A DNA stretch of 64,000 bases from NCBI GenBank assembly GCA_947184155.2, contig CAMXCT020000313.1, positions 141,972 through 205,971 on the forward strand, given 5' to 3'. The translations under genes and the position numbers were made by a program. Of this stretch, positions 1 through 64,000 are shown in pieces; within the stretch, counting starts at the first letter, position 1; each line of letters begins with the position of its first letter. The DNA is from Cladocopium goreaui (taxonomy: Eukaryota; Sar; Dinophyceae; Suessiales; Symbiodiniaceae). Under the pieces are notes generated by a model. That model was not told the origin of the DNA, searched no databases, and saw only the letters and a list, made by a program, of their open reading frames with translations.

Positions 1-239
1 ATGGCTATGTTAGTCATAACCAGAGGGTAACATCTATAATAGTAAATCAGGCATCTATAATAGTAAATCAAACAGTACTAGATGTTATAGATATACTATA
101 GATACTAATAATACCAGTAGTACCGCACAAGGCGGTGGCGGAAGTTTCAAAAATAGGAAACCTATAGGAGAGGTTGGTTGTTGTGAATCAGGGATGGCAG
201 AGCGAATCCACTGATGGACCGAAAGGTGCTTGAGGTCTC

Positions 240-515
240 CTCTCTTTCGCTCTCTTTCTCTGACTATCTACCTACCTATCTATCTTCTATGTATCTGTCT
301 ATCTGTCGATCTATCTATCTATCTATCTCTCTCTCTCTCGCTTTCATCTGTCTATCTGTCTAGCTGTCTACCTGTCTATCTGTCTATCTATCTATCTATC
401 TGTCTGTCTGTCTGTCTATCTCTCTCTCTCTCTCTCGCTTTCATCTGTCTATCTGTCTAGCTGTCTATCTGTCTATCCATCTATCTATCTATCTGTCTTT
501 CTGTCTGCCCGTCTA
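240..515. repeat. CTAT/CTGT/CTCT microsatellite
   Basis: Tetranucleotide and dinucleotide tract inside composite copy A. The open frame across it is only a product of the repeat. Confidence 0.9.
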
Positions 516-529
516 TCTGTGGTGCAGTG

Positions 530-865
530 TCATTCAGTGTAATGTAGTGTAGTGTAATGTAGTGTAGTGGAGTGTAGTGGAATGTATTGTAGTGTAGTGT
601 AATGTAGTGTAGTGTAATTTAGTGTAGTGTAATTTAGTGTAGTGGAGTGTAGTGGAGTGTAGTGGAGTGTAGTGGAGTGTAGTGTAGTTGTGTAGTTGTA
701 GTTGTAGTTGTAGTTGTAGTGTTGTGGAGTGTAGTGTAGTGTAATGTAGTGTAGTGTAGTGGAGTGTAGTGTAGTGTAATGTAGTGTAGTGTAGTGTAAT
801 TTAGTGTAGTGGAGTGTAGTGTAGTGTAGTGTAATTTAGTGTAGTGGAGTGTAGTGTAGTGAAGC
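530..865. repeat. TAGTG-rich simple repeat
   Basis: Degenerate GTAGTGTAGTGTAATG array inside composite copy A, with a short TAGTTG run near 690-720. Confidence 0.9.
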
Positions 866-879
866 GAAGCGAAGCGACA

Positions 880-1145
880 TCTGAACCTCCAAAAGTGGTC
901 CGAACCCCTGGTCTTTTTAACATTTTGACTTCGACATGTGCTTCGCGCCACAACGGCGTGCACTTTTTCCACATCTCAACTTTCAAAATTTTGTACATTT
1001 TGACTTCGAAATGTGCTTTGCGCCACAACGGCGTGCACTTTTTGGACATCTCAACTTCCAAAAGTGGTCCGAACCTGGTGTGCTTTGTTCATTTTGACTT
1101 CGAAATGTGCTTCGCGCCACAACGGCGTGCAATTTTTCATCTCTC
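880..1145. repeat. Three ~90-bp units with the GCGCCACAACGGCGTGCA core
   Basis: The unit carries CTCAACTTCCAAAAGTGGTCC followed by TTTGACTTCGAAATGTGC and the GCGCCACAACGGCGTGCA core. The same unit recurs at 23790-24380 and 46540-47110. Frames stay open on both strands but nothing supports translation. Confidence 0.85.
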
Positions 1146-1402
1146 ATCTGGCCAGCTGGCTCCGCACCCGCCGGTTTAGCGAGCTTACTTTTCGACCCTC
1201 CGGAGCCACAACTCATTGGAAAAACACAGTGTTTCGCGACTTTCCTACCTTTTCGCGCATCTGCATCTTCATTCTTCTGACTCTTTCTCTTCTCTGACCT
1301 TCTCTCTTCTGTGACCCTTCCCATCTCTACTTTTCATCTGTCCATATTATCGGAAGTTTGACTTCTAAACTTCCTTCGATTCGCCTTCGATTACTAATAT
1401 TA

Positions 1403-1453
1403 CTTCAACTTCAAGGATCAGCGCAAGTCTTGCGCTGATCCTTGAAGTTGAAG
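1403..1453. repeat. Perfect 25-bp inverted repeat
   Basis: Arms 1403-1427 and 1429-1453 are exact reverse complements with a one-base spacer. It lies between the end of composite copy A and the inferred donor of the 1461-1535 exon, so it would sit near the start of that exon's intron on the minus strand. Confidence 0.9.
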
Positions 1454-1460
1454 CAAGATC

Positions 1461-1535
1461 CTTGTGGCGCCCAGAAGTGCCGCGCCGCTTTTCGCTTAGC
1501 CGCTTTCGTTCCCGCGGATCAGCGGATGGGATCCC
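1461..1535 (-). CDS. Internal exon, unidentified basic protein
   Basis: On the minus strand an AG acceptor (ATCAACCCAG) opens an uninterrupted 25-codon GC-rich segment. It begins GIPSADPRERKRLSEKRR and ends at a candidate GA donor after CACAAG. It is highly basic and shows no recognisable domain. A family A inverted-repeat element (1594-1700) lies just upstream in the transcript sense. Function unknown. Confidence 0.5.
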
Positions 1536-1593
1536 CTGGGTTGATTACGTAAACAGAGCTGTTTTCGTAAGTCACATTCGATGATCTTAGAAA

Positions 1594-1700
1594 TACCCTC
1601 TGGTAATTTAACAGTTTGCTATTGAAAATGGCCATTTGTAGTTGATTTTCCCATTACAAATGGTAATTTTCCATAGCTATGTTAGTTTACCGGACGGTAT
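1594..1700. mobile_element. Family A inverted-repeat element (introner-like)
   Basis: Starts TACCCTCTGGTAATTTAACA and ends with the near reverse complement (GCTATGTTAGTTTACC, then GGTA). The internal part is AT-rich and includes GAAAATGGCCATTT. It is the first of about 18 related ~100-130 bp elements in the window. Confidence 0.7.
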
Positions 1701-4404
1701 ATGAGGAATCATTGACTTAGAATATCTGTGATATCTGTGATATATTTCTAAGATAATCTCTGAAAATAACTATGTCCTTAAAATATCTGTTACTTAGAAT
1801 AGTATTGGATATGTATTGGATATAGGAGTGCAAATACAAAGCCCCAACCAATCATGATATCATGGCATCCTTCACATCGTTGCACCAAACCTCTCAGCTC
1901 TGCTGAGAAACCTCAACGTCACGGGAAGAAAACAAGGTCAAACATGGTGATGTTTTGAATGGGGATTGAAAGTAACATGGTGAGTGAATTTTGAAGATGT
2001 TCGAAACCAAAATAATTTTTTGACATACCGGACAGTAACAATATGTATGTGTATATATATATATACATTTGGGGCATGTAAAATCATTACCCCCCATCAA
2101 ACGTGGGGGTACCCCATTTATGTATAGTGAATCTCCAGATCATCATGTGGATACAGCAACAGAAAGATAGGAACGTAAGATTCTACCAAATTTGTTAGCA
2201 ATTACTGTTCAATCTTTTTGGGGGCTACCTATCATGAAATTGATAATGACAGAAACTGCATGGAGAGCCCCAAGATTTGTGAAACCTCCGAGTGAATATA
2301 TTACCATGGCGATGGAACGGCCGCCATGGAACATCACATGAATATCACATGATGAATACGAATTACTATGATCGTTGCTACAGGGAAGTAAAAAGTGACG
2401 GCTGCATTGCAGTCTTTAGCTGTGAAAACCGTTACTATAGATCTATAGCAACCCCCAAAGAGATAGAAAAGTGTTTCCAGGATGTTTCCAGGATGACATT
2501 TGCTAAATATTTCCAGGTCTCCCATGGTTTCAAAATGTCTTTGTCGTTGCGACGTTGCCGTGTCCCAACAATGGGATCCCAGATCCCGACGAACCAAAGC
2601 ACCGTTTTCCAATCCGGGTCTTCTGGAGAGACCGTCGATCTTCTTTCCGCGAAAAAAACGTTTTTGTTGGTGAAAAAAAAGGTTGAAAAAATGTTGCCAG
2701 TGTTTTAGAATAGTGGTATATATAATAGTAATGGTTAATAGGTGATTTATTGTGCATAGTAATTGCCACCGTATTAATAATCTAGTGGTTATATAATGGT
2801 GGTCAATAGTGGGTCAGTGGTAATGTTGGTTGATATTGTAATTGTTGGTAACGTTCAATCTCCATAGTTGGGTATTCCTTGCAGCTCCAAACACCTTCTG
2901 AGACACTCAGGGCTTGGCACTTGGAGTCGAAACACCATCTCAGAGGGTATCGACCGGAAAAAAATGCATGGGAGTTATACTGATGTATAGCACCTCCCCC
3001 CAAAAAATTCCACACTTCATGTACTTTACCAACCTTTATCCCATTTATCACTCTATTTCCGTCCGATGTTTCGGTCCATTAACTTTACCAACCTAATCTG
3101 GCCATCCCCATGGGCCCCATGGGCCCCATGGGCCCCATGGGCCCCGGCCACAAATGGCCACTGGCCGACACGGGTTGCCTCAAAAGACGCCCGAGAAGGT
3201 CACCAGGTTGTCACAGACGTTGTTCCGCAATCCTGGGACTCGGTGAGACTCGGTGACTCGGTGACTCGGTTTTCCCTCCGCTGGTCATCGAACTATGTGG
3301 GTGAATTTCAAGTGCCTTTGGTTGGAGGATGTTTCAAGATGTAAACGTTGTGCTTCTTTTTGATTCACAAACTTTGAACAGTTTTTGGAGGTTCATCATC
3401 TACTATTAATGGATTTGGCATGAACTGAGGGTTTTTGAACAACAGAAAATGGCCATATCACCTGCCAAGAAGGAAAGAAATGGGGTTTCACCAGCAAAAT
3501 AGAAGCGCTGCATGGAAACTAAGACGATCCTTCTAGATGTCAGCAAACAATATTGGGCAACATCACCATGATTGGCACGCATTATTTGCACATGGTACTC
3601 CAATGCAAATAATCAGCAAATCATCACATGTCACATACTGTGGTTGCAGGAGTTCTGCTGCAGTTACGCACTGTCGGCTCCATTTTGCCTCGCGAACCAA
3701 AGTGTATCTTAGTTTGGGCCATTTCAAGTTGCCCATACCCAATTTGTCAGGCCGAGTTGATGCAAACTACTGCCTGGAAGAATCTAAGAAAGAGTGGACC
3801 GAAAGAAAGTGGGCCAAAAAAGGGATTCGAACTATGGTCAAGTTTGATTGCTGATGCTTCTTCGATGGTATGCTTAATCTGGGGCCAAACAAATCTGGTC
3901 CTTTAGAACTTAAACTTGTCATTGTCATGCGTTCCATTAAACCACATTAAACCCTCTGGATATATCTGACATCATTACACATAAGTAAACCATGAAACAT
4001 CATCAACCATCAGTAGCCCATCATAATTCACCCTCAAAAAAGTTCGCCCCTTTGGTGATGACGTCTGTCCTCCCTGCCAGGTGCTGGTGGCTTCGCTTTC
4101 TTTGGGCATTGGGGCCTGGTAGCAACGAAGCAAAAAAATGCTCACGAAATCAAGATGTTTGTCTGTCTATAGCTGTCCCCATTTGTTGCGATCTAGTTCC
4201 CCACTGCCAAGTAGCAAGAATGGGGACGAACGTGATAAACATGCTACAAGTAGTTCCCGGGCAAGCCCGGGGCGGAAGTTTCAAATTTGAAACGCTTAAA
4301 GCCTATAGAGCGGAACAAAGACCGTGCCTATAGGTGACAGGCAAGCCTCCTGTGGATCGCAGCAACAAACTTTTGACTTGTCAACCTGATGCCATGTCTT
4401 TCGA
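1701..4404. other. No supported gene; AT-rich spacer
   Basis: Nothing here has exon-like composition with splice signals on either strand. A short ATGGGCCCC repeat lies at 3107-3144 and a CGGTGACT repeat at 3240-3270. Two short frames (3537-3854 and 3628-3906) lack support. Confidence 0.4.
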
Positions 4405-4865
4405 ATGTTGAATCTTTTCTCATTTCATCTGATCTCATCGCATCGCAGCTTCCCTTGGAAATTGCTCATTGAATCCCTCTGTCACCGCAGTCTGTGTCAT
4501 CCCACCTCATCTCAACTCATCTCATGTCTTCTGATTCTTTTAACCTCATCTCACCTCATCCCATCTGATGTTTTCTCTCCCTTTCTCAGCTCTTCTCAGC
4601 TGATCACAACTGTTCTCACCTCTTCTCATGTCACCTAAGCTTTCTCAGCTCTTCTCATCTCATCTCAGCCGTTCAGGTTTTCACAGCTCTTATCAACTCT
4701 TCTCAGCTCTCCGCAGCTCAAGTAAGCTCATCTTATGTGTCTTCTCTCCTCTTCTCACATCTTCTGAGCTCTTCTCACATCTACTCAGCTGAACTCAGCT
4801 CTTGTCAGCTCGTCTCACCTCATCTGAGCTCTTCTCAGCGCACTCTCAAATCATCTCACCTTTTC
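4405..4865. repeat. Degenerate CTCATCTCAGCTCTT-type repeat
   Basis: Pyrimidine-rich array of TCTCA, TCAGCTC and CTCATC words of irregular period. No gene signal. Confidence 0.75.
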
Positions 4866-4929
4866 TCTGGCCCAAAACCTGCTCCAAAAACGGACCTCGG
4901 CGCCAAAGCAAGCAACCCCCGCGCTTTCC

Positions 4930-5700
4930 ACAGAGAAGATTTGACACGGAGAAGCTTTTACACACAGCAAGCTTTTGCACAGATAAGCTTGTACACGCAG
5001 AAGCTTTTACACAGAGTTTTAGTCACAGCAAGCTTTTACGCAAAGCAAGCTTTGCACACAGCAAGCTTTTACCCAGAAAATCTTTTGCACACGGAAGCTT
5101 TTACACAGAAGCCTTTACACAGAGAAGCTTCTCCACACAGCAAGCTTTGACACAAAGAAGCGCCTACACAGAAAAGCTTTTACACACAGAAAGCTTTTAC
5201 ACAGAAGCGTTTACACAGCTTTTACACACAGCGAGCCTTCACGCAAAGAAGCTCCTACACAGAAAAGCTTTTACACAGAGAAGCTTTTGCACACGGAAAG
5301 CTTTCACACAAAGAACCCCTAACAGAGAGAACCATTTACACAGAGGAGCTTTTACGCAGCTTTTACAAACAGCAAGCCTTCACGCAGAGAAGCTTTTACA
5401 CACAGAAAGCTTTTACACACAGCAAACTTTTACACTCAGAAGCTTTTACACACAGCAAGCTTTTACACAGAGAAGCTTTTACACAGAGAAGCCCTTTCAC
5501 AAAGAAGCATTTACACAGAGAAGCTTTTACACACAGCACACTTTTACACACAGAAGCTTTTACACACAGCCAGCTTTTACACAGAGAAGCTTTGCACACA
5601 GAAGCTTTTACACACAGCAAGCTTTTACAGAGAAGCTTTTAAACAGGCAAGCTTTTGCAGACAGAAGCTTTTACACACAGCAAGCTTTTAAACTGAGAAA
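4930..5700. repeat. ~15-bp minisatellite, AGCTTTTACACACAG type
   Basis: Dozens of copies of AGCTTTTACACACAGA/GCA variants. Many units are 15 bp, so frames stay open on both strands; the 377-codon frame at 4802-5935 is produced by the repeat. A related array lies at 41345-42065. Confidence 0.9.
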
Positions 5701-6060
5701 ATCTGCTAACAAATCACTATCGTTATGTTCACCGCTTCCAGCCAGATCCTATAAAACAATGGAATATTTTTTTTCCTCAAAAAATGTGAAAAAATGTAAA
5801 CCAAAAAAGCAACCAGAAAAAAAAAAAACAAATCAAAAAGCAAAAATAATGCAAAAAAAAATGCAAAACAAAACAAAACAAAATACAAAAGCAAAGGCAA
5901 AAGGAACATATAAGAAGCAAAACTTCAAATCTTAATCTGTATTTGGTTGCAAAAGCAAATACCTGGCCTCATGCAAACAAATATTCAAATTACCAGCAGC
6001 AAGCAATAGCAAAAAAAAATACGAAAAGTTAGCTAAGAAGTTATGACTTAGTAACTTAGT
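5700..6060. repeat. A-rich tract, related in inverse to 9560-9800
   Basis: AAATCACTATCGTTATGTTCACC and a poly(A)-like tract of CAAAAAA words follow the minisatellite. The reverse complement of this stretch resembles 9560-9800, so the two form a degenerate inverted pair. Confidence 0.55.
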
Positions 6061-6460
6061 TATAATTACAGGTTATTATAATCGAGTTATAATTATAACT
6101 CTATAGGAGCACCATAGAAACGAAAACTGCACAACCATAAGTCCAAATTGGGAACCGGTCACCCTGCAACAAGGCTAAAAAAAGGAAATGACGGAAATGA
6201 AATGCCTGGATGAACCGGCCATTGCTCACGAACTTTGTCACAGTTGGCAGTGGGACAGCTCTGCACGGCTTAACTCTAGACTCTAGAGACTCTAGATTCT
6301 CTGGACGTTTGCCTCTTGTCTTGGCAGGGCATGTTGTCAAACACTCCCAGTCCGATCATATAAAAAAAATCTAGTTGCATCTGTGCCTACAAAATTACAA
6401 TCAGGGCCCAAGGGACTAGCTCTATAGATGCGCTGCTACAGTTTGCCATTTTCTTTACAA

Positions 6461-7358
6461 AAACTAGATCTGTATTGTTTCTTCTGTGCTGGTGTCCTCA
6501 GTTCAGTAAAGGGTTTTTTCCTGGGAGTCTTGCCTGGCGAGTTAAAAAATTTGAGGTCTGCCTTGGAAACTGGAGTGCTGCATTTTTTTGAGGTCAGAAA
6601 AAACTAGATCTGTATTGTTTCTTCTGTGCTGGTGTCCTCAGTTCAGTAAAGGGTTTTTTCCTGGGAGTCTTGCCTGGCGAGTTAAGAAATTTGAGGTCTG
6701 CCTTGGAAAGTGGAGTGCTGCAATTTTTTGAGATCAGAAAAAACTAGATCTGTATTGTTTCTTCTGTGCTGGTGTCCTCAGTAAAGGGTTTTTTCCTGGG
6801 AGTCTTGCCTGGCGAGTTAAGAAATTTGAGGTCTGCCTTGGAAACTGGAGTGCTGCAATTTTTTGAGGTCAGAAAAAACTAGATCTGTATTGTTTCTTCT
6901 GTGCTGGTGTCCTCAGTTCAGTAAAGGGTTTTTTCCTGGGAGTCTTGCCTGGCGAGTTAAGAAATTTGAGGTCTGCCTTGGAAAGTGGAGTGCTGCAATT
7001 TTTTGAGATCAGAAAAAACTAGATCTGTATTGTTTCTTCTGTGCTGGTGTCCTCAGTAAAGGGTTTTTTCCTGGGAGTCTTGCCTGGCGAGTTAAGAAAT
7101 TTGAGGTCTGCCTTGGAAACTGGAGTGCTGCAATTTTTTGAGGTCAGAAAAAACTAGATCTGTATTGTTTCTTCTGTGCTGGTGCCCTCAGTTCAGTAAA
7201 GGGTTTTGTCCTGGGAGTCTTGCCTGGCGAGTTAAAAAAATTTGAGGTCTGCCTTGGAAACTGGAGTGCTGCAATTTTTTGAGGTCAGAAAAAAACTAGA
7301 TCTGTATTGTTTCTTCTGTGCTGGTGTCCTCAGTTCAGTAAAGGGTTTTGTCCTGGGA
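6461..7358. repeat. ~140-bp minisatellite, seven copies
   Basis: Units begin AAACTAGATCTGTATTGTTTC at 6461, 6601, 6741, 6876, 7016, 7151 and about 7293. Spacings are 140, 140, 135, 140, 135 and 142; the 135-bp units lack TTCAG after CCTCAG. The last copy is truncated. No coding frame. Confidence 0.95.
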
Positions 7359-7690
7359 CAATTTGCTTAAGGACAAATTTTGCTTAAGGAAAAAAAATGC
7401 TAAGGGATTTTTTTTGCTTAAAGAAAAATTTTGCTAAGGGACACGTTTTGCTAAGGGAAAAATTTTGCTTAAGGAAAATTTTGGTTTAAGGACAATTTCT
7501 GTTAAAGGAAAAAAAATGTTAAGGGAAATTGTTTGCTTAAGGAAAATTTTTGCTAAGGGACACGTTTTTCTAAGGGAAAAAAAATTGCTTAAGGACAAAT
7601 TTTGCTAAAGGAAAAATTGTGCTAAGGGAAAATTTGTGCTAAGGGAAAATTTTTGCTAAGGGAACATCCTTGCTTAAGGACAAATTTTTC
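7359..7690. repeat. GCTAAGGGAAAAATTTT-type short tandem repeat
   Basis: Degenerate ~20-25 bp units built from TGCTTAAGGACAAATTT and GCTAAGGGAAAA. It begins exactly where the last 140-bp unit breaks off. Confidence 0.8.
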
Positions 7691-7734
7691 TACGTGCGTC
7701 CAGGCGGTTCAGTGGTGAGCTCCCTTTTTTCCCC

Positions 7735-7940
7735 TTTTTATTCCCTTTTTTTTTGCTTTTTGTTTTTGCTGCTCTGGTTGGGTCGCATTTTTTTCGCATT
7801 TTTTTCGCATTTTTTTGCATTTTTTTTTGTGATTTGTTTTTTTTTGCATTTTTTTCGCATTTTTTTTTCGATTTGTTTTTTTTGTTTTTTTTTGGCATAT
7901 TTTTTCGGATTTGTTTTTTTTTTGTTTTTTTTTGAGCTCA
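7735..7940. repeat. T-rich low-complexity tract
   Basis: Runs of T broken by CGCA, GCA or CGG. Lysine-rich or phenylalanine-rich frames here are compositional artefacts. Confidence 0.9.
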
Positions 7941-7991
7941 AAAAAGTTGCCCTGGAGTGACTCCTCTTCGACGAGGTAGTCACACATCTCT

Positions 7992-8128
7992 GCCTGCCTG
8001 TCACGCAGAGTTTTGGCAACCAGTACTCGATCAGCTGGAGCTCACGTTCTTTCCTTGAGATCTCTGTTCAAAAAAAATCGCTTACCCAGCTACGTGCTGG
8101 TTGCCAAAACTCCGCGTGACAGGCAGGC
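7992..8128. repeat. Inverted repeat with 32-bp arms
   Basis: 7992-8023 and 8097-8128 are reverse complements with a single mismatch, around GTCACGCAGAGTTTTGGCAA. The loop is ~73 bp. It may be a small foldback element. Confidence 0.85.
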
Positions 8129-8236
8129 CAGTTATATAACTCTTCTCACCAAACAGTCCCAGTCAAAAAAAATAGTTGTAGTTCAGCTTAGTTCACTCAA
8201 GTTGCGGTTTTGCAAACAGGAATTTGTTCATGCGAC

Positions 8237-8312
8237 AAAAATCCATGTGAATAAATCCATGTGAATAAATCCATGCGAGTAAATCCATGCAAATAAATCC
8301 ATGCAAAAAACC
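8237..8312. repeat. ~14-bp AATAAATCCATG tandem repeat
   Basis: About five copies of ATCCATG(T/C)(G/A)AATAA. No gene signal. Confidence 0.8.
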
Positions 8313-8904
8313 ATGGCCAAAAAAAAGGTTAAATCTGAAAATACACCACCACCACCTGGACAGATGTCTAAGTCTAAGACACCACATGACTGCATTTACA
8401 AATTACATGAAAAAAACATGGTCCAAAAAAATATGTTCCATGAGGTTCTTGGTATAACGGTTATCGGTTCTCAGCTATGTTTGATTTCATTTTTTCTGGC
8501 TAGCCGCTAGCCATATAACAAAAAATCACAACATCAACTATCAGGTAACTATCCCACATATGAGCATCACCAACTAGATCAGTTAAAACTAAGCAGCTAA
8601 ACTATCTAAACCGGTAACCATTGTTTAAAATTAAAAAAATAGTTATATTATATCTAAAATCTAAATTATATCAGTTTATTTGGTTTGCCTTGGTAACGCT
8701 ATGTTGTGCCCCGTGGCACTATGTGTGTGTGTGTGCGTGGTTCTTGTTTTTTTGCTCTGCATGCCTGCCACCGCCTCCCTCCTGCCTCCAACCTTTCACA
8801 CACTGACTCACTACACTGTACATTACACTGAACACTGTACACTGCACACTGTACACAATTCTTTCACACCTTCAATGACTTCAAGTCGACTCAAACCACA
8901 ACTC

Positions 8905-9190
8905 TTTCTTCTAGTTGTTGTAGGGGTAGTGGTAGTGGTTTGTGGTTGAAGTTGTAGTTACAATTGCAGCAATTGCAGTTGTAGTTGCGTCTGTAGTTTC
9001 TAGTTGTAGGTCTTGTATTTTGCAGGTGTAGTTGTAATGTAATGATATGTAGTAGTTAGGTTGTAGATTGCAGTTGTGGTTGTATAGTGTGTAGTTGTAG
9101 GTTAGGTTGAAGTTGTAATTTTCTTGTAGCGGCGTTGTGGAGCGCAGTTGTAGTTGTAGTAGTGATTGTTGTAGTACTGATCATTGTAAT
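8905..9190. repeat. GTAGTTGTAG-rich low-complexity DNA
   Basis: Dispersed TAGTTGTAG and TTGTAGTT words; compositional only. The surrounding 8313-9560 has no supported gene. Confidence 0.7.
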
Positions 9191-9559
9191 TTTGTGTAAT
9201 GTTTTCTGTTTTCCCAAATCAAGCAATTCTGCAAGACTTCCTCAATTTGGGAAGTTGACAACATCAAAACAATTTTTCCAATATGTCACAAAGCGACAAA
9301 GCAATTTTGTGACGCCAGGCTTGATTCAAAAATGAAATGTTTTGTATACCATTTGCTACATACTTTATAGTATACTATCTGATATCTGTATTTCAATACT
9401 ATATCTGTATATCAGATATAATATATCCAATTTGATATTGCGGATTTCACATCCAGCTAGTGACTTTATGTTGTGTCTACTTATTATAATTGTGATTGTC
9501 TACTTATTCTGAAGAGATTGCAATTATAACTATAGTAATTGTAGTAGAACTTTACAAAT

Positions 9560-9800
9560 TGTAAATCTAATCTTTTTTTTTCTGTTTTTCATTTTTTATT
9601 TTTTTTGGTGCTTTTTTTTGTTTTTTTTTGCTTTTTTTTTTGATTTTTTTTTGCATTTTGATTTGCTTTTTTTTTGGTTGCTTTTTTGTTTTACATTTTT
9701 TCACATTTTTTTCACAAATAAATTGATTTTCAAGTTTATAGGATTCTGGCCAACTGGTGAACATAACACTATCGCAGCCTTGATGCGGCCACTCCAAGAC
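9560..9800. repeat. T-rich tract, inverse counterpart of 5700-5930
   Basis: Poly(T) with GCTTTTTT words followed by TATAGGATTCTGGCC and GTGAACATAACACTATCG. In reverse complement this matches the order seen at 5700-5930. Confidence 0.55.
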
Positions 9801-10149
9801 GATTTACCATGTCCAGCTGCAAAAGACGATAGTATTACGATGTATTATGCACGCAGCCGCGGCGCCAAGCAACCTTGACGCAGCCACTACAATGCGATCT
9901 GCAAAGACGGAGTTGCGAAACACAATAGAAATTCGCGCAATGGCATCAGAAATTGCAGCTCCAAAACCGGATCTCGGCGCCAAAGCAAAAAAAAAGACGA
10001 TTTTGAAGCACTTTTTAAAAGGATTTTTTAATGGAAAATCAGCAGCGCCAAAATTCAGAAAATCTGCTGCTGACAAATCACTATTGGAGCCTTGCTGCAG
10101 CCATTCCAACACGCGGCCATTCCAATACTTGCAAACCACAATAGGAAAA

Positions 10150-10850
10150 ACGCATTTCTTGCGAGACTTCCTTCAAAAAGTAAAAGTTGAGATGCGAAAA
10201 CGAAGCTTTCGTGCGAGACTTCCTTTAAAAAGTGAAAGTGGAAGATGTGAAAACCAAGCTTTCGTGCTAGACCTCCTTTAAAATCTGAAAGTTGAAGATG
10301 TGAAAGCGAAGCTTTCGTGGGCGACTTCCCTCAAAAAGTGAAAGTTAAAGATGTGAAACCGAAGCTTGCGTGCGAGATGTCCCTCAAAAAGTGAAATTGG
10401 AAGATGTGAAAACGAAGCTTTCGGGCGAGGCTTCCTTCAAATTTTGAAAGCTCAAGTGGTGAAAATGAAGCCTGAACTGTCAGTTCCACTGCAGGGCCGA
10501 TCCGAGAATGATCCCGGTTCAAACGAACGTGTTCCGAAATCGTCCGCCGGATAAGCTTCCCCATTCATCTTGCAGGACACGTTTTGTCCTGCAAAACGCA
10601 GCATTTCGTGCATCCGCTATCTCTCAAAAACGCATTTCGTGCGAGACTTCCCTCAAAAAGTGAAAGTTAAAGATGTGAAAACGAAGCTTTCGTGCGAGAA
10701 GTCCCTCAAAAAGTGACAGTTGAAGATGTGAAAGCGAAGCTTTCGTGCAAGACTTCCCTCAAAAAGTGAAAGTTGAAGATGTGAAAACGAAGTTTTTGTG
10801 CGAGAAGTCCCTCAAAATCTGAAAATCGAAGATGTGAAAATGAAGCCTGA
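10150..10850. repeat. ~53-bp degenerate tandem repeat
   Basis: Units carry CGAAGCTTTCGTGCGAGACTT, then CCCTCAAAAAGTGAAAGTTG and AAGATGTGAAAA. The array is interrupted at about 10450-10620. No coding evidence. Confidence 0.85.
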
Positions 10851-10854
10851 CATC

Positions 10855-10995
10855 TCTTAACTTTGACATCTCTTTGCTTTGACATCCCTTTGCTTTGACA
10901 TCTCTTTGCTTTGACATCCATTGCTCTGCGACACCCGTTGCTCTGTGACATTCATTGCTTCGTGACATCCATTGCTCTATGACAGCCATTGCACA
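10855..10995. repeat. ~16-bp TTTGACATC(T/C)C repeat
   Basis: Short tandem array of TTTGCTTTGACATCTC and later TGCTCTGTGACATCCAT variants, directly after the 53-bp array. Confidence 0.8.
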
Positions 10996-11222
10996 TCCAT
11001 TGCCATCCGTAACACGGAAGAGACGAAAATGGAAGTTGAATCTGCAGACATGGAAAGCTTTCCGATGGTCCAGCGTCCAGGGCGGTCCAACCAAGCACAG
11101 TCTGGTGGGAGAAGGACATCTTACGTCAACTTCAGTGCCAAATGGGGACTCACATTCGGATACCGGGACTCACATTCGGATATAGCAACTTAATCAATAC
11201 TGGTAATCCATTAGGATCACAC

Positions 11223-11335
11223 CCATCAAACACACAAGAAGAGGATCCATCCGGATCCGCTTCCCCTTGGGCTGCCTTCAAGTCCACATAGCCAGGACGC
11301 CAGCGTTGCACCACCAAACGCCCACAGGTGGGTTC
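11223..11335 (-). CDS. Internal exon, unidentified
   Basis: Acceptor CCCTGCAG opens 37 clean codons, starting EPTCGRLVVQRWRPGYVDLK and ending in an acidic-polar stretch (GEADPDGSSS), then a GT donor. Codons favour G or C at the third position more than the flanks do. This is the lowest-coordinate exon of the 11-22 kb series, hence the most 3' seen. No family recognised. Confidence 0.55.
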
Positions 11336-11961
11336 CTGCAGGGATGCTCAATTGGAACCAACCTTGGGGATACCATCCAGTCAGTTGACCCAGATATCCA
11401 TTCCATCCATTTTCCGTTGGTTCATGATTATTGCTGATACATCCCAACTATATGATCCCACTATGAGATCTTGGTTTTGCATTCCAATGGTATCCCGAAG
11501 TTTATCCCAAGTATGCTAGTTGTTGATTAGATCTTAATCCAATGATCTTTGTTGGCTGGGTCTTCTAACTACAGCGAATAGTTATTGGATGAATACTTGA
11601 ACATTGGGATATATGACATACACATGCATATATAATATTCTTCGATGATATATTATTATTCAATATCCCCATTGGATTATTTTGCTCATATCCTCCATTG
11701 TCATCCAACATAGCTTGCCGGAGAATCCCCCAATTAGTTCAATGATTTTCCCACTAATTAAAACCTGCATTTAGCTCGGGGATTTTGCAGCCACGCTTGA
11801 TTACCTCATAAACCCCATAAATTCCCATCAAATCCCATTGAGTACCATCAAATCCCATTAAATCCCATGAAATCCCGTTAAACCCCTATTTGTTGATGGG
11901 TAACCCACCATTTTCCATATTTCTTCACGGTTAAACACGGTGAAACTCCACCATTTCCAGC

Positions 11962-12036
11962 CGTATGTTGACAGCTCCTCATAGCGCAGCACTCGGATGT
12001 GGCCGAAGGTCTCCAACTTCACCTGGTACTGGGAAT
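11962..12036 (-). CDS. Internal exon, unidentified
   Basis: Acceptor AAAAACAG and a GC donor bound 24 codons plus split codons, with SQYQVKLETFGHIRVLRYEE. Composition and codon use contrast strongly with the AT-rich flanks. No family recognised. Confidence 0.6.
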
Positions 12037-12049
12037 CTGTTTTTTTCCA

Positions 12050-12600
12050 CCAGAAAAATATATAATTAGTTGATAATAGATATATATATATATATATAGT
12101 TGTTTTTAAATAAAAATGATATATTTTTTTGATAAACTGATAAAAACATGATGATAGTTTTTTTTTTTTAAAAAAAAATAAGCTGCTATTTACATGATTA
12201 TCTATAATATATATATATAGCTGCTTATATATTTTTGATAATTAGTGTTTAATAGTTAATAATATATCAAAAATATATCATGATAATATATCAAACAACA
12301 TTATTATCAATCATTTCACCTGGAAATAATCTGATTGGTGGAGCAATAACCATCTTGCAAAATATGAAAGTCAATGCGAAGGATTATCCCATATATTATG
12401 GAAAATAAAACATGTTTGAAACCACCAACAAGTAAATAAAAACACTGGCAAATGATTGATCATTAGTTGAGGCGATAAAACAACATGATTATTATGATAA
12501 TTAGTTGAGGTGATATATATATATATATATGAATAATATATATATATATATACATGCTTGAAATATAGTTAGGATAATTCGTTGACATGTGTTTTGTTTT
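12050..12600. repeat. TA-rich tract with a degenerate family B element
   Basis: Several (TA)n runs. At about 12330-12435 a worn copy of the family B element is visible, from CTGATTGGTGG to GAAACCACCAAC. Confidence 0.6.
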
Positions 12601-13009
12601 GTTGTGGTTAGAGACCTCAAAAGGGATAATCCACCGAAAGTTGGAACAACGACACAGTACTTGTAAACCGTTTAGACATCAAACTAGATGTGAATGATAA
12701 TGGAATATTTCTTGAGTTGATATCCTCCAAACTCGCAGGATCATCAGGATCATCCTTTTTTTGACTGAACCTGTCGCAACATTGGTGTTCACCATTTGGG
12801 ACCATTACCCTCCGGTATATCTTCTTGCTGAGTCAGATCCAGTAGGATATCAAATATCATATTAGCAGTTAAGTTTTATTAACTGGCACTTATATTAGTT
12901 GGTATATATTAACTGGCACTTATTAACTGGCACTTATTTTACTAAGTATTAGTTAATTTTATTAACCGGCATATATGACTTCCCAATAGTCCATATCCAC
13001 TAGCCCCAC

Positions 13010-13089
13010 GCCACAAACCAACCGCGCCTTTCGCCGTGCCTCACGGCCATCGGCAGCCAAGGCACGTTTCACCTGGCGAGGAAGGCGTT
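13010..13089 (-). CDS. Internal exon, basic peptide
   Basis: Acceptor CATGAG and a GT donor (GTGGGG) bound 26 codons, including KRALAADGREARRKARL. Strongly basic, coiled-coil-like composition. No family recognised. Confidence 0.5.
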
Positions 13090-14979
13090 CTCATGGCCTT
13101 TTAAACATTGGGGTCAAATCAGTAAATATGCTGGTTTAAGCCGTTGAAACCATATAAGAAAGATGACTATAGTGGCTTTACAGTGGTTTAAACCGTACTA
13201 ATGATGATTCAACTGGGATACATGGATATACAGGGACATCATTTGATAATAGCCAATCTTAAATGGATCTGTGCACCTTTCGGATGTCATTTCGGATGGT
13301 TCGACCAACATGGCTGAACGATCCTTCCAAGGATGACCCTGTGGCCATGGCGTATCTTGCGGTATAAACCGGGTATGAACAATGTTCCATTTTTCAGGGA
13401 AAAACAATGAACCTCATATATTAGATCATAAGCCATCAAACTATGGTACTGTATGTTACTGTACATTTTCATGGCGCTGAAAACCCTTTCTAGATTCTAG
13501 ATTCTAGATACTTCCCCGATGAAATTCCTCAGGGAAAACAGTTGTTGTTATGCACTTAGTTTGCTTTCCTGTCATGTGTATAGGATCGAATCACCGGCTC
13601 AATTCGTGAGCAAACTCCCAGGTTTTGCGCAGTATTTTGCCGCTTTCGCAAACAGTGGCAAACCAAATCATCATAAAAACACATCATAAAATCCCACAAA
13701 ATAAACTATGAACATTTGAACATCATGACAATTATTGAAGGACAGTCATCCATGAAACCCTATAAAACGAACACACATTTTTTCAATCGCCCCTACGCTA
13801 TGCTCGCGCCTGTGGAAGGTCAAAGCTTTCACCATTGGCACGGTGTTCGGGTGGCACCTTGGTATCCCAGAGGCATCCCAGCAGGATCAACTTTTAGTAG
13901 GCACCAATTCGAACATATTCAATGGCCACAATGGCAAATCTGGTTGGTGGTGCAACTTTTCCATCTTGAAAAATGATGGAGTTCGTCAATGGGAAGGATG
14001 ACATCCCATATATGAAATGGAAAATGAACATAAAAGTCATGTTTGAAATCATCAGCCAGAAATTATTGGCAAATTATGTTGTAGGATGTGTTTTGGGATC
14101 TGGAAATTACTCTGACTTGGTGGTTGTCAATGTTAGTAAGTTAATTTAGATATGACTTTCACAAGGCCAGAAGGCAACCTGCCTTCGGACATGCATCTTC
14201 AAAACAAATAAAAAATCACAAAAAACATTTACGTTCCATGCTACCCTTTCCAAATTTCCATGCAATGGATGTAATTAGCCATTTTTTCGGCATTTTAATA
14301 TAATAGTGAGTTTCACAGCTTTACCACACTGCAAGAAGTGGCCCCCCAGTTGTAAGTTGGCAAAACGAACGCCTTCTATATATAACCCCGTAGCAATATA
14401 TCCATCATAAACCCATCCGTACATCAAGTCATGAAACAATTTATACGTCACTACCAGTAACTACCAGTATGTGTAAACAAAATAAATCATCCCAGACTTC
14501 TTTAAAAAATCCAGGACCTGGAAGCCACATGGCCCTGCTGCCGAGCATCCAGGAGCGAGAGCCGCGATTGGGATTGGGCACCGCCTTGGAGGTAGAATCC
14601 CGATCACATAGGATAGATACTGATAGATTTGGAGGAAATCGGGAGGTAGAATCCCATTCATAATATATATATATAAATATGATAGATTTCAACTGGGAGG
14701 TTTGAGGACATCCCACATCATCAAACACGGGCCGCAAGTCTGTAGAATATGGCCATATGTCCAGTTGATTGTGGCAACGCTGGATGAGAGGCTGGAGGTC
14801 CCCATTTTCCCAACATGGTTATCCTACATATATATATATAACGTAATATACGTGAATATACGCGTGTATATATATATATATATAATTATATATATATGTG
14901 TGTGTGTGTCATTGTCTATGCAAATACAAGGGTTCATTCGTTTTTAAAGTGTTCACCCCGTAAATGATGATGTTCCATC
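13090..14979. other. Presumed intron, no exon seen
   Basis: AT-rich. It contains a family B copy at about 13936-14062 (CTGGTTGGTGGT to GTTTGAAATCATCAGCCAG) and (TA)n tracts near 14660 and 14830-14900. Confidence 0.4.
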
Positions 14980-15084
14980 GCCCGCTTGGATTACGGCTCC
15001 CACTGGGCCTCGGGTGCGTGGGATGTTGCGATGATAGCCATACTTCTTCAGCTCCTGCGGTGTGGCTGGGCCAAGCCGACCACT
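14980..15084 (-). CDS. Internal exon, unidentified
   Basis: 35 codons in one clean frame, phase 0 at both ends if an AG acceptor (CCGCCAG) and a GA donor are used. Key stretch: TPQELKKYGYHRNIPRTRGP followed by VGAVIQAG. A GC donor two bases upstream is an alternative. The other two frames read less naturally. No family recognised. Confidence 0.6.
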
Positions 15085-16150
15085 CTGGCGGGTATTCCCC
15101 AAGCGGCAGTATTGATGCATTGTGGGACTTCTTGGTGTGATGTTTTCTCTTTTGTTCCATCATGTTCCATGAACTCGCGGTTTGACGACAAAACCATACA
15201 GCCTCATACTAGGTAGGACAAAATCTTTTCATGATTATTCTCCAGATATCACATAATGCGACCCATTATTTCTCTGTATCTGGACCCATGTTTGGACCAA
15301 AACCTGGGATTTCAACCTCTACTGTCTTTTGATGTGCCCGAACTATAAAGGGTTTTCCCAGACATTCGTCCAAATAAAGTATATCCCCTGATTTTCCCAA
15401 TGTCATATCCCCATCATTCTTGGATTTTAAAGGTAAACATGGATCACATCTTCATTGTTTTCATCAGGTTATATCACCATACGACTATATCGCAAAAAGC
15501 ATGCTGCCCATGAGTTGCAACTTTTATTGAATAACATTTCTCATTTAATTAACCCATGATATCCCCTAGATGTCCAATTGTTGGTTCTATATCCCAACAT
15601 GTCTGCATTGTATCCCATGATATTTTCATTCCACTATCCGACGCTATTCCGTGATTTTCATATTCCCATTATTCCTGTTATAGTTCCATTATATCTCCAT
15701 TAATTCTCCATTAATGTTGGTAAAGCAAGAAAAAACACCACCTAACTCACCATCAATGGGTTGTATAAACATGTATAGAGTGTATAAGCCATCCAAATAT
15801 AGGTGGTTTAATGGTGGTTTCTCTTGTTTCACCAACATGATTCCCATTATGTGGGGGTGTCTTAACCTGGGGAATCCCCAAGTTTGTATAAAATGGTCTA
15901 TGTTGGATGATTTGGGGCTACTTCCATTTTAGGAAACATCCAAGTATGGTGGTTTTTGCATGGTTTTACCATGTTTTACCACCCATACGTATAACCCACA
16001 ATAACATTAAATATTAATGTGGGTAAAACAATGCCATCAACCACCCATGATTGGGAATGGTTTATATCAGCTATCAAAATGGTGACTGGGGGATGGTTTA
16101 AAATAATTTATTATTGTGATAACCACATTAAATCGGATAATTATACTCTG
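15085..16150. other. Presumed intron, no exon seen
   Basis: AT-rich, with CCATTAT and CCCATTAT words. The frame at 15714-15932 is low-complexity and lacks splice context. Confidence 0.4.
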
Positions 16151-16260
16151 ATTACCCTCTGGTAAACTAACATAGCTATGGAAAATCACATTTTTTTATG
16201 GGAAAATCAGCTATAAATATGGGCCATTTTCAATAGCTATGTTAAATTACCAGAGGGTAC
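16151..16260. mobile_element. Family A element abutting a splice donor
   Basis: Runs from TACCCTCTGGTAAACTAACA to GTTAAATTACCAGAGGGTA, with inverted ends. On the minus strand the GT donor of the 16263-16375 exon is followed immediately by this element, so the intron appears to begin with it. Confidence 0.8.
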
Positions 16261-16262
16261 AC

Positions 16263-16375
16263 CAGCTGTAGCCCCTCTTCCGCCATGTCGGCACCGGCCC
16301 ACCGGGCGCCCAAGCCAAGTCTTCAGCGCTGCGCGCAGGGGCGTCCCAACGTGAGGCGGTCAGTGGGTGCATGGC
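16263..16375 (-). CDS. Internal exon, unidentified
   Basis: Acceptor TTTCCACCAG opens 37 codons of GC-rich sequence with MHPLTASRWDAPARSAEDLA and TWRKRGYS. It ends at a GT donor that merges into a family A inverted repeat. The other frames have stops. No domain recognised. Confidence 0.65.
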
Positions 16376-16985
16376 CTGGTGGAAATCGACATCCCCAACA
16401 AAAAGGTGGGAAAAAGGTTGGAAAATGATGGAACATCATGGAAAATCAGGGAAAATCATGGAAAATCAGGGAACATCATGGAAAATCACGAAGCAAATCA
16501 TGGGTGAATCATGGAACATCTGGGTTTCGAAGTTCTAAGTTGCGATTTTCTTCAAAACGTGGCGCTTAACCACTAAGATCAGTTTGGACATCAGGTGCTG
16601 TTGTGTCTTGTTTGACACAGCCTGGGGGGTTTAACCACTTAGGTCAGTTTGGAAATCATGTGAGATGGTGATTTTGTTCAGAAAACTTGGCGTTGGATAA
16701 ACAACAAATTGGATTTTCTTTGTTGGAAAATCGAAATTGGGATTTCATGAGCGAAGCTCTGGATTCAACAATTGGTAGTGACAGATCCATGGATTTATCA
16801 ATTTGAAGGAAAATATGGGGAACAATCACGGGTATTTGCCTAAAAGCGGTTCCCTTCTCAAAAAAAGTGTTTTGCCTTTCATCCAATTCTGTTGGGTTTA
16901 TGATGGTTTATGTGGAATTGGAGGTCAACAACTTGAGTGCTGTGCTTTATTTAACCAAGTTTAGTAATCCCATTTTTGTTGGCGC

Positions 16986-17057
16986 GATGCGAGAGAAAGC
17001 ACCCCTGATTCCTCAAGGCCCCGCAGCCAACGAACATCACATCACATCTATTACCCT
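16986..17057 (-). CDS. Internal exon starting inside a family A repeat end
   Basis: The acceptor AG lies within the terminal repeat of the family A element at 17052-17150, so the last six bases of the element (AGGGTA) become exon. The frame then reads CDVMFVGCGALRNQGCFLSH to a GC donor. This is the only frame open across the junction. Confidence 0.55.
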
Positions 17058-17150
17058 CTGCTAATTTAACATAGCTATTGAAAATAACCATTTATAGTTG
17101 ATTTACCCATTAAAAATTGTGATTTTCAATAGTTATGTTAGTTTACCAGA
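17052..17150. mobile_element. Family A element supplying a splice acceptor
   Basis: Begins TACCCTCTGCTAATTTAACA and ends GTTATGTTAGTTTACCAGA. On the minus strand it forms the 3' end of the intron before the 16986-17057 exon. Confidence 0.75.
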
Positions 17151-17246
17151 AATGATAATTTCCCTTATCACTTCTGGTTTCGCACGTAGAAATTAGAATC
17201 ACCATTTCCGATGTATGCCTGGTTGCACTTGCAGGCGCCCTGTTAC

Positions 17247-17362
17247 AGGGCACATTTCCCAAGATCTTGGGCCGCTGGCCCTGGGACAAGTCTTTGGCTC
17301 ATCTCCCAGTGTTCTTTCTGGTTCCTCCTGGGACGAGTTAACACGACCATCACCGTCTTTAT
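17247..17362 (-). CDS. Exon with an EF-hand-like calcium loop
   Basis: The 38 codons start with a split codon that can give DKDGDGRVNSSQEE. This matches the EF-hand loop at positions 1, 3, 5, 6 and 8 (D, D, D, G, V), but position 12 is Q rather than E. The acceptor AG is the last two bases of the family B element at 17361-17466; the donor is canonical (GTAACA). The rest (ERTLGDEPKTC) is unrecognised. A weak or degenerate calcium site is possible, but one loop alone is thin evidence. Confidence 0.55.
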
Positions 17363-17466
17363 CTGGTTGGTGGTTGAGCCACCCGTCTGAAAAATATTAG
17401 CCAGTGGTGGTTATTATTCCCAATACATGGTAAAATAAAAAATGTTCCAAGTCACCGACCAGTTAT
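17361..17466. mobile_element. Family B element supplying a splice acceptor
   Basis: Inverted ends CTGGTTGGTGGTT and a worn AAGTCACCGACCAG, with internal CCCAATACATGG. Its minus-strand end ACCAACCAG is the acceptor of the 17247-17362 exon. Confidence 0.8.
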
Positions 17467-18008
17467 CCGTGTTCACATTGGAGCAAGCATGATGGAACAT
17501 GATGTAGACATCCTTGGGATAGGAGCGGGGATGTAATTGGGATTCATTCAGAGTATAAAAAACAATTTGGTATGGCATTTGGGTGTGTCTGAAATCCTGG
17601 TTTGACCACATAAAATGGCAGTTTTACCGCAAGCACCCCTTGTTCTGGCCGCAAATCGTTTCTGGAGAACAACTCCTGGTTTGTGGGTTGAATCCGATTT
17701 TCTGGCCATGATATGTTTTTGCAATTTTCATCAATTTCTACAAACAACAAACACCGTTTGAGAGATGCAGCGGGCAAAATAAGGGCGGTGATCTGTAGAC
17801 AAATTTGGTGATGGGCACTTAAGATTCACTTTACTTTGTAGCTGGTATATTAAAATTGATCGAAACAAACAAACACATTCTGCATGTGAAGGAAAGCAAT
17901 ATTGTATGCCCTGCCAAACCCTGCCATTTTCTGTTTTTCTTTGGGTGGAAATAATGAACCCATTGTCATTGTCAGGGTTGATTTACAGCACACAGCGCGA
18001 ACGTGCGC

Positions 18009-18140
18009 GAAGGTTCGCTAACTGTTCCAACCCAGCCACCCAGTGCCACCCCAAGTCCTTGGGACGAAACCGCCAGCGTTGCGCACCACCCACCCATTCC
18101 CCGCGCGTCTTCGGAACACTTCTCTTCCGTGTCGGAGAGC
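18009..18140 (-). CDS. Probable exon, frame uncertain
   Basis: GC-rich island after acceptor TAGCTCAG. Two frames are open throughout and a third over most of its length; the best by third-position GC carries WVGGAQRWRFRPKDLGWHW. The GCGCAACGCTGGCG core resembles the CAACGCTGGCGTCC core of the 11223-11335 exon, which may be chance. A GC donor is possible at 18008-18007. Unidentified. Confidence 0.4.
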
Positions 18141-18699
18141 CTGAGCTAAACATGGCTAAACCATCCCAGTGCTTCCCTTAAATTTCGATGTGGTTAACAA
18201 CCCACAAGTGGGGACAACGTGGGACAACAGTCTGTTGAATATAAACTACGTGTTACTGGCCGGCCAAAAGGTCTCATGGTGATATGTGGTTTCAACGTCA
18301 TTTTTTAGAAAAACGAAGTGGCTAGCTCTTCATGATAACTGCGAGTGTCAAAGGGGCAGCATGCGGACATTGAAACATGAAAAACCAACAGCTTTATCGC
18401 AACAGATTGTAGGATATTGTAGATCGTTTTTGGAATCCTTTTGCGGATGAATTTGAAAGGTGACCCCGAACCTCAGAAACTCGTGGAGGATTGCTCGCCC
18501 GTTTTTTTTTCTAGTTTCAATCGCTGGTTCGCGACATGGCTGCGGACCGCGTATGCAAGAAATAACTGCACAGCGTAAAAATTACTGGCCGAGCGTTACA
18601 GTTCAATCACTGATTTTTTAAAACCTGGCTGGCCAGCATGGGTTACTATATCTACAGTTCGATCTGGGGTCTTTAGTGATTTTTGTGTCTTGGGCTGCG

Positions 18700-18845
18700 A
18701 GCTGCCCACCAACGGGTATGGCTGCCATGTTTACTTTCTGCTCATCCGCCTCTGGGTGCATGGCTTGCTTGGCAAAAGTCCGACAATGAGCGGCTGATCA
18801 ATGGCAACTGCGCGGCTGCACAGGGTGCTTTCAAACGTTCGTTGA
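18700..18845 (-). CDS. Probable exon, frame uncertain
   Basis: GC-rich island with competing minus frames. One contains RFNERLKAPCAAAQLPLISR, another runs AKQAMHPEADEQKVNMAAIP. QAMHP also occurs in the 16263-16375 exon. No clear donor; unidentified. Confidence 0.35.
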
Positions 18846-20019
18846 AGCGTCCCTGCCGTGGCTAGGGCTATGGACTGGGTGGTTGAACAAGAAAAAACGA
18901 TTCAACCAACAACATATGCGGATTTGCTTGGATATATTGGCAAAAACAATGTGAAATCTGGGTGCCTGAAAATAGGGTATGCCCCTATTCAGGTATTTAA
19001 ATCAACGGAAAATCGTGCTCACAGGTTAAACTTTAGGGATGCCGCGTTTTCAATCAAATCCACAACCAGGTAAGTTCAACCATGAAAAAAAGGATGTTTG
19101 CGGACGCTGAATGACAAAATATGGGGAGGATGGCATCGGTAAGATGCCGGTGCCTAGCGTAACTGGGGATCAGATCAGAGGTGATTGAAATTGGTTAAAC
19201 TTTTTGTTTCTCAAAATATAACCAAAATATCCGACCAAAGAACAAGCGAGATGTCTCATACGTCTAGAACTAGAGGAACAATGAAGTGATAGCAAACATC
19301 AAGAAATCTGAAAACAGTTCAACAGTGTTGCGCACACACTCTTATCATGTTGCTGGTGTATATATATATATAAAATTATAAATAAAAACTTCTCTCTCTC
19401 TATATATATGCATATACACATGCATGTGTATATACATATAAGTAAACACACACATATATATAACATGAACATTATTGAACTAATATATCCAGATATGGAT
19501 TGTTTTTATACCCATGTCTCCCCCAACCAACATCAAGCCGGTGACTCGCCGAACCTCAGGCAGCTCCATGGCGTATGCCCAGCACAGATGGTGCGGGAGC
19601 TACGTGTATGGAAGGTATGGATATGAGAACTTGCGTAGGGAGACTATGTAAAAAATGTTTGTTACCTTTTCTGAAGAACACACACACATATATATATATA
19701 TATATGTATATATATATGTATATATGTATGTAAATGCATATCTGTACATACACATGTATATATATATATATACAATATCCCGTATCCCCATGAACATGGC
19801 AAAAGATGCAAGAATTGGTCAATCCACCCAAGGGTTTTTGCAAAAAAGATGCTGTCAGAACTGGGTGCATTGTCTATGCGGAGGATTCTCCTGTGTGTGC
19901 ATCCATTGATGCAGACCCATGGGCGATGATATCTCAAGCCTGCTTGGTACCACGAAGTGATTGCTAGCCATGGCTGGAGTTCTCTTATATGCGGAATGCA
20001 CCGATGATTTACCCAGCTA
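18846..20019. other. Presumed intron, no exon seen
   Basis: Includes (TA)n microsatellites around 19360-19470 and 19680-19770. Frames across these are repeat artefacts. Confidence 0.4.
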
Positions 20020-20222
20020 GCAACTTAAATGATCCAAATGTTGCAATTTGCGACATCCACGCGGCCCCTGCACTGTGGATGGCCCTTTGGGCACCAAGTG
20101 CTGATTTTGAACCAAAACGCCGGGCATGTTGGGAGATATGACCTGGCAAAGGCGAGCGCAAAAAATTAACACCAGCCCATCATGAGTTTGGCTGTTCTGC
20201 GAAACGACCGGTGTGAACAGCA
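20020..20222 (-). CDS. Weak exon candidate
   Basis: A minus frame stays open through a moderately GC-rich stretch. The most protein-like part, after CCAG near 20138, reads ISPNMPGVLVQNQHLVPKG. Splice sites are not clear. Confidence 0.3.
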
Positions 20223-20344
20223 AAGCCTTTGGGCTATATTATATATTCCAGAAACATATAATACTATAGAATGTATATATATATATCCCAGAAAAATAAT
20301 ACGTATATGTATACACAACATAGTTGGCCTATGTTGCCCTTTCA

Positions 20345-20445
20345 ATAAAAGCAGCGTCATCTTTTCTGCACTGCGACATTCCCCCGGTTGCGCAGTGTTC
20401 CCCAGGCCGCTCAGCTGAGCGACTCCTGTGCCGGATCAAGTGGAC
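20345..20445 (-). CDS. Weak exon candidate
   Basis: Minus frame with RHRSRSAERPGEHCATGG and SQCRKDDAAFIER. GC-rich relative to flanks; boundaries unresolved. Confidence 0.35.
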
Positions 20446-20658
20446 TCCACCAATTTTCCTCATTTTGAATGGTAAAGAAACCATGGAAATACCGGTTTCA
20501 ATTTTCCCCAAACCAATCCATTGATAGACAATAGACCAAAGAGATATCACCATGATTAGTGGCGTTAATCATAAGAGATATCACCATGATATCACCAGAA
20601 TTCTGAGGCGTTAGAGCCGATTTGCGGTAGATTTTAGAGCCATGTAGAGCCATCCGGC

Positions 20659-20727
20659 CTCATCAACCTCGCCGGCCGCAGCCTGGAATGGCGACATGGT
20701 GCTGCTCGCCGGTATGGTCGGGGTGGT
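20659..20727 (-). CDS. Exon candidate, unidentified
   Basis: GC-rich island with PTIPASSTMSPFQAAAGEVD followed by EAGWLYM on the minus strand, high third-position GC. Boundaries approximate. Confidence 0.45.
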
Positions 20728-21156
20728 GTATGGTAACTTCTAAACCGTAAGTCGAATAACTTACTGGTGCGTTTTACGTAGGGTTGCTGGATGGGTTGCT
20801 GGAGGTTGCTGGGATGATTATGAATATTTATGAATTGTTCTTGTGGATCGTTCCCGAAAATTCCCTACTAACTTAGCACCAGATAATTCATCTAAAGCGG
20901 TCATCCATCTGGACCGATGATTGAAATTCATGGCAAAACAACCACAGAATTACCACAGTTCAAGCAGCATTTGGTAGCTATATCATGCTATATCATTAGT
21001 TACTAGTTGGAAAATGAGCAAATTTTAAGCTCAACCTGTGATTTAATCATATTTAATCACTTTCAATGGGCAGGTAGCTAAATATTGGGGGCCGTTAATT
21101 CTCACCATGGTTATCTACAACCAGTCACCGGAAATATCTCAAATGGAGACATACAT

Positions 21157-21262
21157 ATCTGATTGGTGGTTTCAATCCCTCTGAAAAATATGAAAGTCAG
21201 TTGGGATGATGAAATTCCCAATATATGGAACAATAAAAGCCATGTTTGAAACCACCAACCAG
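21157..21262. mobile_element. Family B element
   Basis: CTGATTGGTGGTTTCAATCC to CATGTTTGAAACCACCAACCAG, with internal CTCTGAAAAATATGAAAGTC and TTCCCAATATATGG. Confidence 0.8.
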
Positions 21263-21316
21263 ATATAAATGCCCTTACATATATCGTGGAAATACATATT
21301 TAAACATCCCAGCTGC

Positions 21317-21384
21317 CACGAAGACGAAGCCACGAAGCCCGGCGAGCCGGACTCCGCAGACCATCCCGCACACCGCCAGCAGCG
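21317..21384 (-). CDS. Membrane-like exon
   Basis: Acceptor CTATTAG and a GC donor bound 22 codons, LLAVCGMVCGVRLAGLRGFV plus FV. This is hydrophobic enough for one transmembrane helix and implies that at least one gene in the 11-22 kb series encodes a membrane protein. Family unknown. Confidence 0.55.
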
Positions 21385-21602
21385 CTAATAGCGGTTTCTG
21401 ATGCCCCCAAAATACGAACATTCAATCAGCAAAATGATTTCTAAATAGCAAATAGACTGTAATATACTAAATGATTATACTCCTGTATCTTCTGGGATTG
21501 ACAGCCCCTAAGTGAAAAACAAGGTGTGTCTTTAGGCTATCTCTCTTGTGTTTCTTGCAAGATTAGGCCAATGCGGCCTATAGCCATATAATTAATGCCA
21601 TA

Positions 21603-21721
21603 CCCTGAGGTAATCAAACATGGCAATGGAAAATCCACTGTAGATGATTTCCCATGAAAACCTTCATTTTTAGAGGATTTTTAATTACCATGTTTGATAT
21701 TGTTTGATTACCAGAGGGTAT
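21603..21721. mobile_element. Family A element, diverged
   Basis: TACCCTGAGGTAATCAAACATGG to TGATTACCAGAGGGTATA, with inverted ends. The inner sequence is longer and less conserved than in other copies. Confidence 0.6.
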
Positions 21722-21782
21722 AGCTATATCTCAGTTCTTGCTAGATGCTTCAGTCTTGTTGCTTCAAAGGGAGTCCTTTTTA

Positions 21783-21858
21783 GGTGGGAGATGGCGTTGC
21801 ACGACGATGTGTCCTCAAGTCATTCCAGTACCCCAAGTCACCGTTGAAAGACACACTT
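21783..21858 (-). CDS. Weak exon candidate
   Basis: Minus frame SVSFNGDLGYWNDLRTHRRA in a modestly GC-rich island. Boundaries unresolved. Confidence 0.35.
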
Positions 21859-22107
21859 CCAAATTCTTGCTTATACCCTACATTAAAAATAAAAAAACAT
21901 AAAATGAGAGTATAAAAGTCTAATTGGAGTATATCATCTTATATCATCCATTATATCATCTTAAACCATCTTATATCATCTTAATAGCACCAAGCAAGAA
22001 TTCAACCATGACTTACCATAAGATTTTTAAAAGGAACTATATAATACTATATATATATATAACCTTAATATCACCCAGGGGATGTTTAATATGATAATAT
22101 ATATATT

Positions 22108-22309
22108 AGCTTTTTTGAAAGTCTCGTAAAAGGTAGTGATCTTGGAGAGCGTACGTCTGGTGACGAGTGCAAATTAACGTGGTGACGGACGTGCGTACGA
22201 CCCAGCGTACGTGTAAGCGTGCGAGTGGACGGACGCGTGGCGTACGAGTGGACGGACGAGTTTGCCTAGAAGCTTTAAAAACACCTTTTACGAGACTTTT
22301 AAAAAAGCT
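22108..22309. mobile_element. 202-bp inverted-repeat element (MITE-like)
   Basis: 27-bp terminal inverted repeats (22108-22134 and 22283-22309) with one mismatch, AGCTTTTTTGAAAGTCTCGT. It is inserted in a TA-rich stretch. The GC-rich interior is packed with CGTACG and GGACG words. No coding capacity. Confidence 0.8.
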
Positions 22310-23103
22310 AATATATATATATATATTAAGTGATATGGTCACTATTAAACCACTATGGTCACCAGAGGGTAAATCCACCACATCTAATCCCATTAAACCA
22401 CCATAAAATCAACCAGTGACATTCACCATAAAAACCCATTAAACCAATGATATGGTCACTATTAAACCACCATAAAATCAACCAGTGATATATTCCATTA
22501 ATGTGATATATTCCCATTAAATCCCATTAAATCCCTTTTAAACCACCTATATATATATATATATATATTCCATGATCGAAGGAAGTTTAGAAGTCAAACT
22601 TCCGACAATATGGACAGATGAAAAGCAGAGCAGGGCAGAGGCAGAGAGAAGGGGAAGATTAGAAGAGAGAAGATCAGAAGAGAAAGAGTAAGAGGACAGA
22701 AGATACAGATGCGCGAAAAGGTAGGAAAGCCGCGAAACACTGCGTTTTTCCAATGATTTGTGGCTCCGGAGTGCTAAATTTCACAAACCAGGTTCGGTGA
22801 AGTACTTAAGTTTCTGCCTAGTACTTTATATATTTTATATAAAATAAAAAATAAAAACCTATCGATTCCAATGATGCCATGTGAATGACCTCAAAGCTGA
22901 GCCAACTGCCTTGAGTTACTGTACAATTGATATGTGAAAAGTATATAGTTGATTTACTTGTGTGTGTGCGCGTTACAGTTTTGCTGTTTCACTCCTTCGA
23001 CTTCTGTCATCAGTGTCGCACAGCCGATTCGTGTAGAAATTTCACACAAAGTTGATCTCAACAAGCAATTGTTTCAAGTCAGCATTATAGATTTGGAAAA
23101 GAA

Positions 23104-23151
23104 AAAGTTAAAGTACAAGTCTCAAAATTTTGAGACTTGTACTTTAACTTT
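23104..23151. repeat. 48-bp perfect palindrome
   Basis: AAAGTTAAAGTACAAGTCTC and on to AAAA, followed directly by its reverse complement with no spacer. It lies inside the nested TIR element. Confidence 0.95.
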
Positions 23152-23312
23152 GTGCATGACATAATTTGGATAAAACAACAGAAAAAAATAGCTCAAAATC
23201 CTAAATCTGCCCTACAACAAGTCAAAGTACAGGTGTACTTTAGCTATTTTGTATGCAGATTTGAGAAAAAAAGATTCTTTTTTTTGTATCTTTTCCCAAA
23301 TTCTGTCATACA

Positions 23313-23401
23313 AAAAGTTAAAGTACAAGTCCCAAAGTTAAAGTACAAGTCTCAAAATTTGAGACTTGTACTTTAACTTTGGGACTTGTACTTTAACTTT
23401 T
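23313..23401. repeat. Perfect inverted repeat, 44-bp arms, 1-base spacer
   Basis: Each arm carries two copies of the AGTTAAAGTACAAGTC word also used by the 23104 palindrome. A single strand would fold into a very stable hairpin. Confidence 0.95.
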
Positions 23402-23789
23402 GGCACATGACACCAAGGAATAACTAGGTTTATGGCTGAAAAACAAAGCTACAGTTCTCATGATGGAAATGTACATTTGAATTCATTATCCAATGACGCA
23501 AAGCACGGGCTTGAGTTCCTGGGCAAATGATAGGAGGATATAGGAGGTATATTTCTCATGTTTTATCATCCCTTGAAAGCTCTCTCTGCATAATTCAGGG
23601 CATGCCTGTTGAGGCAGCATATATATTTCCAAACCTCAAAATAATCATGGTTGGTATTTCTTTCTTATGGCCTCAGGATAAAGTACAAGTCTCCAGTTAG
23701 AGTACTAGGTTTGTGAAATTTAGCACTCCGTAGGGTCGAAAAGTAGGCTCGCTAAAGCGGCGGGTGCGGACCCAGCTGGCCACAGGAGC

Positions 23790-24380
23790 GATGAAAAATT
23801 GCACGCCGTTGTGGCGCGAAGCACATTTCCAAGTCAAAATGTACAAAACACCTCAGGTCCGGACCGCTTTTGGAAGTTGCGATGTCGAAAAAGTGCACGC
23901 CGTTGTGGCGCGAAGCACATTTCCAAGTCAAAATGTACAAAACACCTCAGGTCCGGACCGCTTTTGGAAGTTGCGATGTCGAAAAAGTGCACGCCGTTGT
24001 GGCGCGAAGCACATTTCCAAGTCAAAATGTATAAAACACCTCAGCTCCGGACCACTTTTGGAAGTTGCGATGTCGAAAAAGTGCACGCCGTTGTGGCGTG
24101 AAGCACATTTCCAAGTCAAAATGTACAAACACACCATTCTCGGACCACCTTTGTAAGTTGAGATGTCGAAAAAGTGCACGCCGTTATGGCGCGAAGCACA
24201 TTTCCAAGTCAAAAGTGTTAAAAACTGGCGGTCTCGGACCACTTTTGGAGGTTCAGATGTCGAAAAAGTGTCGAAAAAGTGCACGCCGTTGTGGCGCGAA
24301 GCACATTTCGAAGTCAAAAGTGTAAAAAACTGAAGGTTTTGAGCCTTTTTTGACGTGCAGATGTCGAAAAAGTAGACACT
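23790..24380. repeat. ~85-90 bp repeat units of composite copy B
   Basis: Six or seven units with TGCACGCCGTTGTGGCGC, AAGCACATTTCCAAGTC and CGGACCACTTTTGGAAG. Several frames stay open and look peptide-like, but they track the repeat. Confidence 0.9.
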
Positions 24381-24439
24381 GATTAACTTAACTAACTTGA
24401 CTAACTTAAGTAACTTCACTAACGTAACTACCCTAACTT

Positions 24440-24458
24440 CGACGACAGCAGCAACAGC

Positions 24459-24530
<72 letters not shown>

Positions 24531-24599
24531 ACCAACCACAACAACTACAACTACAACTACAACTACAACAACAATAGATCGATAGATGGAGAGAGAGAG

Positions 24600-24658
<59 letters not shown>

Positions 24659-24696
24659 CACAGATAGACAGATAGAGAAGATAGATAGATAGAGAG

Positions 24697-24778
<82 letters not shown>

Positions 24779-24945
24779 GTAGATAGATAGATAGATAGGT
24801 AGATAGGTAGATAGGTAGATAGGTAGATAGGTAATTAGATGAAAGAGAGAAAGAGAGAGATAGAAAGATCGATAGATAGATAGATACATAGAAGATAGGC
24901 TGGTAGGTAAGTAGATAGTCAGAGAAAGAGAGAGAGAAAGAGAGG
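24440..24945. repeat. (ACA)n and (GATA)n microsatellites
   Basis: ACA/ACG triplets to about 24580, then GATA with GAGA interruptions to 24945. Both are internal to composite copy B. Confidence 0.95.
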
Positions 24946-25076
24946 AGACCTCAAGCACCTTTCAATCCATCAGTGGCTTCGCTCTGCCATCCCTGATTCA
25001 CAACAACCAAGCTCTCCTATAGGTTTCCTATTTTTGAAACTTCCGCCACCGCCTTGTGCGGTACTACTGGTATTCC

Positions 25077-25990
25077 CATCAGCGTCCCACAAGTTGCTGG
25101 GATTCCTCAGCTCCAGCTACAGCAGCTACTGCTACTTCGTCCTGAAAAATCACGGCTACGGCTGGGATTAAAACGTGGGAAAAAACCATGGGAAAACGTA
25201 GGTAAACATGGAAACATATAGGCGAAAATGGGACAATATAGGGAAAACCATAGAAATCCACTATAAATGGAGGTTTATAGCTGGGAGCATCTAAACTGAA
25301 TGGGGGGGGAATTATGGGGTCTATCTGAGTCTATCTGGGATGTGGGTTTGACCTTTTGTATTTAAATTAGCGCATACACACAAAGATACATGCGCACACA
25401 CACATACACACGCATGAACATCATACAAAGTTGAGAATGAGGTACCAACTCAGTCTTTGATATCTCTCAAGTAGGTTCACACTTGTGACTTTGTTCTGCC
25501 GGTTGAATTAGGCTGGGGTTCAGATGGGCAGTACATCCTTGAACATGATCCGTTTTCCTGTTGAACAAGGTAGGACATCTCTCTCCCAAACATGCTGTGG
25601 AGGCATGGGCAGGAAACGGAACGCAATGATACAATAGTTTTTAATTTCAAGGGGCCACGCCAGCAACAATATAACAAGACTATGGGCGATCCACTTGCAT
25701 CGTAGCAAAGGCCTGTGGTTCAAAATTGAACGTCCATCTCGATATCTCCCTCTGGCAATTTAACATCGCCGCGCAAAAAAACGCCATTGTCAATAGGTAA
25801 TTCATGTATAAATGGGCAATTTTCCACATCTATGTTGAGTTACCAGAGTGCAATTCCCATAAAAAAAACATATCATGTACTGTTTGTTGATTAAATCTCT
25901 ATTAATCCTCATGAAAACCTTATGTTGAATTTTCAGAGAGGGTAAACCCTTGAGAAAAATCCCATGGCATCCCATGGCATCCCATGGCTA
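25077..25990. other. No supported gene
   Basis: AT-rich. It contains a worn family A element at about 25748-25852 (CTCTGGCAATTTAACATCGC to GTTGAGTTACCAGAGTG). Confidence 0.4.
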
Positions 25991-25999
25991 TGGCTCCTC

Positions 26000-26090
26000 T
26001 ACTTCCAGGGTGTCATCTGCGTCTGCATCGGGCGATTTCGTCGGTTCAGAGCCTGGAAACCGTGCGAAACCGTGCTGCTTGGTGCTTCGA
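26000..26090 (-). CDS. Exon candidate with an acidic end
   Basis: Minus frame with HGFARFPGSEPTKSPDADADD then TLE, ending either at a GT donor or shortly after at a TAG. The acidic-proline composition suits a linker or C-terminal tail. Unidentified. Confidence 0.4.
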
Positions 26091-26761
26091 AACTATCCCC
26101 AAAACATCATGATGACTATCCGAAATAAATGATGTTGACAAACATTGACGTTGAAAAAACATTGATGTTGAAAAACATGTTTGAAACCTTTGAAAGCACT
26201 TGCTGGACGATAGTTTGCTGCAATTCTTCTTGAATCAGTGCCATCCGAACCTACCGTGAAACACTGGTAGATGTATTTCATCGCCCATTGTCAGCAAGTT
26301 ATATTTAACAAACACAGCGAAGATCATCACCGCCACAACACTGTCATTTTCATAACTTCTCAAATACTAAACCAACAGAAGCGGGTACACAACCATGGTA
26401 AACAATGACGATTCATCGGTCATGACTTCATCATGGATATCATGACTGATCCACATCTCGATGAGGATTTGCATGGATTTGCCAATTGTCGGTGGCTGCA
26501 TGAACTGAGGTGGTTAACATTTGCCGTCAGTTTTACTGGTAACATCTACGAATCTACTCGTTTCTGCTGCGCAGCACCATTTTGAAAGGTTGGTTCCCCT
26601 CGGGCGATTTTTTCGCCCCGACATCTGTTGGGGAACCCCCTCCCCGACATCATTTGGAAATGTATCATCCCGTGTCGCCAAATCTGCAAGTTTTCGAAAT
26701 CTTTGCCCTTTTTGGGGATTAGCTGCCCATCACTTTTTCGAATCCGACGTAAAAAAGTTGG

Positions 26762-26862
26762 GATGTTGGGCAGGTGCTGAGCGTCGCTGCCATGAAGCCC
26801 TCCACTCCAACTGCTGCCCAATAACTCAATGCTCCCATCGACTTCAGGCAGCGCCCCTGGCA
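26762..26862 (-). CDS. Exon candidate, partly hydrophobic
   Basis: Minus frame with CLKSMGALSYWAAVGVEGFM then AATLS. A second frame is also open. Boundaries approximate. Confidence 0.4.
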
Positions 26863-27234
26863 ACCAAGTTTTCTTCCAGGTGGTGAAATTTCAGGCTCTG
26901 CGGTGAGATTTCAAGCGTCCCACAAAAAAAATTCAAAGATGATGGAGGTCCCGGTTATCCAATTGCAATAGATATGAGTAGGTCAGTAGGTTGATGATAT
27001 GTTGATTACATGATTCAATGGATTGGTTTAAGGGAAAATCTTAACCGGAAACCATCGATTTTCCCATCAACCAGATCATGGGGCTTAAACCGGTTTCATT
27101 TTTCCCAACAAAACCAATCCATTGAATCATATAATCAACATATCATCAACATATCATCAACATATAATCAACATATCCATTGAATGTTGATCAACATTAC
27201 TGGTATGTTGATTATATGATGCCACTTCCTTTTT

Positions 27235-27318
27235 GTGCGAAGATCCTGCCGGACCTGAAGGGTTGATCAATATTGCGGCGAAGGTTGTGCAGAATGGAAC
27301 AGCCTTACCCGGCCTGGT
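27235..27318 (-). CDS. Weak exon candidate
   Basis: Minus frame with RPGKAVPFCTTFAAILINPS then GPAGSSHKKE. It lies against a family A element at about 27315-27423. Confidence 0.3.
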
Positions 27319-27423
27319 AAACGTTAACAAAAAACTATGGAAAATCACCACCATTTTCTAGCTGGATAAATCCACGAACCAAATCACCATGTTCAATAGC
27401 TATGTTAAATTACCAGAGGGTAT
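27315..27423. mobile_element. Family A element
   Basis: Left end worn (GGTAAACGTTAACAAAAAAC); right end GCTATGTTAAATTACCAGAGGGTAT intact. Confidence 0.6.
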
Positions 27424-28243
27424 ATGGCCGGTGACCTTTAAAATGAGTGGATCCCGCATCAAACTGGTGCCATGATCCGACAACATCCTACATACAGTAA
27501 TATACAGTATCTTGCATAAAAAATGGGACGAAAGTCTGTCAAAGAACCAGCAAGTGAATCTGTCAATGTAATAGGAATAGTCAATGAACCACTCTCCCAG
27601 ATTTGTTCCTACAAACTTGCCTGGAAATTATGAAGACAGCAAACTAAAGATTGTCCATTCATCCAACAAAATCTTGGGTTACAGTAATTTTCTAGACTAA
27701 AAACATACAAACATCAGTCATCATCATCACATACTAACATACCGAACTACTAAAAACGTAATGAACCCTGGAAACACAGCCATCATCAGCACAAATGCTG
27801 CATGTTTTACCCCTCCGCCTGACGTTGGTGCCACAGCTGAACCTGGCTCAAAATGTGCACATCAGGGTGGTTTCATCTAACTAAGCCTCCGCCTTAAAAA
27901 TAGCCAAGAATGACTACACGCACTATATAATACTGTATATATATGTTTATGTATATTAGTTCAGGGAAACACAGGAAACACAGGAAAAATGAAGATTGGC
28001 CACCCGCAAAAACTTGGTATACGAAAGATCGAGGCTATCGAGGGTGTGTTTCCTGAATTTCCTGATTTTCCACCTACGGTTTGGTAGAATTTTGATTCCT
28101 TCAGAAGCACTCGCTTTTAGCTATAATAAGCTATAAGCACTGGTGTCCTTGCTGATGTTCATGCACTATATTAGATCCATCTCAAAGTGGTAAATATTCA
28201 TAGATGACTTCCCCTTGTCCTATAGGTTCCCCTAGATAATGCT
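27424..28243. other. No supported gene
   Basis: AT-rich spacer or intron with no exon-like island. Confidence 0.4.
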
Positions 28244-28380
28244 GATCAGGTACTTGAATCCTCTCTGCAAGGGGCTGGTGGCTCCGTCTGAAACACATCA
28301 GTCTCAAGGCCGAAACCGACTCACAAGACCATGTCACCAACGGGGAAGCATCTTGCCTCTCCTTAAAGAACCTGAAACAG
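28244..28380 (-). CDS. Weak exon candidate
   Basis: Minus frame with FFKERQDASPLVTWSCESVS and CFRRSHQPLAERIQVPDQ. Boundaries unresolved. Confidence 0.35.
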
Positions 28381-28544
28381 AGGTTCAAACATATGTTCTG
28401 CTTTGGACATTTGGAGCATCACCTTGGGATACTTGGAGTTGGAGAAAAGGATACGCTTAAAAGCAGTTCTAAGTTCTAAGATTATAAGCTATATACATCT
28501 ATATACTACTATTATAAGCCTATTGTTATAAGTCCTAAAATGCT

Positions 28545-28690
28545 CAGCCCCCATCGTTGAACACATTGCCATCCCCAGCCAAAGTCGTTGAAAACACGCC
28601 GCGCCTGTCGCTTCAACCAGTTCCGAAAGTTCTTCAAGTGACGTTGGCCGGCTGCCTGGCCCACGAACCCGTTGGGTAGTTGAACCATCG
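28545..28690 (-). CDS. Exon candidate, two competing frames
   Basis: Frame 1 has more G/C at third positions and reads GQRHLKNFRNWLKRQARRVF. Frame 2 reads PTSLEELSELVEATGAACFQ. One of them is likely an exon, but I could not choose from splice phase. Confidence 0.4.
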
Positions 28691-28909
28691 ATTCAGCCAA
28701 CGAAAATACCGGGTAAATGATGGTTTAATAATGGTTTAATGATGGCTAAAATGATGGTTTATTAATCGTTCTTAGATAAATGATGATGGTTTGAATGTAT
28801 ATGTTTTATGCACAAAAACTTGATTTGAACCAACAAAGACAGGGGAGGTGTATGACAATTGTATACACAGTTAGGTCGATGAACGTTCAACGGTTACGTA
28901 AAGTTCCAT

Positions 28910-29000
28910 TACTTTGTGGTGATCCCCCTTGGCAAGAAGTGGCGGGCTTGACATCAGGAGGGGGTTGAAACGCAGTAATGTTCGCCCAGGATGATGCTAA
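28910..29000 (-). CDS. Weak exon candidate
   Basis: Minus frame with SSWANITAFQPPPDVKPATS then CQGGSPQSNG. Boundaries unresolved. Confidence 0.3.
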
Positions 29001-29668
29001 ACCACGAGTTGATGTATAGACGAGGGTAGTCGGGTAGCAATTTGTATAGCAAATCATCACTTTTTTGTTGGCAGCCCGTGTAAAATAATCGTCAGGGTCC
29101 ATCAATATCATCAATCCGAAAGGCACATTCATTGGACGCTTGGAACATCTTGGAACCACCAACCAAGAGATTAGTTATAAGAAAATCAGGACCTTCCAAC
29201 ATCTTCCAACCCAGGAATCTGGTGACGGTGAAAGACCTTTTAGGTGACCTGCCAATCCCCCGTGAATCGGAGGGGCAAGCGCCCAGGAACGTGCCGGAGA
29301 ATACGTCGACTTAAGGACAACTTAGTGGGTAAAAACTTAGCTGGGTCTTGTACATTAGACCCAATTGTCCTGATTCAGGGGTCGGAAGGGACTTATTTTC
29401 TAATCTCTAGATATCTTTAGGGAAAGGGATTACCCCCATTGTATCAGTTCTATGCCGGTATGCTCATGATACCATCCCATGAAATCCGACAAATAATATA
29501 CAATACATAAATACCAATCACACACACTATCGTTGCTGTGGTATATGTAGTATGTTGCCATGGTATCGCCAATCTGGATGGTCAATATCTCATTGACAGG
29601 GTTTAATATGAGGATGGCAGGAATTGTCTCGATTATATCCCAATAAAGACCATCCGTGCTATGTACAT

Positions 29669-29893
29669 TATCTGGTTGGTGGTATACCTACCCCTCTGAA
29701 AAATATGAAAGTCAGTTGGGAATATTATTCCCAACATATGGAAAGTCATAAAAGCCATGTTCCAAACCACCAACCAGTTATTTTTTTGGCAAATAATCAG
29801 CACCATCTTGAAAAGTATGAGTTCGTCAATGGGAAGGATTATCCCATATATTATGGAAAATAAAATTCATGTTTGAAACCACCAACCAGTTAT
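29669..29893. mobile_element. Two adjacent family B elements
   Basis: A complete copy (29669-29780, CTGGTTGGTGGTATACC to AAACCACCAACCAG) is followed by one with a worn left end (29800-29893) that ends the same way. Confidence 0.75.
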
Positions 29894-29904
29894 TGAGATG
29901 GAGA

Positions 29905-30010
29905 ATTCCTCATGGCCGGCACGGAAAAGTTTCCAGGCTTGCTGCCCAGGTGCCTGACGTGAAGCAGCGATCCAATCGTAGATCCGATCCAGAACCCAAG
30001 CCTGGCAGGT
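29905..30010 (-). CDS. Exon candidate
   Basis: Minus frame with ARLGFWIGSTIGSLLHVRHL then GSKPGNFSVPAMR, between a family B and a family A element. A second frame (HWDGHLPGLGSGSDLRLDRC) is also open. Confidence 0.4.
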
Positions 30011-30043
30011 GACCGTCCCAGTGTCTGCTCATTTTTGAAGACT

Positions 30044-30158
30044 ACCTCTGGTAAACATGCAAAAAACTATTGAAAATGGCCATAGAAATAGTGGATTTTC
30101 CCATTTAAAATATATGGTGATTGTCCATAGTTATGTAAACGTTTACCAGAGGGTACAT
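30044..30158. mobile_element. Family A element
   Basis: TACCTCTGGTAAACATGCAA to AGTTATGTAAACGTTTACCAGAGGGTA. Confidence 0.75.
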
Positions 30159-30615
30159 TACCAAACGGAGGTTTCCGAAAAAATGGGGCGACCTGAAAAA
30201 ATCATCAATTTTAGATTGGCATTTTCCATGACTAAATAAACCATCCAGCCCAATAGGGGTACCACCATGTATGGAACCCCCCAAATGGTAACATGGTCAG
30301 AGGTGGGTTTTCCAGGTCCACAGTCCACAGGTGGTGTTTCCGTGAGGTTTTCGGGCAGGAAGAGTTTCTTGTCACAAATTTTCATCCTGAAGCTCCACGG
30401 CTTTTGTTGATAGAATCTGGGAAAGAAACAACAAGGTTGTGCCTGTGCCTACCAGATTTTCGGAGAGGAGATTTGAATGATTTGAGAATTTTGAAAGCTT
30501 AAAGTAGCTTAAAGCAGCTTACAAGTTTCATTTTAGGGTTCAGGAATGATCAATAGCGATCAATAGCGATCAATAGCGCCGCTCTCCCAACAAGATCTTC
30601 CGCCTGTGGCCTCAC

Positions 30616-30639
30616 CTGATCTTCCAGTTCTCTCAGATG
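30616..30639 (-). CDS. Possible micro-exon
   Basis: Eight codons (HLRELEDQ) between AAAG and a canonical GTGAGG donor. The phase is compatible with the 30881-31005 exon upstream. Too short to trust alone. Confidence 0.3.
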
Positions 30640-30880
30640 CTTTACACATGAGAGGCACATGCACATACCCACATCCATATATGACATATGCTCATGTCAC
30701 ATCTATATTCACATAGGTACGTTCAGGCTGCTTGCAAATTTGAGCAACATCTTCCTTTTGGGGGTTATTCAAATCACGATATTTACCACGGATTTTCCAT
30801 TTTTCCATGATTTACCATGATTTACCATGGATTTACCATGATGTTCCCACTACTACTGCGATAGTTCTCCCTGTTCTCAC

Positions 30881-31005
30881 CTTGGGCACGTCCAGCTGCA
30901 TGGCCAGCACAGCCACTTGGTCCATGCTGATGGGACACACCTCGGCCCGGGCCCAAATTGTGCGCCACGTGGAGCGGGGGAAACCGCAGGAGATTTCACC
31001 CGCGA
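30881..31005 (-). CDS. Internal exon, unidentified
   Basis: Polypyrimidine-rich acceptor (CCTTTCCCAG) and a canonical donor (GTGAG) bound 41 clean codons, with RSTWRTIWARAEVCPISMDQ then VAVLAMQLDVPK. Third positions are strongly G/C. It lies 3' of the phosphatase stop at 31889, so it belongs to the next gene of the minus-strand series. Family not recognised. Confidence 0.7.
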
Positions 31006-31888
31006 CTGGGAAAGGCAGGGTGGAAATAGCAATGGAAATAGCAACTGTACCCAAGGCAAACCAGTTGTATATTGAAACATACCCAGGTTTATCATGTTAT
31101 ATGATTTACATGGTCCAATACTGATTGGGATGTTCCTGGCACAGGGTATTCCACCAGTTACACTGTCTCATTGGTGGTCCCCCGCATTTGAAGACTATCA
31201 GCACCCAATGATGACCCACGATCCCATCTATAAAGTATGAAATATGATATTGGCAGCATCCGGACAGTCCATTTGTGATGAATATCATGCGCTTTTTGCA
31301 ACTTAATAGTTCAGTATATAGTATGAAGATGTCCCAGCGATCATATTTTTTCATGATTTCAATAGGCCCAAATAGGCCCCCAAAACCTTCACTATCCAAT
31401 AGCACTTGGGGTTGAAGTTCGGCTTTCTATGGGGTAACATGGGGTAACCCGGTATATCGGTATATCCATGGTCACAATCAAACCATACGTTGGGATATAG
31501 CCGCTTTGATTATGGCCATATATTTGCCCACCTATGAAGGGGAACTGCATTCCCAAGGGCAGGCCCATTCCCCGGCAAAGGGGATGATACCGTGAGACAC
31601 ACCCGAGATATCAGGACCCTTGTACGAACGGAAAAGCGGCACAACTTCTTTTCCAAATCGATTCCAAGTTCTCTGACCACTCATTGAAGAGTGGCCTTCT
31701 TGCCACTGGCGAAAAGGTGCACCAAAAGGTGTACGGCTATTTTACAAATGGAAGCACGCTTGGAGATCGTGCACAAAAATATAAAATAGTGTTGGTCACC
31801 TCATTTTTATCACAATTAAAGAATGTCAAAAGACATATTCAGATTCCTCCATTTATGGCAGACTTTTCAGTATTTCCTCATATTTCTT

Positions 31889-32046
31889 CTATCCCGCCGC
31901 ATCTTTGGCAAGCGGAGCTAGAGCTGCTGGAGCTGATGATGGTGACAACGAGCGCTGCCGTGGAGCTTTTGGAGCTGCTCCAGACTCGAAAACGGAGAAG
32001 GTCGCATTGCCGTTGTCCTCAGGGGGCAGGTGGTCACAAGGTGATT
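31889..32046 (-). CDS. PPP-like gene: last exon, C-terminal tail and stop
   Basis: 51 codons then TAG. It starts with a split codon that joins the previous exon as E and continues SPCDHLPPEDNGNATFSVFE, then a Pro/Ala/Ser-rich low-complexity tail. High third-position GC. No domain; probably disordered. Confidence 0.7.
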
Positions 32047-35000
32047 CTCACAGGAACCACGAAAAATGGCCATGAAATGATGGGAAAACCTTGGAAAACT
32101 TACAGTAGTTACGATTTATGGCTTTTACCATCTGGTTATGACTAACATCGCCATGGAAAATCCACCCATTTTTAATAGCCAGAATGTAAATCTTTTAACC
32201 TCCAAATTTGGGGTATACAAACGCTAGTTACCTCCAAATGACGTTTCCTGACCACTTTTGCAGGATGACTTGCCAAAGCGATCCCTGGGGGTAAACACCC
32301 GCCACCATGAATATTGACCATTTGCTTTTGTTGGGCGGTTGATGTCCAGTAAACATCGTTACACCTGCCAACTTGCTTGCTTGAATGTATCATGGTGATG
32401 CACTACTGGTGAACCAGCTTTCTACCTCAAGTTGCTGGCCAACTGGGATTGAAAAAATGAAGCGTAGGTGAGTCATCCACAACTAGAGAAGCAAGAAATG
32501 GAAACTTTGACATGTTTGAAAATTTTGAAACGTAGCAACCAACTCCACACCGTAGCCACGAGCTCAACCGAGCGGCGTCGATCAACATGACAGCCCCCTT
32601 GTTGTTGAATTCTCCCCTGAGGGCAGTTGTCGTCTCAACTGCTTTGACTCCTTTGAAACCCCAAGGGACAATCACAGGACCATCACTACTTTGGAATTAA
32701 CAGTATCCTTGGAAATAATGTTTCCTTGCAAAAGATACTCTTCAAAAATCGCAGGATACCCAAACTTTCGTCCCTGTTTTTGGCAAACGGAAGCGACCAA
32801 GCCTTGCAGTTTCATGACCAATTTTGATGCTGCAAAGGGACGCGTAGTTGGCAACGCTGATGATGGTGACCAACCTGATCCCATGCTGAAAGTTTCGTTC
32901 AAGGAGGGCACAAAAGTGTGACGCCCATGACATTGTGAAGTTAGCTTCAGATGCTTTAGCTACTTTGACTTGATAACCTTGTTGAATTTGGGACATCTTG
33001 GGAAGACAAAATCATGTTTGACCAGTTTTCCTCCACGCCTGCCTTGGAAGGCAAGGTCACTCTCATCTACAAATAAGGGCTCAAGCATTACAATGTAATA
33101 CAACTTCAGCACAGCTCTTGACATATGAATCGTGGGGAATTTTCAAGAATATGCCTGCATCCCTGAAAAATACGTCACAAACACATATAACATACAGAAA
33201 GACGCGGCCTTGACGATGAAACGCCAATGAGCCTGGAACATCCCGAGGTCCCGAACCATCACCTGGCGGATGTGCCCAGGAACTTGGTATCTCCAAACCA
33301 TTCGAAGCCTTCATCCACCACAGCAGTTCGACACATCCTTGGACGCCAGGGCTGGGCCGTGGGTGACCTGGAACTGGAACACCATGCTGTTGAAGCAATA
33401 AAGCGGCAGAGTCAGCCTCTAAGGATGATTAAAAATGATGTTTTATGTTAAAAATGATGTTTTATTGGCCCCCACTTCTGAAAAATTCCTGGAGATAAAC
33501 ATGGAGATGCAACAAATCATTTGTCACATGCTATGGCCAGCACAGCTTCATCCAATGATTCATTCCTATTGGTTGCTGAGGGGATGTACCGAAGCTGATC
33601 AAGGCTTCACCAACTAGAATTGAACTTAACTAATATCACACGCATCCCATGTAATCATTTCTTTATATTATATAAATGTTGCGTGTAATATCTATACAAT
33701 AAGTTTTTCAATCTATTTCTATTCATACACCATATGGATATCATCCCATGGCTGATTTCTCCCAGCTCCCAGCGCGGGGCGCATCTCAAAGTTGTTCGCT
33801 CGCAGGAAGTTCTGCACCACGTCCGGCCCAAACTTGTTGCCATCTCGGATGCTGTCCGAGAAGCCTGGGGATGGGACCCGGAATGACAGAACACTTTGCG
33901 ACATAGAAAATGGCCATTGTTAAATGGTATAAATTGTTGATTTACCAATTCAAAATAGTGATTTTCAACAGGAAAACTGTTAAACTACCAGAGGCTATCC
34001 AACTTTCCAGCTTGTGATGACATGTACATTCATGGGACGAAACATCTAACGATTGGTATAGGACGATGAAGGTAAAGATGTACCAAGTCGCACATCCTTT
34101 CAAAATCAATCTAAATCACCGATATTCACCTATAAAGATTGATGAATACCCAGCTCAGTTTTACCCAAACAACATTTTTCTGCCTCAAAGTTTGGACCGA
34201 AACACGATGGTAGGTTTATATCCCCCGACAGATCCCAATGACCAAAACATGAAATGATTCTCCTCCAGCACATGAGTGACACGAGAACATGCTGCGGTTG
34301 TGAAAGGTATATATATATATATGTAGTATACAGTATACTCTAAATATAAATATATATATATATCATTATATATCCATATGAATATACACAATTATACTCT
34401 CTTGCCAGTCGTGAGAGATGTGTGTTATCCCAGACAGACCCAGTGGTGGCACTGCCCACTGTGCCTGCGATGTGGAGGTCCGGCTCCTTAGAGTTTCGAG
34501 GAGGTTAAGCGGAGCGTTTCTGTTAAGCGCTTGGGAAACTGGTGGTAGTTATATCTATAGTATATCTATAACATCTATAACAGATCCTTTGGGGATCTAT
34601 AGAGGTACTGTTTGATTTACTGTTATAGATGTTACCCTCTGGTTATTTAACATAGCCATGGTGTAGATGGCCCATAGAAAAAGATGGTTTGCCGAACTTA
34701 AAAATGGGTGGATTTCCATGGCTATGTTAAATAACCACATGGTATCTATAGTTATATCATCTTATATCTAGTGATAGGTAATATCATCTTATTTTATCTT
34801 ATTTATTCTTATTTTATCTGATTATAACATCTTACAAGCCATCTTAGGACTTAGGACCCATCTAAATAGAGCATGTTGGAACTTACAACCCATATTTATG
34901 GCACAGCCTTGGACGACAATAGCGTTCGCCGCAACCCAGCATCAGCCCAAAGTAGATCGCACAAGAATCCTGGCACCATGTCGTGTGGAAACTGAAGGTG

Positions 35001-38000
35001 GGTCGTGTCGAAAAGGCCACAATAGGACTGGGCAATCCAAACAAAATCCCTGGTTTAGTATTGGATTATCAAGGATCCGTTATTCCCCACCTGCCAGGTA
35101 AGGGTTGTTAGATTTTATCAGAGCTGTTCTTCTCCTCCTCGCTAGCTGTCCTCCACTGCCTCCTCCTCCTCCGCCTTCTCCTCGTCCTCCTCCTCCTCCT
35201 TCTCCTCCTCCTCCGCCTCCTCCTCCAGTTTCTCCTCCACCACCTCTGCCTCCACTTCCACGTCCACTTCCGCCTTGCCAACTCTTCGCCAAGCTCTTTG
35301 CCAACTTCCCAGCTCAGTGTGCACCGCTGGACCTCAACCTGGGAGCTGCCCAGCTCAGTGTGCACTGCTGGACCTCAACCTGGGAGCTGCTCAGCTCAGT
35401 GTGCACCGCTCGACCTCAACCGGGGACCTGCCCAGCTCAGTGTGCACCGCTGGACCTCAACCGGGGACCTGCCCAGCTCAGTGTGCACCGCTGGACCTCA
35501 ACCGGGGACCTGCCCAGCTCAGTGTGCACCGCTGGACCTCAACCGGGGACCTGCCCAGCTCAGTGTGCACCGCTGGACCTCAACCTGGGACCTGCCCAGC
35601 TCAGTGTGCACCGCTGGACCTCAACGGCCAGATAGAATGCCAGAAGATATGCCAGATGGAATGTCAGATAGAATGCCAGAAGATATGCTAGAAGATATGC
35701 CAGATAGAATGTCAGATAGAATGCCAGAAGATATGCCAGATAGAATGCCAGAAGGTATGCCAGATAGAATGCCAGATAAAATGTCAGATAGAATGCCAGA
35801 AGATATGCCAGATAAAGTGCCAGAATGTTTGCCAGATAGAATGCCAGAAGATTTGCCAGATAATATGCCAGAAGGTATGCCAGATAGAATGCCGGAAGAT
35901 ATGCCAGAACATATGCCAGAAGATATGCCAGGTAGAATGCCAAAAGATATGCCAGATAGAATGCCAGCAGGTATGCCAGATAGAATGCCAGAGCAAAAGG
36001 CAGATAGAATGCCAGAAGATTTGCCAGTAACAAAATGTATAAATGTCATGGTGGGGATCACACGAAGTAAAGTATTTTTTTTAATTATTGAATTATATGA
36101 TCTTATTTTGGGGAATCTGGCAACCGGAGGATATCTACACATCCTCTGTGGTGGTGTCGTCATGAAACTGATCGCAACATTAAATCACCTGTGCGAACAG
36201 CTACTTAATATATGTATGTATAAATATATATATATATATATTGGGGGGTATGTTTTGACATATTTGACATCTGTATATATGAAATTGTATGAATATAAAC
36301 TTAACACTACACATAGTACCATCCACCAACCTTTTGGATTTGTTCATGTTGCCAGGGAGATATGGACATAACATGACATAACTCCCCGAAAACAGCACCC
36401 CCTAACCCCCAAAACTGGTATAAATAAATGGATGTTCAATGTTCAAGACGGTATTTCATGGCTTTGATCCATCTCCCATCCCCCAAGGTGAGTCATTCAG
36501 GCCGGTGGTATGACGACTCTTGCTCATTTTAAGTGTTTTGTGCTCCGTTGATTCATGCTGCTATTCAAACAAATGACAATTTTTTGCTATTCAAATAATG
36601 GCAATTTTGCTGTGCAAAAAAATGACCTAAGTCTCCAAATTCAAAGAGCCGTAGCCATCCGTAGCCCCTCCAGTCATACCGTCCCCTGGCTGCTCCTTCG
36701 TCCGGAATGTCCGTGGGCCGTTCGAGGCGTTGCAAGAAATCAAAACCTGGCCACTGGCTGCTGGTTCACAAAGCCACAAAGACAAAAATGGTGGTTCGTT
36801 CTGCGGGTTTTTGAACCAATGTCTGAAATGCCCAGTCATGGTTGAGATCAACATAGATCAAACCACAATTTTCCACCCAGCATTCCGCCCAGTCATTAGC
36901 GCTTGATGATCCGGCCGTTCAATCATGGGGGGGATCTACAATGACCCCCCAGTCATGGTTGGTTCATGGGATGGTGGCATTGGGTGTGCCACATTGGTTG
37001 GGTTTACATCATCCCAAACAGGGAAAAAAACCTGGCCCTACACTATTGGGGATGGTTTATGGCATTGGGTTTACCATGGTTTACCATGGTTTACCACATG
37101 AGAATTCCTTGGTTTTGATCCATTTCTATGTAGAAACACGATGTGTTCCATGTGCCAACACCATCCAATGAAGGCCGGCCGAACCATGTTCACAAGAGAG
37201 CCCCGAACAGACGCAAAGGACCCGATTTTGGACCACACAGACCTCGGCAATTGAAGATAGCTATGGAAAAATTCCCACTTATCGATCGATACTACAAGTA
37301 ATTAATACCTTCTGATTACTTTACATAGCTCATAACCATGGAAAATGGCCCATTTTTGGATGGTTTACCTATTAAAAATTGTAATTTTCCATGGCTATGT
37401 TAAATAACCAGATGGTAATATTAAGAAGTCCCCATGAAACATGGCACTTTTCCAATCCTACGCCATCCGGATGCAACGAGCTATGCTACCAACAACGCAA
37501 ACAATCAGGATGTTGCAGCACCCAAACAAAAACAAACAGCCATTGCATGCCATTGCCATGAAAAGTCACGCCATCTTTTTATACGAAACGAGTTGATGTT
37601 CCGAAAAATGGCAACATGGAGGGTTTCTCCCGAATTCATGACGAACTCATGGTTTGGGCTAGTGACTTGGAAACCGCAACGCCCGCCTGTGAATATGAAA
37701 AGAGATGAAAAGAGTGATTGCAAATGGCTCTGTCCAACAAACGGGATGCTCCAGTGGCAATTCCAGGAAACTAAAGCTGTAAACATCTATAAACCACTCT
37801 ATTTATTCTATTTTATTGTTCTTTTGTCTCACCTCACTGTGCAAACTCCTAGGGCGCCTAGGGCCCTGAGATTCCAGTGGGCCCACCAGTGGCCCCCCAG
37901 TGCGCGCTGCCAAGGCACATGTTTGCCACGCAAGAGAATGAAATCTCAGCATCACATGGTGACTGCCATGGTGGCTGGCTAGCGATCTTCCTAGATGACC

Positions 38001-39885
38001 CATGAGACAAACCTATACCGTATCTGGTTGGTGGTTGAGCCACCTACCCCTCTGAAAATTATGAGTTAGTTGGGATGATGACATTCCCAATATGTATATG
38101 GGAAAATAGAAGCCATGTTCCAAACCACCAACCAGGTATAACTCCGTATAACCAATCATCTGCACAACTCATAGTCAACACCAATCCAATTTCTTACCGT
38201 CAGTTGTTTTGGCAAACTCACTCCATTCCCTCCAATCAACATCACTACCCATCGCTCAACACAAGCAATCCTGCTCACAATTTTGGGAATGTTTCCCCAT
38301 ACGAACCACTGATCTAACATGGCAACTGAACATCAAACATTTGACCATTCCTACATGATTTAACATCTGGTAATGCAACATAATCAACATAGCTACGATT
38401 AGCTACGGAAAATCATCATTTTCAATTCTGTAAACCCTCCATAACTGGACCATCACTGGGCCATCTTCGATAGTTGTCGAAGAAATTACCGGAGGATGCC
38501 AGGCCCCTCCCGGCCAAGCATCTCTCAGGGAACATACATTTGTACCTTGCTCGGTGCTGTTCGTGCCCAGATCATCTGAAACGTAGTAATATGTAGTAAT
38601 GCTTGCAAAACTTGAGCCATGTAGATGATGAAAACCAACATACACATCATCAGAATGCTCCAAAATTCACGCTTAGGCTATCTTAGGCTTCTGAAGACAT
38701 TGTCAAAAATACAGTTGTACTTACGCACGCACAGGATCAACATAAATAGATGTAAATAGATCACAGCATCCATATGTGGCCAAATAGAAATGTTGATACT
38801 GCGATGTGAGATCCAAGCAAACTCACAAAAAACTCATCGATCGGGAGTCACACCAACAACTGGATGGTGCAACAGTGCAACCTGCAAAACACAAAGATTT
38901 GAACGCCACGGTTTGGCTTACATACATCGATTTGCAGAAGACTAGATTTTACAGCCATTCTACCGAGCGAACTCATTGAGCCATCGATGTTAAAACGTGC
39001 CAAGGGAATCCTATGCACCTCCCAATTATCCACACTGTAGGGTGACCCAATATGCCAATATAAGGTCTGTGGGTGGTTAGTGGGTCATCCGCCCCAAAAA
39101 ATCTGAAGTGGGGTGGGAGCAAAAAAAAACATGGCCGATTGAACAGGAAGAAACATCAAATCCACAATTCTTGTAGTAGTACGTGGTCATACGTGGTAAT
39201 GTTCCCCTATGTTGATCCATGTTGAACTGTTGTCCATCCAATCCTCTTTCCACTTGGGAATGTGCTGATTGCAGACAATATTTCCAGCATGCCTGTGGTG
39301 TTTGTGGAGTTTTCTTGGCCCCCCCATTGACGGCAACACTTGCACCAAAGAGACGAGAACAGCAAACCCAAAGTCTCAATGCCGTGCTCCCCCCTGGGCC
39401 GACTTTGTGGGTGGGTCTTTCAACACGAGCTGGAAATTTAGCAGAAATAGATAGAAATCGTGGAATTAAAAAAGGGCCCTTTCGGGACATATTACTGGAC
39501 CCCATGGGACCCCCATTCCAGGACCCCCCAGGGGGATTCGTGGGATTCACCCAACATGTTGACCAGTTGTCACCACCATGAAATCATGTTTGGTATAAAT
39601 CATCCCCATTTATCGTAGCTTTATCATTGGGAGATCATTGGGATATAGTAGCTATAATGATGCTAATAGTAGCTGGTATATGCTTTTATAACCATTAATA
39701 GTAAACCATCACAATTATACTAATCGTTATATCATTGGGTTTACCAGAGTATAACAACATATGTGCCAAGGCCCTGGCCATGGCACATATAAACTTGGGG
39801 CATCCCAATTCACCTGGTTGATCAATATAACTGACTAACTGGCCATTTGAATAAACATGAAGAAACCACTAAAACAACGACGGCG

Positions 39886-39918
<33 letters not shown>

Positions 39919-40696
39919 TTTGTGAAATATACTTTTGCACCCCGACTTTCAGAACACCATCAGAAAAGCATATTGGTTCATGGTCTGACGTCCTGTGCCC
40001 CCGCCTGTTGCAGTAATTGCCCAAGCCCACATAGCGTGTGGTCAACACATCACCACACGTGGCAAAGATATGGCGCAGTTGGTGGAATTCACCTGGGTGG
40101 AGGCTTAGCCATGCCATGGTGATGGGATGCCAAGGTGGTGTCGTCATAGATCCCATGATTGGTGCGAATCCAAACATACCGGGTATATCATGGTATATAA
40201 ATGGCATATAACATTGCTGCATATTGTTCTCATTTTTTGGGGATTGATATGACATGATATGACATGATATGACTGATGACCAGCCTCCAATATGCCATCT
40301 TGATGGGGTTCCGCGGGCAGATGGTGACAGACCAAACATATTGAGGCTGACTGGTTACTGCCCATCGGGAACCAACCATTTCACATACAGGATCAATTAC
40401 TTGCCATACTTTGCTGCACAGCTATCCCGCATCATTCTTGGGCATGTTGGGTGATATGATCGCACCTGCATAAATGAAAACAGTTCACCAACCTGAAATT
40501 TAAAGCCCCATTAAACTATGTTAAACTATATTAAACTCATTTAAACTCAAACTATCACATAGTTGGGAAACAACCCGTTCCCCATTTAATAGAGACTATG
40601 GATTGCCCTTTAGGTACTCCCATCCACGCCCAGGAGCCACTCAAGGAGCCAAAGACCACGACGCCGTCGGGGACGTGTAGCACTGGAGCTTCTGAC
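31889..40696 (-). CDS. PPP-family Ser/Thr phosphatase-like gene, predicted catalytically dead (14 exons, 5' end not found)
   Basis: Fourteen short exons (39-158 nt) join with consistent reading phase at all thirteen junctions, assuming GT, GC or GA donors and AG acceptors. The join encodes a whole PPP catalytic domain of roughly 250 residues plus a tail of about 70 residues and a TAG stop. Motif order matches PP1: GDxHG, GDxVDRG, RGNHE, HGGLS, CDLLW, FGPDVV, the RAH region, SAPNYCGEF. Metal ligands at PP1 positions D64, H66, D92, N124, H173 and H248 appear as S, S, N, K, C and absent. No stop or frameshift breaks the domain. Active PPP enzymes use two metals to hydrolyse phosphoserine and phosphothreonine; this one should not. 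It probably binds partners or substrates, or it is a recently decaying paralogue. Exons N-terminal to 40696 are not identified. Confidence 0.75.
32232..32284 (-). CDS. PPP-like gene: exon in the C-terminal tail
   Basis: Acceptor ACCCCCAG, donor GTAACT, 17 codons DRFGKSSCKSGQETSFG with split codons on both sides. Phases match its neighbours exactly; another frame is also open, so phase decided the call. Confidence 0.65.
32551..32616 (-). CDS. PPP-like gene: exon with the GEFxNxGA motif
   Basis: Reads GEFNNKGAVMLIDAARLSSW. PP1 has GEFDNAGAMMSVD here. Acceptor GCCCTCAG, donor GTGTGG. This near-invariant PPP motif is one of the firmest anchors for the family call. Confidence 0.85.
32842..32885 (-). 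CDS. PPP-like gene: exon with a SAPNY-like motif
   Basis: HGIRLVTIISVANY then a split A codon. It matches the PP1 LVTLFSAPNYC strand, with P to A and C to A. Acceptor CTTTCAG, donor GTCCCT. The join gives NYAGEF where PP1 has NYCGEF. Confidence 0.8.
33268..33337 (-). CDS. PPP-like gene: exon replacing the RAHxVVEDGYE region
   Basis: Reads MCRTAVVDEGFEWFGDTKFL then GTS. PP1 has ICRAHQVVEDGYEFF. The histidine that binds metal (PP1 H248) is missing and the stretch is one residue shorter. A GC donor at 33267 keeps phase with the next exon; a GT donor at 33262 exists but breaks it. Confidence 0.75.
33783..33864 (-). CDS. PPP-like gene: exon with FGPDVV
   Basis: FSDSIRDGNKFGPDVVQNFL then RANNFE. 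Corresponds to WSDP...RG...FG(A/P)xVV..FL of PPP enzymes. Acceptor CATCCCCAG, GC donor. Joining to the next exon gives NNFEMMCR. Confidence 0.85.
34632..34742. mobile_element. Family A element in a PPP-like gene intron
   Basis: TACCCTCTGGTTATTTAACA to GCTATGTTAAATAACCACATGGTA, inverted ends, in the intron between the CDLLWAD and FGPDVV exons. Confidence 0.8.
34928..34969 (-). CDS. PPP-like gene: exon with CDLLWAD
   Basis: FLCDLLWADAGLR. CDLLWSDP is a PPP hallmark; here S is A and P is A. The acceptor is GTGCCAG. The donor is uncertain: phase requires GA at 34927. Confidence 0.8.
35120..35300. repeat. CTCCTC-rich low-complexity tract
   Basis: CTC/CTT triplets; frames reading polyproline or polyglutamate are artefacts. 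Intron of the PPP-like gene. Confidence 0.85.
35308..35625. repeat. 42-bp minisatellite, about 7-8 copies
   Basis: Unit CCCAGCTCAGTGTGCACCGC then TGGACCTCAACC(G/T)GGGACCT. The period is a multiple of 3, so long frames stay open. Intronic. Confidence 0.95.
35626..36030. repeat. 12-bp GCCAGATAGAAT/GCCAGAAGATAT repeat
   Basis: Over 30 units. All frames are open for long distances because the unit is 12 bp. It lies directly after the 42-bp array in the same intron. Confidence 0.95.
36696..36746 (-). CDS. PPP-like gene: exon with RPTDIPDEG
   Basis: FDFLQRLERPTDIPDE then a split G. PP1 has RIMRPTDVPDQG at this point, the segment after the HGG motif. Acceptor GGCCAG, GA donor. Joining to the next exon gives DEGFLCDLLW. 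Confidence 0.85.
37194..37242 (-). CDS. PPP-like gene: exon with degenerate HGG motif
   Basis: VCVVQNRVLCVCSGLS. PPP enzymes read ..VLCVHGGLS; His (PP1 H173, metal ligand) is Cys and the first Gly is Ser. Acceptor GCCGAG, GT donor, phase-consistent on both sides. Confidence 0.85.
37307..37416. mobile_element. Family A element in a PPP-like gene intron
   Basis: TACCTTCTGATTACTTTACATAG to GCTATGTTAAATAACCAGATGGTA. Confidence 0.75.
37616..37686 (-). CDS. PPP-like gene: exon after RGNHE
   Basis: GRCGFQVTSPNHEFVMNSGE then TLH. RCGF aligns with the R-x-Y-G-F of PPP enzymes; the rest is diverged from the usual D-E-C..W..F..LP segment. Very good acceptor (CATATTCACAG) and a GT donor; phases fit both neighbours. 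Confidence 0.65.
37906..37944 (-). CDS. PPP-like gene: exon with degenerate RGNHE motif
   Basis: FILLRGKHVPWQ. PPP enzymes have LLRGNHE; the metal-ligand Asn (PP1 N124) is Lys and Glu is Val, while the His (PP1 H125) remains. Acceptor GCTGAG, GC donor. Confidence 0.8.
38022..38137. mobile_element. Family B element in a PPP-like gene intron
   Basis: CTGGTTGGTGGTTGAGCC to CATGTTCCAAACCACCAACCAG. Confidence 0.8.
39338..39386 (-). CDS. PPP-like gene: exon between the VDRG and RGNHE motifs
   Basis: HGIETLGLLFSSLWCK. PPP enzymes have S-x-E-x-(L/I)-x-L-L-x-x-L-K here. GT donor. The acceptor may be 12 nt further in, at ATTGAG; both keep the frame. Confidence 0.65.
39986..40092 (-). CDS. PPP-like gene: exon with degenerate GDxVDRG motif
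   Basis: EFHQLRHIFATCGDVLTTRY then VGLGNYCNRRGHRTS. It aligns along its length with QxxDLLRLF..G.P..T.YLFLGDYVDRG(H/K)RS. The two Asp of GDYVDRG (PP1 D92, D95) are both Asn and one Arg is inserted. Acceptor CACCCAG; the GA donor is inferred from phase. Confidence 0.85.
40638..40696 (-). CDS. PPP-like gene: exon with degenerate GDxHG motif
   Basis: SEAPVLHVPDGVVVFGSLS with a split G. PPP enzymes have P..VVGDIHGQ..; here GDIHG is GSLSG, losing the Asp and His metal ligands (PP1 D64, H66). A GC donor joins in phase to EFHQL. The 5' boundary is less certain. Upstream exons of the gene were not identified. Confidence 0.8.
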
Positions 40697-40778
40697 CTTG
40701 GGGCAGTTTGAATAGTGGATGCCATGGTGATAACGACCATAAGTTGGGATACAACCCCAACAAAGACAACAAAGAACA

Positions 40779-40890
40779 GGTAAATGTTTATATATATATA
40801 TATATAATATATATATTATATATATATATTATATATATATTATATATATATTATATATATTATATATATATATGTATATATCATATCATA
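40779..40890. repeat. (TA)n tract
   Basis: Nearly pure TA/TATT run next to the 40900-43315 repeat-rich element. Confidence 0.95.
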
Positions 40891-41344
40891 ATATATGTAT
40901 ACCTGGGAAATCGTACGGACAAGTGTTTTTGTCCATTATGAGTTTTACCCGTAATGGACGTTTTTTGGTTCAATTGCATATTTTGGTTTTTGATTGTGAG
41001 GGGTTGTCCAAATCCTTTGCCGACACCCTCCGACAGTCTCCTAAAGAGTAATTTCAACCCAAAATGGAGCAGATTGGGAGTCGTGATAGTGTACCCAAAT
41101 CTGGCCACAAATGCTGCCATATTTGCTACCAATTTTGGATGCACCTTAAAATGCTAATATTTGTCCAACATCCTGTTAAAACTAGACGACGGATGGCCCG
41201 AGAGCGTAGAGGAGCAGGGTCTTCTCTTGTTAGTATGGAGACACCATATTAGAAACAATATATTAAAGATGTGTTATATGCAGTCGAGAAGAGGAGTATT
41301 AAGACAAAATAGCAGAAGTGCAAGACAATAGTTTGCATCGCAAA

Positions 41345-42065
41345 CACTTTTACACACAAAAGCTTTTACACACAGACGCTTTTACATACAGACCCTTTTA
41401 CGCACAGACCCTTTTACACACAAAGCTTTTGTCCACAGAAGCTTTTACATACAGACGCTTTTACACAGACGCTTTTACACACAGACACTTTTACACACAG
41501 ACACTTTTACACAGACACTTTTACATACAAAGCTTTTACCCACAGAAGCTTTTACATACAGAAGCTTTTACAGACATACGCTTTTACACAGATATACGCT
41601 TTTACACAGATGCTTTTACACACAGACACTTTTACACACAGACACTTTTAACAAAGAGCCTTTTACACACAGGAGCTTTTACACACAGTCACACAGAAGC
41701 TTTTACACATAGACGCTTTGACACACAGGCACTTTTACACACAAACACTTGTACATACAAACACTTTTACAGACAAACACTTTTACACATAGACGCTTTT
41801 ACACGCAGAAGCTTTTACACACAGACGCTTTTACACACAGACGCTTTTACACAGTTACACACAAAAGCTTTTACACACAGACGCTTTTACACACTAACGC
41901 TTTTACACACAGACGCTTTTACACGCAAGCACTTTTACACACAGACGCTTTTACACACACAGACGCGTTTACACACAGACGCTTTTACACACACAAAAGC
42001 TTTTACACACAGACGCTTTTACACACTAACACTTTTACACACGGACGCTTTTACACACAGACACG
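41345..42065. repeat. ~15-bp minisatellite, ACACACAGACGCTTTT type
   Basis: Dozens of CTTTTACACACAGACG variants, related to the array at 4930-5700. The 258- and 184-codon frames here are repeat artefacts. Confidence 0.9.
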
Positions 42066-42067
42066 TG

Positions 42068-42605
42068 AAATCGCAATTTTTCCTCAGTTTTTGACGAGCG
42101 ACCCTCAGTTCGTGCGAAAGCGTTGCTCGGGGACAAGTAAAATCGCAATTTTACCTCCGCGTTCGCCGATCGACCCTCATTTCGTGCGAAAGGGTTGCTC
42201 CAGGACAAGTAAAATCACAATTTTACCTCAGTTTTGGCCGATCGACCCTCATTTCGTGCGAAAGGGTTGCTCCGGCACAAGTAAACTCGCAATTTTACCT
42301 TAGTTTTTGCCGATCGACCCTCATTTCGTGCGAAAGGGTTGCTCGGGGACAAGTAAAATCGCAATTTTACCTCAGTTTTCGCCGATCGTGCTTGGGGGCA
42401 AGTAAACTCGCAATTTTTCCCCAGTTTTCACCGATCGACCCTCATTTCGTGCGAAAGGGTTGCTTGGGGGCAAGTAAACTCGCAATTTTTCTTCAGTTTT
42501 CGCCGATCGACCCTCATTTCGTGCGAAAGGGTTGCTCGGGGGCAAGTAAACTCGCAATTTTTCCTCAGTTTTCGCCGATCGACCCTCATTTCGTGCGAAA
42601 GGGTT
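42068..42605. repeat. 72-bp tandem repeat, about 7-8 copies
   Basis: Unit CGATCGACCCTCATTTCGTG then CGAAAGGGTTGCTCGGGG and CAAGTAAAATCGCAATTTT. Starts of CGATCGACC fall 72 bp apart (about 42167, 42239, 42311). One unit is truncated near 42385. Confidence 0.95.
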
Positions 42606-42639
42606 CACGTTTCGTGACTCCCCGCCGGCACCACCCTCG

Positions 42640-43025
42640 GCCTAAAGAGAGAAAGATAAAGAAGGCGAGAGAGAGAAAAGGGAGAGAGAAAGGAGAGAGA
42701 GAAAGGAGAGAGGAAAGAGGAGAGAGAGTGAGAGAGAGAGAGAAGATGTGAAGATGAGAAGGTGTGAGAGAAGGTGTGAAGATGAGAAGGTGTGAGAGAA
42801 GGTGTGAAGAGGAACGGATGTGAAGAGGAGCAGATGTGAAGATGAGAAGGTGTGAAGATGAGAAGGTGTGAAGATGAGAAGATGTGAAGATGAGAAGATG
42901 TGAAGATGAGCAGATGTGAAGATGAGAAGGTGTGAGAGAAGATGTGAAGATGAGCAGAAGATGTGAAGATGAGAAGGTGTGAGAGAAGGTGTGAAGATGA
43001 GAAGGTGTGAAGATGAGAAGATGAG
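42640..43025. repeat. Purine-rich GAGA and GATGAGAAGGTGTGA repeats
   Basis: GAGAGAAAGG tract followed by GATGTGAAGATGAGAAGGTG units of mixed 12, 15 and 21-bp period. Confidence 0.9.
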
Positions 43026-43329
43026 ATACAGACCCCCACTATTGGAAGAACCCTGCGCTCAGACGCTCTCGGGAAAAAAACAGTGACAGTAACCATATTT
43101 CAACATACTGCCCCCAATTCTGCCTCTAGACGAGACGCTCTTACTGTCGAACCAGTCCGACAAATCCAAGATTTCAGAAAAACTATTGACCTTTAATGAC
43201 CTTTAAGTAGAGGGATTGCAGCAGGACATGGCCGTATTTGGGAAAAATGTAACGAACAAAAAAATGTCCAAACCCGTACGGACAAAAAGGTGCCTTTATT
43301 GTTTTCCAGGTATGTATATATGTCGTAAT

Positions 43330-43900
43330 ATATTGCGTATATATATATATATGTGTGTAAAATATAAATATATAATATAATATATATATTTATATATATA
43401 CACATGCTTAATTCTACTTATATCATCTGAAACTGCGACCCAAAAATGGTGTCTATTTTTGTTGTTTGACTTGTCCGAGTAATTAGCTGGTACCCTCAGA
43501 AATCAAGCATCAGTGGAAAATCATGAAAACCATTCCTCCCTTTGTAAAAGCCAGGCTTCAAGAAGGGTGCCTGTTACACGTTGCTCCCAACAAGATTTAA
43601 ACACATTGATCCGGATCATATTGACAACCCCTTGGGGTTTGATTTTGATCTTAGGTTAATAACCATCCTAGGAAACCATTTAATGATAACCATCCTTCAA
43701 AACCATATAACCATCCATTGTTATTATTTAACGTCTTTTTAGGGCTTCTATACCACGTTTTGGAACATTGATTTCCGTTCGGCCCGACAGTCCCGAGCGG
43801 GTTTCAAATCAAAACTGCCACTAAAAGTACCCCCCTTGAAAGATAGAAGTTGAACAATTCCCACAAAAAATAGTGATGTAATATTACATAATAGTGACAT
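43330..43900. other. No supported gene
   Basis: TA-rich start, then AT-rich sequence with CCATTTAATGATAACC words. Confidence 0.4.
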
Positions 43901-43927
43901 AATAGTGATACCTTGTTCTTTTCCATC

Positions 43928-44062
43928 TTTCGGTGTTCTTATCTCGGATGAAGCACCGGTTGGGATCTTTACAGCTGAAGCGGCAGAAAGACTCGCGATG
44001 ACAACTCGCAAAGGCGAAGGAGATCCTTTCGAGGCCGCAGCGATGGTTCGTTGGCAATGTGT
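43928..44062 (-). CDS. Exon candidate, strand not fully settled
   Basis: GC-rich island. The minus frame with strongest third-position GC contains LERISFAFASCHRESFCRFS. A second minus frame and a plus frame (GIFTAEAAERLAMTTRKGEG) are also open. Neighbours favour minus. It could be an N-terminal exon of the PPP-like gene, but no motif shows that. Confidence 0.4.
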
Positions 44063-44084
44063 GAGTCACTGGAAAAAAAACATA

Positions 44085-44400
44085 CCATCTGGTAATTTAA
44101 CATAGCTATTGAAAATGGCTATTTATAGTGGATTTTCCCATTGAAAATTGTGTTTTTCCATAGTTATGTTAGTTTACCAGAGGGTACCATCTGGTTATTG
44201 AGTTGTTAGTTAGAATATGACCATTAAATCATTAATACACGGTATCATCATTATAATTACCATCTGATCCATCTGGTTAATTATGTTATTTTAACATAGC
44301 GAACTGGAAAATCACCAAAAAATAAATGAACATTCTAGCTGGGAAAATCATCGATTTCCAAGGGGCCATTTTCCATGGTTATGTTTAATAACCAGAGGGT
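44085..44400. mobile_element. Two family A elements in tandem
   Basis: First 44085-44187 (TACCATCTGGTAATTTAACA to GTTAGTTTACCAGAGGGTA). Second about 44269-44400, longer, ending GTTATGTTTAATAACCAGAGGGT. Confidence 0.75.
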
Positions 44401-45200
44401 GAAGAATTTTAAACTGGACAATGCCCTGTTTAGATCTGTTTAGATACCTAACTTATCTAACTGGGAAATTCATGACTTTTCACTGGAAATAAGAGTAATC
44501 CCATCGAATACGGTCCACATTCCCCATAGCTGGCTCCTGAGGTCCTATGGGCGATTTCCCTACGAAACTGGAAATGATTGGGGAGGGAAAGGATCAAACT
44601 AACTGGAAATTCTGTTTGGATACCAGATATCCAAAAATTGTTGGAAGAAATTCTGTATTATCGTGGAAATATGTGGAAATTACAGAGTAATTGACCCAGA
44701 TGCATCCAGATGTTGGTTAATATCAATATCTGGATAACATGGGGAGTGATCCCCCAAAATGATGCCATGTCTGCCACTAGGTGTTTCCATCCATTCCGGT
44801 TTTGGCGGCTGGTAACATTTGAGTCTGTGACCAACAAAGTATGTTGAAATCCAAACGATAGTCCCCAAACCCAAGCGGGACACAAACATCACAAACACAG
44901 CTGCCACACAAAATCGACTCCCAAAACTCTAAAACCGTGCAATGCCGAAGACAGGACCGGGACCGATCTTGGTCGGGAGTTTGATATCCCATCCAATTTC
45001 TGGGGTGCCAGCCAGGACTGTTCTATTACTTTGGTTCATTCGGGGGTTGCCCGCAAAACTGGGTCATGTGCAATACTATATACTAAGACGGCATTCTCCC
45101 ATGAGCAACAGCCCGAGGGTGAAAATAAATTCAGGGTTGACATTCTATAATCTTTAGGATGGGCACCAACTTGGGATATGGTCACTTCAAAATGGTCCAC
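44401..45200. other. No supported gene
   Basis: AT-rich intron-like sequence. Short frames on both strands lack splice context. Confidence 0.35.
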
Positions 45201-56481: not shown

Positions 56482-56742
56482 CTTCGGGGTATAGTTATCG
56501 AATTAATACACACATGTACGCGTATATGAAGTATAAATACATATAAATCAGATGTACAGTACATACGATAATAACATAATGGACAAGCAACATCCATGAA
56601 TGATGTGCTCTCCAGTCCTTCTAGTGTTTCTTCATCTCCATATATAAGTTTGTTATTCCTTGTTACTTTTTACCAGAGGACATATCCCTCCTTAATAATC
56701 GGATCATAAAATAACTCTGAACTCCTCATGGTTCCAGCTCTC

Positions 56743-56787
56743 AAGGGCCTTCCATGACTTCCCGACTCAGAAGCTGGATCGGTATTG
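56743..56787 (-). CDS. Short exon candidate, second of a phase-linked set
   Basis: IPIQLLSREVMEGP between CAACCAG and a GA donor. Another frame (NTDPASESGSHGRP) is open, so the call rests on phase with the 57734 and 56423 exons. Confidence 0.4.
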
Positions 56788-57599
56788 CTGGTTGCTTGTC
56801 ATATTGCTGGTTTCATATTTCCCAATATGCCCCCATAAGCATACATAGCAGCACTAATAACCTATCACCTGATAACGTCATAATATGTAATGATCAATTT
56901 TGAGGATAACTATCCCTCATATTTGAGGATATCTCAAAAACCATGAAACATAACGACTACTGATAAAATACCCCTATAAATAACTATCCCGCTTGAGCAG
57001 GGAATGTCTGGCGTTGTCTCTATAGCAGGCCTGTCTACTATCCCACGTAAATGCATCCAGTGACATTTTACCCCAAACTAATCACCATTTTTCCTATACA
57101 CACAGTCACATATGCATGTATAAATGGTGCGTTCTATCAACAATAAGCATAACTATTGATAACATACCACTATGAATAAGTATCCCAATCCTCTCTCTGT
57201 CTCTCTATCTCTCTCTATATATATACACGCATATGTATATACATACATGTCAAATGGGTTTCAATGCTAAGTCATAGTTAATGTGGATAATTTGGGTGCA
57301 TGTGTATATATTAAAAAACAATTGTAGATGGTGCCTTCTAAAAACAAACAACAGAACTATATAACGTGGGTAGAACAACAAAAAACCACTCATTTGGGAA
57401 TGGTTTATACCACCTATCAAGCTGGTGATTTGGGGATTTGGGGGATGGTTTATGGCATTGTTTACCCACATCAGGTAAATATTAAGAAACACACTATTAA
57501 TAACCATATATATATGTAAATGTGTTATTATGTTTATGTAATTAGTTAATGCCCACATATTTGGAATATTTTGGAATAGTGAGTATGATTTTTCCAAAT

Positions 57600-57695
57600 A
57601 CCCTCTGGTTATTTAACATAGCCATGGAAAATCGCCCATTTATAGATGGTTTACCTATTAAACATGGTAATTTTCCATGGCTATGTTAAATAACC
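57600..57695. mobile_element. Family A element
   Basis: TACCCTCTGGTTATTTAACA to GGCTATGTTAAATAACCA; the left arm is intact and the right end is worn. Confidence 0.8.
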
Positions 57696-57733
57696 ATGCT
57701 GGCATCTCCCCATGATCTCCCCATGCCAGGCAC

Positions 57734-57823
57734 CATCCAACTCATCGTGCACATCGATTTTCAGCAGCAAATCCGCTGCGAAGCGCTCGTCCTTCTGGCA
57801 GGCCGCGGCGTAGGCGGCCAGGC
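57734..57823 (-). CDS. Internal exon, first of a phase-linked set
   Basis: Acceptor ATCTGAG, donor GTGCCT, 29 codons LAAYAAACQKDERFAADLLL then KIDVHDELD. Alanine-rich helix followed by an acidic stretch, very high third-position GC. Function unknown. Confidence 0.7.
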
Positions 57824-57849
57824 CTCAGATCAAGGCCGTTCTGGGATGT

Positions 57850-58500
57850 GGGGGATATCACAGAAATTTTAAATAGATATATAATGATGTATATATATAT
57901 ATACAGCCTGAAAGTATGAATGATATATATATATATAATGATTTGAATGTACATATGCTTTTTGATCTATGGAAACATCTTTCCCAGATTGTTTTGGTCA
58001 AAAAAACATGCGGGTTTTTGAGATAAAATATTGAGACATATTGAGACATATCTATAGATATAAACATATTGTATGTGTGCATGTATATTGTAGATAAGTG
58101 GGTATATCCAACTTGATAACCAGATTTTACCAAGCATGATATATACATATATATATATACATATATATATATCTATACATATATATATATATATCTATAC
58201 ATATATATATATTATTATTTATTTATTGATATATGAAGAAGAAAGAATACCAAATGGACACAAAGAGCGGATTTACACAATGATTCCAATTTGCAACCGG
58301 TGAGGAAACAGGGTTGTTGCCGAACAAAAACGCAAACAATAACTGGCAGTTTACTCGGATATATATATATATAAAATGGATACGCACACATATACACACA
58401 CACATATATATATGAAACGATCTGCATATATATATATATATATATGAATGAATAATTGTATATATATATACACATACATATACGCCCCCTTACTGTACAT
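57850..58500. other. TA-rich presumed intron
   Basis: Several (TA)n runs between 57880 and 58470. No exon seen. Confidence 0.5.
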
Positions 58501-58668
58501 ACCTGCTACTAAATGATCAATCCAGAATCCTCCCTTAAGGGATCATCCAAGCCTAAGATTCCAAAAGAGTGTGCAATGTTACGGCCAAGGTGTGACTTGG
58601 AGCCCGGGAAGTGCCAGGGAAGCATTGAAATGTCAAGATGTGTCAAGCTCCAACTACAGAAATTAAAC

Positions 58669-58807
58669 ATTAAACTCAGCAGTGCCGGTCGTCCCATCAT
58701 CGATCCAGTGACTGCCAAAGGAATAGACGTCCATCTCATTCTTGTACCATTGGGCGATGGTTTGGTGTGCGTTTCCCACTTCCTCGGGCAGGGGCGAGCC
58801 AGGATGC
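58669..58807 (-). CDS. Internal exon, unidentified
   Basis: Acceptor GCGATCCAG, donor GTTTAA, 46 codons: HPGSPLPEEVGNAHQTIAQW, then YKNEMDVYSFGSHWIDDGTT. The other frames have stops or poorer codon use. It looks like a folded-domain segment, but I do not recognise the family. Confidence 0.7.
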
Positions 58808-58943
58808 CTGGATCGCCACCAAAAATGGGATGGGATGGCTATTGAGAAGTCACTAAATCACCACATGGCGCAGGAAACGGACAAAAAGATCCTTCCCATT
58901 TCCGCATTGAGATATCGAAAATTTCTACACTGATTGTTCGGAC

Positions 58944-59010
58944 CTCCGCAGCCTACATCCCTGCGCCTTGATCGTCCAGTGATGGCAATTCAGGTGATTT
59001 GGAAGTAGAG
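58944..59010 (-). CDS. Exon candidate
   Basis: Between ACGTAG and a GT donor two frames are open: LLPNHLNCHHWTIKAQGCRL and STSKSPELPSLDDQGAGM. Confidence 0.4.
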
Positions 59011-59542
59011 CTACGTCTGCATACGAAGCTTTAGAAGATGGTTTTTTTACAATGCTATACAGGTTGCAATAGTGTACATCTGCGGATATGTATACATCTG
59101 ACACTTGCCCACAGGTGACGCGGCAAAACGCGGCAAAAACTTGGCAAAAACCTGGGGTCCCTTAAGCCTGACAAGATTACCGGTTAGCTATGGTTGGCTA
59201 TGGTTGGCTCTAAATATTATATGTTGGATTCCCGACTTATGTTTCATGGTCAACGCGTCACAGCCAATAAACACATGAATGGGATAACCCTAGGGACTTG
59301 TGAAATCTAGATTTTCTTAGTGAAGCCACTTACTAATATCAAAGATTCACAAACCATGACTATCCTCCGGAGTTTCAACAATTCGCTGCAGAAAAATCAC
59401 CATGTTTCCTAGGGATTTATACCATCTGGATCTTTATTGTAATTAAACAATTCGCTATGGAAAATCATCATGTTTATCCATTTTTAACAGTAAATCATCT
59501 GTAAAAGGCCCATTTTTCATAGCTATTTCTCACTCAATGGGC

Positions 59543-59676
59543 CACGCTTTCCATGTCGCGAAAGCGTAGCACCTTCGCACCTTCGCAGTCCGCGTCGAGG
59601 CGCATGGCTGTACGCCATGTCAGTGGCCATCGGATCCACTTCCTGGGCGCCATCGGATCCATGGTGCTGTGAATTT
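59543..59676 (-). CDS. Internal exon, unidentified
   Basis: Acceptor TCTGGCAG, GC donor, 44 codons: IHSTMDPMAPRKWIRWPLTW, then AMRLDADCEGAKVLRFRDME. High third-position GC. Function unknown. Confidence 0.7.
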
Positions 59677-59699
59677 CTGCCAGATCCCAAGACTTTTTT

Positions 59700-60350
59700 G
59701 TCATCCAGTCATCCGCCCAAAATCGAAAAATATGATTTGGGGATTTACATTGGGATTTACTTTTCTATCTTTTTGTTTGGATGACTATAACATACTATAA
59801 CATACTACAACTGGTGAACACAAACTTCCATGATGTCTGGATCAGAATCCGATATTCATGTTTTTCCGTTACCCTCTGGTAAGCCTGGTAAGCAAAATTG
59901 ACTTGCTGGAAAAAACACCATTTAGTTCAGTGATGTTCCGATTCAAAGCTCCATTTACAGGGATTTTGCCATATTCATCAACGGGATGCCAGCATGGTCC
60001 ATCTGTGTCCATCCAATAAACAAGCCCAGCATGTCCCAAAAATGGTGTGGAACCACCCTGAATCGGTTCTGCCCCCTAGGTTTCTTGGGTCAGGGTCCAC
60101 CACAAAATTCCTGAATGATATGTGCTTGGTGGTTTCAATCCGCACCATATGAATGTCGGATCACCATCCCATTATAGGCTTGAACACAGAGCATCTTTGA
60201 AACCAACAGCATCTTTGAAACCAACTATATCGATCTATATGGATGTTCTTCGGCACACACACTATATACACTAATTATATAGATATTCTATGATATTCTA
60301 TGCTATTCTGGCCAGACCATGGCCCATACCAAGAAAGGCACCCATTCCGC
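59700..60350. other. No supported gene
   Basis: AT-rich. It includes a partial family A start at about 59872 (TACCCTCTGGTAAGCC) and a diverged family B-like stretch at about 60127-60225. Confidence 0.4.
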
Positions 60351-60353
60351 CGT

Positions 60354-60437
60354 TGAGTCAAGGCTCTTGATCCCAGACCTTGATCTTCTGAATGCGCCCT
60401 GATGATTTCACCGACGCTTTTTGGAGCCGAGAGAATC
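60354..60437 (-). CDS. Exon candidate, frame uncertain
   Basis: Two open minus frames: SVKSSGRIQKIKVWDQEP (better codon use) and LSAPKSVGEIIRAHSEDQGL. Confidence 0.4.
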
Positions 60438-60805
60438 AGGTGTACCAGTAGTACCCATAGGGAAAACAGTTTAACATAGTTTAACTAGATGGATAAGTAT
60501 GAATGAATAACATTTATGTATATATATATAATATACTGTATAAATATGTCTTGTTCATCTTGTTTGGAACTCTGATCCTTCTGTTGGATATTGCAGGATG
60601 TTCATGGAAGATCACAGGATACCTGGGCCTTTGACACTGAACCATTTCAACAACCCCTTGCTGCATGAGTTCAATCACTGAACGCCCTTAGTCGGCCGGC
60701 GTACAAAAAGCCGACTAAGGAAATATGCCAGCGCTTAAGGCTTACCTTTTTTATTTGTCATCAAACATGGCTAGCCGGGAAATGTCCAAGTCCTAAATGG
60801 ACATG

Positions 60806-60923
60806 TTATCTGGGTGGTGGTTTTGGTGGTATACCTACTCCTCTGAAAAATATGAGTCAATGAAGGATTATCCCATATATGAAATGGAAAATAAAAGCCA
60901 TGTTTGAAACCACCAAGCAGTTA
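60806..60923. mobile_element. Family B element
   Basis: CTGGGTGGTGGTTTTGGTGG to CATGTTTGAAACCACCAAGCAG. Confidence 0.75.
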
Positions 60924-61269
60924 TGGGGAAATCATCGAATTCAATGGTGGATTTTCCGGCCCATGCATCACCCCACTTTTCTTGATGAATTGTTAAATGC
61001 AACGTTCCATGATTAACAACCATGCTGAAGCAGCAACTTCCGCTGTATCATCTGAGTTTCATTGATCGCATGAAATCATCTCATTAAACTATTCAATCAG
61101 ATTATCGTCAACCTTACAAATGGCATAACGAACGACGGGTTATACTTATATTAAATGGTGACCATTAACACCATTAACATCTCAATTTAAAATATCAACT
61201 CTTAGTTGGACTATGTTTTGAAGTATTCTCCCTACTTCCCATGTATCCCTGCTACCCCCATGTCCACAC

Positions 61270-61307
61270 CTCTAAAAGCGGAGAACAGCTTGGTTCCGTG
61301 CCCTTGC
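61270..61307 (-). CDS. Short exon candidate
   Basis: KGTEPSCSPLLE between ACCAAG and a GT donor (GTGTGG). Confidence 0.35.
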
Positions 61308-61495
61308 CTTGGTGGGATGAATCATCCATCACTGTTATATGTGGATATATGTGAGAATATAAATTTAATCACTCATAAATAATATTAAATAATCATATAT
61401 CCAAAGATAGATATGTAGACTAGTATCTTAAGTCTTAAGAATAACATATACATATATTTATCTCATATTAAATCCATGTTTGCGTATTTGGAGTC

Positions 61496-61590
61496 GCTGA
61501 AATTCGGAGTCTACCAACAAGATTGGAGATGTGACCATTGCAAACGGGCACAAAGAACCCGAGTCCGCGAGTCCAACTGGTTGGTAAAGT
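61496..61590 (-). CDS. Exon candidate, frame uncertain
   Basis: Island following the DAGTS exon in transcript order. Two frames are open, one with WTRGLGFFVPVCNGHISNLV, the other with LDSRTRVLCARLQWSHLQSC. Confidence 0.3.
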
Positions 61591-61760
61591 CAAATGAGCA
61601 CAGCACGTGGCAATGTTCAGCAGCAAAGTCGGTAAACACTTCCATTATCTTCCAAGCTTTTCATTTGGTGTCACCTTACGAGATGGTAAAATATGGTAAA
61701 TCCAACCTTCAGAAGCAGCTGTAAGTTTATCAAAATCTATGTGTTGTTGTTTAAAACATC

Positions 61761-61838
61761 TTCCCGGCGGCTGGGAGTGACGCAAACAAGCATCGATGTT
61801 CCAGCATCCATCAGCCCAATGACAGGCCGCTGACCCAG
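61761..61838 (-). CDS. Aspartyl protease-like exon with DAGTS motif
   Basis: 26 codons, phase 0 at both ends, LGQRPVIGLMDAGTSMLVCV then TPSRRE. A1 (pepsin-like) proteases have ..xxIxDTGTSLLVxP at the second catalytic aspartate; here it is VIGLMDAGTSMLV. Acceptor GGTGCAG, GA donor. The T-to-A change is unusual but keeps the Asp and TS. The first-lobe DTGS exon is not in view. Confidence 0.6.
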
Positions 61839-62056
61839 CTGCACCGAATATGCTCACAATCTTTCTAGACCTATCTTCAAACCCAAACCTGGATTTAAAT
61901 GGATCTAAATCAATATTACCATAACTATAGCCTATAGCAATTATAGGTAGACATTCATAAACTATGAATTTGATGATGATCATTACATATCAGTACCATT
62001 ATACATGGTACATATTAATATCATTACTCTACTTTCATAGCACACGTGACTTTCAC

Positions 62057-62176
62057 AGTTGGAAATCTTCGAAACTGCCCAGTTCCATGGATCCAGCTGG
62101 ACTTGCAGCAAGGTGCCCCACATAGAGATGCTTTCGTGAGCACGTGCTGGGCGCAAAGCCATAGGAGCGACCGATC
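62057..62176 (-). CDS. Aspartyl protease-like exon between FRDGELSLGG and DAGTS
   Basis: Acceptor TTCGCCAG, GT donor, 39 codons with CSRKHLYVGHLAASPAGSME then LGSFEDFQ. Its position and the YxGxL..P..G.ME pattern fit the A1 segment between the Gly-Gly turn and the second active site. Joining it to the DAGTS exon in phase needs an internal GA donor instead of the GT, so the boundary is open. Confidence 0.5.
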
Positions 62177-62529
62177 CTGGCGAAGGAAATCCTCGAAATC
62201 TCTGAGTCCGAAAAAAAATCCGAGTTCCGAGTTTAAACATATTCGAAAATTATATTTGTGACATTTTTGGGACGAAAAGTAAGGACTGATGACTGATGGA
62301 TGTTTTTCGGAGGAAAATTGTCTGAAAACAAACATTTTCAAGCTAGCCAGGTAGCCTCACGAGTTCAAGATCACTTCTCAAGGCTCAGAGGTACCGTTAC
62401 TAGCTTCAAGTTTATTGGACATGTCAGTTCATTCCAGTTGTGGTACGGTTTCAAATGTTAGATGGACATAAACCAACATGCACATAGATATATGCATCTT
62501 TTAAACATGATCACATATAATATAATCAT

Positions 62530-62657
62530 ATACCCTCCAGTAAATTGACATAAATTAACATAGACCCTGACAGATGGGGTTAGGAAAATTAGTTCCTACT
62601 AAACAAAATGTATCAACATGCTATTTTCCGGGTCTATGTTAATTTACCAGAGGGTAT
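62530..62657. mobile_element. Family A element
   Basis: TACCCTCCAGTAAATTGACA to GTCTATGTTAATTTACCAGAGGGTA. Confidence 0.75.
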
Positions 62658-62710
62658 AATATGTACAGTATATCATCTGCAGTAAATTCTTGCATTGGTC
62701 CCTGTTGGGC

Positions 62711-62779
62711 CGTCCCTGGCCCACTTCCCATGCCGCCAAGTGACAATTCGCCGTCACGGAAGACATTGCACATGCCCAC
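62711..62779 (-). CDS. Aspartyl protease-like exon with FRDGELSLGG
   Basis: VGMCNVFRDGELSLGGMGSG then PGT. A1 proteases have F(S)..(R/S)xxGELxLGG(x)D at this point. Acceptor GTGCTAG; the 3' boundary is approximate. High third-position GC. Confidence 0.55.
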
Positions 62780-62919
62780 CTAGCACAAAAACTGGGAAGT
62801 TCAGCGATTGCAAATAGAACCACATATATGGTTAATATTGGTATATTAAAGATGATTAAACATGATTAATATATGGCTAGCTCCAAATATCGAATAATAT
62901 CGATTAAAGATGATTGAAG

Positions 62920-63041
62920 ATACCCCTGGTAATTGAACATAGCTATGGTATAGATGGCCCGCTTACAAATGATTCTTCTACTAACAGTTGACAATGGTGA
63001 TGTTCATTTAGTTTCCATAGCTGTGTGAAATTACCTGAGGG
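62920..63041. mobile_element. Family A element
   Basis: TACCCCTGGTAATTGAACAT to CTGTGTGAAATTACCTGAGGGTA. Confidence 0.7.
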
Positions 63042-63133
63042 TAGGATGTTGCGGGTTTTCACTTTTCACCAATTCCAGGGTTGTTGAGCTACTGGCGCCA
63101 CCCGTAGCTGCTCATTATTTGTGATAAATCATC

Positions 63134-63168
63134 CTTGTCATGGGTGACCCAGGTGCTGACTTTCTTGG
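63134..63168 (-). CDS. Short exon candidate
   Basis: Between CATGCAG and a GA donor, frame KKVSTWVTHDK. Weak. Confidence 0.3.
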
Positions 63169-63229
63169 CTGCATGCCCATTTGTCACACGCATGCAACTC
63201 AGTTCTTCATGATTGTAAGAGCCCGCATC

Positions 63230-63780
63230 TCTCACGCTTAATTTCAATAACATACTATAGTAACAGTTTAGCAGTTAGAATTCGTAAATCAGTGTGACAA
63301 CCACTTAGAATTACTTCCCAGTGATACCTGGGGGGTGCAGTAAGAATTGCTGTGGGTGCACTAAGAATTGCCGGCAGTGATATTATAAGAATGCACTAAG
63401 AATTAGAAGGCCATATCATAACCATGCATTTAGAATTGTATCAGCTCCTAGTGGTACCATCCATTTTTTAAAGGATTTTCCACTGTAAACCATCCATTTT
63501 GGGGTAGCCCCATTTATACATATATTGGTTCCCCCTGGCTCAGTGCTTCGCTCCTAATCTGTTTTTCCCCGCCAATATATACAACATGAACATATACAAA
63601 ATATATAAATATATATATATAGCAAAAACAATTCTATGTGCAAAAAAAACTATGTGCTAGAAATGCGTATAAAACGATTCTAAGCCGATTTTTTCTAGCA
63701 CTTAGAATTCGCAGATTCTCCACGGCAAAAATGAGGAAAAAACAATTCTATCTGCTGGTCACCCACTATATATAATAAGT
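63230..63780. other. No supported gene
   Basis: AT-rich, with repeated TAAGAATTGC/TTAGAATT words at 63300-63440 and 63640-63720. Confidence 0.4.
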
Positions 63781-63788
63781 ATCCTTAC

Positions 63789-63869
63789 TTTGATGTCAAG
63801 CGTCCCCTTCCTAGGTTTAACCACCAATTTTGGATGTTCATGCCACGTGCTTCGGAGCTGCTGCACTGA
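63789..63869 (-). CDS. Internal exon with canonical splice sites
   Basis: Polypyrimidine tract CCTTTCTCTTTACAG, then 27 codons phase 0 to 0, SVQQLRSTWHEHPKLVVKPR then KGTLDIK, and donor GTAAGG. It is upstream of the aspartyl protease-like exons and may belong to the same gene. No motif recognised. Confidence 0.7.
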
Positions 63870-64000
63870 CTGTAAAGAGAAAGGAGTGTGCTTGCCGCTC
63901 CGTGGGGTCCCAACACTCTTCCTGCGCCGCAGAAGGCTTCTTCGACGCCCATTCGTTTGGTTCGGGGGTGGGATTCAACCAAAATTGTTTTTCTTTTCTT
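63870..64000 (-). CDS. Possible partial exon at window edge
   Basis: GC-rich stretch upstream of the 63789-63869 acceptor; frames MGVEEAFCGAGRVLGPHGAA and NPTPEPNEWASKKPSAAQEE are both open. It may be partly intron. Truncated context. Confidence 0.3.

What the first reader, a model, noticed from the sequence alone, without database searches (positions are those of the whole stretch)
31889..40696. Intact-frame PPP phosphatase-like gene with all six metal-ligand positions altered
Seen: fourteen minus-strand exons assemble in phase into a PPP domain in the right motif order. GDIHG reads GSLSG, GDYVDRG reads GNYCNRRG, RGNHE reads RGKHV, HGGLS reads CSGLS, RAHQVV reads RTAVV, and SAPNYC reads SVANYA. 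Known: PP1 D64, H66, D92, N124, H173 and H248 bind the two catalytic metals. Structural stretches (CDLLW, FGPDVV, RPTDIPDEG, GEFNNKGA) are well kept and no stop or frameshift occurs. Selective loss of catalysis with a kept fold is the pattern of a pseudoenzyme. I know of no such PPP pseudophosphatase described in dinoflagellates, but I cannot search.
Basis: partly seen in the sequence, partly recalled or inferred. Interest (0 to 1): 0.9.

Follow-up and report, generated by a model that had tools for sequence, protein, structure and literature searches.

The report
Dead PP1-like phosphatase with ubiquitin-like domain
This coral-symbiont alga gene encodes an open, conserved relative of the enzyme protein phosphatase 1 that has lost the residues holding its catalytic metals, and it belongs to a little-noticed family of such apparently dead phosphatases joined to a ubiquitin-like domain.

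Summary
The window lies in a Cladocopium goreaui assembly. Its minus strand carries 21 exons (31892-49580) giving 348 of 348 residues (20-367) of annotated protein P0001 (same contig, so not independent). All six PP1 metal-ligand positions are changed. Corrections: GNYCNRRG is GNYCNRG; RGKHV arises because 36 residues, present in near-identical protein P0006 from a transcript-sized contig, are missing from the assembly, where P0006 reads RGKHE. A ubiquitin-like domain precedes the PPP domain. Relatives form one clade (11 rows, 100/96, active-site columns masked); 11 of 11 lost all six ligands, H125 is kept in 11, position 124 is Lys/Arg in 10. One further row, P0068, keeps H173. At least six loci lie in this genome. 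Neutral decay is unlikely. The modelled fold is PP1. Best reading: a conserved pseudophosphatase acting by binding; what it binds is inferred. PPP pseudophosphatases are known (PfPPP8; trypanosomatid PPPs); this family was not found in the open-access library searched.

The parts
49510..49580 (-). exon (P0001 res 20-42), ubiquitin-like domain; start edge uncertain by 1 base; the first coding exon lies outside the window at L022:2763
48603..48645 (-). exon (res 43-57), ubiquitin-like domain
48121..48169 (-). exon (res 58-73), ubiquitin-like domain
47585..47616 (-). exon (res 74-84), end of ubiquitin-like domain
45541..45586 (-). exon (res 85-99), start of the PPP part
45218..45252 (-). exon (res 100-111)
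43985..44025 (-). exon (res 112-124)
40638..40696 (-). exon (res 125-144) with GSLS(G) for GDIHG: D64 to S, H66 to S
40005..40092 (-). exon (res 145-173) with GNYCN(RG): D92 to N, D95 to N; D71 to Q
39355..39393 (-). exon (res 174-186) RGEHGIETLGLLF, R96 kept
38523..38545 (-). exon (res 187-194)
37919..37944 (-). exon (res 195-203) ending RGKH: N124 to K, H125 kept
37243..37918 (-). interval where 36 residues of P0006 (ECSTISR...CMPF) would be expected but are not encoded in this assembly
37185..37242 (-). exon (res 204-222) with CSGLS for HGGLS: H173 to C, G174 to S
36696..36746 (-). exon (res 223-239) RPTDIPDE
34944..34969 (-). exon (res 240-248) GFLCDLLWA
34465..34486 (-). exon (res 249-255)
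33783..33864 (-). exon (res 256-282), R221 kept, FGPDVV
33284..33337 (-). exon (res 283-300) with CRTAVV for CRAHQVV: H248 lost with a one-residue gap
32842..32874 (-). exon (res 301-311) ISVANY(A): Y272 kept, C273 to A
32577..32616 (-). exon (res 312-325) AGEFNNKGAVMLID
31892..32017 (-). last exon (res 326-367) with a low-confidence tail; stop TAG at 31889-31891

Best explanation
The gene encodes a conserved pseudophosphatase: a ubiquitin-like domain followed by a PP1-like PPP domain that is predicted to fold like PP1 but lacks the ligands for both catalytic metals, so it should not work by the PPP two-metal mechanism (shown at the level of sequence and model only). It belongs to a family, known here from three named dinoflagellates and from unnamed sources, in which ligand loss is shared by one clade with several gene copies. 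Because much of the phosphate-pocket side is kept (R96, H125, E126, Y134, R or K at 221) and a Lys/Arg nearly always replaces metal ligand N124, the most likely mode is binding, not catalysis: the basic residue stands in for metal charge, the pocket holds a phosphorylated or acidic ligand, and the ubiquitin-like domain supplies a second contact. The binding mode is inference.
For: In the 11-row clade (support 100/96 with 38 motif columns masked) all six ligands are lost in 11 of 11; H125 kept 11 of 11, K/R at 124 in 10 of 11, R96 in 9 of 11, Q at 71 in 10 of 11. Among 8 full database rows only three family-fixed departures from near-invariant PP1 residues exist: D71Q 8/8, N124K 7/8, G174S 7/8; the other ligand positions drift. 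P0006 (403 aa) and P0007 (382 aa) come from contigs of 1292 and up to 1199 bases, transcript size. P0008 keeps an open frame at 49-60% identity by method, where neutral simulation leaves 0.4% (60% identity) and 0 of 1000 (50%) runs free of stops. dN/dS 0.17-0.24 between three family paralogues. AF2 mean pLDDT 89.7 and TM-score by target 0.93 to PP1. PF00149 above cut-off in 4 of 4 proteins; PF00240 above cut-off in 1 of 4; beta-grasp-like order of strands and helix.
Against: No assay, localisation or partner. P0068 (Durusdinium trenchii by its name; left out) keeps H173. R96 is lost in 2 of 11 rows, 124 is Q in one; Y272 is V in 2 of 8 and 221 is K in 3 of 8. The ubiquitin match of the window's own protein is below cut-off (21.3 bits against 25.4). 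The reference locus lacks 36 core residues, so the copy in this strain might be broken. dS is near saturation (1.4-1.9), and dN/dS is for paralogues, not the window gene. At P0007's distance (about 10-11% different) neutral evolution is not excluded by the stop count alone (7.4% of runs stop-free at 85% identity). In one search fluke pseudo-PPPs sit beside the family (83/83), so one origin confined to dinoflagellates is not shown.
Confidence: 0.72

Rival explanations
1. Permanent metal-free PP1 mimic: it engages PP1 biogenesis partners of the SDS22 type, which recognise PP1 lacking metal M1, and so titrates or regulates them.
For: SDS22 is reported to bind only PP1 lacking M1; [quoted passage not shown] PP1 Y134A fails to bind and R96 matters for that complex (PMC10776994, passages). 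Y134 and R96 are kept in 8 of 8 rows while the metal ligands are gone.
Against: No SDS22 was sought in this genome; the rest of the SDS22 interface was not compared; R96 is lost in 2 of 11 rows.
Confidence: 0.15
2. Decoy for PP1 regulatory subunits through the RVxF groove.
For: PP1-like fold; F293 kept in 8 of 8, V264 in 5 of 8, L289 in 4 of 8 rows.
Against: F257 is kept in 1 of 8, R261 and C291 in 0 of 8, against 44-47 of 47 intact rows, so the groove does not look selected. Which residues form the groove is recalled, not from a call.
Confidence: 0.06
3. Decaying pseudogene.
For: 36 core residues missing from the assembled locus; long introns with tandem repeats.
Against: 348 of 348 codons open; near-identical P0006 with the block present; the same ligand loss in distant relatives with open frames; exon residues 117 of 118 identical in four read-through ORF proteins of other contigs against 345 of 368 in flanking frames of three of them (small, not all independent).
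Confidence: 0.07
4. Still an enzyme, by another mechanism or chemistry.
For: H125 and E126 kept in 8 of 8 full rows, H125 in 11 of 11.
Against: The ligand positions drift; no replacement metal-ligand set was seen at these positions (other sites were not searched for one).
Confidence: 0.05

Closest known systems
PfPPP8 and homologues in apicomplexans and chromerids (PPP-type pseudophosphatase; PMC10317984, passages)
   Same: PPP domain with GDXXDRG changed (GNLINRG there, GNYCNRG here); alveolate host (recalled); no activity found there, none expected here.
   Different: PfPPP8's motif lies beyond residue 1300 and the family has altered motif spacing; one core motif is described as mutated. Here: 403 aa, ubiquitin-like domain, near-PP1 spacing, all six ligands lost. 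Orthology not tested (sequence not fetched).
Protein phosphatase 1 (PP1/Glc7)
   Same: Closest by sequence and fold among solved structures; the family branches next to or among PP1-like rows.
   Different: Metal ligands lost; RVxF-groove residues eroded; ubiquitin-like N-terminus.
Kinetoplastid PPPs with altered catalytic residues, kPPP and a PP2B-like cluster (PMC2175518, passages)
   Same: PPPs with substitutions at catalytic residues, called possible pseudophosphatases.
   Different: Other lineage; not compared by sequence here.
UBLCP1 (PMC5451543, PMC3646893; titles and starts of abstracts in the listing)
   Same: Ubiquitin-like domain joined to a phosphatase; binds proteasome subunit Rpn1.
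   Different: FCP/SCP-type and active; another catalytic fold (recalled).
PP1 H66K metal-deficient variant and SDS22 (PMC10776994, passages)
   Same: A Lys at a metal-ligand position gives a stable PP1 without M1.
   Different: Engineered and at position 66; here natural, at position 124, with all six ligands lost.

Membership tests
PPP Ser/Thr phosphatase family (by descent and fold) | Metallophos domain and PP1-like fold | tested here: met
   PF00149 above cut-off in 4 of 4 proteins; TM-score by target 0.93 to 2o8a; trees
PPP Ser/Thr phosphatase family (as active enzyme) | Metal ligands of GDxHG, GDxVDRG, GNHE, HGG, RAH motifs | tested here: not met
   0 of 6 in P0006 and in 11 of 11 clade rows; 1 of 6 in P0068
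Pseudophosphatase | Kept fold, lost catalytic residues, conservation | tested here: met
   (paralogues)
Pseudophosphatase | No enzymatic activity in vitro | not testable with these tools
   needs purified protein
PfPPP8 family | Orthology to PfPPP8 | not tested
PfPPP8 family | Large protein with the PPP motifs beyond residue 1300 and altered motif spacing | tested here: not met
   403 aa, ubiquitin-like plus PPP, near-PP1 spacing; PfPPP8 features from PMC10317984 passages
Ubiquitin-like domain proteins | Pfam ubiquitin match | tested here: inconclusive
   above cut-off only in P0007 (25.6 against 25.4), below in 3 of 4; strand and helix order fits a beta-grasp
Pseudogene | Stops, frameshifts, neutral evolution | tested here: not met
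   but 36 residues are missing from the assembly

The most novel reading that the evidence does not exclude
Dinoflagellates evolved a multi-gene family of ubiquitin-like-PP1 pseudophosphatases in which a near-fixed Lys/Arg at a metal-ligand position replaces the metals as a built-in charge, turning an ancient phosphatase into a constitutive phospho-ligand reader or metal-free PP1 mimic that links phosphorylation to the ubiquitin/proteasome machinery.
Probability: 0.22. Interest if true: 0.78.

Novelty: new variant of a known kind. Interest (0 to 1): 0.62.

Why it matters
PPP pseudophosphatases are rarely reported; the 2023 paper calls PfPPP8 the first experimentally characterised one (PMC10317984, passages). 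A conserved, duplicated family that has lost all six metal ligands but keeps the predicted fold is a natural test of what PP1 can do without metals. In public databases it bears the name 'Serine/threonine-protein phosphatase PP1-2', which would mislead counts of phosphatases in coral symbionts.

Tried and rejected

Led nowhere: Rfam scan of the window at gathering scores, 0 hits; Pfam on the hand-joined reading, 0 families, I think because the joins were imperfect and 36 residues were missing; paralogue searches of the own genome with P0027 and P0068 did not complete, so six loci is a lower bound, and other partial matches (for example C6024, C180, C1524) were not examined. A DNA-level dN/dS of the window gene was not possible with what I held. 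C1219 turned out to hold a canonical PP1 (GDVHG, GDYVDRG, RGNHE). The C4094 reading is a poor spliced alignment (165 of 366 residues, 20 pieces) and only its later part went into.

Row choice in the trees. (43 rows, no masking, with P0068): the nine Ubl rows are one side of a branch at 95/73 with the C513 row inside, and three fluke rows stand beside them at 83/83 on a long branch (1.98). (35 rows, 38 columns masked): I left out P0068, the six other pseudo rows (P0030, P0046, P0080, P0084, P0086, P0088) and three PP1-like rows (P0026, P0032, P0061), and added C4889 and C4094; support 100/96. So the high support is from a chosen row set. P0050 (near-copy of P0049 in the PPP part), P0091 (partial) and P0001 were in neither tree.
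Full report
Where it is. The window is G000:C313:141972-205971, part of a 1,165,616,438-base assembly in 6202 contigs. Contig C313 is 935,878 bases, the same length as the longest contig listed for P0001, which NCBI names 'unnamed protein product [Cladocopium goreaui]' and UniRef 'Serine/threonine-protein phosphatase PP1-2'. The published C. goreaui SCF055 assembly is 1.2 Gb in 6843 scaffolds and its gene prediction was guided by Iso-Seq (PMC9412976, passages). The contig counts differ, so I infer the same or a filtered assembly.

Gene structure. A spliced alignment of P0001 residues 20-367 to the minus strand gives 21 exons from 49580 to 31892, 348 of 348 residues identical, TAG next. As P0001 is a prediction from the same contig, this shows where the annotated exons lie, not that they are spliced. 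Donors are GC 8, GA 7, GT 5 and acceptors AG 20 of 20; the script all but excluded other dinucleotides, but AG followed by G in 19 of 20 was not scored. The first exon (MASAVNESAEVNVSVLNLAG) lies at L022:2763 on the minus strand, about C313:228,563.

The missing block. P0006 (403 aa, on a 1292-base contig, hence probably a spliced transcript) equals P0001 plus 36 residues, ECSTISRIYGLFDACKMNYSVKLWKSFVQAFNCMPF, and one more difference, W for C. The block was not found in either strand of the window nor in the assembly, where the best of 13 matches is 67% identical and lies in a paralogue. P0096, an ORF on a 15,857-base contig, carries a 25-residue piece differing from the block at 3 places by eye, as a genomic exon would. 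I take the gap as an assembly or strain deletion; reads would decide. In P0006 the motif is RGKHE, so E126 is kept and N124 is K.

The ligands. Against an intact PP1 ruler P0006 has S, S, N, K, C and a gap at D64, H66, D92, N124, H173 and H248; D95 is N. R96, H125, E126, Y134, W206, R221 and Y272 are kept. PP1 residue numbers and roles are recalled. Of the 92 proteins tabulated (96 held; P0002-P0005 left out) 57 have all six ligands; of the other 35, many are fragments with gaps.

The family. A profile search with the PPP domains of P0006, P0007 and P0008 gave 91 proteins among 4624 candidates. Besides intact PP1-like proteins it brought further proteins with a ubiquitin-like start and the same losses: P0014, P0027, P0041, P0049, P0050, P0068 (Durusdinium trenchii by its name) and the partial P0091 (Symbiodinium sp. 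CCMP2456 by its name). P0068, whose annotated C-terminal part does not look like PPP, keeps H at 173 and so has lost five of six. In this genome further members lie at C2336 (two: L001, and L002/L026), C4889, C513 and C4094: with the window gene at least six loci; the C513 and C4094 readings show no clear ubiquitin-like part, and the C4094 reading is poor.

Trees. With 38 motif columns masked, 11 family rows form one side of a branch at 100/96 against 22 intact PP1-like rows with PP5 and calcineurin of the same genome as outgroups. Without masking and with other rows it is 95/73 for the nine Ubl rows with C513 inside, and three fluke pseudo-PPPs stand beside them at 83/83 on a long branch. In the 11 rows all six ligands are gone in 11 of 11; kept or fixed are H125 11 of 11, K/R at 124 10 of 11 (Q in C4889), Q at 71 10 of 11, R96 9 of 11. 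In 8 full database rows the only family-fixed departures from near-invariant PP1 residues are D71Q, N124K and G174S. Drift at most ligand positions with a kept basic residue at 124 is what suggests selection for a new use of the pocket.

Selection. Neutral simulation of the 348-codon window frame (half of the mutations transitions, no indels) gives on average 6.4 stops at 60% amino-acid identity (0.4% of 1000 runs stop-free) and 8.2 at 50% (0 of 1000); at 85% 2.5 stops and 7.4% of 2000 runs stop-free. P0008 keeps an open frame at 49-60% identity, depending on method and reach; P0007 is 89-90% identical by alignment, too close for this test. Nei-Gojobori dN/dS between three family paralogues is 0.17, 0.24 and 0.18 with dS 1.44, 1.38 and 1.94, near saturation; the window gene itself could not be tested. 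Read-through ORF proteins of other contigs match the window's exon residues in 117 of 118 places (P0002 30/30, P0003 30/30, P0004 18/18 and 12/12, P0005 27/28) against 345 of 368 in flanking non-exon frames of P0002, P0003 and P0004 (only alignments of at least 70% identity; P0005 gave no residues there). This is small and the contigs may not be independent.

Structure. AlphaFold2 on P0006 with a 58-row alignment: mean pLDDT 89.7, pTM 0.88, tail 387-403 below 50. Foldseek against the PDB puts PP1 chains on top: 2o8a TM-score 0.68 by query, 0.93 by target, rmsd 1.7. I had no coordinates, so the place of K124 was not measured. The first 82 residues show a beta-grasp-like order of strands and helix; Pfam ubiquitin reaches its cut-off only in P0007.

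How it may work. Shown by sequence and model: predicted fold kept, ligands lost, relatives conserved, contigs of transcript size. Inferred: no catalysis; a basic residue at 124 takes over metal charge; the pocket binds a phosphorylated or acidic partner; the ubiquitin-like domain gives a second contact, as UBLCP1 with its UBL domain binds proteasome subunit Rpn1 (titles and starts of abstracts). A rival, mimicry of metal-free PP1 towards SDS22, rests on reports that SDS22 binds only M1-free PP1, that PP1 H66K does not leave SDS22 in cells and that Y134A fails to bind (PMC10776994, passages; PMC11199634, passages, describes SDS22 holding nascent PP1); Y134 and R96 are kept in 8 of 8 rows. The RVxF groove (residues recalled) is eroded, which speaks against a regulatory-subunit decoy.

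What is known. PfPPP8 was reported in 2023 as the first PPP-family pseudophosphatase, with GNLINRG for GDXXDRG, homologues in apicomplexans and chromerids, and no activity of the recombinant domains (PMC10317984, passages). Trypanosomatid PPPs with altered catalytic residues were named possible pseudophosphatases in 2007 (PMC2175518, passages). Of the three Entamoeba pseudophosphatases two are said to have PTP-family domains; the passage on the third was cut (PMC3827238, passages). Searches for dinoflagellate pseudophosphatases or ubiquitin-like phosphatases brought no paper on such a family to the listings; only open-licence PMC papers are held, and I judged most hits by title and start of abstract. 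I therefore rate this a new variant of a known kind.

Noticed in passing
proteins P0080, P0084, P0088 (flukes by name) and P0030, P0046 (rotifers by name): PP1-like proteins with several lost metal ligands also occur in animals. In one search the rotifer pair lies apart from the algal family, but the three flukes stand beside it at 83/83 on a long branch, so one shared origin is neither shown nor excluded. PPP pseudophosphatases may be commoner than reported.
   Followed up: partly
window 35308-36027: Intronic tandem arrays (41-base unit x 7.8; 24-base unit x 16.7) lie inside a 419-aa plus-strand open frame (35112-36368) that is mostly repeat.
   Followed up: partly
window 41347-42605: 16-base (x 45.9) and 72-base tandem arrays in the intron upstream of the GSLSG exon.
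   Followed up: no
window about 37440, 34740, 32160 and the window start: A recurring short element resembling CATGGCTATGTTAAATAACCAGATGG, in both orientations, seen by eye in several introns; looks like a dispersed small repeat.
   Followed up: no
L001 and L002/L026 (G000:C2336, about 2.7 kb apart): Two family paralogues in tandem, one in a single open frame, the other in two exons, against at least 22 exons in the window gene.
   Followed up: partly
P0050 compared with P0049 and the C4889 gene: P0050 joins an N-terminus like that of C4889 to a PPP part like that of C2336/P0049, by eye: gene conversion or a chimeric assembly.
   Followed up: no
P0068 (Durusdinium trenchii by its name): Family member with H173 kept and a C-terminal part that does not look like PPP, perhaps a wrong gene model.
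   Followed up: no
G000:C1219 (L011): A canonical intron-rich PP1 of this genome with GDVHG, GDYVDRG, RGNHE, a useful active control.
   Followed up: partly
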